A stretch of 64,000 bases of DNA, from the IMG/VR virus record IMGVR_UViG_3300030419_007641, positions 24,992-88,991 of that record; one strand, written 5' to 3'. Positions 1 to 64,000 of this stretch are shown here, piece by piece. Both the position numbers and the translations under genes were made by a program. This stretch comes from a virus. A model generated the notes under the pieces. The model was given only the letters and a program-made list of their open reading frames with translations. It searched no databases and was not told where the DNA came from. How positions within the stretch are numbered: position 1 is the first letter of the stretch; the number at the start of each line of letters is the position of its first letter.

Positions 1-62
1 TTAGGTCCGCACAGCAAATCCGCTGCAATTTCGATCAGTTCTTTTTCAATATCATCTGGCAT
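1..62 (-). CDS. 5' end of a hypothetical protein, cut by window edge
   Basis: Only the first 20 codons are in the window (start ATG at 62-60, beginning MPDDIEKELIEI). The frame is open to the left edge, so this is partial. It is placed as the first gene downstream of a canonical promoter at 68-96. An acidic, helical N-terminus is all that can be seen; no function can be assigned. Confidence 0.5.
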   Translation of the reverse strand, partial: MPDDIEKELIEIAADLLCGP

Positions 63-67
63 AACTA

Positions 68-96
68 AATATAATCTCTTTCTAATGTCTGTACAA
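68..96 (-). promoter_or_regulatory. sigma70-type promoter, copy A
   Basis: On the minus strand: -35 TTGTAC (91-96), 17-bp spacer, -10 TATATT (68-73) followed by TAG. Two other copies (6932-6960 and 18101-18129) share the spacing, the AAAGAG run before the -10 and the block upstream of the -35. It reads leftward into the gene starting at 62. It is likely an early promoter for host RNA polymerase (inference). Confidence 0.7.
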
Positions 97-110
97 CTGC
101 TTTATGCTAT

Positions 111-131
111 TATTATACAGGAGTTCCTTTA
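111..131 (-). promoter_or_regulatory. GGAAC-TATAATA intergenic element
   Basis: Minus strand AAAGGAACT, five bases, TATAATA. It is one of about 20 copies in the window lying between minus-strand genes. This one sits immediately upstream of promoter copy A, with the end of gene 129-554 reaching into it. Confidence 0.5.
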
Positions 132-554
132 TGATAATTCAGTCGACCACTCGTCCGAATCCATACTGACTAGAACGTCATCCCCGTCGAGTATTTCTAA
201 CTTCTCTACCAGATCATTCTCTATAGATTCTATGATATCTATATATGGCTTGTCTGGTAGAAGCATTAGAATTTCTCCATTCGCGAATATCGTACGAATT
301 GCATCCTTGTCCCTGTCAGCTAGCCGCGCGGCAGTCTCGAGCTCCTCCTCGAACAGGCGCTCTGTCTCCGGAGTGATCTTTTTAACACCGCCAGGAGTAG
401 CAGGGGCATAAACAAAAAGGCCGGGGACGTCCGGGTGCTCTACCTCGATGACACCGGGGTTTGGTTGAGCCTCATACATCTTATCTGATAGGTTACGCAT
501 GTATGTGTTGATGATGTCTTGTATGTCGTATCTGACTGTCTCGTAATATGTCAT
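129..554 (-). CDS. hypothetical protein, 141 aa
   Basis: No family recognised. The protein is acidic and starts MTYYETVRYDIQDIINTY. Its middle holds a short Pro/Gly-rich stretch (about residues 30-58) followed by a charged helical segment rich in Glu/Arg/Asp. No signal peptide or membrane segment is seen. It is transcribed with the small-gene array on the minus strand; the next gene upstream is 605-862. Confidence 0.7.
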   Translation of the reverse strand: MTYYETVRYDIQDIINTYMRNLSDKMYEAQPNPGVIEVEHPDVPGLFVYAPATPGGVKKITPETERLFEEELETAARLADRDKDAIRTIFANGEILMLLPDKPYIDIIESIENDLVEKLEILDGDDVLVSMDSDEWSTELS

Positions 555-604
555 ATATATAGTTACTCGAGTTAGTGGGGGAAATAATTTTGTGACACTT
601 ATTA

Positions 605-862
605 TTATGTGTTGGGATAATCTGCATGCCAGGACAGTATCTTGTTCTTTAGCGCCTCAGTGAATGGCCATTTATAGATCTCATTTAACCATACTTTACC
701 AGGCATCGACAATTGTACTAAGTCTTCAACGTTGCAAAGGCCACCGGCATTGTCTTTTCCTTTATATCTTGTGACCTGCTGCACGGTTATTTTCTCTGCA
801 TCTACGTATTTAAAGAGATATTCTCGTCCATTTTCGTCTTCTAAGTATATTTCTCGTTCCAT
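605..862 (-). CDS. hypothetical protein, 85 aa
   Basis: A small soluble protein starting MEREIYLEDENGREYLFKYV. The start is supported by a GGGAGAA ribosome binding site 3-4 nt upstream, one of the clearer Shine-Dalgarno sequences in this arm. The N-terminal part looks like a beta-rich domain and the C-terminus ends in a helical Trp-containing segment. No function can be assigned. Confidence 0.7.
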   Translation of the reverse strand: MEREIYLEDENGREYLFKYVDAEKITVQQVTRYKGKDNAGGLCNVEDLVQLSMPGKVWLNEIYKWPFTEALKNKILSWHADYPNT

Positions 863-882
863 TTCTCCCTATTTTATCTTAT

Positions 883-1011
883 TTACGCGTATTCTTGTAT
901 TTTCAAACCTCTCCCTCTACGGCGGTCCAGCTTTGTAACACCTATAACTCTTTGTACTATAAGGGATTGGGCAGTTTTTAGCCGTTCACGTTGTTGGCTA
1001 GACTTACCCAG
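883..1011 (-). CDS. possible 42-codon basic protein with non-ATG start
   Basis: This fills an otherwise empty 190-bp gap. The minus-strand frame from a CTG at 1011 to a TAA at 883 would encode a very basic, helical peptide ending in Arg/Lys-rich and IQEYA residues. An in-frame stop lies just upstream of the CTG and no ATG/GTG/TTG exists near the 5' end, so either an unusual start is used or the start has decayed. A GGAAC-TATAATA element (1021-1040) lies directly upstream, as for real neighbours. Low confidence; otherwise I see nothing in 863-1056. Confidence 0.3.
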   Translation of the reverse strand: MGKSSQQRERLKTAQSLIVQRVIGVTKLDRRRGRGLKIQEYA

Positions 1012-1020
1012 GTCTTAGTG

Positions 1021-1040
1021 TATTATACAGAAGTTCCTTA
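1021..1040 (-). promoter_or_regulatory. GGAAC-TATAATA intergenic element
   Basis: Minus strand TAAGGAACTTCTG then TATAATA, the same architecture as the copies at 3997, 4454, 5733 and 7102. It precedes the doubtful small frame at 883-1011. Confidence 0.45.
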
Positions 1041-1056
1041 TGTTTTTTGGAATATT

Positions 1057-1272
1057 CTATTGTTTTTTTGACTTATTCTCCACAAAAGAACCAAAGCCCA
1101 TAGCATTCTTCTTGTCGTCTTTGATCTCTCCAGCTCTCTCCTCTATTACAGCCATTAGCTTTAAGCTCTCTTCTATTGATGCTCCAGGCCATAGTTCTCT
1201 TATTAGATTAAACTTGGGTGCCCAAAGCTCTATTGCTTCTTTGAGCTCTTCTTCTGTTATTACTTCTGACAT
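1057..1272 (-). CDS. hypothetical protein, 71 aa
   Basis: I chose the ATG at 1272 (MSEVITEEELKEAIE) over a TTG at 1281. A helical acidic N-terminus is followed by a basic tail ending in KSKKQ. It lies 20 bp downstream of the candidate selenoprotein gene and probably shares its transcript. No recognised family. Confidence 0.65.
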   Translation of the reverse strand: MSEVITEEELKEAIELWAPKFNLIRELWPGASIEESLKLMAVIEERAGEIKDDKKNAMGFGSFVENKSKKQ

Positions 1273-1291
1273 AATTGCCAATTACGTGCAC

Positions 1292-1669
1292 TTATGCTTT
1301 TGTGTATGGTTCGGGTCGGTATAGAAGAAGATGCCACTCGCCATTCTTATCTGGTGCGGTGGAATCTTTCTCCTTCTTCACGCGCAGTACAATGAAACGT
1401 CTCTTCTTGTCGCCCATTGCATCGGTTGCATCTCTCTTTGAGATAGAATCATCTTTTGATTTAAATGTAACCTTTTGTGATCCTCTCTTATCTCCAGCTG
1501 TAATAACAATTGAGGTAGCTTTGAATGTCTTTTCTAATGCCCCACGGACATATACTTTACATCCAGCTCATGTTACGCCGGTCATTTCGAGTGTATATTT
1601 TGTTTCGTCTCCTTTAGCTGCTGTTGCCAGTGCAAAGAGACCCAGTGTTGCTAAGATAAGCTTCTTCAT
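1292..1669 (-). CDS. candidate secreted selenoprotein, heavy-metal-associated-like domain (in-frame TGA)
   Basis: The frame starts at the ATG at 1669 and reads to a TAA at 1292 with a single in-frame TGA at 1570-1568 (residue 34), giving 125 residues. Residues 1-20 form a signal peptide (MKKLILATLGLFALATAAKG). The mature part begins with EMTGVT-U-AGCK, that is UxxC where HMA/MerP-type metal-binding domains have CxxC. It continues as a plausible beta-alpha-beta domain (about 25-95) with a charged tail. A 6-bp hairpin with a GUG loop starts its apical loop 23 nt after the UGA, within the range I recall for bacterial SECIS elements. TGA is a normal stop in other genes here. Alternatives are a nonsense mutation or a base error at a TGT/TGC Cys codon. 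A secreted metal or redox role is inferred. Confidence 0.7.
1537..1551 (-). promoter_or_regulatory. SECIS-like hairpin downstream of in-frame UGA
   Basis: Minus strand ATGTCC-GTG-GGGCAT: six base pairs (one G-U) closing a 3-nt loop beginning with G-U. It lies inside the coding sequence, 16 nt after the UGA at 1570-1568. Bacterial SECIS elements lie immediately 3' of the Sec codon and carry a G in the first loop positions. A second, nearer hairpin (nt 4-22 after the UGA, loop AAGUA) is possible but is too close to the UGA for that consensus. Confidence 0.55.
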
Positions 1670-1692
1670 TACTTTATTATATATTGGGTTGA

Positions 1693-2001
1693 TTATCTAC
1701 GATTGCGACGTCTGTTCTGATATCTATCTTCACGTGCGCGTTTGTTCTCCCATCGGTGCCTCTGCTCGTGTGCTCTGCGTTCGTCATCACGTGCTCCTCC
1801 AAGTAATCCTCCGGTTCCCGCTCCTACCGCTCCGCCGATTGCGGCGCCTTCTAGTCCTCGTCCTGATTGATGTCCGATGATTGCTCCTGCTCCTGCTCCT
1901 AAGAGGCCTCCGATTGCTGCTCCTCGTTTACCTGATGGACCACATGAGGTGAGACATAGAGCGATGAAAGCCGTTGCGATGAATAATTTACGAAGTTTCA
2001 T
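1693..2001 (-). CDS. glycine-zipper lipoprotein, 102 aa
   Basis: The N-terminus is a lipoprotein signal with lipobox L-T-S-C (Cys about residue 20). It is followed by a glycine-zipper segment (about 27-70) rich in GAAIGGLLGAGAGAIIG-type repeats, the outer-membrane 'glycine zipper' pattern. The tail (71-102) is strongly basic and Arg-rich. It probably inserts in the host envelope; a role in superinfection exclusion or envelope change is only a guess. Its composition and signal look bacterial, suggesting acquisition from the host. It sits next to another secreted protein gene (1292-1669). Confidence 0.75.
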   Translation of the reverse strand: MKLRKLFIATAFIALCLTSCGPSGKRGAAIGGLLGAGAGAIIGHQSGRGLEGAAIGGAVGAGTGGLLGGARDDERRAHEQRHRWENKRAREDRYQNRRRNRR

Positions 2002-2028
2002 TATAATATTATATATTCTCTTTACGCG

Positions 2029-2631
2029 TTATCCAATGTTATCTTTGGATGCATCATAATACTTCTCTAACATATTGTTCTTAAGATCTCCGTATGTTAT
2101 GGTTTCAAACGGCCAGTAGTTGACATCTGTTACAACATCACTGTAACCTGGTAATTCTGATTTACCATAAGCCACATCCCATACCATTGTCCGTCTAGAG
2201 TTAGCGAATCCTGTATGTGAGTGCTCGTCTTTGATCTTTGCGAACACTTTACCTACCAGTCCATACCATCCGACATATGTATTCTCGTATGGGTCTCTCC
2301 TCTTTAGAACTTTTGGCACGTACCATTCATTGTTACTACAGTTAAACGGTTCATCGATTCCTAGCTCTTCTAAACCATAATGCACCATAAGGCAGCCGTG
2401 ACCTTTGTGGTTTTCTGAGCGCCATCTTGAATCACGCATACAGACAACGCGGTCGTCTGGTTGTTTGAGGATGAAGTCAGCAATCTCTCTGAGGGTTACT
2501 TCCTTCTTTGCTGGCTTATCCGTGTCTTCGAAGCGCTCCAAGTCCTCTTCGGTTGGCTCTTTATCCTTATGGATCATGCCCCAAGTCTTGTATTGTCCTT
2601 CTTGTTTGGGACGTTTGTTACGATCGCTCAT
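2029..2631 (-). CDS. hypothetical protein, 200 aa
   Basis: A soluble protein. The first 45 residues are charged and probably disordered, followed by a short helix (LREIADFILKQP). The C-terminal two thirds is rich in aromatic residues (WYVPK, GWYGLVGKVF, YWPFETITYG) and holds several His/Cys, but no ordered metal site that I recognise. Its start ATG overlaps the TGA of the 40-aa gene upstream (ATGA), so the two are translationally coupled. Function unknown. Confidence 0.7.
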   Translation of the reverse strand: MSDRNKRPKQEGQYKTWGMIHKDKEPTEEDLERFEDTDKPAKKEVTLREIADFILKQPDDRVVCMRDSRWRSENHKGHGCLMVHYGLEELGIDEPFNCSNNEWYVPKVLKRRDPYENTYVGWYGLVGKVFAKIKDEHSHTGFANSRRTMVWDVAYGKSELPGYSDVVTDVNYWPFETITYGDLKNNMLEKYYDASKDNIG

Positions 2632-2750
2632 TGTCGTGATTTTTTTACGTGATGACAGTTCTCATTCCACCGTTTACCTTCGAAGTAGACGAAAACTCCT
2701 CTCCATCTCGCGACGAGTTCCCTCGCTGATTGCTTGTGTGGCTCTTTCAT
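2628..2750 (-). CDS. small hypothetical protein, 40 aa
   Basis: Starts ATG at 2750 within the stop of gene 2747-2944 and ends in a TGA overlapping the ATG of gene 2029-2631. Both junctions are ATGA overlaps, which strongly supports the frame despite its length. The protein is basic, with an amphipathic first half (MKEPHKQSARELVARWRGV) and a C-H-H tail. Function unknown. Confidence 0.6.
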   Translation of the reverse strand: MKEPHKQSARELVARWRGVFVYFEGKRWNENCHHVKKSRQ

Positions 2751-2944
2751 GATCCTGCAAGTGATGGCTGACCGAGTGCTTGATTTAATGCGTCTTCAGG
2801 AATATCTGCGTGCGCTTTACGGATTTGTCGCATCATGACTCTGTTTTGCAGTCGATACTGACGCACAATTTTGTTCTTGGCGTTGCGTTTCAGCTGCTTG
2901 CGGTGCTTGCGCTTACTGAGTTTGTTGTGTCGTACTTTATTCAT
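2747..2944 (-). CDS. small very basic protein, 65 aa
   Basis: The first 40 residues are almost all Lys/Arg/Asn/Gln/His (MNKVRHNKLSKRKHRKQLKR...), suggesting nucleic-acid binding. The C-terminus is neutral. It overlaps the downstream gene by ATGA and its own start overlaps the end of gene 2944-3168. No named family recognised. Confidence 0.65.
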   Translation of the reverse strand: MNKVRHNKLSKRKHRKQLKRNAKNKIVRQYRLQNRVMMRQIRKAHADIPEDALNQALGQPSLAGS

Positions 2945-3168
2945 TATGCCTTGCCTGATGTGAGAATAATACGGGAGACTTTCTTCTCCATGTTAGTTCC
3001 GGGGTTACTGGTTGTGTCCTTCTGGATAATCTGTCCAATCTCAATAGACCCTTTGCTTTTTGTTGGAGCGCTGCCCATTCCCCTCGCTGCTGGAGGGTTA
3101 AGGTCGATGTGAACTGGAGTATCCTCTTTGAGTTTCTCCAAAAGTGAAATTAAACGTCTTACTGTCAT
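2944..3168 (-). CDS. hypothetical protein, 74 aa
   Basis: Starts MTVRRLISLLEKLKEDTPVHIDL, a helix followed by a short strand, the start of a pattern common in small phage proteins that describe 'fraction/quantity' beta folds. The middle is Gly/Pro/Ser rich. Preceded by a GGAAC element at 3176-3197. Function unknown. Confidence 0.65.
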   Translation of the reverse strand: MTVRRLISLLEKLKEDTPVHIDLNPPAARGMGSAPTKSKGSIEIGQIIQKDTTSNPGTNMEKKVSRIILTSGKA

Positions 3169-3194
3169 ATGTCTATATTATATGCGGGTTCCTT

Positions 3195-3350
3195 TTACTT
3201 ATATTTTAAATCCATGCCGTTGTGATTATTAATAAATTTTAACACTGTGTGCATGATTTCTTTTGCTAGTGCGTCTTGTGCAGCTTGTGACTGAAGATTA
3301 ACTTCATCGTCCGCCCAGCGCTTTAGAATTTCTTGAATAAGGTCTTTCAT
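3195..3350 (-). CDS. small helical protein, 51 aa
   Basis: MKDLIQEILKRWADDEVNLQ... followed by helical sequence with regular hydrophobic spacing and a basic C-terminus. The ATG is preceded by TAAGAGT, the same bases found before other array starts, and the stop runs into the GGAAC element at 3176-3197. The 26-codon frame upstream ends 5 nt before its start. Confidence 0.55.
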   Translation of the reverse strand: MKDLIQEILKRWADDEVNLQSQAAQDALAKEIMHTVLKFINNHNGMDLKYK

Positions 3351-3354
3351 ACTC

Positions 3355-3435
3355 TTAATTGTGAAGTTGTCCGTAGGTAGCTTCTGCTTCTGCAGTAATC
3401 TCTGCGCTACTCATATCTTCCTCATACCTTTTCAT
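3355..3435 (-). CDS. possible micropeptide, 26 aa
   Basis: The frame MKRYEEDMSSAEITAEAEA... ends in a TAA 4 bases before the next ATG (3350), consistent with coupled translation. It is acidic and helical. Length alone gives little support; placement between tightly packed genes is the main evidence. Confidence 0.35.
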   Translation of the reverse strand: MKRYEEDMSSAEITAEAEATYGQLHN

Positions 3436-3440
3436 ACTCT

Positions 3441-3614
3441 TTACCATTTAATTCGGCAGTTATACTGAGGAGTACCTTGTCCTGTCATTTGCCTCATTCG
3501 TTCTCTTCTCTTACGTTCGTATTCTCCTTCTTTATGATATACGTTAGTGTAAGAACCTTCTGTTACTCTCTTGATCGTATTAGATCTAATCTGTTGCTTT
3601 GCGTGCTTTGCCAT
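3441..3614 (-). CDS. small basic protein, 57 aa
   Basis: I place the start at the ATG at 3614 (MAKHAKQQIRSNTIKRV) because a GGAAC element (3619-3639) ends 5-6 bases upstream, exactly as for neighbouring genes. The longer frame from 3722 would read through that element and the upstream gene. It is highly basic with an Arg/Lys-rich centre (YERKRRERMRQM). Possible nucleic-acid binder; function unknown. Confidence 0.6.
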   Translation of the reverse strand: MAKHAKQQIRSNTIKRVTEGSYTNVYHKEGEYERKRRERMRQMTGQGTPQYNCRIKW

Positions 3615-3636
3615 TATCTTAATATATCTGAGTTCC

Positions 3637-3768
3637 TTACTTCGCTTCTCCGGTACCATCGCAACATGCGCAAGATACCTTAACTCTATCAAGAGTACCG
3701 TCATATTCAATGCATGCCTCAATATGATAACCTAAGCCATTACAAGGATAACACTTATTATCTTTCAT
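3637..3768 (-). CDS. DnaJ-type zinc-finger microprotein, 43 aa
   Basis: The frame starts MKDNKCYPCNGLGYH and ends CACCDGTGEAK. It contains two C-x-x-C-x-G-x-G motifs (Cys 6/9 and near residues 33/36), which is the repeat that binds one zinc in the DnaJ cysteine-rich domain. A free-standing pair of such motifs could bind one zinc and mimic or recruit part of the Hsp40/Hsp70 system (inference). Its TAA stop is the first three bases of a TAAGGAAC element. Confidence 0.6.
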   Translation of the reverse strand: MKDNKCYPCNGLGYHIEACIEYDGTLDRVKVSCACCDGTGEAK

Positions 3769-3769
3769 A

Positions 3770-3991
3770 TTAAGAGCACCAGTAGGTTTCAGATGACATA
3801 GAAGCGTAGAATGGAGTTCCCTCCTCCTCCCAGAACTTAGTGCCGAACCTCGCGCATCTCTTGCGCAGGTAAACGGTCCCGTTGACTTCTTTCCTTGTGA
3901 TAATTCCGTCCTCGACGTCGAGGACCTTCTCGTTTGTATCCGCCGGGAGTGGTCCCTTTGCGAATCTTGATTCTGTATTTAATCCTGGCAT
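3770..3991 (-). CDS. hypothetical protein, 73 aa
   Basis: Starts MPGLNTESRFAKGPLPAD. A beta-rich middle (VLDVEDGIITRKEVNGTVYLRK) with Lys/Arg and a C-terminal aromatic segment ending WCS. The start lies 5 nt after a TATAATA box (3997-4003). No family recognised. Confidence 0.65.
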   Translation of the reverse strand: MPGLNTESRFAKGPLPADTNEKVLDVEDGIITRKEVNGTVYLRKRCARFGTKFWEEEGTPFYASMSSETYWCS

Positions 3992-3996
3992 ACTCT

Positions 3997-4016
3997 TATT
4001 ATACGCTGGTTCCTTT
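3997..4016 (-). promoter_or_regulatory. GGAAC-TATAATA intergenic element
   Basis: Minus strand AAAGGAACCAGCG, TATAATA, AGAGT, then ATG of gene 3770-3991. The TATAATA box is centred where a -10 hexamer would put transcription start at or next to the ATG. Confidence 0.55.
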
Positions 4017-4027
4017 AAATTGTTCGC

Positions 4028-4081
4028 TGGTGAGCCGAGGGTTTAATCATCCTCTAACTTAGACTCTCTGGTCACTCACCA
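4028..4081 (-). other. unassigned structured spacer
   Basis: A 7-bp stem (TGGTGAG / CTCACCA) encloses about 40 nt on the minus strand between genes 4104-4448 and 3770-3991. It lacks the T-arm and anticodon arm of a tRNA and no U-tract follows. It may be a small structured leader or a decayed gene. Confidence 0.2.
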
Positions 4082-4103
4082 TTCAGGAGATCAGAACTCC
4101 TTA

Positions 4104-4448
4104 CTAAACACTGTACGGGGGCAGCATGGGGTCTCCGTGCTGAGGGATAGCTGAGTGGTCTAATGTGTAGACCCACTTGTTTTTCACTTTCTCCCGTTCT
4201 CCTCCAGCAGCAGTTACTACGCGGTTGAGATGTCGGTGAATGCGATCGTTAAAGTCGTCCCAATTCCACCACGCTTTAAATTGTTCTCTGTAGAGCTTTG
4301 CGAGCTGAGCATATCGCTCTCGCATTATCATCGTGGGTGAGCTGAAATATTTCCTAACATCCATAGAGGTAAACTTTCCCTCAGTTAGAAAGGAAAGCCC
4401 CTTTAATTGATATTCTAGATACTTGTCAAATGTCCACTTAATCTGCAT
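4104..4448 (-). CDS. hypothetical protein, 114 aa
   Basis: Starts MQIKWTFDKYLEYQLKGLSF. The middle is helical with aromatic clusters (FKAWWNWDDFNDRIHRHLNR). The C-terminus ends in a short segment (KNKWVYTLDHSAIPQHGD) that resembles the end of a winged-helix-like domain, but this is weak. The start sits 5 nt after the TATAATA box at 4454-4460. Confidence 0.65.
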   Translation of the reverse strand: MQIKWTFDKYLEYQLKGLSFLTEGKFTSMDVRKYFSSPTMIMRERYAQLAKLYREQFKAWWNWDDFNDRIHRHLNRVVTAAGGEREKVKNKWVYTLDHSAIPQHGDPMLPPYSV

Positions 4449-4453
4449 ACTCT

Positions 4454-4473
4454 TATTATAGTCGAGTTCCTAA
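4454..4473 (-). promoter_or_regulatory. GGAAC-TATAATA intergenic element overlapping a stop codon
   Basis: Minus strand TTTAGGAACTCGAC, TATAATA, AGAGT, ATG. The TAG stop of gene 4470-4640 is part of the element, so stop codon, box and next start fit in about 25 bp. Confidence 0.55.
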
Positions 4474-4640
4474 ACCCACTCGGCGTCGTCTGTGACCATA
4501 TCCTCTTCGGTAATCAGCACCTGAAAACCATCGAGCTTCAGCCGCGCAGCTTCTTCATAAGCCTTCTTGTACGGTACGGGGCCGTAATGCGCTACTTTTA
4601 CGAAATGTTTATTGAAGATTTCTACGATGTATTTTTGCAT
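4470..4640 (-). CDS. small hypothetical protein, 56 aa
   Basis: The frame MQKYIVEIFNKHFVKVAHYG... ends in TAG inside the GGAAC element. It is beta-alpha in character: a first strand, a helix (YKKAYEEAARLKLDGF) and a second strand (QVLITEED), like a small ferredoxin-like or 'DUF'-type phage fold. The function is not recognisable. Confidence 0.6.
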   Translation of the reverse strand: MQKYIVEIFNKHFVKVAHYGPVPYKKAYEEAARLKLDGFQVLITEEDMVTDDAEWV

Positions 4641-4644
4641 GATA

Positions 4645-4896
4645 TTAGTCTTTGGATCCGTCTACGTAGCGTGTGTTTGCTTTATTTTCAACACTGTCAT
4701 GAGCTTCTCCGGTATTGTACCCCATGTTATAGTCTGCAATTTGGCGACGGGTCATATTCTCCTCCTCAACGCGCGTTGAACTGTACGTTGCTCCGGTAAA
4801 GTAATGCGGACTTGCTGGTCGCTTATAATATTTGTCTGCAGAACCTCTGTCGTATGGTCCTCCATGTCGGTAACGGTCTGAATTATCTGCTGGCAT
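4645..4896 (-). CDS. hypothetical polar protein, 83 aa
   Basis: I favour the ATG at 4896 (MPADNSDRYRHGGPYDRGSADKYY). The protein is polar, rich in Tyr, Asp, Arg and Gly and probably disordered at its N-terminus; the C-terminal 40 residues are more helical. The frame is also open from a GTG at 5031, but that extension reads like non-coding sequence and contains palindromes (see 4897-5049), so the long form is less likely. Confidence 0.55.
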   Translation of the reverse strand: MPADNSDRYRHGGPYDRGSADKYYKRPASPHYFTGATYSSTRVEEENMTRRQIADYNMGYNTGEAHDSVENKANTRYVDGSKD

Positions 4897-5049
4897 CTTT
4901 TTGAAAAATTGGCGGTTTTGATTTCCGCAATGCAACTTGACCCCGCCTAACATTTGCACCGCTGTTGTGGTTATACTCCTCTTTCTCTGTGGGTAGGAAG
5001 CCGACCCTTGCGCAAGGCTGTATTGCCTCACTTGCCCTTTTGGGCCTCA
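4897..5049 (-). other. possible structured 5' leader
   Basis: Between the TATAAT box near 5055-5060 and the favoured start at 4896. It contains a perfect 12-bp palindrome CCTTGCGCAAGG (about 5007-5018) and a GCCC-AAAA-GGGC hairpin (5034-5045). Most other genes in this array have almost no leader, so this 150-bp spacing is unusual. Alternatively translation starts at the GTG at 5031. Confidence 0.3.
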
Positions 5050-5054
5050 AATTA

Positions 5055-5073
5055 ATTATAAGCTAGTTCCTTA
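5055..5073 (-). promoter_or_regulatory. GGAAC-TATAAT intergenic element overlapping a stop codon
   Basis: Minus strand: the TAA stop of gene 5071-5319 is directly followed by GGAACTAGCT and TATAAT. Confidence 0.5.
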
Positions 5074-5319
5074 CTTGAGATATTTGTTAACTGTTGAATC
5101 GAAAGTCTCTTCGTTCTCTGACTCGATTGGTCCAACTACTTCATGATGAGGCGCCCATTTGCCTTTGTGAGCTGCTACCCAAGCATGCGCTTCTTCTTCT
5201 GTGAATTTCTCCGCTGCTCCGATACTGGTAAGATCTCCTTTATCTAAACCATCACTGTCGCGATTCTTAATAAATCCTAAACGGCCTTTTCCTCCTTGTC
5301 GTATTACGTAATGACTCAT
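5071..5319 (-). CDS. hypothetical protein with C-terminal FDxxVxxYL motif, 82 aa
   Basis: Starts MSHYVIRQGGKGRLGFIKNR. The middle is helical and ends in an acidic linker followed by ETFDSTVNKYLK. That last motif recurs at the C-terminus of gene 8192-8389 (ETFDEAVSRYLEK) and resembles the N-terminal FDKQASKILRE motif of genes 7557-7868 and 7873-8187. This suggests a common targeting or docking peptide. Core function unknown. Confidence 0.65.
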   Translation of the reverse strand: MSHYVIRQGGKGRLGFIKNRDSDGLDKGDLTSIGAAEKFTEEEAHAWVAAHKGKWAPHHEVVGPIESENEETFDSTVNKYLK

Positions 5320-5327
5320 AATGTTAT

Positions 5328-5525
5328 TTAATGAATGTTTGCGTACTTATGCGCTACTACCAGGAGGTTGTTGTAATCTCCAGCCATCGACTCCTGCATG
5401 TACTTGTCGATGTACTCTTGGTTGAATCCTGCTTTTCGCAGAGCTCGGGAAACAACGCCCATGACTGCGAACGCATTACCGCTAACTCCTGTTAACTTGA
5501 CTGTTGGTTTGGTTGGATCTTCCAT
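5328..5525 (-). CDS. hypothetical protein, 65 aa
   Basis: Starts MEDPTKPTVKLTGVSGNAFAVMGVVSRALRKAGF. The segment 'KLTGVSGNAFAVMGVVSRALRKAG' has the look of small phage proteins with a short strand and an amphipathic helix. A similar sequence (V-K-L-x-G-x-x-G-N-A-F) is, from memory, widespread in phages without known function. Confidence 0.65.
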   Translation of the reverse strand: MEDPTKPTVKLTGVSGNAFAVMGVVSRALRKAGFNQEYIDKYMQESMAGDYNNLLVVAHKYANIH

Positions 5526-5528
5526 TTT

Positions 5529-5729
5529 TTACTTATGTACCAGTGTGAATGCAATTGCAGATTTTCCAGGAATCACCTGAATATCTGCACTAGTAACTTC
5601 TTTCTGAACTTCCGGGCCGTCGAGGACTCCTGAAGTTCCGTGCTTTCCAATGATAACTGGAGTGCTTGGTCCGACGACTTGCTCCTTTTCCAGCCACTCA
5701 ATTTCTGCTTTCAGCTCTTTAATGGTCAT
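5529..5729 (-). CDS. hypothetical protein, 66 aa
   Basis: The start is set at ATG 5729 (MTIKELKAEIEWLEKEQ) because the GGAAC-TATAATA element ends just upstream; the longer frame from 5759 runs into the sigma gene. An N-terminal coiled-coil helix is followed by a beta-rich segment (TPVIIGKHG ... DIQVIPGKSAIAFTLV). It is the first gene downstream of the sigma factor. Confidence 0.65.
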   Translation of the reverse strand: MTIKELKAEIEWLEKEQVVGPSTPVIIGKHGTSGVLDGPEVQKEVTSADIQVIPGKSAIAFTLVHK

Positions 5730-5732
5730 ACT

Positions 5733-5754
5733 CTTATTATAACAGGGTTCCTTA
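5733..5754 (-). promoter_or_regulatory. GGAAC-TATAATA intergenic element overlapping the sigma gene stop
   Basis: Minus strand: TAA (stop of the sigma gene) then GGAACCCTGT, TATAATA, AGAGT, ATG of gene 5529-5729. Confidence 0.55.
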
Positions 5755-6915
5755 CGCACTCTCTAAGAATGATTCAACTCTCCTGACTTTCAAGGGGCTT
5801 GACATTTTACGGATTGATTTAGCTTCAATTTGTCTAATTCTCTCACGAGTCACCTCAAACGCATTACCGACTTCTTCTAACGTTCTATTGATACCATCTG
5901 GCATGCCCATCCGCATTCTCAATACTCCGAGCTCACGTGCTGTCATTGACTCAATAGACTCTTTGATTTTGTCTTTGAGCTGACTAAACTTAGTACCTTC
6001 AAACTCTACCTCCTCATCCTCATCCTCAATAAAGTCAGCGATAGTAGTATTACCGTTATCACCCACGGGTGTCTGCAATGAGATGGTTTGCTTAGCAAGA
6101 TTGAGAATGTTTTGCACTCTCTCAGGTGCCATTCCCAATTCATGCCCGAGCTCCTCTACAGAAGGCTCCGATCCAATCTCTTGCAGCATTGCGCGCTGCT
6201 TCTTTAAGATCTTATTGATTGTATCAATCATGTGCATCGGCACTCTGATCGTTCTGCCCTGCTCACATACAGCAGCGCTAATTGCTTGACGTACCCACCA
6301 AGTGGCATAAGTCGAAAACTTGTAGCCTCTCTTGTACTCAAACTTCTCAACAGCTTTCATCAACCCCATGTTACCCTCTTGGATAAGATCCAGAAGACTA
6401 ACTCCGCGCTTGTTATACTTCTTAGCCATCGCAATCACCAATCTCAAGTTAGCTTCGATCATCTCAGATTTTGCTTTGTTGAGATCTTTGAGAGCCTTAA
6501 TCATCTCTTCATTGCCAAGATTAGCAACCTCCTCGCACCAGCCATTGATGACCGATTGCTTGAAGTGAAAGCGCTGGTAGACTCTTCCCGGGTCCTTAGA
6601 CGCGTTTGTACGAGTCGTTAGGACATCAAGCAGATGCTTGAGGCCTTTCATGTAGCGATCTTTCGACTCAGTATTAACTACATCACTGAGCTTGACTTCT
6701 CCGTTTAAGATTTTATGTCCCAGCTCTGTGTAACGCCCGTATGTCCCTACCTGAGCATCTAAAATGCGGTTAGCTTTTCTTTGCGCCCTTTCAATGCGCT
6801 TGAAGATATTAACTTCATCTTCTTTTGTGAGCAACTCATGTTTGCCCATTTCTCGTAAATATACCGCGACTGCATCTCCAGTCGCCCTCTTTGATTTTAT
6901 TTGATTATCCGCCAT
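5752..6915 (-). CDS. primary-type sigma-70 factor, 387 aa
   Basis: A sigma70-family RNA polymerase sigma subunit. A region 1.2-like helix is at about 12-42 (AVAVYLREMGKHELLTKEDE). Region 2 is at about 150-225, with the core-binding and -10-recognition signature from ANLRLVIAMAKKY through LIQEGNMGLMKAVEKFEY to YATWWVRQAI. Region 3 is at about 226-285. Region 4 is at about 322-385, with a helix-turn-helix (TLEEVGNAFEVTRERIRQIEAK). T4-type phages normally encode only the small divergent late sigma gp55, so an RpoD-like factor with all -10 and -35 recognition regions is unusual. It probably captures host core polymerase for a subset of phage promoters (inference). It is transcribed from canonical promoter copy B (6932-6960). 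Confidence 0.92.
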   Translation of the reverse strand: MADNQIKSKRATGDAVAVYLREMGKHELLTKEDEVNIFKRIERAQRKANRILDAQVGTYGRYTELGHKILNGEVKLSDVVNTESKDRYMKGLKHLLDVLTTRTNASKDPGRVYQRFHFKQSVINGWCEEVANLGNEEMIKALKDLNKAKSEMIEANLRLVIAMAKKYNKRGVSLLDLIQEGNMGLMKAVEKFEYKRGYKFSTYATWWVRQAISAAVCEQGRTIRVPMHMIDTINKILKKQRAMLQEIGSEPSVEELGHELGMAPERVQNILNLAKQTISLQTPVGDNGNTTIADFIEDEDEEVEFEGTKFSQLKDKIKESIESMTARELGVLRMRMGMPDGINRTLEEVGNAFEVTRERIRQIEAKSIRKMSSPLKVRRVESFLESA

Positions 6916-6931
6916 AATTCAGCAACACCTA

Positions 6932-6960
6932 AATATACGCTCTTTTTGAACTTGTTTCAA
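6932..6960 (-). promoter_or_regulatory. sigma70-type promoter, copy B, upstream of the sigma gene
   Basis: Minus strand -35 TTGAAA (6955-6960), 17-bp spacer, -10 TATATT (6932-6937). It shares the AAAAGAG run before the -10 and the AAAATAATAGTATAAAGTAG block upstream of the -35 with copies A and C. Confidence 0.75.
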
Positions 6961-6974
6961 CTACTTTATACTAT

Positions 6975-7006
6975 TATTTTACAGGAGTTCCTTACGGAGT
7001 TCCTTA
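6975..7006 (-). promoter_or_regulatory. tandem GGAAC elements upstream of promoter B
   Basis: Minus strand TAAGGAACTCCG directly followed by TAAGGAACTCCTG and then TAAAATA, a tandem duplication of the GGAAC half. The first TAA is the stop of gene 7004-7096. Confidence 0.5.
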
Positions 7007-7096
7007 TAAAATACTAGCAATCCACTTTGATATTGCGGTGATTCCAACCAAAATACCTATTACAATTACTGTGATTGCAGCTAATGTTTCATTCAT
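7004..7096 (-). CDS. single-span membrane peptide, 30 aa
   Basis: MNETLAAITVIVIGILVGI... is one hydrophobic helix (about residues 5-23) with a short polar C-terminal half. The start follows a TATAATA box (7102-7108) and the TAA stop is the start of a GGAAC element. Function unknown; one of several tiny membrane peptides in this arm. Confidence 0.5.
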   Translation of the reverse strand: MNETLAAITVIVIGILVGITAISKWIASIL

Positions 7097-7101
7097 ATCT
7101 C

Positions 7102-7121
7102 TATTATATCAGAGTTCCTTA
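7102..7121 (-). promoter_or_regulatory. GGAAC-TATAATA intergenic element overlapping a stop codon
   Basis: Minus strand: TAA (stop of gene 7119-7550), GGAACTCTGA, TATAATA, GAGAT, ATG of gene 7004-7096. Confidence 0.55.
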
Positions 7122-7550
7122 ATACCACTTAACTGGTTTGAACCGATCGAGAGGATCAAAGAAATCATTAACTATCTCCTTATCCCGAAATGTGTACTGG
7201 CCCTCGGGAGCTATGATAATCTTATCATTTCCTTTTTTATCAGGTCTTGATGCGTCGTATTGAACATGACCAACTGGAATGAGTTGCTTGTCGTTTTTTG
7301 ACGAGGACGGGACGATTATAATATCCCACCCCAAATTATCCGCCGGGTTAATTAGGTTAGGATACTCCCCGTAGTCAAATGGTAATGGAATTTTCTTTTT
7401 ATGACCAAACCCTTTATAGCTTCCTTTAGGGCTGTCTAGATTAATCTTTTGATCAGGTATGTTGCCGATATATGTAACAATCTCTTTAAGTGTAGGGATT
7501 ATCTCTGGCATCTGCTTGGGCTGAGACCAATGCTCTTTGAATAGCCTCAT
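7119..7550 (-). CDS. hypothetical protein, weakly inorganic-pyrophosphatase-like, 143 aa
   Basis: Soluble. The core has strands and acidic turns around residues 45-125: an FDYGEYPNLINPADNLGWD segment, then IPVGHVQY and a GNDKIIIAP segment. The order (Tyr/Pro-containing loop, Asp-rich loop, V-G-x-V, D-K-I-I) recalls soluble inorganic pyrophosphatases. However, the canonical DxDPxD metal site is not clearly present, so activity is doubtful. The C-terminus ends in a conserved-looking FDPLDRFKPVKWY. I am not certain of this assignment. Confidence 0.6.
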   Translation of the reverse strand: MRLFKEHWSQPKQMPEIIPTLKEIVTYIGNIPDQKINLDSPKGSYKGFGHKKKIPLPFDYGEYPNLINPADNLGWDIIIVPSSSKNDKQLIPVGHVQYDASRPDKKGNDKIIIAPEGQYTFRDKEIVNDFFDPLDRFKPVKWY

Positions 7551-7556
7551 GGCTCA

Positions 7557-7868
7557 TTACACAGGCGGCTGCATTTCATTGTGGGCCTCTCCAGTCTTTA
7601 CTACAATAGCACCATAAGCATTGTCCTTTAACTCCCATTCGCCAAACCGGCTGAGAAAATCCATTACATCACTCTCTTTTTCAATAACCTCCTCTTCTGC
7701 CTGAGCATACTCGGCTACTTTATCAAACAAAAAAGCATCACCAAGGTCGGCATATTCTAAATCATTTGTGTCTGTAACTTCTTTAATGTCATACTCGTCA
7801 CTCCACTCTACTCCTTCTAAATTCTCTCTTAAAATTTTCGATGCTTGTTTGTCAAATTCGTTATCCAT
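7557..7868 (-). CDS. acidic protein with capsid-targeting-like N-terminus, 103 aa
   Basis: The N-terminus MDNEFDKQASKILREN is identical to that of the next gene (7873-8187) and ends in L-R-E, matching the (I/L)xE cleavage rule of the T4 prohead protease gp21. The rest is strongly acidic and helical, with a C-terminal beta-like segment. I infer a protein carried into the prohead and trimmed there. Body function unknown. Confidence 0.65.
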   Translation of the reverse strand: MDNEFDKQASKILRENLEGVEWSDEYDIKEVTDTNDLEYADLGDAFLFDKVAEYAQAEEEVIEKESDVMDFLSRFGEWELKDNAYGAIVVKTGEAHNEMQPPV

Positions 7869-7875
7869 GTCTTTA
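7821..7875. repeat. 55-bp perfect direct repeat, copy 1
   Basis: Identical to 8140-8194. It covers the start codon, about 15 N-terminal codons and the few bases upstream of gene 7557-7868. Because even silent positions are identical, the repeat is recent or kept identical by recombination. Confidence 0.9.
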
Positions 7876-8187
7876 TTTATTCTTCTTTAAGTCACTAAAG
7901 ATACCTTCTGGTCCGTATAAATCATCCTTGTCTAGACGTGCTTTTTTAGCTATGTGCTTCAAATAGCCTATTGCTTGCTCTTTATCAGCATGATTATATT
8001 TACTGGAAGTGGCGATATCATTTACAATGTCTTGTAGATCAATCGTGGAAGCGCTTTCCATATCTCCGAGATTATTTTTAAACAGCTCAATATCTCTTTT
8101 CAGGTCATCACTCCAACGCTCTGCAGAGATGTCACCTACATTCTCTCTTAAAATTTTCGATGCTTGTTTGTCAAATTCGTTATCCAT
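7873..8187 (-). CDS. protein with capsid-targeting-like N-terminus, 104 aa
   Basis: Shares MDNEFDKQASKILREN with gene 7557-7868, after which the two diverge. The body is acidic then basic, with helices (LKRDIELFKNNLGDM; HADKEQAIGYLKHIAKKARLDKDDLY). The C-terminal part may fold as a small helical domain. Same inference as its neighbour: prohead targeting followed by cleavage after L-R-E. Confidence 0.65.
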   Translation of the reverse strand: MDNEFDKQASKILRENVGDISAERWSDDLKRDIELFKNNLGDMESASTIDLQDIVNDIATSSKYNHADKEQAIGYLKHIAKKARLDKDDLYGPEGIFSDLKKNK

Positions 8188-8194
8188 GTCTTTA
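8140..8194. repeat. 55-bp perfect direct repeat, copy 2
   Basis: Identical to 7821-7875; spans the start and N-terminal codons of gene 7873-8187. Confidence 0.9.
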
Positions 8195-8389
8195 ATTAGT
8201 CTTTTCTAAATATCTCGATACTGCTTCGTCAAAGGTCTCCTCTTTCTCTTCAGGCTCTTCCTCTTCATCAGCTTCTTTTGCTTTAGAGAGAGCTATAGCT
8301 ACAGCTTGTTTATGTGGCTTACCTTCTCTTTTAGATATCTCAATATTTTGAGAGATAGCCTCGTCTGATGATCCTTTTTTGAGTGGCAT
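8192..8389 (-). CDS. small phage protein (KPHKQAVAIAL family) with C-terminal FDxxVxxYL motif, 65 aa
   Basis: The first 40 residues (MPLKKGSSDEAISQNIEISKREGKPHKQAVAIALSKA, positions 1-37) match a small family common in phages and described as DUF6496-like from memory. A very acidic linker follows, then ETFDEAVSRYLEKTN, nearly the same as the C-terminus of gene 5071-5319. An AATAAATA late box lies upstream of the ATG. Confidence 0.7.
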   Translation of the reverse strand: MPLKKGSSDEAISQNIEISKREGKPHKQAVAIALSKAKEADEEEEPEEKEETFDEAVSRYLEKTN

Positions 8390-8397
8390 GTTATTAT

Positions 8398-8751
8398 TTA
8401 TTTCTTTCCTCCGAAATATTCAGTAGCGTGACCTTCTGATATTAGCATCTGATTAGCATTTTGATCTCCATCTAGACTTAGCAACTCTGCGAGCAATCTA
8501 CCATACTTACCTTTATCGATAGTAGTCTTGACGACAATCGTATCTCCAAATGACTCGAGAATCTCAATGAGTCTTGCTTTTGATGCTAACCCTCTCTTCT
8601 TTTCTTCTAAATCTCTCGTCCTACTCTCAGGAGCGTCAATTCCATAGAGCCTTGCACGCTCCTTTATGTGGATGTTAAATCCAACATCAATTAAAAGATC
8701 GACAGTATCACCATCTACTACTCTTGTTACTTTTGCTTTGTATTCGTACAT
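8398..8751 (-). CDS. staphylococcal-nuclease-type thermonuclease, 117 aa
   Basis: A Ca-dependent SNase-fold nuclease. The signature VVDGDTVDLLID is at about 11-22, RARLYGIDAPESR at about 32-45 (catalytic Arg and Asp) and KGKYGRLLAEL at about 80-90 (second catalytic Arg). No signal peptide is present, so it acts in the cytoplasm or in virions. It is slightly shorter than the classical enzyme (about 140-150 residues mature). It could degrade host DNA/RNA. It lies among genes with prohead-targeting motifs but lacks one itself. Confidence 0.88.
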   Translation of the reverse strand: MYEYKAKVTRVVDGDTVDLLIDVGFNIHIKERARLYGIDAPESRTRDLEEKKRGLASKARLIEILESFGDTIVVKTTIDKGKYGRLLAELLSLDGDQNANQMLISEGHATEYFGGKK

Positions 8752-8752
8752 A

Positions 8753-9067
8753 TTATTCAGGATCTATTCCATATTTTTTCTGAAGTTGTGCCTGTGTCTT
8801 TTCAATCATATCAACATACTGACCGAACACAGGATCATTAGCTAAGTTTATATTTAAAATTTCTAAATTAACCGGTCCGTTATCAGTCTGACTCGCCTTA
8901 AAGTGTACTCCATTCATGATGCGCTCTCCTTGTATGTTAGCCTCGTCCATAAGCCATTTAAATAAGTTTTTTACCTGCCAGGCTACTTGATTAAATTCAA
9001 CGTCAAATTCATACTGCAGACGGGATTCATTGAGTATTTTTACGACCTCTTTATCGAAATTGTCCAT
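8753..9067 (-). CDS. protein with capsid-targeting-like N-terminus, 104 aa
   Basis: The start is set at ATG 9067 (MDNFDKEVVKILNES), since this matches the MDNEFDKQASKILREN N-termini of the two nearby genes and a TATAATAAT box lies just upstream; the longer frame from 9151 overlaps the next gene. L-N-E again fits the (I/L)xE protease rule. The body is mixed alpha/beta with a helical C-terminus (DMIEKTQAQLQKKYGI). Function unknown. Confidence 0.65.
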   Translation of the reverse strand: MDNFDKEVVKILNESRLQYEFDVEFNQVAWQVKNLFKWLMDEANIQGERIMNGVHFKASQTDNGPVNLEILNINLANDPVFGQYVDMIEKTQAQLQKKYGIDPE

Positions 9068-9071
9068 ATTA

Positions 9072-9275
9072 TTATAATGGGTAATCAGCGCTATCGCTAA
9101 GCTTTTCTGTTGCCTTTGGATCTTGGTCTCCGGACTCCTCTTCCGGCTCACTACCGAACTCTGCAGTTTTCTTCTTCAGCTTTCTAAAGTCATCAGCCCA
9201 GGAAGGCTCCTTGTCTATCTTGTCTTGAAAATAATCCTTGAACTTTTTTTTACGTTCGTTAAGCTGACCCGTCAT
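9072..9275 (-). CDS. charged hypothetical protein, 67 aa
   Basis: Basic N-terminal half (MTGQLNERKKKFKDYFQ) and acidic disordered C-terminal half (FGSEPEEESGDQDPKATEK). The ATG is preceded by AATAAATATATAA, a T4-type late box. Function unknown. Confidence 0.6.
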   Translation of the reverse strand: MTGQLNERKKKFKDYFQDKIDKEPSWADDFRKLKKKTAEFGSEPEEESGDQDPKATEKLSDSADYPL

Positions 9276-9289
9276 TTATATATTTATTA

Positions 9290-9418
9290 CTAAAACGGTC
9301 CACATCCAAGAAAGATAGTGCCAAATACCATAAATGCAACCAGTGCAGCTATTACTGACACGAAAAGGAAAACCGCAAGTATAGACAAACTAGTTAGTTT
9401 TATTATGTTAATTATCAT
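9290..9418 (-). CDS. membrane peptide, 42 aa
   Basis: MIINIIKLTSLSILAVFLF... is almost entirely hydrophobic (about residues 8-38) and ends GCGPF. Its start overlaps the stop of the lipoprotein gene 9415-9576 (TAAAATGA), which supports it. It belongs to a run of four short envelope proteins (9290-9864). Confidence 0.5.
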   Translation of the reverse strand: MIINIIKLTSLSILAVFLFVSVIAALVAFMVFGTIFLGCGPF

Positions 9419-9576
9419 TTTACTACAGGAGCAGTAGAGCACTTAATACTCTCTGCAGCCATGGGAGCTATTAAATATTTTTCGAAAATTTCCTCGTTAA
9501 GCTTTCTATTTTTCTGCCAATTTGTAACACAAGAAGTCAGAGACAATGCAATTAAAAGTGTAATATACCTATACAT
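9415..9576 (-). CDS. short lipoprotein, 53 aa
   Basis: With the ATG at 9576 the protein begins MYRYITLLIALSLTSC: a lipoprotein signal with lipobox L-T-S-C and Cys at about residue 16. The mature part is about 37 residues. The start overlaps the end of the adjacent lipoprotein gene. A paired pattern of a small lipoprotein next to membrane peptides recalls spanin-type or immunity modules, but there is no direct proof. Confidence 0.6.
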   Translation of the reverse strand: MYRYITLLIALSLTSCVTNWQKNRKLNEEIFEKYLIAPMAAESIKCSTAPVVK

Positions 9577-9577
9577 A

Positions 9578-9766
9578 CTAATAGTGCCAAAGTTTGTGGT
9601 ATGGTATTGCAATATGTGGCGGGGTAATGACTGGTACCCTAATACCTGTTGGTATTCTGAACGGGCTATATTCAGGCCAGGCCACTGACGCAGAATGCCT
9701 TGTACTACTGCAACTTGATAAAAGTAGAGATCCTCCTACCAAAAATAAAATAGCTAGTTTTTTCAT
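9578..9766 (-). CDS. short lipoprotein, 62 aa
   Basis: With the ATG at 9766 it starts MKKLAILFLVGGSLLLSSC, a clear lipoprotein signal with lipobox L-S-S-C. The mature segment is rich in Pro and aromatic residues (RIPTGIRVPVITPPHIAIPYHK), which may lie along peptidoglycan or the outer membrane. Longer frames upstream overlap gene 9778-9864. Confidence 0.65.
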   Translation of the reverse strand: MKKLAILFLVGGSLLLSSCSSTRHSASVAWPEYSPFRIPTGIRVPVITPPHIAIPYHKLWHY

Positions 9767-9777
9767 GTACTTATATG

Positions 9778-9864
9778 TTAAAAGAAATAAGCTCCGAAGA
9801 AAAGCCCCAGAGCAAACCAGCATGTAATATCAACCAAATGAGCGATTAAGAGTTTTTTGTTCAT
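9778..9864 (-). CDS. membrane micropeptide, 28 aa
   Basis: MNKKLLIAHLVDITCWFALG... is a single hydrophobic helix with two Lys at the N-terminus, ending in FF. It lies just upstream of the lipoprotein gene. Very short, so supported mostly by position and composition. Confidence 0.4.
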   Translation of the reverse strand: MNKKLLIAHLVDITCWFALGLFFGAYFF

Positions 9865-9872
9865 ACGTTATA

Positions 9873-10094
9873 TTAGCTTGGTTCCTTTTCTTCAATTAGA
9901 GTGTCTATGTAACATGATAACTGATTTACTGGTCCGTTAATAGCACAAATCATGTTACATACATTTTCCTCATCACTACGCTCAGATAACGCGTTAATAG
10001 CCGTTAAATTTAACTTAACTATATCCACCATTCGTTTGAGCTCTGTTTCGTATCCCATAAAGGGATATTTATTAATATCCTGGTTATATACCAT
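9873..10094 (-). CDS. hypothetical protein, 73 aa
   Basis: Starts MVYNQDINKYPFMGYETELKRMV. Helical, with three Cys in the second half. Expected to be a small cytoplasmic helical bundle. No family recognised. Confidence 0.6.
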   Translation of the reverse strand: MVYNQDINKYPFMGYETELKRMVDIVKLNLTAINALSERSDEENVCNMICAINGPVNQLSCYIDTLIEEKEPS

Positions 10095-10118
10095 ATTTTT
10101 TTTATAAAACTTTTTACA

Positions 10119-10526
10119 CTAATCAGCTAGTGGAATAGAATATTCGCTTGCTCCTTCAAAAATTGAGCTCAATGCTGGGACTGTAATTTCAGAATATTTT
10201 GCAGTGTCTACGCTTTTGGGCGCATAGTCCCTAAGCTCCTTTTCTTTGTCAAGTCGAATTTGCTTTGCATCTTCTGGCTCTTTTCCAATATGCTCAAACA
10301 TATTTGTTTCCTTATTAAAGGCCATTGCACCGAACTCTTTATCAGGTAAATCCAGGCAATAAAACATATCAGTAAGAGTGTCAATAGCTTCATTCCACCC
10401 TTCATTCCATCCCTTTTCTCCCAGGTCTCCGAAAGCCGGCTCATCGACCTTTAACAATGATAAGTGTTCTAGAATTTGTTTATTAGAGAAGTTATCTCTC
10501 TGCCATTTTGTAGATCTTTCGCTCAT
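10119..10526 (-). CDS. hypothetical protein, 135 aa
   Basis: Starts MSERSTKWQRDNFSNKQILEHLSLL. A helical core (residues about 17-60) contains a repeated G-W-N-E (GWNEGWNEAIDTL). The rest is charged. No motif of a known enzyme seen. Confidence 0.6.
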   Translation of the reverse strand: MSERSTKWQRDNFSNKQILEHLSLLKVDEPAFGDLGEKGWNEGWNEAIDTLTDMFYCLDLPDKEFGAMAFNKETNMFEHIGKEPEDAKQIRLDKEKELRDYAPKSVDTAKYSEITVPALSSIFEGASEYSIPLAD

Positions 10527-10576
10527 ATATTACAGTATTATAAAGTAAGTTGTTATCAAGTCCAGCTTGGTATCAA

Positions 10577-10735
10577 TTAAAATGCTCGGCAAGCGCGCTT
10601 ATTTGCCTGCTTCTTCCTATCAACAAATGTCGGGTTTCTCCTCAATAAAAATCCTTGGACATAACCGGCCCCCTTTGAGAAACTATAGCCCATTTTATCC
10701 ATCTTAGCTTTATGTTTTTCTGCTCTGCTCATCAT
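10577..10735 (-). CDS. small basic protein, 52 aa
   Basis: MMSRAEKHKAKMDKMGYSFSKGAG... with a Lys/Arg-rich C-terminus (RRNPTFVDRKKQANKRACRAF). Two consecutive ATGs are available. Likely nucleic-acid binding by composition only. It fills most of the 10527-10758 gap. Confidence 0.5.
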   Translation of the reverse strand: MMSRAEKHKAKMDKMGYSFSKGAGYVQGFLLRRNPTFVDRKKQANKRACRAF

Positions 10736-10758
10736 CTATATTATATAAAAGTTTCTTA

Positions 10759-10827
10759 CTAGATTCCGTCTGGATACTTGTCATGTGCGAGTATCAATAT
10801 AACTATAATGAGGATAATTACTATCAT
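10759..10827 (-). CDS. membrane micropeptide, 22 aa
   Basis: MIVIILIIVILILAHDKYPDGI: an all-aliphatic helix. Its ATG overlaps the TGA of gene 10824-11201 (ATGA), the main support. Function unknown. Confidence 0.4.
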   Translation of the reverse strand: MIVIILIIVILILAHDKYPDGI

Positions 10828-11201
10828 AATGCTACCTTTCTTACAGCGTCAGCGATGGTGCGGATATCCTCGTCATCACCAGGCCATGCTCCGAGCTCCC
10901 GCCAGCCGACCATCTCGCAGATGTAGTGTCTGGTTGGGCCGCGCACTCCTCCCTCTTGGATGGAGATGGTGTCGCTGACCATCATATTGCGGACCTGGGC
11001 GTTTAAAAATCTCTGACTCTCTCTTTGTGAGCCTCTGTTCCACTCACACCACATCAGCTCTAGGACATCGTCGTTGGAGAGCTTCTCGTCGAGGTATCGC
11101 ACCTGGTGGAAGACGGCGCCTGAGTCATGATACCTGATTGAAATCTTCAGGCGGCGCTTGGATGAATCGGGTGAGTAATTGTTTACCGCTGGCATATCCA
11201 T
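10824..11201 (-). CDS. hypothetical protein, 125 aa
   Basis: Starts MDMPAVNNYSPDSSKRRLKISIRYHDS, with a beta-rich first half and aromatic-rich second half (WCEWNRGSQRESQRF; GWRELGAWPGDDEDI). Visibly higher GC than neighbouring genes, so possibly acquired separately. The start follows a GGAAC-type element at 11202-11220. Confidence 0.6.
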   Translation of the reverse strand: MDMPAVNNYSPDSSKRRLKISIRYHDSGAVFHQVRYLDEKLSNDDVLELMWCEWNRGSQRESQRFLNAQVRNMMVSDTISIQEGGVRGPTRHYICEMVGWRELGAWPGDDEDIRTIADAVRKVAL

Positions 11202-11218
11202 ATTATATACTTGTTCCT

Positions 11219-11404
11219 TTACAGCAAACCAACTGTCGATTCCATTTTAGCTCTCGCGATTATAGTACTTTGTCTACTAAAGCGTGTAGTTTCTTTGATA
11301 ACTTCTTCTTCTACATATGGTTTCGGGAGTGGAAACCCTTGCCGTTTTTTAATCTCTTGAACTTCTCTGAGAGTTGGTAACTTATTAGTTGGTTGTCCTT
11401 CCAT
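11219..11404 (-). CDS. hypothetical protein, 61 aa
   Basis: MEGQPTNKLPTLREVQEIKKRQGFPLPKPY... : a short helical N-terminus, a Pro-rich centre and a helical tail. A GGAAC-TATAATA element (about 11410-11429) lies directly upstream of the ATG. Function unknown. Confidence 0.6.
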   Translation of the reverse strand: MEGQPTNKLPTLREVQEIKKRQGFPLPKPYVEEEVIKETTRFSRQSTIIARAKMESTVGLL

Positions 11405-11409
11405 ATGAA

Positions 11410-11429
11410 TATTATATGAGAGTTCCTTA
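11410..11429 (-). promoter_or_regulatory. GGAAC-TATAATA intergenic element overlapping a stop codon
   Basis: Minus strand: the TAA stop of gene 11427-12536, then GGAACTCTCA, TATAATA, and the ATG of gene 11219-11404. Confidence 0.5.
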
Positions 11430-12536
11430 TTGTGGAGTAGGTGATATCCACTGGGAAACTACACGCCCCACTGCGCGTTCCATTCCCAATGTAGCCCAAT
11501 TATAAATTGGCATACCTGCTACAACTGGTTCATTTACTAGCACCTCAGACCATTGAGCTGACAGCTCGTCCCATGCTTGTATAGAGTATCTAATATTACT
11601 ACCAGCGGATACCCAGCTTACAACAAATAGATCTTGATGTAAATCTATTGTAACAGCTACCTCTGGCACAGGGGGAGCATCCGGAGGAGCTGTAGTTACT
11701 TTGGTAGCAAAAGGATTGCATATTGCAATATTACCTCCTGGTCCTTTAGTTTGAATTACAAAAGATTGTGTCAGTAGTACGTGTCCCATATCTTCATCGC
11801 CCCTACCTACTTGCTTCCAACCCTCGGTAAAAAAGGGCGGTATTGGTTTTGTATAAAAAAACTGAGTATAGCCGTGAGGATGTGCGTTCCACACCCCATT
11901 AGGCAACCATAAAACGTCGCCTGAATTCAGCTGGTCGTTTTTTGTATACCCCGGAGAATCTTCAATACCGGTGTAGCGTAAAGGTATGCCAACAGGACCA
12001 CTACGACTAAAAAAATTGAAAGTACCGGATTTTGCTTCGTAGTTTGTACACGGTGGTATATTAAGAATATAGGCAAATGCCACACTATGAGTATTAGGCC
12101 GGTCAATTGCTCCGCTCCCACTCTGTAAAAATATACTAGCATTTTGAGGTATCTTTACAGTACTAGCATCTAAATCTCCTTGCCCTATCTGTTTCCATCC
12201 CTCTGTAAAAAAAGGCCATTGAGGCTTTTGGTAATAAATTTGGGACCAATAATCCGTTTCCGGGTCATTAATCCATATTTTATCAGCTTCTGTAAAATCA
12301 CCTTGGGCTAGACCAAATTGATTGCTTATGCCAAAGATTTCTTCAATTGTGGACGGCCCTTTTGTAAACGCCGGGGACCCTACTAAGGTAAAATGCCCTT
12401 GTTTTCCATTTGGACCCACATGCTGTATAGTCTGAGTATGAAAGCCAAACGGAGTAGAAATAGACGTCTGAGCATAGGTTGCTGTTCCTAGAACAATAGA
12501 AGCTAGGAGTCCAAACAAGCTTGCCAACACCTTCAC
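11427..12536 (-). CDS. secreted two-repeat protein of verrucomicrobial type, 369 aa
   Basis: A GTG start at 12536 follows a CATAAATA late box (12542-12549). Residues 1-22 form a signal peptide (VLASLFGLLASIVLGTATYA). Two related units follow, near 95-145 and 228-272, each with PFFTEGWKQ(I/V)G(Q/R)GD then a hydrophobic strand. From memory, this layout resembles the secreted family TIGR02597 that is expanded in Verrucomicrobia. The C-terminal ~90 residues look like a fibronectin-like beta domain. Its role in infection is unknown; a host-surface or exported matrix protein is the best inference. It supports a verrucomicrobial host. Confidence 0.75.
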   Translation of the reverse strand: MKVLASLFGLLASIVLGTATYAQTSISTPFGFHTQTIQHVGPNGKQGHFTLVGSPAFTKGPSTIEEIFGISNQFGLAQGDFTEADKIWINDPETDYWSQIYYQKPQWPFFTEGWKQIGQGDLDASTVKIPQNASIFLQSGSGAIDRPNTHSVAFAYILNIPPCTNYEAKSGTFNFFSRSGPVGIPLRYTGIEDSPGYTKNDQLNSGDVLWLPNGVWNAHPHGYTQFFYTKPIPPFFTEGWKQVGRGDEDMGHVLLTQSFVIQTKGPGGNIAICNPFATKVTTAPPDAPPVPEVAVTIDLHQDLFVVSWVSAGSNIRYSIQAWDELSAQWSEVLVNEPVVAGMPIYNWATLGMERAVGRVVSQWISPTPQ

Positions 12537-12589
12537 ATAAATATTTATGTAAATATGAACGAGTTATCGCGATGTTGGTATAAAAATGG

Positions 12590-12662
12590 TAGGAGCAGCG
12601 GGAGTCGAACCCGCACTGGACGGATTTTAAGTCCGCTGTCTCTGCCGTTGGACTACACTCCC
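12590..12662 (-). tRNA. tRNA with UAA anticodon (Leu codon UUA), short variable loop
   Basis: A cloverleaf can be folded on the minus strand. The acceptor GGGAGTG pairs with TGCTCCT (some G-U), the anticodon arm is GCGGA-CTTAAAA-TCCGT with anticodon TAA, and the T arm is GCGGG-TTCGACT-CCCGC. The discriminator is A and CCA is not encoded. The variable loop is only about 5 nt, whereas bacterial tRNA-Leu has a long variable arm, so charging with Leu is uncertain. The UUA codon suits the AT-rich phage. Confidence 0.85.
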
Positions 12663-12874
12663 TACTCGCATCTGTATCGTTTATTTTCGAAATCTGACAA
12701 AGCTTCTTCCAAAAGTTTATTCACTGTTCGTAGTTCAGTGTCAATATTCCTAATCCAATAACCGTCCCTTTTTTGGCATGCAAGCATTCGCTGTGTTTCT
12801 AGTAGAGACTTTCTAGACTTGAGTCCCTTTATATGTTTTTTAGCTTTGAACCTTTTTTGTAAATTAGATAGCAT
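12662..12874 (-). CDS. basic helical protein, 70 aa
   Basis: Encoded between two tRNA genes and touching the first. MLSNLQKRFKAKKHIKGLKSRKSLLETQ...: basic N-terminus followed by a coiled-coil-like helix. Function unknown. Confidence 0.55.
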   Translation of the reverse strand: MLSNLQKRFKAKKHIKGLKSRKSLLETQRMLACQKRDGYWIRNIDTELRTVNKLLEEALSDFENKRYRCE

Positions 12875-12886
12875 ATTTTTTTTATT

Positions 12887-12962
12887 TGGTGCGCCCGGCA
12901 GGATTTGAACCTGCGACCTAACGATTATGAGTCGTGTGCTCTAACCACTGAGCTACAAGCGC
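12887..12962 (-). tRNA. tRNA with CAU anticodon (Met, or Ile2 after modification)
   Basis: Minus-strand cloverleaf: acceptor GCGCTTG/CGGGCGC, anticodon loop CTCATAA, T arm with GGTTCAAATCC, discriminator A and an encoded CCA. The CAU anticodon may be elongator Met or lysidine-modified Ile; the sequence alone does not decide. Confidence 0.92.
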
Positions 12963-13285
12963 TATTCAAAAGATCCCCTATAAATTGCTCCATTACCTTC
13001 ACCACTACTGGCTACTTTAGACCCAGTAGCCAGATCAAATGCTATAAGGTCGTTATGATGCATAGAGTATTTTTCAATATACGCTAGTGCTTCACCTAGA
13101 GTCTCTGTTAATTCTAGACGCTCGTTTGTATGGTCGTTAACGATCCGGACTTCAAATCCTTCAACAACTTTTTCCTGTCCAACTTGAACAACTTCTTGCT
13201 CTTCGCTTTTGTTAGCCCATATACTATAGTTAACATACAGGAAAGTAATGATAAAACAGATAAAAATTTTAAGTTCAAGTTTCAT
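12962..13285 (-). CDS. membrane-anchored hypothetical protein, 107 aa
   Basis: I use the ATG at 13285 (MKLELKIFICFIITFLYVNY). One hydrophobic N-terminal segment (about 5-22) acts as a signal anchor, leaving an extracytoplasmic soluble domain of about 80 residues. The stop codon overlaps the tRNA by one base. A variant GGAAC-type element (CAAAC) lies upstream at 13290-13310. Confidence 0.6.
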   Translation of the reverse strand: MKLELKIFICFIITFLYVNYSIWANKSEEQEVVQVGQEKVVEGFEVRIVNDHTNERLELTETLGEALAYIEKYSMHHNDLIAFDLATGSKVASSGEGNGAIYRGSFE

Positions 13286-13307
13286 ATCTTTATTATACGT
13301 AAGTTTG

Positions 13308-13979
13308 TTATTTTTCAAGCTGTTCATCTAATGGTACTCTGTATTTATCAGGGTTTCGTCGCATATGCTTAAGCATAGTTTTGTTAGGTTTTCTAACTAT
13401 TCTCCCAGAATTAGTCTTATATTTACGATTGTAAACTTGGCACACATAACCGTATGGGCATTCAAGGCATTGATTTTTTACTACCAGATCAGTTCTGTGA
13501 CATGTGTCTTTGGTGAGTTCTGCGGCCCACTTTACCCTCTCGTCATTACTCAATTGAGGTTGCGGTGCTGGCTTCCCAAACAATTTCGATACCTGCTCCG
13601 GATGTCTCCAAGACCAATCAACCCGGCCATCAGGCATCCTCGTCTTAAAGCGCCTATATGCTGCTGGATCATCTGGGTCTAACACCCTGTTAGCTTCTTT
13701 CTTAGGCTTGCTAGCTCTTCCGAGGTAACTAGTCATTACCTTTTCGATAGAGCCGAATTTCTTTACACGGCTATAAAAAAGCTTTTTAATTCCCATCGCG
13801 CATTTTTTCCCGCTCAACATGTCATATGTGTAGAGAGGTCGCTTCTTCTTTTCGTACCACCTATTAAGCAAACGAGTAATATCAGCAACAATATCCTTGT
13901 TATTAATAACGGTACGAGATGCAACATTAGACTTTAACATTGCAATGATGTCGTCAGTAGAGTAATTAGGATGTCCCAT
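13308..13979 (-). CDS. hypothetical protein with C-terminal zinc-like cysteines, 223 aa
   Basis: The ATG at 13979 (MGHPNYSTDDIIAMLKSN) is chosen because a GGAACTATTATATAATA element ends just upstream. The N-terminal half is helical and basic. The C-terminal part has Cys/His pairs (CHRTDL...CLECPYGYVC, about 165-190) that could bind zinc, followed by a basic tail. Possibly a DNA- or RNA-binding protein; no family recognised. Confidence 0.6.
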   Translation of the reverse strand: MGHPNYSTDDIIAMLKSNVASRTVINNKDIVADITRLLNRWYEKKKRPLYTYDMLSGKKCAMGIKKLFYSRVKKFGSIEKVMTSYLGRASKPKKEANRVLDPDDPAAYRRFKTRMPDGRVDWSWRHPEQVSKLFGKPAPQPQLSNDERVKWAAELTKDTCHRTDLVVKNQCLECPYGYVCQVYNRKYKTNSGRIVRKPNKTMLKHMRRNPDKYRVPLDEQLEK

Positions 13980-14015
13980 CTTTTCTTTATTATATAATAG
14001 TTCCTTATAATTTTC

Positions 14016-14091
<76 letters not shown>

Positions 14092-14135
14092 CTCTATGTA
14101 TTTTAGATATGTTCCTTTAAATTCAACAACAAAAA

Positions 14136-14143
14136 CATAAATA
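14136..14143 (+). promoter_or_regulatory. T4-type late box CATAAATA
   Basis: CATAAATA ends 5 nt before the ATG of the candidate selenoprotein gene at 14149. It fits the late -10 consensus TATAAATA and would give an almost leaderless transcript. Confidence 0.6.
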
Positions 14144-14148
14144 CTAAT

Positions 14149-14487
14149 ATGAAACGTATTGGTGATAGAGAAGATCCTATTTGGAAAACATTCATTGAAA
14201 GTAAAAAGCCGGACTTCCTTGATTTTGACAAGGATGGCAACAAAGAAGAGCCAATGAAGGATGCTCTCAAGGATAAAGATATAGAACATAACTGAGCTAC
14301 TCACGTAGCGCCGGTCGGTGCTGAAGAAAATGAGGAGTTCAGAGTTATTGATCATAGCTTAACGTCACAGGGAATAATTGAAGAGTACTATGTTGATGTT
14401 AATGGCTTTTTAGTGACGATGAAAGCTAGTGACGTTAAAATTATTCGCGAGCAATCTCATAAACATCCTAAGAAAAAGAAAAAATAG
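14149..14487 (+). CDS. candidate selenoprotein (in-frame TGA with SECIS-like hairpin), 112 aa
   Basis: The ATG at 14149 and TAG at 14485-14487 are in one frame broken only by TGA at 14293-14295 (residue 49). The readthrough protein has an acidic N-terminal half, then HN-U-ATHVAPVG and a beta-rich C-terminal part (residues 65-98) with a Lys tail. From memory, T4-like marine phages carry small proteins with C-A-(S/T)-H-V at a comparable place, so the TGA would replace Cys. The mRNA just after the UGA folds into AGCGCC-GGUC-GGUGCU, and its GGUC loop begins 18 nt after the UGA. This is very close to the loop and spacing I recall for E. coli fdhF SECIS. Codon use continues normally beyond the TGA. 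Alternatives: pseudogene or base error. Confidence 0.75.
14306..14323 (+). promoter_or_regulatory. SECIS-like hairpin, GGUC apical loop
   Basis: T306-G323 wobble, then AGCGCC (14307-14312) pairs with GGTGCT (14317-14322; one G-U), loop GGTC (14313-14316). Its placement directly 3' of an in-frame UGA and a GGU in the loop match bacterial SECIS recognition by SelB. Confidence 0.65.
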
Positions 14488-14492
14488 AATGA

Positions 14493-15965
14493 ATGAAGGC
14501 AAGCGAACATAGTTATTATGCTCCGGTTGCTAATGTTGTTTATGTACCAGAACAGGACCCTATAGAAAATATAGTACGTCGACAAGAAAATCGTAGCAAA
14601 GCAATCTCATTAGGCATTTCTATATGCATCATTGGTCTGTTAATGATGCTACTAGCATTTTTAACTATTGCCATTTTAAAAGATGAACAGATAGAATTAA
14701 TAGTATCTGCGACACAGGGCCAAAAAGAAGTAAAGATTAATAAAAATACCTTTGCTACTTCTGTTCGCAACAGTAGACCCTCTAGACCTGATAGCAAGCC
14801 AGCTGATGTTATCGTATCTAATAATCTTTCAAATATATCATTACCGTCTGTTGATAGTTTAGCGCCAACTATAGGTACTAGTTTTAATGATGGGTTTGGC
14901 GCCGGTGGATTTGGGACTGGTATTGGAGGCGGCTTTAGAGTACCTACAGCTATGGGAGGTAGATGTGGTACATCTGATAGAATTAATCGTTTAATTAAAG
15001 CAGGTGGTAAGAGAAAAATGGACACTCAGGTCTTAAATGCTCTGAGATGGATCAAATCTCAGCAGAAGCCGGATGGTTCTTTTGGTACAAAGTTTCCTAT
15101 CGCAATGACATCGTTTGCTTTACTAGCATATAGCGGTCATTGTGAGACTGTTGATTCACCTGAGTTCGGTAAATCAGTTAAAGCTGCAATTGAGTATCTC
15201 TTGGATGTATCAGATAAAGGTAAGGGATATATTACAACCTCTCGTGATCGTAACCTTTCATATGAGCATGGCATTGCAATGTATTCATTAGCAGAAGCTT
15301 ATTCTATGAATAAGAATGCTCGTACCTCTTTTAGGAGAATATCTCCTGCGCTTAAGGTAGGCATTCCAATAGTAATTGAAGGTCAGACAAATGGAGGTGG
15401 GTGGTTATATTCCTATGGATCAAATGGTACAGGAGACTTATCTGTCTCTGGGTGGAATATACAAGCGTTAAAGGCAGCCGAGCTAACTGGCATTAAATTT
15501 TCTGGACTAGAAAGAGCCAAACAAAAAGCTGTCCGTTATTTGAAGTCAGCTGAAGATCCTAATGGCACTGATGGCTACTTTAGATATAGAGTAAATGATG
15601 GTCAACGAGGTAAATTATCTCTCACAGGAGTAGGAGCTTACAGCGCTAGAATGCTGGGGGCACCTTCGAAACTCGAAGACAAATCTTTAGATTTAATTAT
15701 CTCTAAGAAACCTAAATCATTTCCTCCTAACCAAGCATATGCTTGGTACTATCATTCTTTAGCAGCATTTCAAAAACAAGGTAACCACTGGAGGCAATAT
15801 AACGATTCGTATCAAACACTAATATCTGAATCACAGCAGAAAGACGGGTCATGGCTTCCTTCCGGTGGTCATGGTCAAGTTGGACCTGATGGAGCATTAT
15901 ACTCAACATGCCTCTGCACTTTAATGCTGGAGGTCTATTATAGATACCTACCCTCTTCTAAATGA
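14493..15965 (+). CDS. membrane-anchored prenyltransferase/squalene-cyclase-repeat protein, 490 aa
   Basis: Residues 1-38 are cytoplasmic, a single membrane helix lies at about 39-63, then a linker with a Gly-rich patch (131-158). The C-terminal domain (about 165-490) has alpha-alpha-barrel repeats with Q-x-x-DGSFG-type signatures (QQKPDGSFG, NGGGWLYSYG, QQKDGSWLPSG), as in prenyltransferase and squalene oxidase/cyclase repeats. The cyclase catalytic DxDD motif is not evident, so it is likely a binding or structural relative. Proteins of this architecture are typical of Planctomycetes and Verrucomicrobia from memory. Its TGA stop overlaps the next start. Likely an acquired host gene acting at the membrane or periplasm. 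Confidence 0.8.
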   Translation: MKASEHSYYAPVANVVYVPEQDPIENIVRRQENRSKAISLGISICIIGLLMMLLAFLTIAILKDEQIELIVSATQGQKEVKINKNTFATSVRNSRPSRPDSKPADVIVSNNLSNISLPSVDSLAPTIGTSFNDGFGAGGFGTGIGGGFRVPTAMGGRCGTSDRINRLIKAGGKRKMDTQVLNALRWIKSQQKPDGSFGTKFPIAMTSFALLAYSGHCETVDSPEFGKSVKAAIEYLLDVSDKGKGYITTSRDRNLSYEHGIAMYSLAEAYSMNKNARTSFRRISPALKVGIPIVIEGQTNGGGWLYSYGSNGTGDLSVSGWNIQALKAAELTGIKFSGLERAKQKAVRYLKSAEDPNGTDGYFRYRVNDGQRGKLSLTGVGAYSARMLGAPSKLEDKSLDLIISKKPKSFPPNQAYAWYYHSLAAFQKQGNHWRQYNDSYQTLISESQQKDGSWLPSGGHGQVGPDGALYSTCLCTLMLEVYYRYLPSSK

Positions 15966-16111
15966 AAGCTGGTACCTTATCGTGGTTAAGAACCCTCATT
16001 GGGATAGGCATTCTATTCTTTCTCCTATGTATGATGGCAGAAGATAGGAAGCATCAGACAGAAATGAAAGGTAGTCTAGAAAAGATAGAGAACATTCTAA
16101 CGCCGGAATAA
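15962..16111 (+). CDS. small membrane protein, 49 aa
   Basis: ATG overlaps the upstream TGA (ATGA). One hydrophobic helix at about residues 9-26 (LRTLIGIGILFFLLCM) is followed by a charged coiled-coil tail (EDRKHQTEMKGSLEKIENIL). This resembles small phage inner-membrane proteins. Probably co-translated with the prenyltransferase-repeat protein. Confidence 0.6.
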   Translation: MKAGTLSWLRTLIGIGILFFLLCMMAEDRKHQTEMKGSLEKIENILTPE

Positions 16112-16114
16112 ATA
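16107..16114 (+). promoter_or_regulatory. late box AATAAATA
   Basis: Overlaps the stop of gene 15962-16111 and lies 9 nt upstream of the ATG at 16124. Confidence 0.5.
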
Positions 16115-16123
16115 TACAAAGAA

Positions 16124-17665
16124 ATGGTCTCCTTTAAAGTATATTATGAAGCTAATATAGCTAATGCTGAAGATGTCAAGAACGAGATAGTAACCCTTTT
16201 GCAGCAGAATAGGCGCCAGGGCAAGCCTAACTTAGAGCCCGGTGGGCCTATCTATAAGTGGTTTACTAATAACCTTATGAAGTTTTTAACCGGTCCGGCA
16301 ACTAGTGTTTCATTCCCTTTCCAGCAATCATTAATAGGTTTAGAACCTCATAAGTATAAAGAAGGTGAACCAGAGTGGATGAAGAAAGATGATGTTGTAG
16401 ATTATACTGAGGTTGGTGATTGGAATAAGATGGAGCATATAATGGATTACTTTAACTCTTTATCAGATCGTGAAAGAGAAAAGATAGTTAAAAAGCCATA
16501 TGAGCAAGTTGATAAAGAAGTAGCACAATGGGATAAAGAGTTAGCTGAACAGGAGAAATCATCAGAGGGTCGATTAAAAAAAGATAAAGACTACGAGGTT
16601 CTTTATAAGGACGGTGACTATACATGGGTTAAGTTAAAGACTAAAGCAGCCTATGAATGTGAAGGAGAAGGTATGGGTCACTGTGTTGGAGGATATGATC
16701 CTGATAACCCCAATAACACAATAATTTCTCTTTGGGATAAGAAAGGCGAACCTCATGTAACATTAGAGGTTAGCGGGAAAGAAGACGGTTATCAGGAGAT
16801 GGTACAAATCAAAGGAAAGCAAAATGCTGCGCCGACGGAAAAATACAAAGACATAACTGCTAAATTTGTGCAAAGCTGGATGGAAGACCCAGAGTACAAT
16901 GAAGATCCAGATGAGCCAGATCGCGTAGTAGTTGGGGATGGCGACAATATAGGGATGATTTCATATGATGACTGGATGGGGGGATCTGGCCCTGGGAGAC
17001 ATTACTTTTTTCCAGACTCAAAACTATGGGAAAGGATATACAAAAAAGAAATTATTCCTGCTCAAAAAGACAGAATAGAAAAGAATAAAAAGGCAATACA
17101 TAAAGAGGAGGGCCAAACATACATAGACGGTAATCTGAATTTGGCGTATATGTATTTGAGAGAGATTCCTAAAGAGCTGGGAGTTGCAGTAGTTGAAGGT
17201 GATCTCAACCTACAGAGAAATCTTCTAACTAATTTAAAGAATAGTCCTGAACATGTCGATGGTGACTTATATGCTGGACAGAATTACATCGAAACACTTG
17301 AAGGTGGTCCTGAACATGTTGAGGGTGACTATAAAATAGCTTACAATAAGCTTAAAAATCTAAAGGGCATCGCGAAGTATATCGGCGGCGATCTTCACAT
17401 CGAAGGCAATCCTCTAGAGTCTCTGGACGGTGCACAGGACACAGTTGTTATGGGGAAAATTTTTGTTGGTGGATGGCCTATTCCCGATCGGTTCGAACCT
17501 AGGGCGTTACCTGCTCCGGTGCGCGGCCTTCACGGCGACCATCGCGGAAGTATTCGTGCCGGTGCACCTGACTTCCTACAGCCTGATGCGATAAGAGATG
17601 CTTTTAAGTGGCCTGATAAAGGTCGAACGGGCCTTACCTACCTTCCGCCGAGGACGCAGTACTAG
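16124..17665 (+). CDS. PcfJ-like protein with leucine-rich-repeat C-terminus, 513 aa
   Basis: The middle (about 160-270) contains ECEGEGMGHCVGGYD and downstream strands, matching the MxHCVGGY signature of PcfJ-like proteins found on plasmids and in phages (function not established). Residues about 330-450 form short repeats of the form P-E-x-V-x-G-D-L/Y with N/L-rich spacers, like bacterial leucine-rich repeats. The last ~60 residues are Arg/Pro/Gly-rich and encoded by visibly GC-richer DNA, so this tail may have a separate origin. It converges with gene 17662-17907, overlapping by 4 bp. Confidence 0.75.
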   Translation: MVSFKVYYEANIANAEDVKNEIVTLLQQNRRQGKPNLEPGGPIYKWFTNNLMKFLTGPATSVSFPFQQSLIGLEPHKYKEGEPEWMKKDDVVDYTEVGDWNKMEHIMDYFNSLSDREREKIVKKPYEQVDKEVAQWDKELAEQEKSSEGRLKKDKDYEVLYKDGDYTWVKLKTKAAYECEGEGMGHCVGGYDPDNPNNTIISLWDKKGEPHVTLEVSGKEDGYQEMVQIKGKQNAAPTEKYKDITAKFVQSWMEDPEYNEDPDEPDRVVVGDGDNIGMISYDDWMGGSGPGRHYFFPDSKLWERIYKKEIIPAQKDRIEKNKKAIHKEEGQTYIDGNLNLAYMYLREIPKELGVAVVEGDLNLQRNLLTNLKNSPEHVDGDLYAGQNYIETLEGGPEHVEGDYKIAYNKLKNLKGIAKYIGGDLHIEGNPLESLDGAQDTVVMGKIFVGGWPIPDRFEPRALPAPVRGLHGDHRGSIRAGAPDFLQPDAIRDAFKWPDKGRTGLTYLPPRTQY

Positions 17666-17907
17666 GCGCAGATACTTCTGCTGAAGTTCTTCACCGCTGA
17701 CCTAGCGCCATTAGGAGTAAAGTACTTCTTATTAGCAGCATAAGTCTCCGCAGACATAATTTCTATCTCCCCCGCAGTCTTATGGCCATATACCATTCGA
17801 CCCTTCGATTTAGAAACATCAGGACCAGCATGAGCACATGCAGCACAGTTAACAAAACCATACTCAGCCCGCTCAGGCTCCACTATATTACCACATCCGC
17901 AATTCAT
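17662..17907 (-). CDS. small zinc-binding-like phage protein, 81 aa
   Basis: Starts MNCGCGNIVEPERAEYGFVNCAACAH: Cys pairs C3/C5 and C21/C24 form a probable zinc knuckle. The rest (KGRMVYGHKTAGEIEIMSAETYAANKKYF) resembles a protein family I recall from T4-like phages. Overlaps the 17907 start by one base. Exact role unknown. Confidence 0.7.
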   Translation of the reverse strand: MNCGCGNIVEPERAEYGFVNCAACAHAGPDVSKSKGRMVYGHKTAGEIEIMSAETYAANKKYFTPNGARSAVKNFSRSICA

Positions 17908-18095
17908 TACCAGGCAGCGTAAATAGCTTGAGGAGAGTCTAAGAACTCTCTCTTCTTGCGCTTTTCCTCCTCGTTAAAACTACGCTCATTTTCCTCCTCG
18001 ACGATCTGGTCTTTGATGAATCCTTTCATATCTTCATCGCAAAGACCATGAGCTTTTGCAAACTCTCTATCAGACTTACTTAAGGTCACTATCAT
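17907..18095 (-). CDS. hypothetical protein, 62 aa
   Basis: MIVTLSKSDREFAKAHGLCDEDMKGFIK...: helical, charged, with an acidic/basic coiled middle. It is the first gene after canonical promoter C (18101-18129), so likely an early gene. Confidence 0.65.
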   Translation of the reverse strand: MIVTLSKSDREFAKAHGLCDEDMKGFIKDQIVEEENERSFNEEEKRKKREFLDSPQAIYAAW

Positions 18096-18100
18096 AACTA

Positions 18101-18129
18101 AATATAAACTCTTTTGTATAATGGTTCAA
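18101..18129 (-). promoter_or_regulatory. sigma70-type promoter, copy C
   Basis: Minus strand -35 TTGAAC (18124-18129), 17-bp spacer, -10 TATATT (18101-18106) then TAGTTATG. The box lies so close that transcription would start only a few bases before the ATG at 18095. A GGAAC element is at 18139-18163 upstream, as at copies A and B. Confidence 0.75.
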
Positions 18130-18160
18130 CTACTTCGTACCATTATTTTACATGAGTTCC

Positions 18161-18343
18161 TTATGAAATTGACCCTCTTTTTGCATACCAATCCATTATC
18201 TCGTAATGGAAAGTCTTTTCATCTACATCAGGACTAACAGGAATGTGCCATCCAGGCTCTACGGCGTCTCCTTTTTGGTAGACGTCTATTCTGTTTAGTT
18301 CTTTATCTAATTCGAAAGTGTATTCTCCGATTTTTCCTCTCAT
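18161..18343 (-). CDS. hypothetical protein, 60 aa
   Basis: MRGKIGEYTFELDKELNRIDVYQKGDAVEPGW...: a small all-beta N-terminal half and a helical C-terminus. Its start overlaps the end region of gene 18345-18590. Confidence 0.6.
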   Translation of the reverse strand: MRGKIGEYTFELDKELNRIDVYQKGDAVEPGWHIPVSPDVDEKTFHYEIMDWYAKRGSIS

Positions 18344-18344
18344 T

Positions 18345-18590
18345 TTATAAAATGCTGTTAAGGTCTGCTTCTATTAATTTTGTCATGAATAAATGACTTA
18401 TCAAATCTAACCCCTCACTGATGTCTGATCCAATGTAGTCATCTATAATAGTATGCACTCTTAGCCTAGTGATTTCAACTATATTTTCTGAAATTGTGTA
18501 GTGTGCTTGAATAAACACCCCATCCCCGTCTGGGGATGGGGGTATAACTATTCTGTGAACCTTCTGCGTTCTGCGCACAACTTTATGCAC
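18345..18590 (-). CDS. hypothetical protein, 81 aa
   Basis: MHKVVRRTQKVHRIVIPPSPDGDGVFIQ...: beta-rich N-terminus then a helical half. Its coding sequence contains a perfect 10-bp hairpin (18518-18541) over codons for PPSPDGDG. Function unknown. Confidence 0.6.
   Translation of the reverse strand: MHKVVRRTQKVHRIVIPPSPDGDGVFIQAHYTISENIVEITRLRVHTIIDDYIGSDISEGLDLISHLFMTKLIEADLNSIL
18518..18541. other. 10-bp perfect hairpin inside a coding region
   Basis: CCCCATCCCC, loop GTCT, GGGGATGGGG. Far more GC-rich than its surroundings. No U-tract follows on either strand, so it is not a clear terminator. It could pause transcription or translation of gene 18345-18590. Confidence 0.6.
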
Positions 18591-18591
18591 C

Positions 18592-19431
18592 TTAAGATAC
18601 TTTAGCTGCTTTAGGTGTCTGAAGGATCTTCAGAGCCTTGTTAGCAAGGTTACCGTTCAGCAGTCCCCTGACAAGCTTCTCAGGTGTCTGCTTGCGATTG
18701 TGAGTTTCGAACTCGGTGATAGCGTTGAATGCATCCCACCTGGTCTCTCCTACGTTCCCCACTCCACTCTCGTAGAGCTCGACAAGCTTTTCGCGCTTGT
18801 TGTTGCGCTTGACAGACTCGTCCTTCTCAACCGGAATAAGCTTTTGAGTAAGCTTGACCATCTGGTCGCGACTGAACTTAGCGTTCTTAAGAAATTCTAC
18901 TACTCCGCCGAACCCTTTAACAGTTTGGATGTTCTCGATAATGCGACCAATCATAACATCAACATTTGCCTCGAAGGTATCAGAGTGCCTGAGACGGTCA
19001 CCTTTGCGCTTCTCAATTAAGTGAAAAGCATTGTCGCAAGAGATCCGCTGAGTAGATGGCGCGACTTTGTTTGACCCCATACCTGTGTTATCAACAACAG
19101 TGTAGAAGTATCCTTCAATCTTGTCTCCATCGACGTTTATTTCGTCCTGAAGTTTCGATTGAACGACTACCTTCCTACCGTTACCGGTTGTGGTATAGCC
19201 GATGTGATCAATGCCTCCAACTCTGTCGCTAGCAGTGTTGAGTACATCAAACATTTCTTCCATCTGAATCGGGCGGTATTTTTCTCCGCAAGACCCGAGA
19301 TGCGCATTCGTATCAGAGCGTTGCAAAGCAAATACTCCGTCGTGTTGGCCCCTGCTATCAAACAGCGGCTCTTTAACTACCTCAAAGCGAGGTACTTCTT
19401 CTAGTGTGTTGATTTCTGTTAAGAATCCCAT
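18592..19431 (-). CDS. DUF932 / phage-plasmid TIGR03299-like protein, 279 aa
   Basis: The N-terminal strand-rich region (DSRGQHDGVFALQRSDTNAHLGSCGEKYRPIQMEEMFDVLN, about 24-65) and the central block with the GSNKVAPSTQRISCDNAFHL-type segment (about 118-138) match DUF932 proteins, which are common on phages and plasmids and of unknown biochemical role. The C-terminal region is helical and basic. Full length for the family. GC is higher than flanking genes. Confidence 0.8.
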   Translation of the reverse strand: MGFLTEINTLEEVPRFEVVKEPLFDSRGQHDGVFALQRSDTNAHLGSCGEKYRPIQMEEMFDVLNTASDRVGGIDHIGYTTTGNGRKVVVQSKLQDEINVDGDKIEGYFYTVVDNTGMGSNKVAPSTQRISCDNAFHLIEKRKGDRLRHSDTFEANVDVMIGRIIENIQTVKGFGGVVEFLKNAKFSRDQMVKLTQKLIPVEKDESVKRNNKREKLVELYESGVGNVGETRWDAFNAITEFETHNRKQTPEKLVRGLLNGNLANKALKILQTPKAAKVS

Positions 19432-19462
19432 GTTTTTTGTTGTTATTTGTTACTCCTATATT

Positions 19463-19918
19463 TTAACCTAGTTCCTTAAGGTCAAATCTTTCAAATTTTT
19501 CTTGGGCTTTCTGATAATTATCATAAATCTTGATAATTTCGCTAGTGAGTTTTTCTTGCTTTCTAGCATCTTTCTCCTCAGTAGAATTATAATAAGCTCT
19601 GTAGGAGGAGAATCGCGCAACTACATCATAGTCGAAAATTGTTTGCTGAAATGCGTGTCTCAACTCATGCAAAATACTACTAATAATATATCTCCTATTA
19701 CCGTCTATATCTAGATTTATTTTATAAAACGGTTCAGTAAACTCCTCTAGTTTTTCTAGTGTCGATGTCTTTTCCTCTCTGCTTTTATGAACTAAACATC
19801 GGAAATATAGATCCTTTTTGAAACCTCTATTGAAAATTTCTGAAAAGATCCTGCTTAATAGATTAAAATCTAGACCTGTATCTTTTTGTACCCTTCTTGA
19901 TGGGAAAAAATTAATCAT
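19463..19918 (-). CDS. putative small metallopeptidase-like protein, 151 aa
   Basis: Carries ILHELRHAFQQTIFDYD at about residues 84-100: H-E-x-x-H followed by a helix, the zincin signature. No clear third ligand is assigned. The ends are basic and helical. Overlaps gene 19915-20103 by 4 bp. The start MINFFPSRRVQKDTG is the only good ATG. Activity inferred only. Confidence 0.55.
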   Translation of the reverse strand: MINFFPSRRVQKDTGLDFNLLSRIFSEIFNRGFKKDLYFRCLVHKSREEKTSTLEKLEEFTEPFYKINLDIDGNRRYIISSILHELRHAFQQTIFDYDVVARFSSYRAYYNSTEEKDARKQEKLTSEIIKIYDNYQKAQEKFERFDLKELG

Positions 19919-20103
19919 CCTACTTTTTTTATGATTGGGTCATGATACCCCTTTACTAATAATTCTTCACGCACTTCTTCGGCTCTCTTTAAAGTATCTA
20001 TTTGTTCCTTATAAAACCGTAGTAGCCCTCCACTATCTTCTCTATATTCGACAAGATACTTTCCATAAACAAAAGGTTTTACGGGCGGTCTTCTTTTAGG
20101 CAT
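19915..20103 (-). CDS. small basic protein, 62 aa
   Basis: MPKRRPPVKPFVYGKYLVEYRED...: an alpha/beta small domain with a helix (DTLKRAEEVREELLVKGY) typical of AP2-like or integrase-arm DNA-binding minidomains, though not conclusive. A GGAAC element (20109-20130) precedes it. Confidence 0.55.
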   Translation of the reverse strand: MPKRRPPVKPFVYGKYLVEYREDSGGLLRFYKEQIDTLKRAEEVREELLVKGYHDPIIKKVG

Positions 20104-20108
20104 TTACT

Positions 20109-20130
20109 TTATTATAGGCTAGTTCCTTAC
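20109..20130 (-). promoter_or_regulatory. GGAAC-TATAATA intergenic element
   Basis: Minus strand TAAGGAACTAGCC, TATAATAAAG upstream of the ATG at 20103. It is back-to-back with the plus-strand late box at 20139, separating divergent units. Confidence 0.5.
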
Positions 20131-20138
20131 GAGTTCAA

Positions 20139-20146
20139 CATAAATA
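20139..20146 (+). promoter_or_regulatory. late box CATAAATA
   Basis: Ends 5 nt before the GTG at 20152. Confidence 0.55.
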
Positions 20147-20151
20147 ATTAT

Positions 20152-20622
20152 GTGTTGGAACAGATTATATTAGAAAATAGCTCAGAAAAACAAGCTAAGC
20201 TTTTGGAGCCGGCAAAGCGTGCACATAAAAAGCCAGATATTGGCGTCGAAATCCAAAATAAATCAGCTTACTATGTTATTCGAGACTGCGCAATGATTAC
20301 GCAAAAGTATCTTGTTCATCACATTTGGAGCTCTTACCAGAACCCGTTTGAAGCCTTGAAAGGAAAATTTACCAAGGAGCATATAGCAGATTTTTTGAAA
20401 AGAGCTAAAAAGGATAGCGCTGTTAATCATCTCAAACATATTGTTATTAATGACATTAAAGATAGGTTTGATACTACCATAACTACTACAACTAACTTTG
20501 ATTATAGTAAGGAAGAAGATGATATTTATAAGTACTATAGTGACGCAGAAGAGACAGAAGATGAGACCGTCGTAGAGCAACAAATGACTGAAGAAGAAAT
20601 GCTCCTAAAATATTTGACCTAG
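20152..20622 (+). CDS. hypothetical protein, 156 aa
   Basis: The GTG start is set by the late box just upstream. Residues 30-105 form a helical domain (VIRDCAMITQKYLVHHIWSS; HIADFLKRAKKDSAVNHLKHIVIND), and the C-terminal 45 residues are very acidic. Convergent with the nucleotide-sugar operon. No family recognised. Confidence 0.65.
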   Translation: MLEQIILENSSEKQAKLLEPAKRAHKKPDIGVEIQNKSAYYVIRDCAMITQKYLVHHIWSSYQNPFEALKGKFTKEHIADFLKRAKKDSAVNHLKHIVINDIKDRFDTTITTTTNFDYSKEEDDIYKYYSDAEETEDETVVEQQMTEEEMLLKYLT

Positions 20623-20625
20623 GAG

Positions 20626-21618
20626 TTAGGATGTATATTTTTCAACATAGTACTTAATTGTTTCCTCAAGAAAGAATCCTCCCTGGCAATTTACAGCGTG
20701 TAAGCTGTGCTTTGTAGAAAGCGCATATTTAAAATCGTGGCCTTTCCTATCCTCTACAAACTCTATATACTCCATGCGCGCCCCTTCTCGCTTTCTTTTA
20801 TACTCCGGGTAATGAAATTCCATACGATCAATAATTTCGTTAACTACTCTTATATTAGATTGTTCTATACAACCGGGAATATTGTATACTTCACCCGACT
20901 CACCTTCAGCTAGTACTTCTAAAATAGCCTCAGCATGGTCTTCAACGTGTACCCATTCTCTAATATTCTCTCCCGTTCCATAAACAGGTATTTTATCTCC
21001 TCGAATGATAGATCTAATTACAGTCGGAATTAATTTTTCGTCATGTTGCCGTGGTCCATAATTATTACAGCACCTGGTAATACAAGCGTTAATGCCAAAC
21101 GTTTCAATATAAGCCTGTACAAGAAGATCTGAACTAGCTTTAGTTGCTGAATAAGGCGACCTAGGAGCAAGAGGACTCTCTTCTGTAAAGGGAGGATCAT
21201 CCTTTCCTAAATGACCGTACACCTCATCAGTAGAGACATGTACCATTCTAGCATTGTGCTTTCTAACTATCTCTAAAATATTTGCTGTCCCCTTTACGTT
21301 AGATTCAACAAACGCTAATGGGTTATCAATTGAACGGTCTACATGTGACTCAGCTGCTAAATGAATTACATGATCAATTTTTTTTGGAAGATAATCTTCG
21401 ATATAGTCAGAGCAAATATCAACATGTATATTAGTAACTGGCGCTTCTGGCTTTGTGCGAATATTTTTATAACAAGAACCAACGCCCATTTTATCTACAT
21501 TGTAGATATTAATAGCATCCGGATCTTCTAAATTTTTACATTTGGCTAAAACAATTAGTTTATCGATTACATATGAACCAATGAAACCACATCCACCTGT
21601 TACTAATATATTGCTCAT
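20626..21618 (-). CDS. rfbB: dTDP-glucose 4,6-dehydratase-like, 330 aa
   Basis: Extended short-chain dehydrogenase that would convert dTDP-glucose to dTDP-4-keto-6-deoxyglucose. It has a Rossmann TGGCGFIGSY at the N-terminus, the S-T-D-E-V-Y-G segment with the Thr/Asp/Glu catalytic triad (about 128-134), Y-x-x-x-K as YSATK (about 157-161), and the sugar-binding REWVHVEDH block. Length is normal. It is the last gene of a five-gene overlapping operon. No dTDP-sugar epimerase is present, so the product may feed the adjacent reductase or host pathways. Confidence 0.85.
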   Translation of the reverse strand: MSNILVTGGCGFIGSYVIDKLIVLAKCKNLEDPDAINIYNVDKMGVGSCYKNIRTKPEAPVTNIHVDICSDYIEDYLPKKIDHVIHLAAESHVDRSIDNPLAFVESNVKGTANILEIVRKHNARMVHVSTDEVYGHLGKDDPPFTEESPLAPRSPYSATKASSDLLVQAYIETFGINACITRCCNNYGPRQHDEKLIPTVIRSIIRGDKIPVYGTGENIREWVHVEDHAEAILEVLAEGESGEVYNIPGCIEQSNIRVVNEIIDRMEFHYPEYKRKREGARMEYIEFVEDRKGHDFKYALSTKHSLHAVNCQGGFFLEETIKYYVEKYTS

Positions 21619-22049
21619 TTTATAATGTCGGGGTTCTGTTTAATAGTTTGTTTTGTGATTAGATCTTTTAACTTTGTTGTAGACCAATCATGAGACCTAG
21701 TTGTGTAAATGACCTTTAAAGGTAAATCATCACCGGTGAAAGATTTACCGATATAGTCCTCTCCGAGAATTCTAACATGTGGCTTCCAGAATTTGATCAG
21801 CTCATATAACTCTTCTTCTGTTTGATAGATATATACATCATCAATATATTTGATAGACATTAATGTTCTATACCTTTCGTACAACGGTATAACAGGCCTA
21901 TACTTAGTATACCTTGTAGCTGAAGGGTCTCTTTGCAAGAACACTAAAAATTTATCACAATGTCTCTTTGCTTCTTCAAAAGTATATATGTAACCTGGAT
22001 GTAATAAATCAAAGTTACCGGCTGTAAATCCTATTATTTCGTTCTTCAT
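21615..22049 (-). CDS. cytidylyltransferase-like nucleotidyltransferase, 144 aa
   Basis: Belongs to the TagD/glycerol-3-phosphate and HldE-C cytidylyltransferase fold: GFTAGNFDLLHPGY near the N-terminus and a C-terminal (W)STTKLKDLI motif, spaced as in the family. The usual HxGH is HPGY here, so the second His is Tyr and catalysis may be altered or the substrate unusual. It would couple a sugar- or polyol-phosphate to CTP. It overlaps the dTDP-glucose dehydratase gene by 4 bp. Confidence 0.8.
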   Translation of the reverse strand: MKNEIIGFTAGNFDLLHPGYIYTFEEAKRHCDKFLVFLQRDPSATRYTKYRPVIPLYERYRTLMSIKYIDDVYIYQTEEELYELIKFWKPHVRILGEDYIGKSFTGDDLPLKVIYTTRSHDWSTTKLKDLITKQTIKQNPDIIK

Positions 22050-22050
22050 T

Positions 22051-23037
22051 TTATAAACTCACAACCCAGTGATCAACCATTTCATCTATCATAGATTCAA
22101 AAGTATATCTAGGCTCCCATCCTGTAGCTTCTCTTAGCTTAGTACTATCACCCTTTAACACGTCTAGTTCTTCTGGTCGCAAAAACTTTTTATCTTGTGT
22201 AACAAATTTTTTCCAATCTAAATCAAGCCTTTTAAATACGTGCTTAACTAGATCTAACACTGTATGTGATACTCCTGTAGCGCATACAAAATCGCCCGAC
22301 TCTTCTTGCTGCAACATTAACCACATAGCTTCCACATAATCTTTTGCATGCCCCCAGTCTCGAGCTGCATGTAAATTTCCTAAAGTTAATTCCTTACTAA
22401 GGCCCTTTGATATTTCTACAGCTCCTTTAGCTACTTTGTTAGTAACAAAATTGCTTCCGCGTCTTGGAGACTCGTGATTAAAAAGTATCCCATTAGAAAT
22501 AAACATACCATATGAATTTCTGTAGTTGCGGCAAATATTATATGAAAAGACTTTAGCACAACCATATGGTGATACCGGGTGCATTAAAGTAGTTTCACGT
22601 TGATAGCCATCTTCGTCAATATTATTACCAAACATTTCAGAAGAAGATGCTTGATAAATTTTAGCATCTGGTTTTATGAGGCGAACTGCCTCTAATAAAT
22701 TTAGGGTACCAATACCAGTTGTATTTGCTGTATATATTGGCTGATCAAAAGATACTCTTACATGTGATTGCGCTGCAAGATTATATACCTCGTCGGGTTG
22801 AGACTCTTGAATAATTCTAACAAGAGACGATAGATCAGTCATATCTACGTACTGTAAATTATTCTTAATCTTATCGTAAACATCATTTAAACGGGCAGTT
22901 TGATTCTCTGCAACGGAATTACGTTTTACTGTTCCCCATACTTCATATCCTTTATCTACTAAAAATTCAGCGAGATAAGAACCATCCTGTCCATTTATAC
23001 CTGTAATGAGAGCTACTTTACCGTCTTGCTTTGTCAT
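22051..23037 (-). CDS. gmd: GDP-mannose 4,6-dehydratase, 328 aa
   Basis: Converts GDP-mannose to GDP-4-keto-6-deoxymannose. Features: ALITGINGQDGSYLAEFL Rossmann start, S-S-S-E-M-F-G catalytic segment, YGCAK (Y-x-x-x-K), NHESPRRG and the RDWGHAKDYVEAMW block typical of GMD. Slightly shorter than the bacterial enzyme (about 370), mostly at the C-terminus. Overlaps the GDP-fucose synthase gene by 20 bp, so the pair likely makes GDP-fucose together. Confidence 0.9.
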   Translation of the reverse strand: MTKQDGKVALITGINGQDGSYLAEFLVDKGYEVWGTVKRNSVAENQTARLNDVYDKIKNNLQYVDMTDLSSLVRIIQESQPDEVYNLAAQSHVRVSFDQPIYTANTTGIGTLNLLEAVRLIKPDAKIYQASSSEMFGNNIDEDGYQRETTLMHPVSPYGCAKVFSYNICRNYRNSYGMFISNGILFNHESPRRGSNFVTNKVAKGAVEISKGLSKELTLGNLHAARDWGHAKDYVEAMWLMLQQEESGDFVCATGVSHTVLDLVKHVFKRLDLDWKKFVTQDKKFLRPEELDVLKGDSTKLREATGWEPRYTFESMIDEMVDHWVVSL

Positions 23038-23950
23038 AATTTTCTTTAAACCATTCTACTGTTTGTTTTATTCCTTCTTCGATTGGCGTAAACTTAAATG
23101 CTGGTACTAAGCTCTTTATTAGCGAATTGTCTGATGGCTTTCTATATTGACCATCAGGCTTTGACCTATCAAATTTTACCTTACCAGTAAATTTAAATTC
23201 CTTTACTAATAAATCAACTAGATGTTCGATACTTATTTCATCTGAAGTAGATAAAATAAGAGGATCTTCTCCATCATAGTTATGAAGCACCCACTTTGTA
23301 AGCTCTGCTACGTCGCGCGAGAAAATAAACTCGCGAAGAGGCTTCCCTGACCCCCATACATTAAAATCTGTACCGTCACGCTGCGCCTTGTACAATTTAT
23401 GAATAAGCATAGGTACTACATGACCATGCTCTAAGGAAAAGTTATCATTAGGTCCATAGATATTTGTAGGTATTACACAAGAATATTTTCGTCCGTATTG
23501 CTCCCTGTATGCTCTAATTTGAACCTCTGCCATCCTCTTAGCATGGGCATAACCAAAATTAGATTCATGTGGTTCTCCTAAATGAATTTTTGTATGATCT
23601 AGAGGATATTCAACATCTGCCGGGAATGCACATGTAGTCAAAAACGCTACTAACCTTTTAACGCCCCATACATTAGCTTGATCAATAACGTTGGTGTTCA
23701 TCATTAAATTTTTATAGAAATACTCACCTTTATATTTCATATTTGAACCCAAACCCCCAACCTTAGCCGCGGCATGTATAACCTTTGTAGGTCGGTGGTT
23801 CATAAACATTGAATTTACTTGCGACTGTTTAGTTAAATTATACTGACTGCTACCTATTGAAGTTACTTCATCGGATGTCGAATTATAAGCTTCAGCTAAA
23901 GCACGTCCGACCAGACCCGAGCCACCGGTTATCAGAATCTTTTCCCTCAT
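23018..23950 (-). CDS. fcl: GDP-L-fucose synthase-like epimerase/reductase, 310 aa
   Basis: GDP-4-keto-6-deoxymannose 3,5-epimerase/4-reductase: ITGGSGLVGRAL Rossmann motif, AAAKVGGLGSNM, a Ser/Thr-Cys catalytic segment (TTCAFP), YAHAK (Y-x-x-x-K), NIYGPNDNFSLEHGHVVPML and the SGKPLREFIFSRDVA block. Normal length. Next to gmd, so GDP-L-fucose or a related GDP-6-deoxysugar is the expected product. Confidence 0.9.
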   Translation of the reverse strand: MREKILITGGSGLVGRALAEAYNSTSDEVTSIGSSQYNLTKQSQVNSMFMNHRPTKVIHAAAKVGGLGSNMKYKGEYFYKNLMMNTNVIDQANVWGVKRLVAFLTTCAFPADVEYPLDHTKIHLGEPHESNFGYAHAKRMAEVQIRAYREQYGRKYSCVIPTNIYGPNDNFSLEHGHVVPMLIHKLYKAQRDGTDFNVWGSGKPLREFIFSRDVAELTKWVLHNYDGEDPLILSTSDEISIEHLVDLLVKEFKFTGKVKFDRSKPDGQYRKPSDNSLIKSLVPAFKFTPIEEGIKQTVEWFKENYDKARR

Positions 23951-24825
23951 ATAGATATATTAGCTAACGCCTTTTTAATTGCAACCTCCTCATCAAGAAG
24001 TCTAAATCCATACTCCTTTTCCAGCTTCTTAGTGCTAAGGATACAATTAGATCTGTTAGCTTTTGTATTGAGCTCTTCGAAGTGTACCCATTTCCAGCTT
24101 GTATTATGCAATCCTTTTTCTTTCATTATACCTGTAACTTGGTCTGTAGATAGAGGAACAGGGTTTACAAAATTTAAAATGTTTTTCTCCTTAGCAGGGT
24201 ATTTTCCTTTAATGAACAATGTAATAAAATTTACTAGATCGGGAATATAGGTCTTTGAATTAACATACGTAACTAAGTTGTCATAGTTTAATAACTTAGT
24301 CAGTATAGATCTCTCATGAAGGTTATTGCAAAAAGGCATTCTTACTCTTAGTATTAATCCGTAGTCACTTCCTAACTCATATGCGTGCTTGCTTTTAGAA
24401 TATGTAGAAGCTTCTTCATCAAACAAACCAAAATTAGGATCATCCTTTTCTGTGTATTGCTTTTCATACCCATTATATATACATCCTGAAGAAATATGAA
24501 TATAATTAATACCGTGCAATTTGCACATATTACTTACGCGTAAAGGGGCAAATGTATTAAGCTCGTAGCATAGATCTTGTTTTTCTTCTGCCTGATCCAC
24601 ATTTGGTCGACCCGTAAACCCGGAACAATTAATTACGTAATCGTATTTTGCTACGGCGCCAGGTCTGCCAGTTGGTGACTGCCTGTAGAGTAGTCGCTTA
24701 ACAAGGGTATTGACATCAGTATAATTAAACCATTTTTTACTCTCAAAATCTACAGAAGCAAATGATTTTAGTTTGTCATTGAGATAGCTCCCAATGTAAC
24801 CTTTTCCTAATATTAATATGTTCAT
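23947..24825 (-). CDS. RmlD-like NAD(P)-dependent sugar reductase, 292 aa
   Basis: A Rossmann-fold dehydrogenase: ILILGKGYIGSYL start, NCSGFTGRPNVDQAEE and a Y-S-K-S-K motif (Y-x-x-x-K), resembling dTDP-4-dehydrorhamnose reductases. The substrate is unclear because no epimerase is here. Overlaps both neighbours by 4 bp in the operon. A short insertion (RQSPTGRPGAVAK) interrupts the region after the first beta-alpha units. Confidence 0.75.
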   Translation of the reverse strand: MNILILGKGYIGSYLNDKLKSFASVDFESKKWFNYTDVNTLVKRLLYRQSPTGRPGAVAKYDYVINCSGFTGRPNVDQAEEKQDLCYELNTFAPLRVSNMCKLHGINYIHISSGCIYNGYEKQYTEKDDPNFGLFDEEASTYSKSKHAYELGSDYGLILRVRMPFCNNLHERSILTKLLNYDNLVTYVNSKTYIPDLVNFITLFIKGKYPAKEKNILNFVNPVPLSTDQVTGIMKEKGLHNTSWKWVHFEELNTKANRSNCILSTKKLEKEYGFRLLDEEVAIKKALANISI

Positions 24826-25877
24826 ATTTCTAAAGTAGAGGTCTCATATATTTTACTATGCGTCTTTGTACATCTTACGAACGTAGCGCATTTAGATAAA
24901 TGCTTTAATTTTGAAGCACCTACATAAGTACACGCGCTTCTTACACCTCCTAAAATGTCTTGTATAATACCCTCCATCGGCCCTTTATATGGAATAGCAA
25001 CTCTTCTACCTTCGGATGTTCTATAATCCTTTAATCCGCCGTTGTGCTTTTCATTGGCCTTCTTACTACTCATACCATAAAACTCAACATATTCTTTATC
25101 AAGGATCGTGACCTTTTCGCCTCCTCCTTCTGTTGACCCGGCTAACATAGACCCTAGCATTACAAAATCAGCTCCTGCTCCAAATGCTTTAGCTACATCA
25201 CCGGGTGTAGTACACCCACCATCAGCAATAATATGACCATTAAGTCCATGAGCTGCATCAGCGCATTCAGCAATACAACTAAACTGTGGATAGCCAACTC
25301 CTGTTTTAATTCTAGTTGTGCACACACTTCCGGATCCTATTCCAACCTTAACTACATCTGCTCCAGCTAAGAGTAGCTCTTCGACCATCTCACCAGTTAC
25401 AACATTGCCGGCGAATATATTTGAGTCAGGGTAGCTATCTCTAACCTTTCTTACAAAGTCAACAAACGCTTGACTGTAACCATTTGCAACATCTACACAA
25501 ATATTTTTAACTTTAACATGCTTACTAATACGTCTTAATTTATTAAAGTCATTATCATTTCTTCCAATGGAAACAGCTACATTCTCTCGTTGCTTATTTA
25601 CAGTATAGAGGCTTAGCGCATCTATTAGAGAGTTTTCATCAATATCCTTTTTATAGCAGGTAAACAGGTTTAATGATGAAAGCGTTTCACCAACTTCTAA
25701 CTCACCAACACCGTCCATATTGGCAGCCATAATAGGTATGCCTTCAAAATATGACCCGCCGTGTAAAAAATTATACGTTCTACGCAGGTCTACATCTCTT
25801 CTAGATGTGAGTGTAGATCTCTTTGGTCTAATAAGCACATCGTCGAAGTCTAATTTAAGATCAGTTTCTATACGCAT
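24822..25877 (-). CDS. guaC: GMP reductase, 351 aa
   Basis: The IMPDH/GMPR family enzyme that converts GMP to IMP with NADPH. The barrel signature KVGIGSGSVCTTR carries the catalytic Cys at residue 186, the same position as in E. coli GuaC. GGCTTPGDVAKAFGAGADFVMLG, EFYGMSSKKA and ILGGVRSACTYVGASKLK are GuaC hallmarks. The CBS domains of IMP dehydrogenase are absent. It is first in the nucleotide-sugar operon, where it could redirect guanine nucleotides for phage synthesis or adjust GTP/GDP-sugar supply (inference). Confidence 0.92.
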   Translation of the reverse strand: MRIETDLKLDFDDVLIRPKRSTLTSRRDVDLRRTYNFLHGGSYFEGIPIMAANMDGVGELEVGETLSSLNLFTCYKKDIDENSLIDALSLYTVNKQRENVAVSIGRNDNDFNKLRRISKHVKVKNICVDVANGYSQAFVDFVRKVRDSYPDSNIFAGNVVTGEMVEELLLAGADVVKVGIGSGSVCTTRIKTGVGYPQFSCIAECADAAHGLNGHIIADGGCTTPGDVAKAFGAGADFVMLGSMLAGSTEGGGEKVTILDKEYVEFYGMSSKKANEKHNGGLKDYRTSEGRRVAIPYKGPMEGIIQDILGGVRSACTYVGASKLKHLSKCATFVRCTKTHSKIYETSTLEI

Positions 25878-25915
25878 TCCTTTATATTATAAAGGACTAA
25901 TGAATAATTCAACTC

Positions 25916-26131
25916 TTAATCTTCATCAACATCAGTAATCAGCCCTTTAATCGCTTCAACACTAGCTTCTCCCTCACTTAAGACCTCTTCAATATCCTCT
26001 ACAAATTGATCAGCTGCTGATTCTAATTCATAATCCTCCGTTGAATCTAATAGCTCTTTAACGTCATAAAGAGAATCGTATAATGTTTGAACTTTTGTAT
26101 CAAATTTTTTAAGTAATGAAGACCTTGTCAT
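25916..26131 (-). CDS. small acidic helical protein, 71 aa
   Basis: MTRSSLLKKFDTKVQTLYDSLYDVKELLDSTED...: acidic coiled-coil-like. Its ATG lies 7 nt after a TATAAATA late box on the minus strand that overlaps the divergent box of the SOD gene. Function unknown. Confidence 0.65.
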   Translation of the reverse strand: MTRSSLLKKFDTKVQTLYDSLYDVKELLDSTEDYELESAADQFVEDIEEVLSEGEASVEAIKGLITDVDED

Positions 26132-26138
26132 GCTACTC

Positions 26139-26152
26139 TATTTATATAAATA
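26139..26152. promoter_or_regulatory. overlapping divergent late boxes (TATTTATATAAATA)
   Basis: A 14-bp palindrome holds TATAAATA on the plus strand (26145-26152, toward the SOD gene at 26162) and TATAAATA on the minus strand (26139-26146, toward the gene starting at 26131). Both match the T4 late consensus exactly, and the two could compete for polymerase. Confidence 0.7.
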
Positions 26153-26161
26153 CATTTATCA

Positions 26162-26785
26162 ATGTCTTTCAAAAGTCAAGTAAATTTAATTCTAGAAAAA
26201 AATGAAGGTTATAAGCCGATTACCTTGCCCTATAAGCTTGATGCACTAGAACCTGTAATTAGTTATAAAACTAATAATTTTCATTATAATGATCACTACA
26301 AAGGATACGTCAAAAAGCTTAATAAGGCAATGGGAAGTAGAAGAAAGCCACCTCTGCCCGAGTTAGTAACAAATATTAAAAAATATAATGATAAAATTAG
26401 AGACAATGCGGGAGGAGCTTATAATCATCAATTGTTTTTTAACATGTTAACAACTGGTGGTAGTGAACTAACAGGAGAATTAAAGGATATAATTAACAAG
26501 CGTTTTGGATCAGTTGCTAACTTCAAGTCTAAATTTATTGAAAATGCCTTGGATCAATTTGGATCCGGATGGGGCTGGCTTGTAGAAAAAAATGGAAGAT
26601 TGGACATTGTGCGTACAGCTAATCAAGATAATCCTTTAATGCACAATATGGGGAGGCCGATCCTAGGAGTTGATGTCTGGGAGCATGCTTATTATCTCAC
26701 CTATGGTCCTAAGAGAAAGGAATGGCTAAAGAAGTTCTTTGATATTGTTAACTGGAATTTTTGCTCAGCTCTTCTAGCAACTTAG
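26162..26785 (+). CDS. sodA: superoxide dismutase, Mn-type, with targeting-like N-terminus, 207 aa
   Basis: An Fe/Mn SOD that disproportionates superoxide. Metal ligands appear as H41, H89, D171 and H175 (DVWEHAYY). NAGG at 82-85 and Q155 (NQDNP) are the MnSOD pattern rather than FeSOD. Full length. Residues 1-13 (MSFKSQVNLILEK) resemble the N-terminal motif of nearby phage proteins (FDKQASKILREN) and contain I-L-E, a possible prohead-protease site. Phage SODs are rare, so it may be packaged and protect DNA or host, which is inference. It is transcribed from TATAAATA and converges with gene 26782-27486. Confidence 0.93.
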   Translation: MSFKSQVNLILEKNEGYKPITLPYKLDALEPVISYKTNNFHYNDHYKGYVKKLNKAMGSRRKPPLPELVTNIKKYNDKIRDNAGGAYNHQLFFNMLTTGGSELTGELKDIINKRFGSVANFKSKFIENALDQFGSGWGWLVEKNGRLDIVRTANQDNPLMHNMGRPILGVDVWEHAYYLTYGPKRKEWLKKFFDIVNWNFCSALLAT

Positions 26786-27486
26786 CTATTTGGATTCATA
26801 AAGAAAATCTGACAAGAATTTCTAGATCCTTGCAAACTAACATTATCACTTCCGACTCCATGCCATGTTTTATCTGTACGTGTAAAACACACCAACCGGT
26901 TGGGTAAAAATTCAGCCTTCTTATACTCTTTTAGAAGTTTTGTACCTGCATCTCTGGTATTAATATAGCTTCCAGTACCCTCTTCATAAATAGAAAGTCC
27001 AAGATCTCTATTAGTATCATCAACAGGGCAGTAAAATAACAGAGTAAATACATTACCAGGTTGATCTGTGTGTGGTAAAATCTTATAATCAGTCTGATCT
27101 TTAATAAGACAAAAATCTAAATATTGATAACTGTCTCGCTTTATACTAAATGTTTCAGATAGAGCAGTAAATAATTTATTTTGATTCTCCAACCACAATC
27201 CTGTAAATTCATTTATTTTATTGTAGTTTGGAAATTTATTTTGCTCCTTCACAAACGAAATAATCCTGTCGCCTACTGAATGTGTCTCACCTACCAATCC
27301 TCCTTGCTCACGATACACCTCAACATTTTCACGGTTATCAGATGCTTCTAGAAGATTAATTTCATTAATTTCTTGAGCTAAAATTTTGTAGTCATCTTCT
27401 GGTATAAAGTTATCAATGATAAGATGCTCATAAGGCTCTTTAAAAGTTTCTGTAGTTTTAATTTTATGTAAAATATACTCTAACAT
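26782..27486 (-). CDS. 2-oxoglutarate/Fe(II)-dependent oxygenase-like protein, 234 aa
   Basis: Double-stranded beta-helix signature: PHTDQPGNVFTLLFYCPVD with H-x-D (about 138-140), a distal His in DKTWHGVG, and C-terminal strands. T4-like marine phages commonly carry such oxygenases (prolyl-hydroxylase-like) of unknown substrate. Overlaps the end of the SOD gene by 4 bp, in the opposite direction. Conserved C-terminal Arg for 2OG binding may be the R in SRNSCQI. Confidence 0.75.
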   Translation of the reverse strand: MLEYILHKIKTTETFKEPYEHLIIDNFIPEDDYKILAQEINEINLLEASDNRENVEVYREQGGLVGETHSVGDRIISFVKEQNKFPNYNKINEFTGLWLENQNKLFTALSETFSIKRDSYQYLDFCLIKDQTDYKILPHTDQPGNVFTLLFYCPVDDTNRDLGLSIYEEGTGSYINTRDAGTKLLKEYKKAEFLPNRLVCFTRTDKTWHGVGSDNVSLQGSRNSCQIFFMNPNS

Positions 27487-27505
27487 CTTTGCTATTTAGT
27501 AAGGA

Positions 27506-28195
27506 TTACTTGCTATTCAACTGATGTTGTAAGATAGCTTCTACCTCAGCTTTCATATAATTTATATGATAGGATAAGAATCTATCATCCTGTAAGTAAA
27601 ATATTACACATTTTCTACACCTCTTACCAGACATCTTTTCATACAAATATGCATAAAGTGACAATTGTAGCCCATATAAATTAAACTCACAATTGTGTAG
27701 ATGGCTTACTGGATCCTTCAAGCGCTCTGAGTAAGGCGAACTAAACCTAAACCGTTTATTGGTTTTAAAATCTCCAATTGTAAATTCATGCTTATGTTCG
27801 TATATAAGATCTGCTGTTCCTGCTACACCATTATCTTCATCATATAAAAGGTTCTCACTTAAAACATTTTTAAATGAATCTATAGAGCGCTCCACAGCCT
27901 TGTCATAAGATTTACACAACCACCCATAATTATCCTCCACATCTCCATAGTTAATATAATCTTCAAGCACTGCATGAATATTGGTACCCCTAGTACATGC
28001 TTTGTTCTTTTCTTGCTCCCACATTTCTAGCACTAACTCCTGAGGCACACCTTCTCTATCTGCTACTCTCTTTGAATGGCCATCTCTATCGAAAGGTTGC
28101 TTATACTCACCTAGTAGAGTTGTTACTGATATAAAGGGTTCGTTTGTGTCTACATGAGTGTATGTATGAGATTTTTCATCGAATTTAATTTTCAC
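27506..28195 (-). CDS. PD-(D/E)XK (RecB/Cas4-like) nuclease, 229 aa
   Basis: The N-terminus is a beta-rich start (MKIKFDEKSHTYTHVD), with ISVTTLLGEYK and ACTRGTNIHAVLEDY (RecB-family motif I with His). Then comes the active-site block TADLIYEHKHEFTIGDFKTNK (D-x14-D-x-K pattern, about 115-135), and a C-terminal Gln-Tyr motif (LYGLQLSLYAYLYE). Likely a phage exonuclease or DNA repair nuclease. Cysteines near the end could hint at an Fe-S-like Cas4 relation but are too few to be sure. Confidence 0.85.
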   Translation of the reverse strand: MKIKFDEKSHTYTHVDTNEPFISVTTLLGEYKQPFDRDGHSKRVADREGVPQELVLEMWEQEKNKACTRGTNIHAVLEDYINYGDVEDNYGWLCKSYDKAVERSIDSFKNVLSENLLYDEDNGVAGTADLIYEHKHEFTIGDFKTNKRFRFSSPYSERLKDPVSHLHNCEFNLYGLQLSLYAYLYEKMSGKRCRKCVIFYLQDDRFLSYHINYMKAEVEAILQHQLNSK

Positions 28196-28232
28196 CTATC
28201 TTATTATATCTAGGATTCCTCTATTTCAAGAC

Positions 28233-28240
28233 TATAAATA
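28233..28240 (+). promoter_or_regulatory. perfect late box TATAAATA
   Basis: Exact T4 late consensus, 7 nt before the ATG at 28248. Confidence 0.75.
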
Positions 28241-28247
28241 ATATAGT

Positions 28248-28565
28248 ATGGAACCTGATAAGTCCTTGTTAAACGAGTTTGTAAGTGGTGGATGGATTGT
28301 ACCTCTCATAGGAGCAGGTGGTATGCTGGCGCGCTTACTGTCCTCAGGTAATAAACTAACGTGGGTTCAGCAACTCAAAAAAATTCTCACCGCTGCTATT
28401 GCATCATTAATAGCTTGGTTTGTGCTAGAACAAACAGAGATATCCTCACTATATAAGGCCATGACATATGGTATCATAGGTGTTATATCACCTGAGGTTA
28501 TAACAGGAATTGTAAAACTTGGTAAGCGCTTTGCTGATAATCCAGAAAAGATTATAGAAAAATGA
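28248..28565 (+). CDS. holin-like membrane protein, 105 aa
   Basis: Three hydrophobic segments (about 13-31, 44-60, 68-90) with charged ends (GKRFADNPEKIIEK), the layout of phage holins of about 100 residues. No endolysin is in this window. The next gene overlaps by 4 bp and is also a membrane protein, so the pair could be a lysis module or a holin/antiholin pair (inference). Confidence 0.6.
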   Translation: MEPDKSLLNEFVSGGWIVPLIGAGGMLARLLSSGNKLTWVQQLKKILTAAIASLIAWFVLEQTEISSLYKAMTYGIIGVISPEVITGIVKLGKRFADNPEKIIEK

Positions 28566-28801
28566 AACCAAAGTATTTAGTTTATATACTAACAGCTATA
28601 ATTGTAGCATTTGTACTACGTGGTTACTTTGCTGCGGAGGAGGTACAATTAATATTACAGGCAGCAGAGCAAGGCGAAACAGAACATATTAACTGCCCTG
28701 CGGCATGTGAATCAATCGATAACTTTCAAACACATTTAATATTATCTGCTGTTTTTGCTGTTTCTATAGCTACATGTTGTCGATTAAAAGCTCCGAAGTA
28801 A
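28562..28801 (+). CDS. small membrane protein, 79 aa
   Basis: Two hydrophobic segments (about 4-23 and 59-73), with a middle extracellular loop containing C-P-A-A-C and a C-terminal C-C pair. Overlaps the holin-like gene start-to-stop (ATGA). Could be an accessory to lysis or a signal anchored protein; not assigned. Confidence 0.6.
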   Translation: MKPKYLVYILTAIIVAFVLRGYFAAEEVQLILQAAEQGETEHINCPAACESIDNFQTHLILSAVFAVSIATCCRLKAPK

Positions 28802-28812
28802 TTACTTCTTAC

Positions 28813-28820
28813 CATAAATA
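28813..28820 (+). promoter_or_regulatory. late box CATAAATA
   Basis: Ends 5 nt before the ATG at 28826 of the fibre gene. Confidence 0.6.
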
Positions 28821-28825
28821 TACAT

Positions 28826-31006
28826 ATGGGAATTAAAATTACTGATTTACCCGACAACCAATTACCATATGGTGGTAGTGAATTAGCAGCGGTAGTTCAA
28901 GGCGGGCAAACTCGCCGTGCAGAATTGAGCACATTTCTCAATTATTTATCCGGGGCTGAATATGATATTGACCATGGAGGGTCTAATAAACCTGTTCAAC
29001 CTCTTGCTTCACCACTAAAAAACAATCATTTTTGTACTACGCAAACTATTGCTAGTGACTTAAGCGCTACAGGAAAACTAGTTATTGGATGCTTAAATTC
29101 TTCGAACTATGACCACTCTTCTGTAGCTGGTGGATGCTGTAATGCAAATGGCGGTGAGTGTGGATTTATTGGGGGAGGCGCATGCAACTGTGTCGTTGAT
29201 GGAGCTACCACCGCTACGATTGTTGCGGGGTGTAAGAATTACACGGAGGGGAGTTACGTGTTTATTGGCGGTGGTATTTGCAATGAGTCTTTTTCAGACT
29301 ATAATACTTTGGGAGGTGGAACCTACAACGAAATTAGTGGTGAGCACAGCTCAATAGTAGGTGGATTTAGCAGCAGAGTCCCTGGATCATGCTCGTTTAT
29401 TGGCGGTGGCACTAACAACATAGCATGTGGAGCTGGATCAACTATAGTTGGTGGAATATGCTCAATTGCAACAGGCGCTCAATCATTTATTGGTGGAGGT
29501 TGCTGTCAACGCACTGTTGGAGCTGGTTCTTCGCTTGGCGGTGGATTTAGCAGCAGAACCACTGGGACATGCTCTGTAATTGGAGGCGGTCGTCAGAACC
29601 AGACAACCGCAAATCTGACGACAATCGGCGGTGGCGGGGGTAACTTCGCAATAGGCTTATCATCAACAATAGCTGGTGGTGCTGCTAATTACACTTGTGG
29701 AGAATTATCATTCATTGGTGGTGGTAAATTAAATTTAACTAATGCGGGTTGTTCAACAGTTGCTGGGGGAATGAGCAGCATAGCTACAGGAATAGCATCT
29801 ACAGTTGGTGGAGGATTAAGCAGTACTGCTAGTGGTGTCTTTGCTACGGTAGCAGGAGGCGGGTGTAATAATGCTAGTGGTGAAGGTGCTTTTATAGGCG
29901 GTGGAAGATGTAACATAGCAACTGGAACATGTTCTACTATTGGTGGTGGTTGTAATAACCGATCATTAGGAGTAGGTTCAGCTATAGCTGGTGGTATCAG
30001 TGGATTTGCCTCCGGTGCCTGTTCTACTATCGCCGGTGGATGTAAGAATACAGCTGCAGGAGAATTTTCATTTGTAGGTGGAGGTCGGTCTAATGAAGCA
30101 TGTGCCGACGGTTCTATGATAGCCGGTGGTAGTGACAACTGTGTAACAACTACAGGGTTAAGCGGATTTATAGGTGGCGGATTTTCGAACACCGTCTCAT
30201 GCGGAGGTGGTACTGTGGTAGCTGGTAACTTTAATACTACAGGAAATGCTGATGCTATTATAGGAGCGGGTAGTTATAACTGCGCTACTGGTCTTCGCTC
30301 TACTGTGGTAGGTGGAATCAGTAGCTGCGCATCGGGTGCAGACACATTTATTGGCGCTGGGTGCCATAACTGCGCCACCGATGCTTTTGGTTCAGTACTC
30401 GGTGGATTCTGCAATTGCAATACTGGTACCTGCTCTACTATTGGTGGTGGAGCATGCAACATAGTTACAGGAGCCGGGTCGACTGTCGGTGGTGGTTTAA
30501 GCTCCATAGCTAGCAACTGCTTGTCATTTGTGGGTGCCGGTAAAGAAAACAGATCAAGTGGACCGTATTCAGTTATTGGAGGCGGTCATTTAAATAAAGC
30601 TACTGCGCATGGAGCGACTGTTCCAGGTGGATCTTACAATGAGGCGACTGCCGCTTCAGCGGCTATTGGTGGTGGTAACTGTAATTTTAGTACCGCTACC
30701 TGTAGTACAGTTGTAGGAGGAAAGAGTGGATGCGCTACTGCGGTAAACGCTACAGTATTAGGTGGGCTCAACAACCGAGCAGCCGGAGCATGCAGCGTGG
30801 TGGGCGGTGACAATAACTGTTCATCTCACACCGGTGGTCATATTTTAGGTTCAAACACAAATTCAATCTCAGCTCATGCGTTCCATACGAACAGATTATT
30901 TTTAAGTGCTGGTGCTCTTTTAACTTCAGACCCAGGTATAGCAGGACAGGTGTATTTAAGTGGTGGTGGTGCAGCTGGATATGCATTGATGATAAGCAAT
31001 CCATAA
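28826..31006 (+). CDS. Cys-rich YadA-like tail fibre, 726 aa
   Basis: The N-terminus (ITDLPDNQLPYGGSELAAVVQGG, about 4-26) is the fibre-attachment motif seen in many phage tail fibres. About 110-680 form roughly forty turns of 14-15 residues, each with (V/I)GGG followed by N and an A-x-G spacing. This is the left-handed beta-roll repeat of YadA/Hep-Hag adhesins, expected to trimerise. Many turns contain Cys (ATGTCST, GGGCNN, GACNI), unusual for fibres. The last ~45 residues form a separate tip (about 680-726). The repeats probably recognise the host surface or hold the fibre rigid. Confidence 0.85.
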   Translation: MGIKITDLPDNQLPYGGSELAAVVQGGQTRRAELSTFLNYLSGAEYDIDHGGSNKPVQPLASPLKNNHFCTTQTIASDLSATGKLVIGCLNSSNYDHSSVAGGCCNANGGECGFIGGGACNCVVDGATTATIVAGCKNYTEGSYVFIGGGICNESFSDYNTLGGGTYNEISGEHSSIVGGFSSRVPGSCSFIGGGTNNIACGAGSTIVGGICSIATGAQSFIGGGCCQRTVGAGSSLGGGFSSRTTGTCSVIGGGRQNQTTANLTTIGGGGGNFAIGLSSTIAGGAANYTCGELSFIGGGKLNLTNAGCSTVAGGMSSIATGIASTVGGGLSSTASGVFATVAGGGCNNASGEGAFIGGGRCNIATGTCSTIGGGCNNRSLGVGSAIAGGISGFASGACSTIAGGCKNTAAGEFSFVGGGRSNEACADGSMIAGGSDNCVTTTGLSGFIGGGFSNTVSCGGGTVVAGNFNTTGNADAIIGAGSYNCATGLRSTVVGGISSCASGADTFIGAGCHNCATDAFGSVLGGFCNCNTGTCSTIGGGACNIVTGAGSTVGGGLSSIASNCLSFVGAGKENRSSGPYSVIGGGHLNKATAHGATVPGGSYNEATAASAAIGGGNCNFSTATCSTVVGGKSGCATAVNATVLGGLNNRAAGACSVVGGDNNCSSHTGGHILGSNTNSISAHAFHTNRLFLSAGALLTSDPGIAGQVYLSGGGAAGYALMISNP

Positions 31007-31041
31007 GTTGCAATATATGATAAAACGTCATAATTATATCA

Positions 31042-31941
31042 ATGGCGACAACTGTATTTCAAATCGAAGGTGGTGTAGGAAAACATATAGCTGCTACGGC
31101 TGTAATAAGGGCATATAAAAATGCCTACCCTAAGAGGAAGATAGTAGTAGTATGTGCCTTTCCAGAAATCTTTTTAAGAAATAAAGATGTTACGAGACAT
31201 TACAGGCTAGGAATGGTGCCTTATTTTTATGAAGATTTTATCTTAAAGAAGGATGTAGAAATATATGCCCAGGATCCTTATAGACAAACTAAGCATATAA
31301 CCAAACAAAGCCATTTAGTAGAGACATGGTGTGACATGATTGGTGTACCATATAATAATGAATCAACAGTTATGCCTTTTAACTTTAGAGAAAAAGAAGT
31401 CGGGGCAGCAATGATTGATAGCATTATACCTAAGAATGGTAAGCCGCTTTTAATTTTTCAGCCATTTGGCGGGCCAGGAAAAGATCACCAACAACATCCT
31501 TATGCTTGGACTAGAGATATGCATCCCCATATAGCACAAGCTGCGGTAGATCAATTAAAAGACAAATACAACATTTTACATATATGCTATGACTTTCATC
31601 CAACTCTCAATGATTGCATTCGGTATGATAGTATGGTGTCGAAGAAAGAACTATTTAGCTTGCTGCCATGGTCTGAAAAAAGATTGTTTATTGATTCTTC
31701 TTTACAGCATGCCGCGGCCGCAATGAGCCTACCTTCAGTTGTAGCATGGGTAGCTACAAAACCAGAGCAATTTGGCTACCCTCTTCATAACAATTTAAGA
31801 CCAGCTAAGGAATTTCCACGTGGCCTGATTGACTCGTATCTATATGATTATAATTTCTCCGGAGTAATTCATGAATGTCCTTACGAGGACATGGAAGATA
31901 TTTACAGCACGGATACGATTGTTAATGCTGTCCTGGCTTAG
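31042..31941 (+). CDS. glycosyltransferase family 9-like protein, 299 aa
   Basis: The N-terminus VFQIEGGVGKHIAATAVIRAYKNAYP matches the nucleotide-sugar-binding start of heptosyltransferase-like GT9 enzymes, and the C-terminal block LFIDSSLQHAAAAMSLPSVVAWV matches the GT9 donor site (D-S/G-x-x-x-H-x-A-A). Length is typical of phage members. It may modify the fibre gene product just upstream or host surface polysaccharide, possibly using sugars from the 20.6-24.8 kb operon. Confidence 0.75.
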   Translation: MATTVFQIEGGVGKHIAATAVIRAYKNAYPKRKIVVVCAFPEIFLRNKDVTRHYRLGMVPYFYEDFILKKDVEIYAQDPYRQTKHITKQSHLVETWCDMIGVPYNNESTVMPFNFREKEVGAAMIDSIIPKNGKPLLIFQPFGGPGKDHQQHPYAWTRDMHPHIAQAAVDQLKDKYNILHICYDFHPTLNDCIRYDSMVSKKELFSLLPWSEKRLFIDSSLQHAAAAMSLPSVVAWVATKPEQFGYPLHNNLRPAKEFPRGLIDSYLYDYNFSGVIHECPYEDMEDIYSTDTIVNAVLA

Positions 31942-32789
31942 TAATAAGATCCATAGATGTCGGTATCATTGACACTCATGTCTAAGACGTCATTCTGAGA
32001 ACTGTCATCAATATCATATGGATTAGCCGGCGGCGGGGCATAAGTTTTTCCTTCAGATGACGCCTGATCAGCTAGCGTGCTAGATAATACCCCGCTAAAT
32101 GAATTGTCAAATACCTGCTCATTAACTGGTTCGCTTTGCGGCCATTGGTTGCCATCGTCACCGCGAGCAGAAAGACCGCTCTCGAAAGAGTAATTGAATC
32201 GTTTGCCTCTTAATCGGTATATATAGTGGCCTAACACTGGATTTAATGCGGACATGTCCTGCTCCATCCTCTCTGTTACTTGGTACACTACTGTACCTCT
32301 TCCATTGGGACGGTCGCATCCCAACCCACTCAGGCTAATTAAATCTCCAGCTTTAGGTTCTATGTCTTGATTAAATGATGCATAATCAAAAGCAGCAGAT
32401 GCCGCAGTTTGAAATGTACTTATATGAACAAACCCAGTAAATTCGTCTCCGGGATCAAATCCAAATTTAGTTAAGCTCACAGCGTCATCTGAAAGCTGTA
32501 TATACATTTGCATTTCAAGAGGACCTTCATATGTTTCAACATTAACACCAGCGTAAGAACCTACATTTTCTCCATATAGTAAGTCAGCTGATAAAGTATT
32601 AAAGGTGTTAACATAGTAGCTAATTGCTATGCCATAATTGTTTATTAAATCACTAAATGCTTGATCATAAACTAATTGCTCTGCTTGTAAATTTCCTGGA
32701 TTAACAAACTTGCCACAAGCAGGTATAGCTGTTGCAGCTAATACCTCATCAGGTGTACAGTTTATTCTATTTTCGTTACATAGGGGCAT
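31938..32789 (-). CDS. gp14: head-closure/neck protein, gp14-like, 283 aa
   Basis: Recognisable elements of T4-type gp14: LVYDQAFSDLINNYGIAISYYVNTF, then D-L-L-Y-G-E-N and a segment with EMQMYIQLSDDAVSLTKFGFDPGDEFTGFVHIST. The first 40 residues have two extra Cys. The C-terminal 60 residues are disordered and acidic. T4 gp14 is about 256 aa. It seals the head-tail connector. Overlaps the glycosyltransferase gene by 4 bp in the opposite direction. Confidence 0.7.
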   Translation of the reverse strand: MPLCNENRINCTPDEVLAATAIPACGKFVNPGNLQAEQLVYDQAFSDLINNYGIAISYYVNTFNTLSADLLYGENVGSYAGVNVETYEGPLEMQMYIQLSDDAVSLTKFGFDPGDEFTGFVHISTFQTAASAAFDYASFNQDIEPKAGDLISLSGLGCDRPNGRGTVVYQVTERMEQDMSALNPVLGHYIYRLRGKRFNYSFESGLSARGDDGNQWPQSEPVNEQVFDNSFSGVLSSTLADQASSEGKTYAPPPANPYDIDDSSQNDVLDMSVNDTDIYGSYY

Positions 32790-32790
32790 T

Positions 32791-33825
32791 TTATTTTACC
32801 TCCAATCTACCGCACTGGTTTCCTTCCTCATCCTCATACATTTTTACACACACACCAGAATTTCCCAAGCCCTTAACTTGCCCTGGTTCATACTGTACAC
32901 CATACTCACTTAAAGTGTTCAATAGGGGCTGCCCCATCAATAAGATTTGGCCTCCTCCGTTGCGCATTAAGTTCTTAACATGAGGACTTTTATGAGAATA
33001 TTCTTTTGGTACGGTGTTTAAATGCTTTTTTTCAGGCCCAACGCTATTCGGGTTTTTACCATTGCGCATATGAGGATTCATAATAGGGTTACCTTGAAAG
33101 TATTCAAAAAATGTCTTAAAGTTTTCCATGTAAATTCTATCATATGATTTAGTAACCTGGTCTATTAAATCCCCTATTACTTGGGTATTACGTAGGACCT
33201 TGAACGCTAAATTTTCAATGCTAAACTCTCCTTCACGAGCCAGTCCTCTCTGTCTCATTTTGCTTATCTTTTCTTTTAGCTTATTTGCCCGGGTATGTAG
33301 CTCCCTTGCCTCGTCTCCCTTTGCAGCAGAAATCTTCTCTGTTAAAATTTCAACCTCTTTTGCTATAGCATTTGCCTTTTTATATACATCTCTTTCATCA
33401 ATTGAAGGTGGGTCATATGTTGGCTCGGTAATCCATTCATCATCTCTTATTGAATAGAGTCCAGATGCTACATGTGGCTCATCTTTATCCTGCATATACA
33501 TCTCAACATCATGCCCGTTAAGATTTATATTATGCCTTAAATTCCAAATAAACCGATCACCATCTAATGCCTTTTTAACTAAATCTTCATCCTCATTAAT
33601 ATCTTTAAAATCTATCAACACGTGTACATCGAGATCAGAATAGTCGTTGTAGTTATAATTGCTGTTACTACCGGTAAGCGTTATGTCATAAATATCGACA
33701 TTTTCTAAATTTAACTTTTCTATAAAGTCTTTAGAGATTAACAATAGCTTCTCTCTTATATTTGGATCAAACTGTTTATCATCTGACCAAAACTTTTTAT
33801 TAAGAGTTTTGTTATAGAACTTCAC
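32791..33825 (-). CDS. nucleotidyltransferase-domain protein, 344 aa
   Basis: GTG start set by the AATAAATA late box at 33831-33838. A nucleotidyltransferase fold: LTGSNSNYNYNDYSDLDVHV near residue 50-68 holds GS-x(n)-D-x-D, with downstream strands. A coiled-coil segment lies at about 145-190 (KKANAIAKEVEILTEKISAAKG). The C-terminal 60 residues are a separate domain (GNSGVCVKMYEDEEGNQCGRLEVK). Proteins like this recur in T4-like marine phages; substrate unknown. Confidence 0.75.
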   Translation of the reverse strand: MKFYNKTLNKKFWSDDKQFDPNIREKLLLISKDFIEKLNLENVDIYDITLTGSNSNYNYNDYSDLDVHVLIDFKDINEDEDLVKKALDGDRFIWNLRHNINLNGHDVEMYMQDKDEPHVASGLYSIRDDEWITEPTYDPPSIDERDVYKKANAIAKEVEILTEKISAAKGDEARELHTRANKLKEKISKMRQRGLAREGEFSIENLAFKVLRNTQVIGDLIDQVTKSYDRIYMENFKTFFEYFQGNPIMNPHMRNGKNPNSVGPEKKHLNTVPKEYSHKSPHVKNLMRNGGGQILLMGQPLLNTLSEYGVQYEPGQVKGLGNSGVCVKMYEDEEGNQCGRLEVK

Positions 33826-33830
33826 ATCTA

Positions 33831-33838
33831 TATTTATT
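33831..33838 (-). promoter_or_regulatory. late box AATAAATA
   Basis: Minus strand AATAAATA between the terminator hairpin and the GTG at 33825; it restarts transcription immediately after the terminator. Confidence 0.55.
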
Positions 33839-33873
33839 AAAAAAGCCCGAAGAGGGGTAACTCAACGGGCTTT
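33836..33873 (-). terminator. intrinsic terminator
   Basis: Hairpin AAAGCCCG/CGGGCTTT (33842-33849 with 33866-33873) with a 16-nt loop. On the minus strand it is followed by TTTTTT, so it would end transcripts from gene 33899-34888. A short T stretch on the plus side makes it weakly bidirectional. Confidence 0.8.
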
Positions 33874-33898
33874 ATTAATTTAAATTTTAATTAAAGAT

Positions 33899-34888
33899 TT
33901 AAGCGCCGGGTATTGGTCCGGGCTTAAGATTACCGACTTTGTTGTTCTTGCCCATGTCTACTGTGTGGTTAAGAGTAGATCCAGCATCAACACCGTACCC
34001 TCCACCGTCTTTCATAGCAAGACCAGTAGCAGGTTTAAGTTTACCAACTTTATTTTTACCACCACGGCCGTAGTCTACTTCGTGCTTAAGAGTAGATCCA
34101 GCATCAACTCCGTATCCACCACCATCTTTCATTACTGCTTCTTCATCCTCTTCAAAGTCCATTGTCTCAGTTTCATCGACTTCTACTTCAGTCTCAACTT
34201 CAACTTCTTGATCATCTAGAGCTGCTTGAAGAATGTCACAGAGGGTTTGTGCTAATTCGCTAGGTAAAGTGACTGCAATATCCTCTGGCTCTTCTTTCTC
34301 AATTCCAAGAGCTTCGAGGTCGTCAGTTTCGGAAAATTCCTCCTCGAAGTCTTCCGACACCATTACCTTGTTATAAAGTTTATCAAATACAGATTGTTTG
34401 GCCATAAAATTATTTAGGCTCTTCCGGGCGTTTTTCTCGTGTTCTGACAAAATTTCTTCATCTTCTTCATTTTCTCCGGCGCCTTTATTATCTTCCTCTT
34501 CTTCATCTTCCTCTTCTTCATCTTCTTCTGGGCCCCCAACATTACCTGTATATGATACTTGCCCAAATTCCGGTCCTGTTGGCTCTGGCTCCTGATTACC
34601 TAGTCCGGGGTTGTTACCGTCACCGTAAGTAAGACCTTTTATATTATAAAGATTTTCATCTTTTTCTTTATCTGTCATTACATCTATGTCAATTGCTGCT
34701 GGCTTAAAACCACCGGCAGCTTCAGGTCCGCCTGACTCTAATGGAGCATCGCCAACTTCACCAACTTCACCAACGCGACCCGTCTCTGCTGCGCTGGCCT
34801 CTTTTACTAACTTTGGTTTTATACCGTTAAGCATATCGCCATATATTGCACCTATAGAATATAAATCCTCTTTACGTTTATCAGACAT
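33899..34888 (-). CDS. acidic repeat-ended protein, 329 aa
   Basis: Very acidic. Residues 1-130 are disordered with a run of Glu/Asp (EEDEEEEDEEEE), the middle is helical (DILQAALDDQEVEVETEVEV) and the last 80 residues hold two copies of a ~40-residue unit (MKDGGGYGVDAGSTL...KVGKLKP). The repeats are visible in DNA. Late box CATAAATA (34894-34901) starts it. Could be a scaffold or packaged head protein by composition, but unproven. Confidence 0.65.
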   Translation of the reverse strand: MSDKRKEDLYSIGAIYGDMLNGIKPKLVKEASAAETGRVGEVGEVGDAPLESGGPEAAGGFKPAAIDIDVMTDKEKDENLYNIKGLTYGDGNNPGLGNQEPEPTGPEFGQVSYTGNVGGPEEDEEEEDEEEEDNKGAGENEEDEEILSEHEKNARKSLNNFMAKQSVFDKLYNKVMVSEDFEEEFSETDDLEALGIEKEEPEDIAVTLPSELAQTLCDILQAALDDQEVEVETEVEVDETETMDFEEDEEAVMKDGGGYGVDAGSTLKHEVDYGRGGKNKVGKLKPATGLAMKDGGGYGVDAGSTLNHTVDMGKNNKVGNLKPGPIPGA

Positions 34889-34893
34889 GTAAT

Positions 34894-34901
34894 TATTTAT
34901 G
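34894..34901 (-). promoter_or_regulatory. late box CATAAATA
   Basis: Minus-strand CATAAATA 5 nt before the ATG at 34888, divergent from the terminase gene. Confidence 0.55.
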
Positions 34902-34920
34902 TTTGCAATTAAATATTTCT

Positions 34921-36651
34921 GTGGCTAGACAAGATAATATGTTTTATATGGGCAACAAAAATTTGCCCAATGTTAACTGGAAGGGTGAATACACTAAGCA
35001 ACAAGTAAAAGATCTTAAAAAGGCTAGTAGTAATATACTGTATTTTGCTGAAAACTTTTTTCATATTGTTAACCTGGATAGAGGAAGAGAAAAAATTAAG
35101 CTTTATAAACCGCAGAAGAGATCATTAAGGCTTATGCGAGATAATCGGTTCTTTTGTTTACTAGCATCTAGACAGATTGGTAAGTCTACTATGATGTCTA
35201 TATACATTCTTTGGCAAGCATGCTTTAATAATGATCAGCGTATCTTATTAGTAGCAAACAAAGAAGCTACTGCAATAGAAATCTTTCAAAGAGTTCGAAT
35301 GGCATATGAAGAACTTCCAAACTGGCTCAAACCACCGGTTAAGGAATATGCTAAAACTTCTATGACATTAGAGAACGGTAGTCGGATAGGTATTACAACA
35401 ACTACCGGTACTGCTGCTCGTGGTCAATCTGTTAACTGCTTGGTTATTGATGAGATGGCATTTATTGAGCCTCACTTAGTAGAAGAGTTTTGGAAATCGG
35501 TTTTCCCTATTATTACTTCTTCTAAAAAATCTAAAGTATTTGTCTGTTCTACAGCCAATGGTACTGATAATTTATTTTACAAATTATATCATGGGGCTAT
35601 CGAAGGAGAAAATGGCTGGGCGCATGATAAAATAAAATGGGATGAAATACCAGGTCGCGATAAAGCATGGGCTCAAGCTACTAAAACAGCTATTGGTTCA
35701 GCAGATGCATGGTTACAAGAATTTGAATGTGAGTTTATTCATTCAGGTGAATCAACACTAGATGATGAACTATTCGAAGAAATGATGCAAAAAGTATCTA
35801 AGCCCAAAATTTTATTAGATGAAGGTCATTATAAAATTTGGGAAGAACCAGATGACTCTAAATTATATGTCGCAGGTGTTGATATATCAGAAGGTGTTGG
35901 TATCGATGCTTCTGTCATTCAAATACTAGATATTACTGACATAAGAGATATTAAACAAGTAGCTATATATAGAAGCAATAAAATTCCTCCATTAGAGTTT
36001 ACTAATAGAGTTTATAAGATTCTTCGAAATTGGGGGTCACCTCTCGCTTTAATAGAGCGAAATAATTGCGGAGCTCAAGTGGTAGATAGGTTAGCTACTG
36101 ATTTAGGATACGAAAAGATAGTATCATATGGAAATGCTAATGCACACAGACGCAATGTAATGAGAGGGATGATAGCTCATACTAACACAAAATATAAAGG
36201 AGTATTAAACATGCGCTACTTTATGAATGAAGTGCGTACTGTTAGTATAAATGAAGAAGAAACAGTAATGGAGCTAAGAAACTTTGTCAGATATCCTAAT
36301 GGTACATGGAAAGCTCGAGCTGGTTTTCATGACGACCGCGTGATGGCCATGCTTTATGGTCTCTTTATATTAGAGAAAGAAATAACAGAACGATTTTTTG
36401 AAATTGTAGAAGAAGATGATATGGGCAAGCCATTGGTAATAGAGCCGATGGATTTCGGAGTACAGTATTTCGAAGATCCAACATCCATTTATCTAGATGA
36501 GGAGATTGTAGGTAGTAATACTCATTCCTTACCTGCTATAGTTTGGGGCATGGGAGGCGAGCAAAATGCTGATATGAGTGAGCTAGAATCTTTCGGTTTT
36601 AAATTAGTTGGCGAGAAGCCACCAAAAGACTGGCAAGGTCACACACTGTAA
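34921..36651 (+). CDS. gp17: terminase large subunit, gp17-like, 576 aa
   Basis: The DNA-packaging motor ATPase/nuclease. I choose the GTG at 34921 because a TTAAATATTTCT late-like box ends at it; a TTG at 34903 is also in frame. Walker A is ASRQIGKST (about 83-90), Walker B CLVIDEMAF (about 173-181), coupling motif CSTANG, and the nuclease begins AGVDISEGVG (about 320-330, first catalytic Asp) with later Asp (HDDRVMAM). Similar length to T4 gp17 (610). Binds the portal and cuts headful DNA. Confidence 0.95.
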   Translation: MARQDNMFYMGNKNLPNVNWKGEYTKQQVKDLKKASSNILYFAENFFHIVNLDRGREKIKLYKPQKRSLRLMRDNRFFCLLASRQIGKSTMMSIYILWQACFNNDQRILLVANKEATAIEIFQRVRMAYEELPNWLKPPVKEYAKTSMTLENGSRIGITTTTGTAARGQSVNCLVIDEMAFIEPHLVEEFWKSVFPIITSSKKSKVFVCSTANGTDNLFYKLYHGAIEGENGWAHDKIKWDEIPGRDKAWAQATKTAIGSADAWLQEFECEFIHSGESTLDDELFEEMMQKVSKPKILLDEGHYKIWEEPDDSKLYVAGVDISEGVGIDASVIQILDITDIRDIKQVAIYRSNKIPPLEFTNRVYKILRNWGSPLALIERNNCGAQVVDRLATDLGYEKIVSYGNANAHRRNVMRGMIAHTNTKYKGVLNMRYFMNEVRTVSINEEETVMELRNFVRYPNGTWKARAGFHDDRVMAMLYGLFILEKEITERFFEIVEEDDMGKPLVIEPMDFGVQYFEDPTSIYLDEEIVGSNTHSLPAIVWGMGGEQNADMSELESFGFKLVGEKPPKDWQGHTL

Positions 36652-36686
36652 CACAGAACAATAAATAATATAAACGGTAATTACAC

Positions 36687-37277
36687 ATGGCAAAAAATAC
36701 ATACCGGCAGTCAATGCTAAATAAATCAAGAGCGGACAAGTTTCTACTGGTCTTTGATATACCTCCTATCTTGAAAACGTTTAATAGAAATTGGAATCAA
36801 GACCAAGACAATAATTCTATTATTAGCGACACGGTTCAATTTTCTATCTTTGGAACTACAGTCCCAGAAATAACTGTTCCTGCCGTCGATAACAGATATG
36901 CTGGTAGCACTCTATATATTTCTTCTCATTCTAAAAATGCCTACCCACCTGTTAGTGTAAAATTTAACATAGATAATGAATATAAAAATTACTGGGTAAT
37001 ATATCAATGGCTTAACTTACTACATGATCAAAGAGAAGGTCACTATAATGTTAGAGACATTAATGTAGGAGAAAGTCACCCTTTTAAAAATTATCAAACT
37101 GATCTTACAATTTTTGGAAAAGATGAATTTAATAATAATAGAATAAAATTTACCTACACTAAGGCATTTCCTACGACCGTAGAGACAATTGACTACGATT
37201 ATCAAACATCTGATGAGGTAACCTCCGGATTTACGTTTGTATACTCCCAACTACACACTGAAGTTATAAATTTTTGA
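36687..37277 (+). CDS. tail-tube-fold protein, gp19/gp54-like, 196 aa
   Basis: Contains strands and turns (FSIFGTTVPEITVPAVDNRYAGSTLYISSHS; KFNIDNEYKNYWVIYQWLNLLHD; DLTIFGKDEF) like tail-tube or tube-initiator proteins. Its position between terminase and sheath is unlike T4 (17-18-19), so it may be a tail completion (gp15/gp3-like) or tube-initiator protein. It ends in TGA, direct proof that TGA is a stop in this genome. Confidence 0.65.
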   Translation: MAKNTYRQSMLNKSRADKFLLVFDIPPILKTFNRNWNQDQDNNSIISDTVQFSIFGTTVPEITVPAVDNRYAGSTLYISSHSKNAYPPVSVKFNIDNEYKNYWVIYQWLNLLHDQREGHYNVRDINVGESHPFKNYQTDLTIFGKDEFNNNRIKFTYTKAFPTTVETIDYDYQTSDEVTSGFTFVYSQLHTEVINF

Positions 37278-37309
37278 AATTATTTGCTTAAGAGCGGATA
37301 AATATTCTT

Positions 37310-39727
37310 ATGGCACAGCGTACAATAACTTCCCCGGGCGTAGAACTTTTTGAAACTGATATTACACAAGAAGCGCCCACGCCAGGGGGGACTAATATAT
37401 ATGTCACCGGATTTGCACAGCAAGGCCCTGTAGAAGAAGTTCTTAGAATAAACTCAAAGCAGGATCTATTACGAATTTACGGTCATCCTACAAATTCACC
37501 AGAAAGATATTTTTACCATACTATAACTCAATTGTTAGAATCTCCTTCTAACGTCTACACGGCTAGATTACCATATGGTTCTCATCTTGGTGATGGCTAT
37601 GGATCCAAATACGTAGCGCTCGCTTACCCCGTATCAGCAGTTGGTAATAACTATGCAACAGATTATAATACATTAAACTTTTCCGGAAGCGGGGTTTATG
37701 TTATAGGCGCGCCGGCTCACATTGAGCTTACACAAAATCAGTATTTAAGTGCAGTGGCCGGCACATTGTTTGATTGGAGCAATACAGGTGGAGGTGTTAA
37801 GGATTTTAATCAAGGATCAGGGACTACAGTTAATGGAGTGTTATGTGCTTTAGGAAAAGCCGCAATAATCGTATTAAATAAATCTCAAACTACTATTGAT
37901 GGAAATTTCCAGGGATATTATGTAGGTCTACAAGACAATTCTAATCTTAACCCTGCAGCAGATTTTACCAGTATAAAGAATGTTTATTCAGTAGATAAAA
38001 ATAGTGGAACTATTAATTCTGTTCTTTGTGGAAATGAGTATAAAAAGATACCCGCTACAACATTACAATTTGCAACTAGTTCCCCTGCCACAAATGGGTT
38101 AAATAATAGTATTTCCGAAGTAATGGAAAATATTACCGATTATGAAATTGACGGGGCTGGGTCTCGCGATGTATTAAGCCTAGGGGTGTTCAAGCTACGT
38201 AAGTCTATTTTTGCTACAGAAGCATTTAAACTAGATTATGTAGTAGATGACTCATTCGCGGGATCGATAAATTATTTTAGAAAGGAATTAAATCCTGACG
38301 GTGGTCCTGAGACCAGCGACTTTCTCGGTAATAAAAGCGATGCATCAAGAAATGTAAAAGTACTGGTAAACCCATATATATCTAATCAACTATCTGGCGG
38401 CGATGCATTAGACAGCAGTGGTAATCCAACAAAATGGATTAGGATATATAATAGCTCACTAGGCACTTTAATGGAAACCGCAGCTGGTAGAGCTGAGGCA
38501 GGGCTAAATAATGCTCAATATGTTGACTTATCAGCCAAGCTCGGTGACCCACGGTTGGGATTAAGCGCTTATAACACAGACGTTGGACCTGATGCAGGTC
38601 AATTATTCCCTATCGGGGGGTATGTTGAGCCAATTTCAGATAAGCTTATTGGCGCTCTTCCGGAAAAAATTGACAGAGTTCTTAATAGGATAACTAATGA
38701 TGAAGTATATGATATTGATGTAGTTGTTGAAGGTGGTTTAGGTACTATATACGCTGCTAGTTGTGCAGCAAGTACAGACTATTATGATGAATTTAACACT
38801 AACTTATCCTTACAGCAAGCTGTAAATGGATTAAGAACGTCAGATAGTATATCAGGAGATTCCTTAACTCTTAGAAATAGTTACAACACTATTTTCCAAA
38901 AATTTGATAACTTCTGCAAACCGCCTTATCTAGCGGGTGGTACTAGAGGTGATTGTATCTTTGTGGCAGATGTAATGCGACAAATTTTAGTAACAGGTCA
39001 AAATACAAAGGTTCTTGATAACAGAGAACTTAACTTCCAAAAAGATATATTATGGCCAATACGCCATCAATTTGAGTCTCAAAACACATCTTACGCAGCT
39101 GTTTATGGACAATGGGCACAAGTTTTTGATGAGTTTGTAGGTGATCTAGTTTGGGTACCATTTTCAGGATATGCAGCTGCAGCAATGGCTAGGACAGACT
39201 CTATTGCTAATCCATGGATTGCACCGGCAGGGTTTACCCGCGGGACAATTAATGCGACGGATATAGCAATTAATCCTAATCAGAAGCAAAGAGATGAATT
39301 ATATAAGAGCAATATTAACCCGGTAGCGTTCTTCCCAGGTCAGGGGCAAGTTATATTTGGTCAAAAGACACTGAACAAAAAACCAAGCGCGTTTGATAGA
39401 ATTAATGTACGGAGATTATTCTTAGCATTAGAAAGACCTACTAAGAAAGCTTGTAGATTGTTTGTTTTTGAGCAAAATAATGAGTTTACAAGAACTAGAA
39501 TTGTTAATACATTAACCCCTATCTTCGAAAATGCAAAAAATACTGACGGTCTACATGACTACCTAATTGTATGTGATGAAAGAAACAATACTCAAGCGGT
39601 TATTAATGCAAATGAACTTAAAGTCGACATTTATATTAAACCAGTTAGGACAGCTGAATTTATTTTGGTAAGTTTCTATGCTACAAAAACAGATGCAAAT
39701 TTTGAAGAATTAGTATCAGGGTATTAG
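37310..39727 (+). CDS. gp18: tail sheath protein, gp18-like, 805 aa
   Basis: Contractile sheath subunit. The N-terminus SPGVELFETDITQEAPTPGGTNIYVTGFAQQGPVEEVLRINS is a hallmark of gp18, as is the C-terminal RINVRRLFLALERPTKKACRLFVFEQNNEFTRTRIVNTLTPIFENAKNTDGL block with its sheath interlock strands. At 805 residues it is longer than T4 gp18 (659), with an insertion in the middle domain (residues about 120-450). Late box GATAAATA (37297-37304) 5 nt before ATG. Confidence 0.95.
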   Translation: MAQRTITSPGVELFETDITQEAPTPGGTNIYVTGFAQQGPVEEVLRINSKQDLLRIYGHPTNSPERYFYHTITQLLESPSNVYTARLPYGSHLGDGYGSKYVALAYPVSAVGNNYATDYNTLNFSGSGVYVIGAPAHIELTQNQYLSAVAGTLFDWSNTGGGVKDFNQGSGTTVNGVLCALGKAAIIVLNKSQTTIDGNFQGYYVGLQDNSNLNPAADFTSIKNVYSVDKNSGTINSVLCGNEYKKIPATTLQFATSSPATNGLNNSISEVMENITDYEIDGAGSRDVLSLGVFKLRKSIFATEAFKLDYVVDDSFAGSINYFRKELNPDGGPETSDFLGNKSDASRNVKVLVNPYISNQLSGGDALDSSGNPTKWIRIYNSSLGTLMETAAGRAEAGLNNAQYVDLSAKLGDPRLGLSAYNTDVGPDAGQLFPIGGYVEPISDKLIGALPEKIDRVLNRITNDEVYDIDVVVEGGLGTIYAASCAASTDYYDEFNTNLSLQQAVNGLRTSDSISGDSLTLRNSYNTIFQKFDNFCKPPYLAGGTRGDCIFVADVMRQILVTGQNTKVLDNRELNFQKDILWPIRHQFESQNTSYAAVYGQWAQVFDEFVGDLVWVPFSGYAAAAMARTDSIANPWIAPAGFTRGTINATDIAINPNQKQRDELYKSNINPVAFFPGQGQVIFGQKTLNKKPSAFDRINVRRLFLALERPTKKACRLFVFEQNNEFTRTRIVNTLTPIFENAKNTDGLHDYLIVCDERNNTQAVINANELKVDIYIKPVRTAEFILVSFYATKTDANFEELVSGY

Positions 39728-39747
39728 ACACTTGATTAAATACTATT

Positions 39748-40326
39748 ATGGCAGCAAATATCCAAGACTTTTATCAAAGAGCTCAAGCTGGGTTCTCGCG
39801 AGATTTTTCCTTTAGAATTAAAACAATTTCCTGGGGAATAGAAGGTCTTGAAGACTTTAGCGGAGATAGAGAACTAGTATATGCGCGATCAGCCACATTC
39901 CCGGGGCGTAGTATACAAGATAAAACAGTCAACTTTGCTGGGCAAGAATTTCACTTAGGTGGTAAGGCAGATTATTCTGGATCGAGTGGCTGGGGTATAG
40001 ACTTTTATTGTGACGAAGAGTGCTCTCTACGCGGTCTCTTAGAAAAAGTGTCTCGAAGTATATTTGGAACAGAAGATGGAAATATTAATGCCCCACCTAT
40101 AGGCACCGGAGCGTATGGAATTGGGCAAGGGACTATAAATTTAGAGGTTATAGATAAAAGCTTAGAACCAGTTAGCGAGATTAAACTAATCGGGACACAG
40201 CTTAGAGACCTAGGCGATATTAGTTATGCTATCGCTGATGGGTCAGGTGAGGTTCAAACATTTGATGCGACCTTCGCCTATCAGTGGTATCAAATACCAA
40301 CTATAGGGGAATTTGGAGACGCGTAA
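39748..40326 (+). CDS. gp19: tail tube protein, gp19-like, 192 aa
   Basis: MAANIQDFYQRAQAGFSRDFSFRIKTI, ATFPGRSIQDKTVNFAGQEFHLGGKADY and the C-terminal IADGSGEVQTFDATFAYQWYQI are typical of T4-type tail tube subunits that form the rigid inner tube inside the sheath. It follows the sheath gene. Closely related to the next gene. Confidence 0.9.
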   Translation: MAANIQDFYQRAQAGFSRDFSFRIKTISWGIEGLEDFSGDRELVYARSATFPGRSIQDKTVNFAGQEFHLGGKADYSGSSGWGIDFYCDEECSLRGLLEKVSRSIFGTEDGNINAPPIGTGAYGIGQGTINLEVIDKSLEPVSEIKLIGTQLRDLGDISYAIADGSGEVQTFDATFAYQWYQIPTIGEFGDA

Positions 40327-40367
40327 TTAGAGCTGTAAGGTAATATAGCTGCCGATTAAATATATAT

Positions 40368-40886
40368 ATGGCGGCAAATATTCAAGACTTTTATGAGAGA
40401 GCAAAGCTCGACTTCTCTCGTGATATATCTCTTAGATTGTTGTCGCTTATGGGCATACCGTTCAATGATATAATTCTAGCTAGGACGGCGAGTTTACCAG
40501 GACGTATAATAGAAGATAAAATAGTTAACTATAAGGGAACCGAATTTCATTATGGTGGTAAAGCAACCTATTCACAAGCTGACGGCTGGCCGGTAGAGTT
40601 TTATTGCGACATGTCGTGTGATTTAAGGGCTCGACTTGACACAATGTCCTTTCAAACATGGAACTCAAATACAGGTACAGGGGCGACAAGTCTTGGCGGT
40701 GATACCATAATATTACAAGTACTCGACAAAAAATTTGCACCTCAATTATTCCTTACATTACATGACGCTCAAATTAGAAATATTGGCGACGTTAACTATT
40801 CTATTGCTGATGGCACTGGTGAGGTAGTTAATTTTCAAACAACATTTGCATATTCAAGATATTCGATGGTAAGTATAAATAATTAA
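40368..40886 (+). CDS. tail tube paralogue, 172 aa
   Basis: The N-terminus MAANIQDFYERAKLDFSRDISLRL and later GRIIEDKIVNYKGTEFHYGGKATY and IADGTGEVVNFQTTFAYS match the upstream gp19 gene, but 20 residues shorter. Duplication of the tube gene is evident. Possibly builds a specialised section (tip or terminus) of the tube. Confidence 0.85.
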   Translation: MAANIQDFYERAKLDFSRDISLRLLSLMGIPFNDIILARTASLPGRIIEDKIVNYKGTEFHYGGKATYSQADGWPVEFYCDMSCDLRARLDTMSFQTWNSNTGTGATSLGGDTIILQVLDKKFAPQLFLTLHDAQIRNIGDVNYSIADGTGEVVNFQTTFAYSRYSMVSINN

Positions 40887-40887
40887 T

Positions 40888-41415
40888 ATGGCAACACCAC
40901 AACAGTTTCCAGGAGCCGTTGGGCAATTACCTCAGCCCTTTTTATGGGAGGTGGAATTGACGATGCCTGAAGGTGTCCCCGGGCTTGATGGTAATTTGGG
41001 CAATAAGCCGGCATTTCTAGCACAAGAGGTGACGATACCTAACGAATCAAGCACATTTGCAGAATTTGGGCAAGAAAACAGAGGTGGATTTTTACCCGGG
41101 TACGGTCTTATGCAAAGAGAGAGCTTTTTAACAAGAACTGTATCTATTAATTTTTTAGAAACTGTGGGCACAGATATTGAACATAATTATCTTAGACCTT
41201 GGATGATAGCTATAGGTAGAGATGGCCTAGTAAATGGTATATACAGAGGTTCTATTACAGTAAAACAACAGAGTAATGACGGTGGTCAACATAAAGGATA
41301 TCAATTTAGTCATGTGTTTCCTACGAACTGCGAAGGGTTTACAGTAAACTACGGCTCACAAGACTTCCTAGCCAAAACAGTTACCTTTTCATGTAGGGAT
41401 TACCGTTTGATCTAG
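40888..41415 (+). CDS. third tail-tube-like protein, 175 aa
   Basis: Less similar but same fold: WEVELTMPEGVPGLD, FLAQEVTIPNESSTFAEFGQENRGGFLPGY and C-terminal FPTNCEGFTVNYGSQDFLAKTVTFSCRDY. Probably a variant tube or baseplate tube protein. It starts 2 nt after the preceding stop. Confidence 0.75.
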   Translation: MATPQQFPGAVGQLPQPFLWEVELTMPEGVPGLDGNLGNKPAFLAQEVTIPNESSTFAEFGQENRGGFLPGYGLMQRESFLTRTVSINFLETVGTDIEHNYLRPWMIAIGRDGLVNGIYRGSITVKQQSNDGGQHKGYQFSHVFPTNCEGFTVNYGSQDFLAKTVTFSCRDYRLI

Positions 41416-41458
41416 AGACTATCGTTTGCTTAATTAATACTTTAATATAATTATTATA

Positions 41459-42253
41459 ATGGAACTTGCTCTACACCTTCCTAATAATAAGGAAGTGATT
41501 GCCCGAGAATTTGTTTATAAAGACCTAAAACAATTAATTTATTTAAAAGATTCTTCTTTGGCATGCTCAACTAAATTTTTAGAATCTTTTATTTGTACTA
41601 AAAATTTAAACGTATTAGAAAAGTTTTCAGCGCTGATACTTTTAAGAAAACGATGTGTGGGTGATAATATCACTATGAACTCTGATAAGGGTGGCATTCA
41701 AATAAATTTAGACTTTATTCTAAAAAATATTGGCGGTGCACAAGAAATTAAAAAACATGTCGATATTAACGATGTAAAGTATGTTCTTAATTACCCGAGC
41801 CGATTTAATTTAGGAGATTCAGATTCGATATTCTCTTTAATCGAAAGCATACAAATTGGTGACGAAAGAATTACCACTGGCGAGCTAACTAGTGAAGAAT
41901 TTAATCAACTGGTTAATTCTTTACCTAAACAACTTCTACCACATTTAAGTGACTATCTAGATAAGACACAAAGATTTTTTAATATAAATGTTTGGGCGAA
42001 AAGAGAGAAGGTAAGTATAGATGAATTAAGCTTGAACGTTCTTTCTACGGATCTGCCAGCATTTTTAATATCTATTTTTAATGTTATGGTAGAATCCGAC
42101 TACAGAGAATTTCTTTTTGCTTTATCTCACAGGATACCAGATATGGCTTTTTTAACCAACTGCACCTTTAAGGAAATAGAAGATTTCTATAGCTTATATG
42201 AACGAGAAATTAACAATCGAGATGCTAACTTGCAATCTAGTTCCGCTAATTAA
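41459..42253 (+). CDS. baseplate hub assembly protein, gp26/gp51-like, 264 aa
   Basis: Helical protein following the tail tube genes, with MELALHLPNNKEVIAREFVYKDLKQLIYLKD, the N-terminus of the T4 gp26-like hub proteins. The C-terminal region is helical (FLISIFNVMVESDYREFLFALSHR). Followed by a distant relative (42262-43002). Assembly factor or hub component for baseplate formation. Confidence 0.65.
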   Translation: MELALHLPNNKEVIAREFVYKDLKQLIYLKDSSLACSTKFLESFICTKNLNVLEKFSALILLRKRCVGDNITMNSDKGGIQINLDFILKNIGGAQEIKKHVDINDVKYVLNYPSRFNLGDSDSIFSLIESIQIGDERITTGELTSEEFNQLVNSLPKQLLPHLSDYLDKTQRFFNINVWAKREKVSIDELSLNVLSTDLPAFLISIFNVMVESDYREFLFALSHRIPDMAFLTNCTFKEIEDFYSLYEREINNRDANLQSSSAN

Positions 42254-42261
42254 ATATTTTT

Positions 42262-43002
42262 ATGATTAGTGACGTTTCTAAATTTATTTCAAAGCTAGAT
42301 AAGCTTAATAATACTAAATTCGAGGTATTTGTACCTTCTTTAAATAAAAAAGTAGAAACAAAAGCATTAAATTTAAAGCAACAAAAAGATCTTATTGCCC
42401 CTGCATTAGATGGTATAAGGGGTACATTAAATTTTAGCAAAACCCTGAATAACGTTATTATTGATAATTCCGGGTTGAATGACTTAAAGATATATGATAG
42501 GTTACCTTTTACTATACAATTAAGAAAAGAAGCTTTGGGTAATAAAATCCAAACTAATGACGGGGAAGTGGAATTACATAAAATTTTAAATAATATTAAA
42601 GAAAATTCTTTTAATATTGCTCCGGAGCAAACAGTCAGGCATGAGAACTTAACAATACACCTAAAAGTACCGACCCTGCAACAAGAAAATATATTACTTA
42701 CTAATTGTATACAAACTATTAGTACACTAGATGATGATCTTACGGAGCATGTTGGTATTTTATATCTGGTTGAAATAGTAAAGTACATCGACAGTTTAAA
42801 AATAGATGACGAAGTTGTAGATATGTCTGAAATAAAAATTGAGGAAAGAATTAAGTTAGTTGAAAGATTACCACTAGCCATTTATAGAGATATATCCGAG
42901 TTTATAGCCACTGTAAACAAATACGAAAATGATATTTTAACAGTAGGCGGTGTATTGATAACTATTGATTCTTTATTTTTTGATTCTTCGAGCGATGAAT
43001 AA
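42262..43002 (+). CDS. baseplate hub protein, gp26-like, 246 aa
   Basis: Shares with the upstream gene the pattern 'FEVFVPSLNKKVETKALNLKQQKDLI', that is surface-strand then K-x-L-x-x-K-Q-x-x-L, as in T4 gp26-family proteins of marine phages. Helical middle and C-terminus. Late box TTAAATATTTTT lies at the start. Confidence 0.65.
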   Translation: MISDVSKFISKLDKLNNTKFEVFVPSLNKKVETKALNLKQQKDLIAPALDGIRGTLNFSKTLNNVIIDNSGLNDLKIYDRLPFTIQLRKEALGNKIQTNDGEVELHKILNNIKENSFNIAPEQTVRHENLTIHLKVPTLQQENILLTNCIQTISTLDDDLTEHVGILYLVEIVKYIDSLKIDDEVVDMSEIKIEERIKLVERLPLAIYRDISEFIATVNKYENDILTVGGVLITIDSLFFDSSSDE

Positions 43003-43010
43003 ATATATTT

Positions 43011-44066
43011 GTGGCTGACCAATCTAAAAAACGCGGACTTATGTCTGGAGTCTTCCGAGGAGAACTTCTGGGAAAAATTGACTCTATCGCGGGGGAGAAA
43101 AGCAAATCTACATTAGAAAGGGATGTAGTTAACTCAAAAAGAATAAATCCGGTATTAACAGGGCCTGAAAGAACGCGACTGGTAAATGAAACCAAGCTAT
43201 TTTGGGATACTTATTTTAAACTGGCTCCTAAGTATCAAAAGGATACAAAAGGTAAGACGAAGGTCGGTAAATCACCGGCTGATAAAGTACTGGAGGATGC
43301 TGAAGCAGGAAGCGTCCAGGGTAAATCGAAAAAAAGTTTGGGGCTGGTAGCAATGGCTTTAGCGAAAGTTGCTGCTGTTGCAGCTGTGGTTCTAGGGGCG
43401 GGTGGGTTTGCTGTTAAAAAAGTAATGGAGTCTATCGATGCTTATAAAAAGATGCGTGATGAACAAAAAGATGCGGAGAGAGTAATTAAGGAATGGCAAA
43501 AAAGGTACGGTATAATGTCAGAGGACCTTGGAAAAAAAAGCGCGGCTGAAGCTGCAGCAGGTAACCCTCTCCAAGCTAAAATGGCTAAATTACAGCAAGA
43601 GATGATCGATGTAAGCGCGCGTGAGCAAGCAGCTCAAATGAAGGTAAGAACTTCATTGGGGTACCGGATGTCACAAGCAGAGATCGGCGGGGTGTCACTG
43701 AGCCCGACAAACAAACGAGCATGGGCGATGATGGAAAAACTGGCGATCAAGCCCTTTCAGCAGCAGAAAGCAGATATTACAAAACAAATGAACGAGGTTC
43801 GACAACAGATCAACAACCAGAAAAAAGGTCTTGATGAACAAGTAGCAACAAATAACCACTTATCAAATTTAGTTAAGCTAACAGAGTCCATCGCGAAAAG
43901 GGGCGGTGGAGGGAGTGCACCGGTTCCACCAGTAAATACTAAATCTCCTTCATTAAAATCTGATACTACTGGAGCCGCGCCAGGAGGACCACCGTCAATG
44001 GATTCATCAAGGCTCTCATATTATAATTCACCCGGTAGTATGAATACACCAGCAGTAGTAGAGTAA
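43011..44066 (+). CDS. putative short tape-measure/tail-hub protein, 351 aa
   Basis: The GTG start directly follows AATAAATATATTT. Basic N-terminal third, one hydrophobic helix (about 104-130, VAMALAKVAAVAAVVLGAGGFAV), then long helices rich in Gln/Lys/Glu (about 140-290) and a Gly/Pro/Ser-rich tail. This layout fits a tape measure protein (gp29-like), but at 351 residues it is much shorter than T4 gp29 (about 590). It could instead be a hub accessory. Position between hub assembly and tube-cap genes favours a tail role. Confidence 0.55.
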   Translation: MADQSKKRGLMSGVFRGELLGKIDSIAGEKSKSTLERDVVNSKRINPVLTGPERTRLVNETKLFWDTYFKLAPKYQKDTKGKTKVGKSPADKVLEDAEAGSVQGKSKKSLGLVAMALAKVAAVAAVVLGAGGFAVKKVMESIDAYKKMRDEQKDAERVIKEWQKRYGIMSEDLGKKSAAEAAAGNPLQAKMAKLQQEMIDVSAREQAAQMKVRTSLGYRMSQAEIGGVSLSPTNKRAWAMMEKLAIKPFQQQKADITKQMNEVRQQINNQKKGLDEQVATNNHLSNLVKLTESIAKRGGGGSAPVPPVNTKSPSLKSDTTGAAPGGPPSMDSSRLSYYNSPGSMNTPAVVE

Positions 44067-44128
44067 TAATACATTAATACCGTAAGATTTGTTTAATTAG
44101 ATACTAAGGTTGTTACCTAAATATTAAT

Positions 44129-45037
44129 ATGGCGACATATGACATTGTAAGAGATTACGCGTGGACCACTGCGTCTCAAGCAGAGCGGGCAAATGCGCCG
44201 TATGTTGACGTGAGCGGATGCAGGCTCGATGGGTCTAATTTGCAACAAGCAATACAAGGATATTTAGCGTTCTCAGGTGCTGATGAACCCGGAAAAGATT
44301 TTATAAAAAGTTTATACAAATGTGATCCTAGTAGTGAAAAGCAAAACTTTACATTTCCTTTTTTCGGAACAAATATAAGATCTTTTGCTAATGAATATGC
44401 AGATACTTTTTCCAATATAGCGCAACGGGGTACCGAGTTTCCAGGAAAGCCATTAATTGATGCTGTGCGGACTGGTGCGGACTGGGCAATAGGTGGTCAA
44501 GAAGCAATAACAAAGCTTATTGATGATGATTGGTTTAAGAAAGGTGTTGAGACATATAATGAATTTGCCGGGAAAATAGGGTTTAATATTTCAATCCCAG
44601 AGGCTAATTCACCTGGTGCACCTGGAACGTACATTGAGTCACCTATGTTTTATCAATATGGTAATACAGATGCCGCATTACAAGTGTCATTTGTATTATC
44701 TAATACATATGACGAAGCATCAACTAGAAAAAATATAGATTTTATAAATGATTTTACACGATTTAATAGGCCTGAGCGATTGGGCGCTATTAATCTTAGC
44801 TACCCTATGGTCTATAACGTTGTGCTGCCAGGGTGGCGGAAAATAGTATGGGCCTATATAAGTGGGTTTTCTATAAATTTTCTAGGTGCGCGCCGGATCC
44901 TTGATACCTATGACATGCAAGGTGGAGGCGGCCCCACGATTGTACCAGAAGCGTTTCAGTGCGACTTTGCTTTTAAGTCACTTACAATAGAAAATGCTGA
45001 AATGGTGGAACCAACTGACGCCGCAAATGTAGGTTAA
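44129..45037 (+). CDS. baseplate tail-tube cap protein, gp48/gp54-like, 302 aa
   Basis: Contains a long beta-rich domain with FFGTNIRSFANEYADTFSN, ESPMFYQYGNTDAALQVSFVLSNTYDEASTRKNIDFINDFTRFNRPER and YPMVYNVVLPGWRKIVWAYISGF, characteristic of gp48/gp54 tube-cap proteins that attach the tube to the baseplate. T4 gp48 is 364 and gp54 320 residues, so length fits. Late box CTAAATATTAAT. Confidence 0.8.
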   Translation: MATYDIVRDYAWTTASQAERANAPYVDVSGCRLDGSNLQQAIQGYLAFSGADEPGKDFIKSLYKCDPSSEKQNFTFPFFGTNIRSFANEYADTFSNIAQRGTEFPGKPLIDAVRTGADWAIGGQEAITKLIDDDWFKKGVETYNEFAGKIGFNISIPEANSPGAPGTYIESPMFYQYGNTDAALQVSFVLSNTYDEASTRKNIDFINDFTRFNRPERLGAINLSYPMVYNVVLPGWRKIVWAYISGFSINFLGARRILDTYDMQGGGGPTIVPEAFQCDFAFKSLTIENAEMVEPTDAANVG

Positions 45038-45042
45038 TAACT

Positions 45043-45456
45043 ATGAGCTTAACAGGAAAATTAGGAAGATATCAAAACCGGGTTGCTAATCCGAGTCTAT
45101 CTGCTATTGACATTAAAAAATATGAACGAATCTTTAAAGTCTATACCGAGCCTAATAATGGTAAAGAATTTTATTTTTATAATATTTTAAGAAAAGTAGA
45201 ATTTCCTACTGAGATCCAATCTAATTTTTTATCGGCTTTTAGTCCTCAATCGCGTATGCCTCTCACCACCGTCTCCTTTAATCTGTATCAAGATATAGAC
45301 AGCTGGTGGCTAATTTACCTACTAAACAAGGATGTAATAGGTAAACAATTCTATGTGGAAGGTGGTCAGCAATTAAAATACATACTACCGGAATTCAGAG
45401 ACGTTATTTATGACCAGATAACGAATATTACTGTGTATGATAACAGACATTTCTAA
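45043..45456 (+). CDS. gp53: baseplate wedge protein, gp53-like, 137 aa
   Basis: gp53 hallmarks: YLLNK preceded by DSWWLIY (WWLIYLLNKDVI, about 88-99) in a LysM-like fold, and the C-terminal YDQITNITVYDNRHF. Shorter than T4 gp53 (196). The wedge subunit that joins gp48/54 and the inner baseplate. The TAA end overlaps the next ATG by one base. Confidence 0.8.
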   Translation: MSLTGKLGRYQNRVANPSLSAIDIKKYERIFKVYTEPNNGKEFYFYNILRKVEFPTEIQSNFLSAFSPQSRMPLTTVSFNLYQDIDSWWLIYLLNKDVIGKQFYVEGGQQLKYILPEFRDVIYDQITNITVYDNRHF

Positions 45457-46919
45457 TGGCACAAGAATATATAATTAATGGTAATCGGTTTGAATGTGAG
45501 TTTAAGATTACTAATGCAGATGGTGATAAAAGTGTTGATTTTACAAAATCTGCTATTAAGTCACTTGATTTAACAGAAAATATATTTGAGCCTTTTCAAC
45601 ATGCTACAATTACTTTTAGCAATCCTTTTGATTTTCTAGAAAGTGAAATGTTAACAAGGGGCGATGGTAGTGATTTATTCGAATTTTCTATAAAGCCTAC
45701 CGGGGATCTGGTTCAGGCAGCTGCTGAAGTCGGTGATACGGATCCTACTTTAAAGTATAAATTTGTAATTGCAGATGAACAAAATAGTACTTCTAAAGAA
45801 AGCCGAAATAACAATTTAAAAACATACACCTTACTAGATCAAAATTATTGGAAGTTAAATCAGCCTATCCCCTATGGAACAAGATACAGAGGTAAAATAG
45901 GGGATATACTTAAAGAGATTTTTAAAGAAAAGAAAATAGAAATAAATGAAGAAAAATGGGAATCAGGTGATCACTTCATAGATATTTTTCCAGAACATAT
46001 TCTACCGGCCTCCTCTTTTAGATATTCAGATCTAGTAAAATATTTAATTAGATATAATTATAATAATGTTAGCTCGGGTGGGCAACAATCTAGCCCTCAA
46101 GGAAATCCAAGTGAAGGAGATACATATGTCCGGTCTATGCTAATATGGGATCGATCAGATACAGATGGAGATGATGCGGATCGTGACGGGGCATATCACT
46201 TTCAACCTCTCAATAAATTATATGAAAATATAGAATCAACGGAAGCTTTTATAATAGGTGACATGTCGAGTAAATATGCTACCAATGCAAATAATCCCGG
46301 GCAGATGAGGGACCGGGAAAATAAAACTTTTGCTTATAAGAGTGAAGCACATAATACTGATCTTACTACTCCAATGTTAACATATAGTAACGAGTACTTT
46401 ATAAATTTTATTGCCTCGGGATATGATCCAGAATTAGGTCAACACGGATTAAGAGAGATCCGAATTGAGGAGGTGAAAGAAAAATGGAAGGCTATGTTTG
46501 TGGATCCATTTAAGACGTTGGAGGGTGAACCTGATCCCTTTTTACCACTAAATGAAGAAAAAAAGCAAAGGTTATTTAAAACTTTTAGTTTTCCTTTTAG
46601 TCTAAATAAAGTTGCTAAAATAGCAGAGGCGCAAATGATTTCCGATTTAACTTTTTATAATCTTGAATTGGCAATGACCCAGATAGGGGATACTAAAAGA
46701 ACAGCAGGTAAATTTATTGACGTTATGGGAATGGCCAATGCAGTAGATGTAGATGCCAAACTTATAGGGACCTGGCTTGTTACTAAATGCCATCATCAAT
46801 TTTCACACGACAACTACTTTAACACTATACAATGCGTAAAAACTTACGTAGGACCTGGTGGGCAGTACAGTAATAGTATCGACAACGTAAAGAATGACTG
46901 CCCGAAATTACTAAATTAA
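45456..46919 (+). CDS. baseplate hub protein, gp27-like, 487 aa
   Basis: The N-terminus (AQEYIINGNRFECEFKITNADGDKSVDFTKSAIKSLDLTENIFEPFQHATITFSNPFDF) is the first beta-barrel of gp27-type hubs; later segments (SFRYSDLVKYLIRYNYNNV, MISDLTFYNLELAMTQIGDTKRTAGKFIDVMGM) fit the hub barrels. Trimeric tail-hub that holds the central spike. gp5-like lysozyme is not in this window, so the spike may be encoded elsewhere. Confidence 0.75.
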   Translation: MAQEYIINGNRFECEFKITNADGDKSVDFTKSAIKSLDLTENIFEPFQHATITFSNPFDFLESEMLTRGDGSDLFEFSIKPTGDLVQAAAEVGDTDPTLKYKFVIADEQNSTSKESRNNNLKTYTLLDQNYWKLNQPIPYGTRYRGKIGDILKEIFKEKKIEINEEKWESGDHFIDIFPEHILPASSFRYSDLVKYLIRYNYNNVSSGGQQSSPQGNPSEGDTYVRSMLIWDRSDTDGDDADRDGAYHFQPLNKLYENIESTEAFIIGDMSSKYATNANNPGQMRDRENKTFAYKSEAHNTDLTTPMLTYSNEYFINFIASGYDPELGQHGLREIRIEEVKEKWKAMFVDPFKTLEGEPDPFLPLNEEKKQRLFKTFSFPFSLNKVAKIAEAQMISDLTFYNLELAMTQIGDTKRTAGKFIDVMGMANAVDVDAKLIGTWLVTKCHHQFSHDNYFNTIQCVKTYVGPGGQYSNSIDNVKNDCPKLLN

Positions 46920-46925
46920 TTAATC

Positions 46926-48356
46926 ATGGCTGTAGACGCAATACTTAGATTACGAGACGCGGAACCAATTATCGACAATAAGGCTGAGTTATTGAGAGCT
47001 TTGGAGAGAACTGCTAGCCAGTTTGATGAGCTTATTGGATATCCATTTGGTACTAATGATGAAGCTGCTGACAATGCTAAAGACGGGTTACCATGTTCAG
47101 CAGCCGATGGGGAGTATACAGATGCAGATAAAGAATTTTTAGAGTTATTTAAAAAAATTGCACATGAGGGCACCGATGACTTATCTGAATTTATTGATAA
47201 AATAGCCGATGAGGGTAATGATATAGATGAAGCCTCTATAATTTACTATATTAATCAGCTTTTTAGTAGGTGGCCACCAGATCTTATCTCAATTATAGAA
47301 GGTGTGCCCCCAGAAATAAAATCGTTTTTTAGATTTGCACCTGATATCATGGGAGCAAACGGCGAAGCATTTGTAAACCGGGCAATTGCTCCAGAGCTTC
47401 CGCGATTGGTTGCACTGGGAGGTTTAATTGCAGCCCGTCCAAATTCTTCGGCGCCTGTATCTAAGACTTCTCTATTACAGAGAGGGCAGGTACCTTTAAA
47501 TGCTGCTCCTGTTACTTTTAATAAAAGCCCGGGTATCGTTCAAAAGTTGCTGTGGCAAAATACAATAAACGTACAAGAAGTATATGTACGTAATTTCGAT
47601 CAGTTGGTAGCATTTGATAATACTAGTACATTATCCGGGCCGGATCTTGACAAATTAAATGAATTCCGAATAAGCAATGAAGCGGTGCAATATGTAGTAG
47701 CAGTAGGTGCTGAGGCAGGTGAAGGTGAACCTGGATTACCGCCTCATGCAGCTGGTGATCCGAGAGAGGCGACTCCTCCGGTTGCACCTAACGGCCAACC
47801 AGGCGGAGGCGCTGGACCGGCCCGATTTGCTGACCCAGCATTTATGGAACATGACGGCCATAACCATCTGCCACATGCAAATATTGGAGTTAAAGATGTA
47901 GAATTCTTTAATACTATTTTAAAAGTTCATAAATGGATTTATGATAGTGTAGACGAAGAATTAGGTGAAGACGACTTCAAGCTATGTGTGTTCAAGAAAA
48001 GAATAAACTACTTTAATGCAGAACAAAATATAGCACAGTCTGAAAACGATACAGTAGGTAGAGTGGTAGAATATATTTCTCGCTCATTTGACGATAAATC
48101 AGATAACAACCAAGCGGCTAATGGCGAGGAGGAAATTATAACTAAGTTTGCTACTATAGAGACTGATCTCTTTGGTAATACATTTACCTCGGCAGATGAA
48201 GGTGGAGAGCCTGGTCGCATGGCCTTTGAATTAACAGTACCTGATCACGGGGCTGAAGATGAAGATGGTACCTTTAAGCTGTATACTGTTAAGGGGCAGC
48301 TCGGTAGTGGAAGAGATGTTAAAGAGGATGATATCGTTAAGGAGTGTAAGACTTAA
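46926..48356 (+). CDS. tail/baseplate-associated protein, 476 aa
   Basis: No family recognised. N-terminal helical region (about 1-110), acidic loops, a Pro/Gly-rich linker (about 260-300: PPHAAGDPREATPPVAPNGQ) containing HDGHNHLPHAN, and a C-terminal mixed domain. Position directly after the gp27-like hub suggests a hub or spike accessory. The HxxHxH cluster could bind metal, as in some spike tips (inference). Confidence 0.6.
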   Translation: MAVDAILRLRDAEPIIDNKAELLRALERTASQFDELIGYPFGTNDEAADNAKDGLPCSAADGEYTDADKEFLELFKKIAHEGTDDLSEFIDKIADEGNDIDEASIIYYINQLFSRWPPDLISIIEGVPPEIKSFFRFAPDIMGANGEAFVNRAIAPELPRLVALGGLIAARPNSSAPVSKTSLLQRGQVPLNAAPVTFNKSPGIVQKLLWQNTINVQEVYVRNFDQLVAFDNTSTLSGPDLDKLNEFRISNEAVQYVVAVGAEAGEGEPGLPPHAAGDPREATPPVAPNGQPGGGAGPARFADPAFMEHDGHNHLPHANIGVKDVEFFNTILKVHKWIYDSVDEELGEDDFKLCVFKKRINYFNAEQNIAQSENDTVGRVVEYISRSFDDKSDNNQAANGEEEIITKFATIETDLFGNTFTSADEGGEPGRMAFELTVPDHGAEDEDGTFKLYTVKGQLGSGRDVKEDDIVKECKT

Positions 48357-48358
48357 TC

Positions 48359-48805
48359 TTATACATCAATAATATCGCTATCATCCTTATCTACTAGCGC
48401 AGCCATAATATCTTCGCGAGAGAGAAGAACTTTTGTTTGATTATCAACAATGCTAATTCTTTCCTTTGATTCAACGTCCATTCTCTTAACTTCTTTTTGA
48501 GTTTCGTTCCTTTCGTTAGAACTGTGCAATTTTTGTAGTGTATCTATAGAGCCAGCAGTTGCTTTAATTACTTCTGCTAATGCTGCAACATCTCTATTTT
48601 CCGGAGCTGATGAAATGTAATCATTAACGTTATCTACAATCTCTAAAGACTTACTAACAAGCTTACCAGAAGATTTCATAATAAACTCTTCTAAGTTTTC
48701 TTTATCAATATGTACATCTTTTTGCTTTTCACGTACAGCTTCTTTACTACCCTTGATTTGAGTAATAATATCATTTACTGCCTCATCTAACTCATCATTA
48801 GCCAT
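48359..48805 (-). CDS. helical protein, possible small terminase (gp16-like), 148 aa
   Basis: All-helical and acidic. The segment ENRDVAALAEVIKATAGSIDTLQKLHSSNE (about 74-103) resembles the central helices of T4-type small terminases, which have 'PRAxEVxxQMIKTxxDIN' there. Weak evidence and out of the usual position next to gp17, so uncertain. Confidence 0.5.
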   Translation of the reverse strand: MANDELDEAVNDIITQIKGSKEAVREKQKDVHIDKENLEEFIMKSSGKLVSKSLEIVDNVNDYISSAPENRDVAALAEVIKATAGSIDTLQKLHSSNERNETQKEVKRMDVESKERISIVDNQTKVLLSREDIMAALVDKDDSDIIDV

Positions 48806-48860
48806 TGCACATATATTTAATCTATAGTTGAATTTTTTTATTAGCCCGTTATTATATAGT

Positions 48861-49283
48861 ATGTTATTAAAGTTTAAGAAAACTAATGAGAGGGCGGTTC
48901 TCCCCTGTAAGAACCATGCGGACGATACAGGGCTAGATGTGACATCAGTTGTGGATAAAGTTATTCCAGCTCGTGGGTCTGCTGTTGTAGACGTCGGATT
49001 AGAATTTGCTCACATTGATTCACAATTTTGGGTTAAAATAGAAGGTAGATCTGGTATGGGATTTAAACACGGAATTTTACCACATCCTGGGATAATTGAT
49101 AGTGGATATAGAGGCGATGCTGGCGTTAAGCTATATAATCTTACTGATAAAGACTATGAAGTAAAAGCTGGTGATAGAATTGCGCAATTTGTAGTATATA
49201 CTAATCATGTAGTGGAAGTACAGGAAGGCGACATTCAAGAGACAGAGAGAGGTGCTAAAGGTTTCGGTTCTTCTGGTAAATAA
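48861..49283 (+). CDS. dut: dUTPase, 140 aa
   Basis: dUTP diphosphatase, keeping uracil out of DNA and supplying dUMP for thymidylate. I set the start at ATG 48861 (MLLKFKKTNERAVLP), since the earlier 11 residues of the longer frame read as untranslated sequence. The five motifs are visible: DDTGLDVTS (1), EGRSGMGFKHGIL (2), GIIDSGYRGDAGVKLYNL (3), AGDRIAQFV (4) and RGAKGFGSSG (5). Confidence 0.92.
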   Translation: MLLKFKKTNERAVLPCKNHADDTGLDVTSVVDKVIPARGSAVVDVGLEFAHIDSQFWVKIEGRSGMGFKHGILPHPGIIDSGYRGDAGVKLYNLTDKDYEVKAGDRIAQFVVYTNHVVEVQEGDIQETERGAKGFGSSGK

Positions 49284-49285
49284 TT

Positions 49286-50212
49286 ATGGTAGATTTTGAT
49301 AAAATTTGGGTAGAAAAATATCGCCCGCAGACGCTAGACGATATTATTCTGGATGAAGAAACATTACGAGTAGTTAAGGAGTTTAAAAATGAAATTCCTA
49401 ATCTTTTATTTGTTGGTAATCCCGGTACCGGTAAAACAACGTTAGCGAGAGTTATTGTTAACGACATTCTCGGATGCAATTATCTTTATATTAATGCTTC
49501 TGATGAGTCTGGTATCGATACTATTCGACACAATATTACTAACTTTGCTCAAACTAAATCTTTTGATGGTGGAGTTAAGGTTGTAATTCTAGATGAAGGT
49601 GACGGTCTAACACCGCAAGCTCAAGCCGCTCTCCGTAATACAATGGAGTCGTATGCTAAGTATTGTAGGTTTATTATTACAGCAAACTACAAGCATAAGA
49701 TTATCCCGGCTGTGCAATCTAGATGTCAGTCGCTAACTATCAAACCTGTTTTAGACTTAGCAGTTAAAAGATGTTATAGTATATTACAACAGGAGAGTGT
49801 AACAGTTCCGGAAGAGCAAAAGAAGAAGTTTGTACAGTTGGTTAAAAAGAGCTTCCCGGATCTTAGAAAAACAATCAACGAGCTTCAAAAGAACGTTATT
49901 GATTCAGAGCTTTGCATTACTAGTATTAATACTGATAACGAATTATTGGAAACAATTTACAAAAAAATAGCTAGTAAGAAATGCTTAGATGCTAGAAGAT
50001 ATCTAATTGAGAATGAAGATAGGTTTCAAGGTGATTACGATACGTTGCTTTGTAACTATCTAGATTTTATCTACAATGCGAATGTACAAGATATCAAAAA
50101 GAAAGAGATGATTGCTATTATTGCAGATCATCTCTATAAGAGTGCGTTTGTTGTTGATAAAGAAATCAACGCATTTGCATGCTTAGTAAATTTAGAAAAT
50201 GCTTTAGACTAA
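49286..50212 (+). CDS. sliding-clamp loader small subunit, gp44/RFC-like, 308 aa
   Basis: AAA+ ATPase that loads the phage polymerase clamp. Motifs: VEKYRPQTLDDIIL at the N-terminus, Walker A VGNPGTGKTTLA (about 44-55), Walker B VVILDEGDG (usual DEAD/DECD is DEGD here), sensor 1 FIITANYKHKI, and SRC motif (VQSRCQSL). Length matches gp44 (319). Directly follows dUTPase, forming a short replication/nucleotide unit. Confidence 0.93.
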   Translation: MVDFDKIWVEKYRPQTLDDIILDEETLRVVKEFKNEIPNLLFVGNPGTGKTTLARVIVNDILGCNYLYINASDESGIDTIRHNITNFAQTKSFDGGVKVVILDEGDGLTPQAQAALRNTMESYAKYCRFIITANYKHKIIPAVQSRCQSLTIKPVLDLAVKRCYSILQQESVTVPEEQKKKFVQLVKKSFPDLRKTINELQKNVIDSELCITSINTDNELLETIYKKIASKKCLDARRYLIENEDRFQGDYDTLLCNYLDFIYNANVQDIKKKEMIAIIADHLYKSAFVVDKEINAFACLVNLENALD

Positions 50213-50214
50213 CC

Positions 50215-50745
50215 TTAGGCTACCTCTGCGCCTAACCCTTCATCATCTTTATAACGAGTTTCATACTGGGCACTGAAACCATCCCTCGTACCCTCAATTT
50301 CTACGTCTTCTACATTCTTAAGACTGTCAGTAATAGTATCAATTAAATCTTGTATAAATTCTTCTTCGGGAACCTCTAGAGCCATCCCTAACTTCTTAAG
50401 GTCGTTAGCAATAGTTTTAGCTGAATTATTGATATAGGATTTATATTTGGCTTCTTGACCTGATCTACGACCTGCCGCGGCTTCCTCTTTTCCGCCTTTA
50501 GTCCACTCAGCCCCCTTTTTAGCCAACCCTCCTTTAGAAGCGTCTACCCCTAAAGCCTGGCCTCCGAGCTCAGCAGTTTTACTTAAAACATCACCAGCCA
50601 ATTCTTTGGCTGCTCCTTTTATTCGTTTACCGGCGCCCTTAAAGGCACCTACTGCTTGATCTTTTCTAGCCTTTAACCTGTCTAAAAACCCTTCTTCAAT
50701 GCTTTGATACGCCTCTGCTAATAGCTGTTGGTCTCTTTTGTTCAT
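50215..50745 (-). CDS. basic/helical protein with LLAE N-terminus, 176 aa
   Basis: N-terminus MNKRDQQLLAEAYQSIEEGFLDRL holds LLAE, matching the (I/L)xE rule and similar to N-termini of virion proteins in T4-like phages. The middle is Lys/Gly/Ala rich (GAFKGAGKRIKGAAKELAG), and the C-terminus helical and acidic. Likely structural or head-associated by composition. Function unassigned. Confidence 0.6.
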   Translation of the reverse strand: MNKRDQQLLAEAYQSIEEGFLDRLKARKDQAVGAFKGAGKRIKGAAKELAGDVLSKTAELGGQALGVDASKGGLAKKGAEWTKGGKEEAAAGRRSGQEAKYKSYINNSAKTIANDLKKLGMALEVPEEEFIQDLIDTITDSLKNVEDVEIEGTRDGFSAQYETRYKDDEGLGAEVA

Positions 50746-50762
50746 TTATCTTTTACCTAGTT

Positions 50763-51362
50763 TTATTGCCCTATAGGTGGCGGTATCACAGCCGCAGAAC
50801 TACTTGTGTCGTAATAATGATCCTCTGTGGGGCAAGGACAGGGAATCTCCACATTTTGGGTTGGAAGAGATCTTTCCGTTGGAGTTAAATCATGAGGTTC
50901 TGTACCTCCGCGGTCCGATCTATTAGCAAGGTTCTCTTCATCTTCTGGCAGCTCTTCAGGTTTAATATTAACCTTGTCCGCTCTTCTCATCGCATCAGGA
51001 ATTGGAAGAAGATTAGGATAATACTGAACAGCCTGGCCTAGTTCACCAGGAATCGAACAATAATGAGAATATCTTCCACCACCTGTATCTAATGCTATAT
51101 CAAGTATTACATCAATTGAAGCTGTTGCGGGGTTAGCTGGATAGCGCGCGGGGTCTGTATCTTTAATTCCAACAATTCGAATATGGAGACCTGAATCAAT
51201 CATTTGGTTAATTAGATCTTGAGTATTAGTGCCAAGTTCTTTGAAACCATCTGAGCCTTTAAAATTGTCGTTAAACTTAAAAACGTCACCTACGAGGAAT
51301 CCACCCCGCTCGTATCTCCGCATATAAGACTCATGTAACTTAACAAACTTTTTACCTGCCAT
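50763..51362 (-). CDS. hypothetical protein, 199 aa
   Basis: A perfect TATAAATA late box (51368-51375) 5 nt upstream selects the ATG at 51362 (MAGKKFVKLHESYMRRYERGGFLVGDVFKF). The longer frame from 51449 would overlap the next gene. Beta-rich N-terminal half (KFNDNFKG..., ASIDVILDIALDTG), and a Pro/Glu-rich C-terminal third ending in CPCPTEDHYY. Possibly a virion protein. No match recognised. Confidence 0.65.
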   Translation of the reverse strand: MAGKKFVKLHESYMRRYERGGFLVGDVFKFNDNFKGSDGFKELGTNTQDLINQMIDSGLHIRIVGIKDTDPARYPANPATASIDVILDIALDTGGGRYSHYCSIPGELGQAVQYYPNLLPIPDAMRRADKVNIKPEELPEDEENLANRSDRGGTEPHDLTPTERSLPTQNVEIPCPCPTEDHYYDTSSSAAVIPPPIGQ

Positions 51363-51367
51363 AATAT

Positions 51368-51375
51368 TATTTATA
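51368..51375 (-). promoter_or_regulatory. perfect late box TATAAATA
   Basis: Minus-strand TATAAATA, 5 nt before the ATG at 51362. Confidence 0.7.
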
Positions 51376-51408
51376 CAACCCTGCAGATAATCACACAGAT
51401 ATGCAAGT

Positions 51409-51675
51409 TTAATCTCTAAGAAATTCTGCGATTGTATGGAAAGCATCAAATAGCTCTATATCATCTTCTATAGCAGGTCCTAAATCTTCCTCAATTTCAA
51501 AAGAGTGTGTGGTATATACCGACCTTTGACTTACCCACCGTTCATCCTTAATATATACCCGCTCATACGAAGGGTCTGGAAGATTTAATCTTGAATACAG
51601 CTCTTTTTTAAGAGCACTTACTAGTTCTTTAGGTTCTATTTCCACTTCAATAGCAGTTTTACCTTTGACATGCAT
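51409..51675 (-). CDS. hypothetical protein, 88 aa
   Basis: MHVKGKTAIEVEIEPKELVSALKKELYSRLNLP...: small alpha/beta protein with a first strand and helix. Start lies next to a GGAAC-type element (51680-51700). Function unknown. Confidence 0.65.
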   Translation of the reverse strand: MHVKGKTAIEVEIEPKELVSALKKELYSRLNLPDPSYERVYIKDERWVSQRSVYTTHSFEIEEDLGPAIEDDIELFDAFHTIAEFLRD

Positions 51676-51735
51676 ACTTTAATTATATTGTAGTTCCTTA
51701 AACTCGATTTACCACTGGTGTATTAAATATTATAA

Positions 51736-52227
51736 ATGGGTGCTATTAAATTATCTAAACTTTCTGTAGATACAGCGGATAACGCTGCTTTAAAGGGTGG
51801 GTACCTATATAAGGATTTGTTTTTAGGGCAGGATATGAACCGTGTTACATACAATAGTCAGTTTGATGCTGCAAACGAAATTAAAGATGTACAGGGAATG
51901 TACGATTTAATGTCTATAGAAAATAGTATTAAAAATATATTTGGTACGATTCCTGGGCAAAAAATACTCAGCCCCACTTTTGGAATAGATCTGAGGGAGT
52001 TTATTTTTGAGCCAGTTACACGATTTAATGGGCGTATAATTCAGGGAGAGATTGCATCTGCAATTGCTCAGCAAGAGCCTAGAGTTCAAAGAGTCCGTTC
52101 AGCGGTTACCGCCCATGAAGATATTCAAGAGTATTCCATAACAACCACATATGATGTTCGCTCATTAGATACATATGGCATTTCTTTAAAGTCAGTACTA
52201 AATAGTAGCGGACATTTTTTTCCTTAA
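51736..52227 (+). CDS. gp25: baseplate wedge protein, gp25-like, 163 aa
   Basis: gp25 hallmark: NSIKNIFGTIPGQKILSPTFGIDLREFIFEPVTRFNGRIIQGEIASAIAQQEPRV (about 60-115). It forms the inner wedge with gp6. Slightly longer than T4 gp25 (132). Late box TTAAATATTATA before the start; the next gene starts 3 nt after the stop. Confidence 0.92.
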   Translation: MGAIKLSKLSVDTADNAALKGGYLYKDLFLGQDMNRVTYNSQFDAANEIKDVQGMYDLMSIENSIKNIFGTIPGQKILSPTFGIDLREFIFEPVTRFNGRIIQGEIASAIAQQEPRVQRVRSAVTAHEDIQEYSITTTYDVRSLDTYGISLKSVLNSSGHFFP

Positions 52228-52229
52228 GC

Positions 52230-54074
52230 ATGCCTACACCTACTAACACATCAAACGATTTTTTAGACTATAATCTTCCGCAAAACGCTTATGCTGCATT
52301 TGATGCTATAAGCTTAAAAAGTTATATTGTCGATAGATTAAACAAAAATGAAAAATTTACAGATCAAAATTTTGACGCAAGTAACTTAGCAGCTATTATC
52401 GATATTATAGCTTATTCGTACCATGTGCTCCTCTTCTACTTAAACAATACAGCTACAGAGGTGAATTTTGATCAGGCTAGTTTATATGAAAATATGAACA
52501 GAATTGTAAAGCTCATAGGTTATAAACCCGCAGGTAAGCAGACCTCTCTTGTTCCTATTGAATGTACTGGCTCGGTAAATTTACCAATTAACAATTATAC
52601 TATACGTAAGTATTCTTACTTTTTAGTAGATAATATACAGTATACGTTTTTAAATGATGTTTCTTTTAGTAAGACAGTAGCAGGGTCTGAAAATATTACT
52701 TCTATTAACGATAGTGTAGTCCTATACCAAGGATCGGTAGCAGAATATCCAAGTTACACCGCGCAAGGAGAAATTTTTGAAGTGTTACCCATTGTAGTAG
52801 ACAATATTGTAAATTCAGATGATGCTAAATTTATAGCTGATAATACAATAAGTGTTAATGTATTGGAAACGGACTCAGGGTTATATCATGAGTATAGAGA
52901 AGTTGATAATTTATTTCTTTCAACATCTAACGAAAGAGTATTTGAAAAAAGATTAAATGAAAATGGTCATTATGAAATTAAATTCGGTGACGGCATTTTT
53001 GGAAAGCGGCTCGGTGAGGGAGATACAGTAGCAGTGAGTTACATATTGTCAGATAATAAAAGAGGTGTTATAAATAAAAACGCTTTAGCTGGTAAAAAAC
53101 TATTTGTGTACGAGTCTTCGAGACAGAGGGCAATATTTAACGATACATACCTAAATAAAGATCAAACTACTTTTATTACTGCTAACAATAGCTCAGAATT
53201 AACTTTTAATAACCCGTTAGATTCTTCTTCTCTTACTGACGAGGAGACAGTACAACAAATAAGGGAAAATGCTCCTAAAGTATTTTCATCACAACTTAGG
53301 TTAGTAACAGAAAGTGATTATGAGGCACTTATACATAAGAACTTATCTCATGTGGTAGGTAGTGCAAAGGTTGTAGGTAATGACACGTATATGAATGAGT
53401 ATATACAATATTTTTATAATATTGGCGTAAATCCTAACAAAGTAAATCGTGTACTAATTAATCAAGTAAATTTTGCTAGCTCGTGTGACTTTAACAATAT
53501 TAACATTTTTGTAGCACCAAAATTCGTAATTAATGAAGATCGATCTTATCCGCCATATGTAAGTAACTCATTTAAAAATCTTATACTAGAATTGACAGAA
53601 GATAAAAAAATGATATCTAATGAAGTGGTCCCAAGAGATCCTGTTTACATGGCTTACGGGCTCGGTGTAAACAGTAATACTGATCGAGGCCTAAAATTAT
53701 CTATACTAGATAACACACAGCTATGTATTGTACGTAAAAATACAAACAAGATAAACAAAAATACAATAAAGGCTCAGGTAGTTGATATTATAAGAACATT
53801 TTTTGACCCTAATAACAACGAATTAGGTCAAAATATAAGTTTAACTAACTTAACAAATACTATTTTATCGATTGAGGGTGTTGAAAGGATATACACACAC
53901 AATACAACCGACAATACATCTTATGATGGTATTTCCTTTTTATCATTTAATCCCCTATACCCGGACAGCGATATGCAAATAGTAACCCAGGACGATACAC
54001 TTCCATTTTTTAAATTTCCATATTTGTATGCTCCGTTGTCTATCTCAAACCGAATAGCTATAAAAGATGAATAA
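52230..54074 (+). CDS. gp6: baseplate wedge protein, gp6-like, 614 aa
   Basis: The central FEKRLNENGHYEIKFGDGIFGKRLGEGDTVAVSYILSDNKRGVINKNA, ENAPKVFSSQLRLVTESDYEALIHKNLSHV and N-terminal helical region match gp6/J-type wedge proteins. T4 gp6 is 660 residues. It makes the inner ring of the baseplate with gp25 and overlaps the next gene by 8 bp. Confidence 0.9.
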   Translation: MPTPTNTSNDFLDYNLPQNAYAAFDAISLKSYIVDRLNKNEKFTDQNFDASNLAAIIDIIAYSYHVLLFYLNNTATEVNFDQASLYENMNRIVKLIGYKPAGKQTSLVPIECTGSVNLPINNYTIRKYSYFLVDNIQYTFLNDVSFSKTVAGSENITSINDSVVLYQGSVAEYPSYTAQGEIFEVLPIVVDNIVNSDDAKFIADNTISVNVLETDSGLYHEYREVDNLFLSTSNERVFEKRLNENGHYEIKFGDGIFGKRLGEGDTVAVSYILSDNKRGVINKNALAGKKLFVYESSRQRAIFNDTYLNKDQTTFITANNSSELTFNNPLDSSSLTDEETVQQIRENAPKVFSSQLRLVTESDYEALIHKNLSHVVGSAKVVGNDTYMNEYIQYFYNIGVNPNKVNRVLINQVNFASSCDFNNINIFVAPKFVINEDRSYPPYVSNSFKNLILELTEDKKMISNEVVPRDPVYMAYGLGVNSNTDRGLKLSILDNTQLCIVRKNTNKINKNTIKAQVVDIIRTFFDPNNNELGQNISLTNLTNTILSIEGVERIYTHNTTDNTSYDGISFLSFNPLYPDSDMQIVTQDDTLPFFKFPYLYAPLSISNRIAIKDE

Positions 54075-56304
54075 TATAGTCACAGACTATGTCACTTTTG
54101 ACGTTCTAGATTATAAAAATGAATCCCCTATAACTAATCGCGGGGATATTCTTTCTACTTATAATCTTCCTATCACCCCGCTCTTATTTAAAGCAAAAAT
54201 TCCTCGATCATCAGACGTAGAGGCTGTTGGGTTAGATTTAAGTAAAGTTCAATTTGATTTCGGAGACGGTACAATTGCCAACGGAGCGTCTGCTTCACAC
54301 ATATACCAATATCCTGGGCAATATACCGTAAAAATGGTATTAAGAGATATTCATAACAATGCAGTACTGGGCTCTTTGAGCGGTGGGATTAAAGTATTAG
54401 ATTATATTGAAGATTCGTTTGATATAAAATTTGATGACCCTACTACCGGTGCTGACGGGGGTGGATATGACGGGGTAGGTCATCTTAGTAATTTAAATTT
54501 ATCTGCTGGTGAGTTTTCCGACCCGTTAAGTGCTACCTCACAGGTACCTTTTTATCTAAACATTGAAGATATATATTTTAGCCTATCAGGTGACAAATAT
54601 GATAATTATTTTAATTTAGAAAAAAATAAATTTAATCACTTTAAAACTTACTCTTCATTTTATACAAAAAATACCTTATCTAATCTTTCTGCAGTTGAAT
54701 ATAATGAAATTAAAACAATAAGTTTGACCGGTGAATTTATATACGTAAAACTTTCTAGCTATGGGACAGATCTAAGCGCCGTTAAAATAGTAACGTCTAA
54801 TCGAAATGATGATTCTTCAATCATAGCAGGTACCTCTGGACAAAATATTGTATATTTTAAAACAGAAGAGCAGAGTAACCCTATATATCTTTCCTTTTTT
54901 AAAAATCCTGATGTTATTCATTCTACAAGTGTTAAAAAGACTAACAATACAGATTACCCCACTAATTTTAACATAACCCTTTCTACTTTTGTTGGCTCAA
55001 CGTCAGCTCAAACGCTTAGCAATATACAAATTACTAGTAATGGGTTAGGTGGTGATAAAGATGAATTTAATTCTTTTCCTATTAATTCTGTACAATTTAA
55101 GGGGGTAGGTATACCTCTTGTTTTAAATCCTAAAAACACAAACAATTATACAGTAAAGGCTTTGTCAGCTAGCTATCCGTTCTTTAAAGTTCTTTCTGGT
55201 AGTGATACCTTTACGCACCCGCTCTGTGTTGTCGCGGATCACAATTACACTATTACTAGCATTAATCAACCTGTATCAACATTCAATACTGATTTTGCTG
55301 GTCGCTTCCTACTAACCTTTAATGATAATGTATCATCAACTGCTACTGTTATAAGATTGAGCGCAAGTAATGACTATGCATTTGCTTCTACAATAACTAA
55401 TTTAACCGGTTCAACGCCACCCTTAACTTGCTTCCCTAAAGACTTCTATGCAATGAGTAAGCACAACGAGGATTTTGGCTTCGAAGAAATGTATGACGAT
55501 TTGCGTTTTCAAGAAGCACTATCAGATAAAGACGAGTTTTTTACAGATTTGTTAGGTACTATAGTCGGCAATGTCAGTAGTAGTCACAACACTCTAGGAA
55601 AGAAAATTTGGGAAAAATGTTTTAATTTTGTACCGAATAATAATGATATAGATGACTGTAGCATTGATAGTTTAATTAATTTAGCTAATATGGTAGATGC
55701 TGATGCTTTGGTATTTGATGGATCTAATAATTTAACTCCTCCAGAAATTGAAAGAGTTATTAGCATTTTAAGTGCAAACTACAATAGGCTTAGAGGTACA
55801 GAAAATACATTTAGTGAAAATTTTGCTAATATGGGGCAAATCACAAAAGACACATATGGAAAAAATTTAAGTAGCGACAAGTTAGACACATACACTTATG
55901 TTGTTACTGCGGGGACAGATATAGTAGCATACGAAAAATTTAGCGGTCTATATACAAAATTAAATACATATCAACCTTTATGCAGTGTTGAGTTACGCGA
56001 TGGCTCGACTAACCAATATGCTTTTAGTGGTATAGGATCTGAAAGCCCGCAAGGATCTGCATGGGGGTGGCCACTTACCTTGCCTGTAATTTACGATATA
56101 GGGACTGTAAACGACAATTATAATTTTTACCCATATAGCAGCGTGTATGAGGGTACAATAGTAGGTGGGATAATTGACTTTACTAACCCCTTGACAACTC
56201 TGAGCTTTAATGAGCCATTGAGTACTATGAGAGGGAATGAAAAAATTGACGATATAATGATTAGGAATACGCTATATAGTAGTCTATCATTATTTCCAGC
56301 TTAA
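54067..56304 (+). CDS. large baseplate/tail protein with PKD domain, 745 aa
   Basis: Residues about 60-110 form a PKD beta-sandwich (VQFDFGDGTIANGASASHIYQYPGQYTVKMVLRD). Long beta-rich middle (110-460), then a helical segment (about 470-560) that includes YAMSKHNEDFGFEEMYDDLRFQEALSDKDEFFTDLLGTIVGNVSSSHNTLGKKIWEKCFNFV, resembling wedge proteins of the gp7/gp8 layer. Directly after gp6, so baseplate wedge or outer ring is most likely. Confidence 0.75.
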   Translation: MNNIVTDYVTFDVLDYKNESPITNRGDILSTYNLPITPLLFKAKIPRSSDVEAVGLDLSKVQFDFGDGTIANGASASHIYQYPGQYTVKMVLRDIHNNAVLGSLSGGIKVLDYIEDSFDIKFDDPTTGADGGGYDGVGHLSNLNLSAGEFSDPLSATSQVPFYLNIEDIYFSLSGDKYDNYFNLEKNKFNHFKTYSSFYTKNTLSNLSAVEYNEIKTISLTGEFIYVKLSSYGTDLSAVKIVTSNRNDDSSIIAGTSGQNIVYFKTEEQSNPIYLSFFKNPDVIHSTSVKKTNNTDYPTNFNITLSTFVGSTSAQTLSNIQITSNGLGGDKDEFNSFPINSVQFKGVGIPLVLNPKNTNNYTVKALSASYPFFKVLSGSDTFTHPLCVVADHNYTITSINQPVSTFNTDFAGRFLLTFNDNVSSTATVIRLSASNDYAFASTITNLTGSTPPLTCFPKDFYAMSKHNEDFGFEEMYDDLRFQEALSDKDEFFTDLLGTIVGNVSSSHNTLGKKIWEKCFNFVPNNNDIDDCSIDSLINLANMVDADALVFDGSNNLTPPEIERVISILSANYNRLRGTENTFSENFANMGQITKDTYGKNLSSDKLDTYTYVVTAGTDIVAYEKFSGLYTKLNTYQPLCSVELRDGSTNQYAFSGIGSESPQGSAWGWPLTLPVIYDIGTVNDNYNFYPYSSVYEGTIVGGIIDFTNPLTTLSFNEPLSTMRGNEKIDDIMIRNTLYSSLSLFPA

Positions 56305-56313
56305 ATATACTTA

Positions 56314-59184
56314 ATGGGTAACATTATTAAAGGATATCCTCAAGTAAGTCGCTCTATAACAAATCCTAATGTTAATAGAGACGATGCACTAGATAAATTT
56401 AAACCTTTCTCATTTTTAAATTTTATTAAAAATGTTGAAGAGTCTTTTGCACCAGACACGTTACAGGATTTTTACACAACTTACGTAAATAGATGGAGTA
56501 AAATATCTACCAACAAAACTGCTTCTAACAATGAATTAATTATCGAGAGATATAAGGATTTTTTGAAGGATATTGCGTTAAATTTTTCTACCAATGCCGA
56601 AAAGAAATTTTTAACGCAAATTGATTTTAATGATAAAGATGATCAAAGAATTATAATATCATATTATAGTAAAAAAATAAGAGATATAATAACATATTAT
56701 AACAAGAAAAGAAATTCGTTACATTTTTCTACTGTAAAGAGCAAAGTAAAAGGAACTAATATTAATCTACAGCAAACTGCACGTGAATTAATATTAGACT
56801 TTTTAGAAAATACAAATACAGGAAATATTGACTATAATATAGAGGCAATAAAAAATAATCTATCGGTTTCTTTAACTGAATATTTTGATAATTACTCTCA
56901 ATACTTTAACCAAGCTCCTAGTAAAAATTATTACGGCAGGAATCAAAAAGGGTATGATAACGCTAGCGATATATTTGTAACTCCTGATATTAATTTAATA
57001 CAGCGAACATATGGCGCTGTAAGTAATGAGCTCACTGCGTTAAAGGAAGGTAATCAACTATTTGAAACTAAGCGCAAGCAAACTGAGAAGTACTCAGGAG
57101 CAGATTATTACTATCTGAGAACCGATTCTGCGGGTACTCCTACTGTTGGTATATTATTTGAAGCCGAAGCGCCATATAGAAATTTATTAGATCAGAATTT
57201 TCCTACTACAGCCTCTGTTTTCTCCGACGATATAATAAGTGAAAGAGACTTAGGATTTTTTAGACCTACCAATACTAGTATAGTATCTATACAAGGACAA
57301 AGGCTAGAATATTTCGAAAAAGAATCATATAAACCAAACCAATTTTACATATTTCCGGATCCGAATTTATTTACTAATAATCATGATATTTTCGCTTTTG
57401 TTGTAGATACCTCTTTATCTCAAAATAACGAAAGTAAAGGAATAGCAGCTAATCAACCTAATACAGATAAAAACAGCACTTCTGTCATTGGATATAATTC
57501 TGAAATTTTACAAGAAAGAAATATTAATACAGACTTATCATTTTTATATGATCAAGGATATATAAGTGATAGCAAGAAGGACTTATTTGGAAACATATTT
57601 GGAATAATAAAGGATAACAATTACTATAAAGAGGAATTTATTAATGAAACACCGAAAACCATAAAAAGTCTTATATTTAATGGGTATCAATTTTTTGATG
57701 ATCTATACGGTGATGGTTATAATTTCAATTATAGTGTAACAGATTCGACAACATTTCCAGAGACTTTAAGATCGGGAATATCTTCCTTTACGAATGGAAT
57801 GACTGGTAAGGGTGAAGGTACGATAAATTCTGACACGCCTGCTAATTGGGCTACATTTCCAGCATCTGCATATAATATTTTCTTTAGATATTTTAATCCT
57901 TATCAGGAATTATTAGCGCCGTCAAATTTTAAGAAGGTAGATTACGATATTAAGAGAACTATTACAGCTGATGTTAAAGAAGGAGCTTATTTTAAATATA
58001 CAAATTCTAGCGACTTAGCAAGTACGGTAAGATCAGGATTATGCTCATTTACCACCTCATTTGAAGATGGAGCCGGGACTTATTACTTTACAGAGCTTAT
58101 TGAAGGTGGGGTAGCGCAGTATAATGGTCTTCCTTCAGGGGATGGAAATAAATCAACCATAGTGCGCGCTCTATGTGATGCTGACTACCCGACAATATCT
58201 GGTAATATGACCCTAAATGTAAGAGCATCCGGTGGGCCTGACTCTAATAATGGAGTTCAAAATATGGACGGGGGTCTATTTACAGATGATATAATTTATA
58301 ACTATGGTTCTGATGTAGAAGATTTTACCTATATTGATACTGTATACCTACCCACGGAAACCTTATCTGTATCCCCAGAAAAGGAAAGCTACTTTAGCAA
58401 AAATGACCATCTCGGAAAAATATATCTTAAAAATATTTCTATTGCACCGTCGTTATCACCAGTTAAGGAGCTAACACAAGCTTTACCATATCTTTCTACC
58501 AAATACAACACTACAATTTGTAATGAGCTTTGTACTAAAGTTACAAACTTTGATATTTACAATGGTGATACTCTCTTTATAGAAACAAGCTCTAACTTGG
58601 TTATAGAAAAAACTGTATACGATGATGGGGTATTTGTGAATCCAAACACAGCTGCTATTTCTTTATCACATAGCTCTGATAACTTTAATAAATTGAGTAA
58701 TAGGGTTACTGTAAATAACGAAGTATTTTATTGCAGGCTAGTGTATTCACAAATAGAAAATCTCTGTTCTTTTAGAGTATATCCCGAAATTAGAAAATAT
58801 AACGACAAAGATAAAATAAATGAAAGAATATTTCCAACCACTATAAATCCGGTAGTATCATCTACTGCGTACTTTAATAACACCTCATCTAATGTAACAT
58901 ACCTGGAAAGCAGTAAGCCATTCTTAACTTATAGCAGTGCTAATCAGCTATTTAACTTAGGTTTCTTATTAAAGGATCAAAATAAAACTCCTGTTATATA
59001 TAACTACCTATTTGAGTATACTGATCAAGTAAACTTTTTAAGTACGGATTACTATGAAACCACTGACAATAATTTTACTAATCTTTATGTTAACAATACC
59101 GGTGACCTAGACCTGGAATCATTATCATTTTCTTTATGTGGTAATAACCCTCTTAGCGCCGGTGCAGTCTCCTTAGTACTATGA
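56314..59184 (+). CDS. very large tail/baseplate structural protein, 956 aa
   Basis: Rich in Asn, Tyr, Ser and Lys, low in Cys. Helical N-terminal third (about 20-200), then beta-rich. It lies between the PKD-domain protein and another PKD-like protein. No clear T4 homologue, but T4 gp7 (1032 aa) has a similar length. TGA stop overlaps the next ATG (ATGA). Confidence 0.65.
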   Translation: MGNIIKGYPQVSRSITNPNVNRDDALDKFKPFSFLNFIKNVEESFAPDTLQDFYTTYVNRWSKISTNKTASNNELIIERYKDFLKDIALNFSTNAEKKFLTQIDFNDKDDQRIIISYYSKKIRDIITYYNKKRNSLHFSTVKSKVKGTNINLQQTARELILDFLENTNTGNIDYNIEAIKNNLSVSLTEYFDNYSQYFNQAPSKNYYGRNQKGYDNASDIFVTPDINLIQRTYGAVSNELTALKEGNQLFETKRKQTEKYSGADYYYLRTDSAGTPTVGILFEAEAPYRNLLDQNFPTTASVFSDDIISERDLGFFRPTNTSIVSIQGQRLEYFEKESYKPNQFYIFPDPNLFTNNHDIFAFVVDTSLSQNNESKGIAANQPNTDKNSTSVIGYNSEILQERNINTDLSFLYDQGYISDSKKDLFGNIFGIIKDNNYYKEEFINETPKTIKSLIFNGYQFFDDLYGDGYNFNYSVTDSTTFPETLRSGISSFTNGMTGKGEGTINSDTPANWATFPASAYNIFFRYFNPYQELLAPSNFKKVDYDIKRTITADVKEGAYFKYTNSSDLASTVRSGLCSFTTSFEDGAGTYYFTELIEGGVAQYNGLPSGDGNKSTIVRALCDADYPTISGNMTLNVRASGGPDSNNGVQNMDGGLFTDDIIYNYGSDVEDFTYIDTVYLPTETLSVSPEKESYFSKNDHLGKIYLKNISIAPSLSPVKELTQALPYLSTKYNTTICNELCTKVTNFDIYNGDTLFIETSSNLVIEKTVYDDGVFVNPNTAAISLSHSSDNFNKLSNRVTVNNEVFYCRLVYSQIENLCSFRVYPEIRKYNDKDKINERIFPTTINPVVSSTAYFNNTSSNVTYLESSKPFLTYSSANQLFNLGFLLKDQNKTPVIYNYLFEYTDQVNFLSTDYYETTDNNFTNLYVNNTGDLDLESLSFSLCGNNPLSAGAVSLVL

Positions 59185-60371
59185 ACACTTATACTTTTAG
59201 CGTATCAACCACACTGCCCACTGTAGAGCATACTTATAGCACTATAGATCTATTTGACCAGACAAACTTTATTATTGATTTATCTGATGTATATTGTGAT
59301 GTTTTTCCAAATTATATTGCATTCAATTGGGGTGACGGATCGTCAGTTGAAGAGCCAGAATTAAGTATATACAAAAATTATAGAACTGATTCTATTTACT
59401 CTGAAATTCTTAAAGGGCCCTCTCCTCTATTTTTAAATAAAAATTATAGCCATATTTATTACCCATCCAATATTGCACTAAACAAATCAGTAACATTGCG
59501 AATAAACATAGAGTATGTTACCGGAGCTGTTACTAAATTAACTGTACCTGTAAATATAAGAACAGCTGGATATCATGAAAGTGTAGAAGATATGGAGGTT
59601 GTAGGTCTAGACCTGTTAGATAATGACATAAACAGTTCGCGATATACTCTTTTAACTAAAAAAGACAACTACCTTCTTCAAGTAGATAATACGGGGCAGA
59701 AAAATGCTCAATATCCTGATAAGATATCTTGGGATCCTAAATTTTGGGATAAAGGACTATTACCGGGTGGAAAGCATTGGGAATTTCCTGGGAAATTGCC
59801 CTTCGGTCTTAAATTTAAGATACGGTTACCATGGCAGGGTTGGAATCCTGGCCCTGGAAATGATCCATTCTTACTCCCCCCGGAGATAAAGACTCCACCT
59901 AGCCCGAAGATATACGATCCGGATGCCCCGGGAGGCTGGGGACTACCTGGACCTGGTGGTATTGGGATAAGGCTGCAACCGGTACCAGAAGAGGATGTAC
60001 GACTTGGTGGGAAGAACTGCGAAGAAAAAATTGTGTTTCCTAGGGCGTGGAAAAAGAAATTAAGAAGAAATGGGCCAAATAACCGTCGCGGTGAGGTTAA
60101 TCTCAGGCCCCGTGGTAAGTGGCCAGGAATTGTTCCGGGGCCTCCAACCGGGGACTGGGAAACCGCTTCTGAAGCTGAGAAGCTTATGACTTTCCCACCT
60201 TTCTATCTATATCTTTGGATCCTCTGGCGCAAGGGTGAACTTAACTACTTTCAATTACAGCAGTGGGAGCGTTGCGTATATGGTGCGGAAGGTATAAATT
60301 CAGGTGAGTATCTATTTGAAGAAGGATTGCGACCGAATCTTGCCGATCCGGGCGACTTCTTCGATGACTAA
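59181..60371 (+). CDS. PKD-like tail protein with Pro/Gly/Arg-rich C-terminal extension, 396 aa
   Basis: The first ~140 residues hold a PKD-like sandwich (FPNYIAFNWGDGSSVEEPELS ... NKNYSHIYYPSN). The C-terminal part, from about residue 190, is dominated by Pro, Gly, Trp and Arg, with KWPGIVPGPPTGDWE and a PGPGGIGIRLQP block, and encoded by visibly GC-richer DNA. This looks like a fused extension. Overlaps the previous gene by 4 bp. Confidence 0.65.
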   Translation: MNTYTFSVSTTLPTVEHTYSTIDLFDQTNFIIDLSDVYCDVFPNYIAFNWGDGSSVEEPELSIYKNYRTDSIYSEILKGPSPLFLNKNYSHIYYPSNIALNKSVTLRINIEYVTGAVTKLTVPVNIRTAGYHESVEDMEVVGLDLLDNDINSSRYTLLTKKDNYLLQVDNTGQKNAQYPDKISWDPKFWDKGLLPGGKHWEFPGKLPFGLKFKIRLPWQGWNPGPGNDPFLLPPEIKTPPSPKIYDPDAPGGWGLPGPGGIGIRLQPVPEEDVRLGGKNCEEKIVFPRAWKKKLRRNGPNNRRGEVNLRPRGKWPGIVPGPPTGDWETASEAEKLMTFPPFYLYLWILWRKGELNYFQLQQWERCVYGAEGINSGEYLFEEGLRPNLADPGDFFDD

Positions 60372-60406
60372 GTTATAAACCTTTGAAGTGGGCATAAATA
60401 TATTCA

Positions 60407-62797
60407 ATGGGATCATTAGTAAAGTCTAGTTTAAGCGGGTTAAGTTCAAAACCTGCGGATATTAGCCCTAAGGGGCTAGCTTTAAAACAATTTTCTCGTA
60501 CATTCAACGGCGGTGGTAATTTAAATTTTGTACACGCGCTATGCGGCGCGCAGGATTTTAAAAATTTAAATTATACTAATTTTTACCTATCTAACAATAT
60601 TTTATTAGATAATGTTGTTACCTATACAGGTGATACTAAGCCTGGAAAAACTACTATATTACCAGAGAAGTTTTTAACGACTTTAAATTTTTGTAATTCC
60701 GGAAGCAATTATTTAAAATTTCAAAAAGCTTCTAAGGCACCATTTATTCAAACTAATGACACATATAATGCTAAATTTTACGGGTCACCTACATTTACTA
60801 ATAGTATAAATGAAGCTGATAATTTCGAAATTACTATAGTAGATGAATTTACATGTAGAGTAGCATATCTAGTAAATAATTACCGGTATTACTTAGTAGT
60901 ATCTGATGATCCACCTGAACAACATAGTTTAAATGCAAATACAAAATATGTGCTATTTGTCGGTGAAAATAAATTACCTTTAGCCGGAACAAATCTTCAA
61001 TACAACTTTACAACTTATTCAGACGCAAGTTATATAAATCTATATACCACCAAGGATAATGAAAGATATATTTTAGAAAGCTCTGGGCCTCATCTTATAG
61101 CAAATAAAATATCAGGTGAATCATCTCGTGCAAATGAGTTTTTTATAACTGCAAGAAGTATTAAGCTTAATCAGCAAACTAATATTACTGTTACTAGTCC
61201 ATACAATACTTCATTTGTAACATATAAAACAGAAAATAATGAAATTGATAATTTAAAAAGTGACTTTAATTTAACATCAAACTACCTTCTGTACAGCTCT
61301 AGCAACAATGATTTTCAAAAATTTAATCTATACAATTTAAAAAATATAGCTAATAATCAAGATGGATTTACATCTTCCAATAATTTGCTATCAACTTCAT
61401 CCACATCTATTTTTGCGAAAAATTTAAGAAATTACACTTCAATTTTTTCTGACATAGATAGTGAAAAAAATGAAGTTTTAGCTTTAAATTATGTGTACAA
61501 TAATTTTGATGTAAGTATATCTCCAGGCACTACTTTTTTCACAACACCCTCTTCACTAAGCCCATTCAAATCAATAAACATAAATGACACAAAATTTGTT
61601 GAATGTGGCGCATTTCCTTTCATGCAACCTTACTTATCTGATAGAGTGTATAGGATAGATGATGAAAGTATATACAGTGAAAATGCTACTTACTTATGTA
61701 CGTGGTTATCCGGTGCACCTGGTACAAGAGGAAAGTGGGTTGATAGATATTACTACCCTAATTACGTAACAAAAGAGGCTGCATTAAATGCAAAGGGTAC
61801 ATACAACCCTACATATGAAACATATATCGAAAATCTATTAAAAACTAATTCTGATTTAAAAGATTCTGTTGTAGAGAAGCATTTTTTCGATAAAAAGAGT
61901 GACATGTTATTTGAAAAAAACAAACGGTATCGGTATGAAAGGATTTCAATAGAAGATTTTACAAGATCGATTCCTGCTAATGTTGTCGGGTCAAATTTAA
62001 CCAACTATTTTAAGGCTATTAATGATCGTGGTGGATTTGGATTAGGGTTTACAATAACAAATGACCCCGGTGCCGCAGAACCTGGTAAGGGTACCGATTT
62101 TATGATTAAATCAGCAAGAAATAATATTGACGGGGGGTTAGAAATATTAAAAATAGGAGACGCGATTCGATTTATCTTTAAGGTATTTGATAATTCTAAT
62201 CAAAAAATTGCTAGTTTTGTGCATAGCTTCAATATTGATATTTTTGCAAAAAACAATTTGTTTGTAAACTTTAATGCTAAGTCAGGGGTAGGTAATTTAT
62301 ATTTAAATAGTCAAAATATTTTTACTTTTAATGTTAATAAAGATCAAATGGTTTCGAAATATATACTATTTGGTGATATTAGTTGTAGTATATTAGGTGG
62401 TCCCCCAGATGTTACAGGTAACGCATATACAACATCTTCACATGATATAGTGCGTGATAGTTCATCATATATTACCAATACATACATTTCACTTGAACCA
62501 TTAGACGAAGAAGAAGAAATAATTGTTACTCTACAACAAAATATAGACGGGATACAAAAAATGACCATTTCATTACCCTGTGGAATGAGAAACTTATCTG
62601 ATACCATTACAACCGTTAATTCAATTAATACACCTTTAAAACATAAGAGTAATGTAGTTGATATTAATATTAAAAATTTAAATATACAGGACAATAATAT
62701 TACTAGAGAAATTAAAAATAATCTAATAGCTAATATTAGAACAGCTCTACCTAAAACTACAACTATTAATGATATTAATTTTATCGATTATAAATGA
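60407..62797 (+). CDS. very large tail structural protein, 796 aa
   Basis: Rich in Asn/Thr/Ser/Tyr and beta structure. The N-terminal half has alternating strands and loops (LNFCNSGSNYLKFQKASKAP; YVLFVGENKLPLAG). No recognisable domain. Start at late box CATAAATATATTC. Ends TGA overlapping the next ATG. Likely a receptor-side baseplate or short-tail-fibre component. Confidence 0.65.
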   Translation: MGSLVKSSLSGLSSKPADISPKGLALKQFSRTFNGGGNLNFVHALCGAQDFKNLNYTNFYLSNNILLDNVVTYTGDTKPGKTTILPEKFLTTLNFCNSGSNYLKFQKASKAPFIQTNDTYNAKFYGSPTFTNSINEADNFEITIVDEFTCRVAYLVNNYRYYLVVSDDPPEQHSLNANTKYVLFVGENKLPLAGTNLQYNFTTYSDASYINLYTTKDNERYILESSGPHLIANKISGESSRANEFFITARSIKLNQQTNITVTSPYNTSFVTYKTENNEIDNLKSDFNLTSNYLLYSSSNNDFQKFNLYNLKNIANNQDGFTSSNNLLSTSSTSIFAKNLRNYTSIFSDIDSEKNEVLALNYVYNNFDVSISPGTTFFTTPSSLSPFKSININDTKFVECGAFPFMQPYLSDRVYRIDDESIYSENATYLCTWLSGAPGTRGKWVDRYYYPNYVTKEAALNAKGTYNPTYETYIENLLKTNSDLKDSVVEKHFFDKKSDMLFEKNKRYRYERISIEDFTRSIPANVVGSNLTNYFKAINDRGGFGLGFTITNDPGAAEPGKGTDFMIKSARNNIDGGLEILKIGDAIRFIFKVFDNSNQKIASFVHSFNIDIFAKNNLFVNFNAKSGVGNLYLNSQNIFTFNVNKDQMVSKYILFGDISCSILGGPPDVTGNAYTTSSHDIVRDSSSYITNTYISLEPLDEEEEIIVTLQQNIDGIQKMTISLPCGMRNLSDTITTVNSINTPLKHKSNVVDINIKNLNIQDNNITREIKNNLIANIRTALPKTTTINDINFIDYK

Positions 62798-64000
62798 AAT
62801 CATATTTTAAATATACTACTGGAGAAGCATTCACCTTAGATGGGGAGGACTATTCTGGGTTTTTTACTTTATGGAAAGGTATTCCTATTACCGGAAAGAT
62901 ACCTTCAGACACCTCCGGGGTATTGAGTTCTAAAGGCAATATGCTGGCTAATTCATTTTTAAATAAAAAAAACTTTGATAGAACAGCTGCGCCGGTGTCG
63001 ATGTCCAACCGGATTATAGCTCCGGAGATTTCACCTAGAGATATAATAGATCAAAGATTTTTAAATAAAAATTTAAATATATTAAATCACAATAATTTAA
63101 ATTTATTTGGGTTGAATATTATTCCTAAAACTAACCTAATTGACTTAGAAAATACTCATACAGATGGAGATAGTTACTTTTTAGGAGTATCGAGCGGCAA
63201 AACTGATACAAAAAACAACGATACAGGGTTAGCTAAAACTAATTCTAGGCCGCTACAAATTGACCCATTTGCAGCCACAAACAGACTGCCTGCGGGAATA
63301 AATGCTTTAGATAGCAAAGTAGATGGTACTCTTTTTGTCAATGATGATAAATCATATAAGTATCTCATTACAACAAATACTAACTCTTATACGTTTTCCG
63401 GAAGTTTTGCACCTAAAGGCTCTTTAACTTTAATCGATGAAGGAAAACTTCCAGCGGGTTCAAAACTAACCTATAATGACACCACCGGGGAATTAATAAA
63501 CTATGTATGTTTACATGGGCCCGTGGAGGAGAGGCTCCATGGCCTCCGCCGCGGTGGTGAGATCGAGCAGAGGGCTGATTTCTTTACACATCCCGACGAT
63601 CGGCTTCCGGGTCCGGACGCCTCCGTAGAGGAACTTCAGGAATGGCAGCGCCGGGAGGAGGAGAGAGCACGAGAGCAAAAGCGGGAGTTGGATCGACAGC
63701 TTGAAGACCTTCATGGAACATTACCGCCAGATGATTTCTTGGACCCCACTCCACCTCGAGCCGGAGCCGAGTCTACTTTAGAGCCATGGTGGTCGCGAAC
63801 TTCACCATTATTAGAAAAGTGGTTAAAGAGATATGAGGAGCAGTTGGACAGAATTGATAAACTTCCACGCCAAGGTCGCGATTGGCCATGGCCAATGGAG
63901 GGAGCCGGTGGTGCGCTGGATCTGAGGAGAGATATCAGGAGAGAGGTTGCTCTTCGGGAACTGAACAGTGCCATAGAAGCTCTTTGGAGATTAGTTAGTA
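62794..64000 (+). CDS. partial tail protein with GC-rich charged C-terminal segment
   Basis: Starts MKSYFKYTTGEAFTLDGEDYSGFFTLWKGIP at the ATG overlapping the TGA of the previous gene, and runs off the window edge (at least 402 codons). The first ~235 residues are AT-rich, beta-type sequence like its neighbours. From about nt 63505 the DNA becomes clearly GC-rich and the protein becomes a charged, Arg/Glu-rich coiled-coil segment (SVEELQEWQRREEERAREQ). The break suggests an acquired tail. Confidence 0.65.
   Translation, partial: MKSYFKYTTGEAFTLDGEDYSGFFTLWKGIPITGKIPSDTSGVLSSKGNMLANSFLNKKNFDRTAAPVSMSNRIIAPEISPRDIIDQRFLNKNLNILNHNNLNLFGLNIIPKTNLIDLENTHTDGDSYFLGVSSGKTDTKNNDTGLAKTNSRPLQIDPFAATNRLPAGINALDSKVDGTLFVNDDKSYKYLITTNTNSYTFSGSFAPKGSLTLIDEGKLPAGSKLTYNDTTGELINYVCLHGPVEERLHGLRRGGEIEQRADFFTHPDDRLPGPDASVEELQEWQRREEERAREQKRELDRQLEDLHGTLPPDDFLDPTPPRAGAESTLEPWWSRTSPLLEKWLKRYEEQLDRIDKLPRQGRDWPWPMEGAGGALDLRRDIRREVALRELNSAIEALWRLVS

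Follow-up and report, generated by a model that had tools for sequence, protein, structure and literature searches.

The window, that is, the whole 64,000-nt stretch of DNA analysed here, is a piece of a 196,877-base virus record that carries terminase, tail sheath and baseplate genes and therefore comes from a tailed phage. At 14149-14487 on the plus strand it contains a frame that starts with ATG at 14149, ends with TAG at 14485-14487 and is otherwise open apart from a single TGA. An earlier note on this DNA had placed one in-frame TGA at codon 49, with GCT as the next codon, and this was borne out (14293-14295). The gene is flanked by a tRNA-Arg (14016-14091, minus strand) on one side and by a 490-aa ORF (14493-15965, plus strand) on the other. 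This ORF, directly 3′ of the gene, weakly matches a squalene-hopene cyclase C-terminal domain (E 0.004). A PcfJ-like protein is encoded at 16124-17665 (plus strand; Pfam E 1.6e-9), and the phage has a tmRNA gene outside the window (G000:C1:15777-16193, minus strand; tag AANKVVDFVLPQAEPQFALAA). The features discussed below are:

14149..14487, plus strand: candidate phage selenoprotein gene, 112 aa if UGA is read as Sec (U49)
14278..14484, plus strand: region coding for the U/C-A-T-H-V domain, 69 aa, with invariant H4, U/C6, V10, H26, Y37 and H61
14293..14295, plus strand: in-frame TGA, the proposed Sec codon, aligned to the invariant Cys of the phage family
14306..14323, plus strand: hairpin resembling a bacterial SECIS, in which a 7-bp stem closes a GGTC loop (14313-14316), with 17 nt separating the loop from the UGA
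1292..1669, minus strand: companion candidate selenoprotein gene, 125 aa, with the TGA at 1568-1570 as the codon for U34 of a UAGC motif

Read through the UGA, the protein consists of a variable N-terminal part (residues 1-44) and a C-terminal SH3/Tudor-like domain (residues 45-112). With the whole protein as query, most of the 70 matches covered only a common N-terminal stretch, PDFLDFDKDGNK, and not the Sec domain, and a tblastn search of named phages with the C-terminal domain gave no match. A Cys-containing family was first reached with a query that served as bait only, and was then rebuilt from real sequences: the bait led to cyanophages that have the domain, and an authentic member used as query led to 68 viral contigs. 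The domain begins with H-x-C-A-x-x-V (the A is sometimes S), followed by a middle His, a Tyr and a final His. The C-A-(S/T)-H-V proteins with Cys at the UGA site, which the earlier note had cited, are indeed real and are collinear with the UGA gene across the whole domain. A 40-row alignment revealed six invariant columns (H4, C/U6, V10, H26, Y37 and H61), and Cys occupies the UGA position in all 33 non-UGA rows. When the motif was masked, only 3 of 10,000 shuffles of the downstream sequence fitted the Cys-family profile as well as the real one, and intermediates connect the window gene to the Cys family by tblastn, down to 2e-7. The phrog_22379 and phrog_11470 profiles were matched by 38 and 35 of the 40 aligned members, respectively; the window member matched neither at E <= 0.01 but shares all the invariant residues and the fold. 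The Cys proteins, found in T4-like cyanophages and marine phages, thus have the same collinear domain and the same invariant residues as the UGA members, but they carry Cys in place of the UGA, usually lack the hairpin and have other N-terminal parts. Their domain often adjoins, or is fused with, a phrog_764 cytidyltransferase.

We then scanned viral contigs for every coding of H-N-UGA-A-T-H-V, and nine of the 10 matches proved to be true members with the domain continuing past the UGA. The UGA members comprise the window's phage and nine other viral contigs, with seven distinct sequence types in three architectures (window/L001; L164, L170 and L167/L168; L162/L165/L169 and L166). Allowing Asp at motif position two added only L186, a chance match. 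The UGA motif gave four matches in 257 Gb of prokaryote genomes, none of them real. In a tree the UGA members lie on one side of a branch with support 94/80, at which long branches meet; they may share one origin and hence not be fully independent, a placement that is not firm.

A close relative, the 22-kb viral contig L001, carries this gene, TGA included, at the corresponding location. The half before the UGA has diverged and rearranged between the two phages. Over the 63 codons after it we counted 12 synonymous and 9 nonsynonymous changes, with no new stop and with all gaps in-frame, and random placement of the same changes yielded equally many synonymous codons in only 0.07% of trials (p = 0.0007). 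The segments swapped before the UGA (14149-14292 in the window, 3001-3153 in L001), PDFLDFDKDGNKEEPMKDA in one phage and PDADKDGVPDWADKK in the other, are both acidic and D-x-D-x-D-G-like.

The earlier note had named three observations that would speak against a selenoprotein: a lack of purifying selection after the TGA, relatives with TAA or TAG at the site, and homologues that start after codon 49. None of them was made. The dN/dS ratio downstream of the UGA is 0.16 for the window versus L001 and 0.19 for L164 versus L170, and L162 differs there from L165/L169 by 0 nonsynonymous and 4-5 synonymous codons. Selection after the UGA was seen in every architecture, dS being saturated between L162 and L166, and purifying selection was found before the UGA as well as after it. 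With TAA or TAG in place of TGA, the motif gave eight viral-contig matches, and 0/8 were family members. A dying pseudogene, in which a Cys codon had mutated to a stop, would need just one base change (TGT/TGC to TGA), but phages that have diverged strongly retain the same TGA, dN past it is low with dS rising as far as saturation, and all indels are in-frame. The earlier note had considered pure decay less likely because two genes bear the same signature; the retained TGA, the low dN and the lack of TAA/TAG versions contradict it, and we regard decay as extremely improbable.

Homologues starting after codon 49 were likewise absent: in every UGA member the frame begins at an ATG before the UGA and stays open across it. 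This bears on the reading that two proteins are made, a short one stopping at the UGA and, from a start of its own, the domain behind it. L166 and L170 do have possible starts past the UGA, but the window has no ATG, GTG or TTG in the 15 codons that follow its UGA, conservation starts right at the UGA, and A50-V53 form part of the first strand of the domain. We therefore consider separate products very unlikely.

Downstream of the window's UGA, the GGUC-loop hairpin proposed in the earlier note, with its loop starting at nt 18, was confirmed as TAGCGCC (14306-14312), GGTC and GGTGCTG (14317-14323). Bacterial SECIS elements have been described by a loop of 3-9 nt, a stem of 4-16 bp, a G in the first two loop nucleotides, a distance of 16-37 nt from the UGA and an MFE of at most -7.5 (PMC13188914). 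The window hairpin (loop 4, stem 7, GGTC, 17 nt, -13.2) passes all of these limits, as do those of five of the seven UGA types in total; L167 and L170, whose hairpins reach just -5.3 kcal/mol, fail in our folds. The published limits by themselves discriminate weakly, since these loose bounds are also passed by 19/50 Cys homologues and 13% of the coding background. Hairpins were also compared under another criterion (G in the first two loop nucleotides, spacing 16-22, <= -4 kcal/mol). A hairpin of this kind follows the UGA in 7/7 UGA types; the corresponding figures are 3/50 for the Cys homologues (Fisher p = 4.5e-7, or 8.5e-4 when counted as three clades), 1.2% for coding positions taken in frame and 0/40 for TGA codons that are true stops. 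Hairpins about as strong as the window's (-9.1) occur at ~0.1% of in-frame coding positions.

All seven types have a loop of 3-4 nt with G in its first two positions, 17-21 nt from the UGA. The loops are GGTC (GCGCC-GGTC-GGTGC, GCACC-GGTC-GGTGC), GGT (AGTGGAA-GGT-TTCCACT, AGTGGAA-GGT-TTCTACT) or AGTT (CACTCA-AGTT-TGGGTG, and CATCCA-AGTT-TGGGTG in two types). The stems vary in sequence yet stay paired (GCGCC/GGTGC, GCACC/GGTGC, GTGGA/TCCAC, GTGGA/TCTAC, CACTC/GGGTG and CATCC/GGGTG), and protein conservation does not by itself account for the hairpin, because the amino acids encoded there differ among types. Against synonymous-codon shuffles, the hairpins of L162, L164, L166, L167 and L170 gave p = 0.003-0.037, whereas those of the window (p = 0.11) and L001/L171 (0.30) were not significant, in the window's case because A-P-V-G-A largely dictates the hairpin. 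The significance of the hairpin rests on the family, not on the window gene alone. An Rfam search of the UGA region returned chance matches only.

Taken together, these data suggest, with a probability of about 90%, that the gene encodes a phage selenoprotein in which host machinery reads UGA49 as Sec via the downstream SECIS hairpin. During infection, host SelB with Sec-tRNA would decode UGA49 as selenocysteine, directed by the bacterial SECIS hairpin that lies inside the coding sequence just past the UGA. The product would be a 112-aa protein with an SH3/Tudor-like beta-barrel and Sec in place of the invariant Cys of T4-like phages. From these comparisons we infer that Sec is the residue inserted, that the host supplies the machinery, and what chemistry the site has. 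It is much less likely that programmed or leaky readthrough produces an extended protein without Sec, a near-cognate tRNA inserting Trp, Cys or Arg. UGA is the leakiest stop codon, selection indicates that the frame after the UGA is translated, and no tRNA-Sec was found in the phage, all of which would suit readthrough. However, the UGA occurs at no position other than that of the invariant Cys, which is the classic signature of a Sec/Cys pair, and all UGA types have a hairpin of the type and spacing of a SECIS, which ordinary UGA stops lack. A readthrough switch also makes little sense in the L162 type, because just 35 aa precede its UGA.

Selenocysteine decoding at this one codon also differs from a variant code, in which UGA would be sense throughout the phage or its host. 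Few ORFs of the L162 contig stop at TGA (2/38 ORFs of >=150 aa), as such a code would predict, but the L162-type UGA gene has TGA as its own stop codon. TGA terminates 32/158 ORFs of >=150 aa in the window's phage, where coding coverage hardly grows if it is treated as sense. Screens indicate no in-frame TGA in the other conserved genes of this phage, and there is no tRNA with a UCA anticodon in the stretches scanned. A reassigned code is accordingly a most improbable explanation; elsewhere, the UGA-carrying phages use UGA as an ordinary stop. Neither SelB nor a tRNA-Sec above the cut-off was found in the phage contigs. Matches to the tRNA-Sec model in the window's phage coincide with ordinary Arg, Leu and Met tRNAs, and those in the other UGA contigs fall below the cut-off. 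With UGA a normal stop and no UCA tRNA, SelB or tRNA-Sec found, decoding would need host factors.

To gain insight into the putative product, we modelled the domain with AlphaFold2, leaving out alignment rows from annotated records. The prediction is a confident five-stranded barrel (mean pLDDT 85) that resembles the predicted structures of the cyanophage proteins with a TM of about 0.70-0.73. A PDB fold search with the model returned only weak SH3/Tudor matches, none better than E 0.18, and 14/40 members weakly match PF21196 (PcrA/UvrD Tudor domain; best E 0.026). In the model, strand 1 (residues 4-12) carries Sec, strand 2 carries H26 and strand 5 has H61 at its end. These strands are neighbours in SH3-type barrels, which would be compatible with a shared Sec/His site. 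Sec and the three invariant His would most likely form a redox or metal-binding site, a function for which we put the odds at about even.

The companion gene at 1292..1669 encodes a MerP/CopZ-like product of the periplasmic metal-binding type. Its profile matches are weak (4e-5 and 1e-4 to TIGR02052 and NF041115) and stay under the curated cut-offs. It resembles the MerP and UxxU selenoprotein families behind these models in its signal-peptide-like start and metal-binding-type UxxC, and it differs from them in being phage-borne, with a single UxxC and scores below those cut-offs. The earlier note had regarded it as another gene of this phage with the same Sec signature, a view now supported by a relative in another viral contig (L206, 1501-1884). 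This relative keeps the TGA (UGGC), the frame and an unchanged hairpin, ATGTCC-GTG-GGGCAT, with a dN/dS of 0.27 downstream. Two unrelated genes of the phage thus carry the Sec signature. Both genes named in the earlier note were on the list from a genome-wide screen for TGA-joined coding segments; the remaining segments, judged by eye, resemble anti-sense frames, low-complexity frames or pairs of neighbouring genes. A search of prokaryote genomes for the MerP-like gene, made to find the host, returned nothing. It is probable that the UGA members represent a T4-like phage lineage with a virus-specific Sec-for-Cys barrel family and varied N-termini, of which at least one phage also has a MerP/CopZ-like selenoprotein.

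The proposed system shares with bacterial selenoprotein families the pairing of UGA with Cys, the use of UGA as a stop elsewhere, and a hairpin that follows the UGA at 16-37 nt and has G in the first two nucleotides of its loop (PMC13188914). It differs in being phage-encoded, with no Sec machinery of its own found as far as searched. Virus-encoded selenoproteins that use host decoding are known from poxviruses, as the glutathione peroxidases of molluscum contagiosum and fowlpox (PMC8310308); those are acquired cellular enzymes of a eukaryotic virus, whereas here the viruses are bacterial and the domain is so far phage-only. Genes for tRNA-Sec have been reported in huge phages (PMC10747093), and a 2026 review of prokaryotic selenoproteins mentions neither phages nor viruses (PMC13188914). 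Our literature search, with subscription journals mostly outside it, turned up reports of tRNA-Sec in phages and none of a phage selenoprotein family, and 0/40 members match selenoprotein models of NCBIfam release 20 (June 2026; GOS_B NF041374 included, GOS_A of PMC2398784 unlisted) at E <= 10. This looks like a previously undescribed phage selenoprotein family. If so, phages make Sec proteins of their own, and part of their biology would be tied to the selenium supply and Sec machinery of the host. The UGA genes would then likely be mis-annotated, being cut at the UGA, and the search for hosts would narrow, as only Sec-decoding bacteria could give full support.

The N-terminal parts of the UGA genes in L164, L167, L170, L162 and L166 start MKTFIEHVIDE..., MKLTSKILREIIQEV.... 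They contain (L/I)-x-E-like stretches, which we take to recall T4 prohead-protease sites, and on this assumption the proteins might be head-packaged. In L166, a run of small ORFs surrounds the UGA gene (1812-6828, on the UGA-gene strand), and several of them share an N-terminus of the MKxTKSQLKEIIKEEL type.
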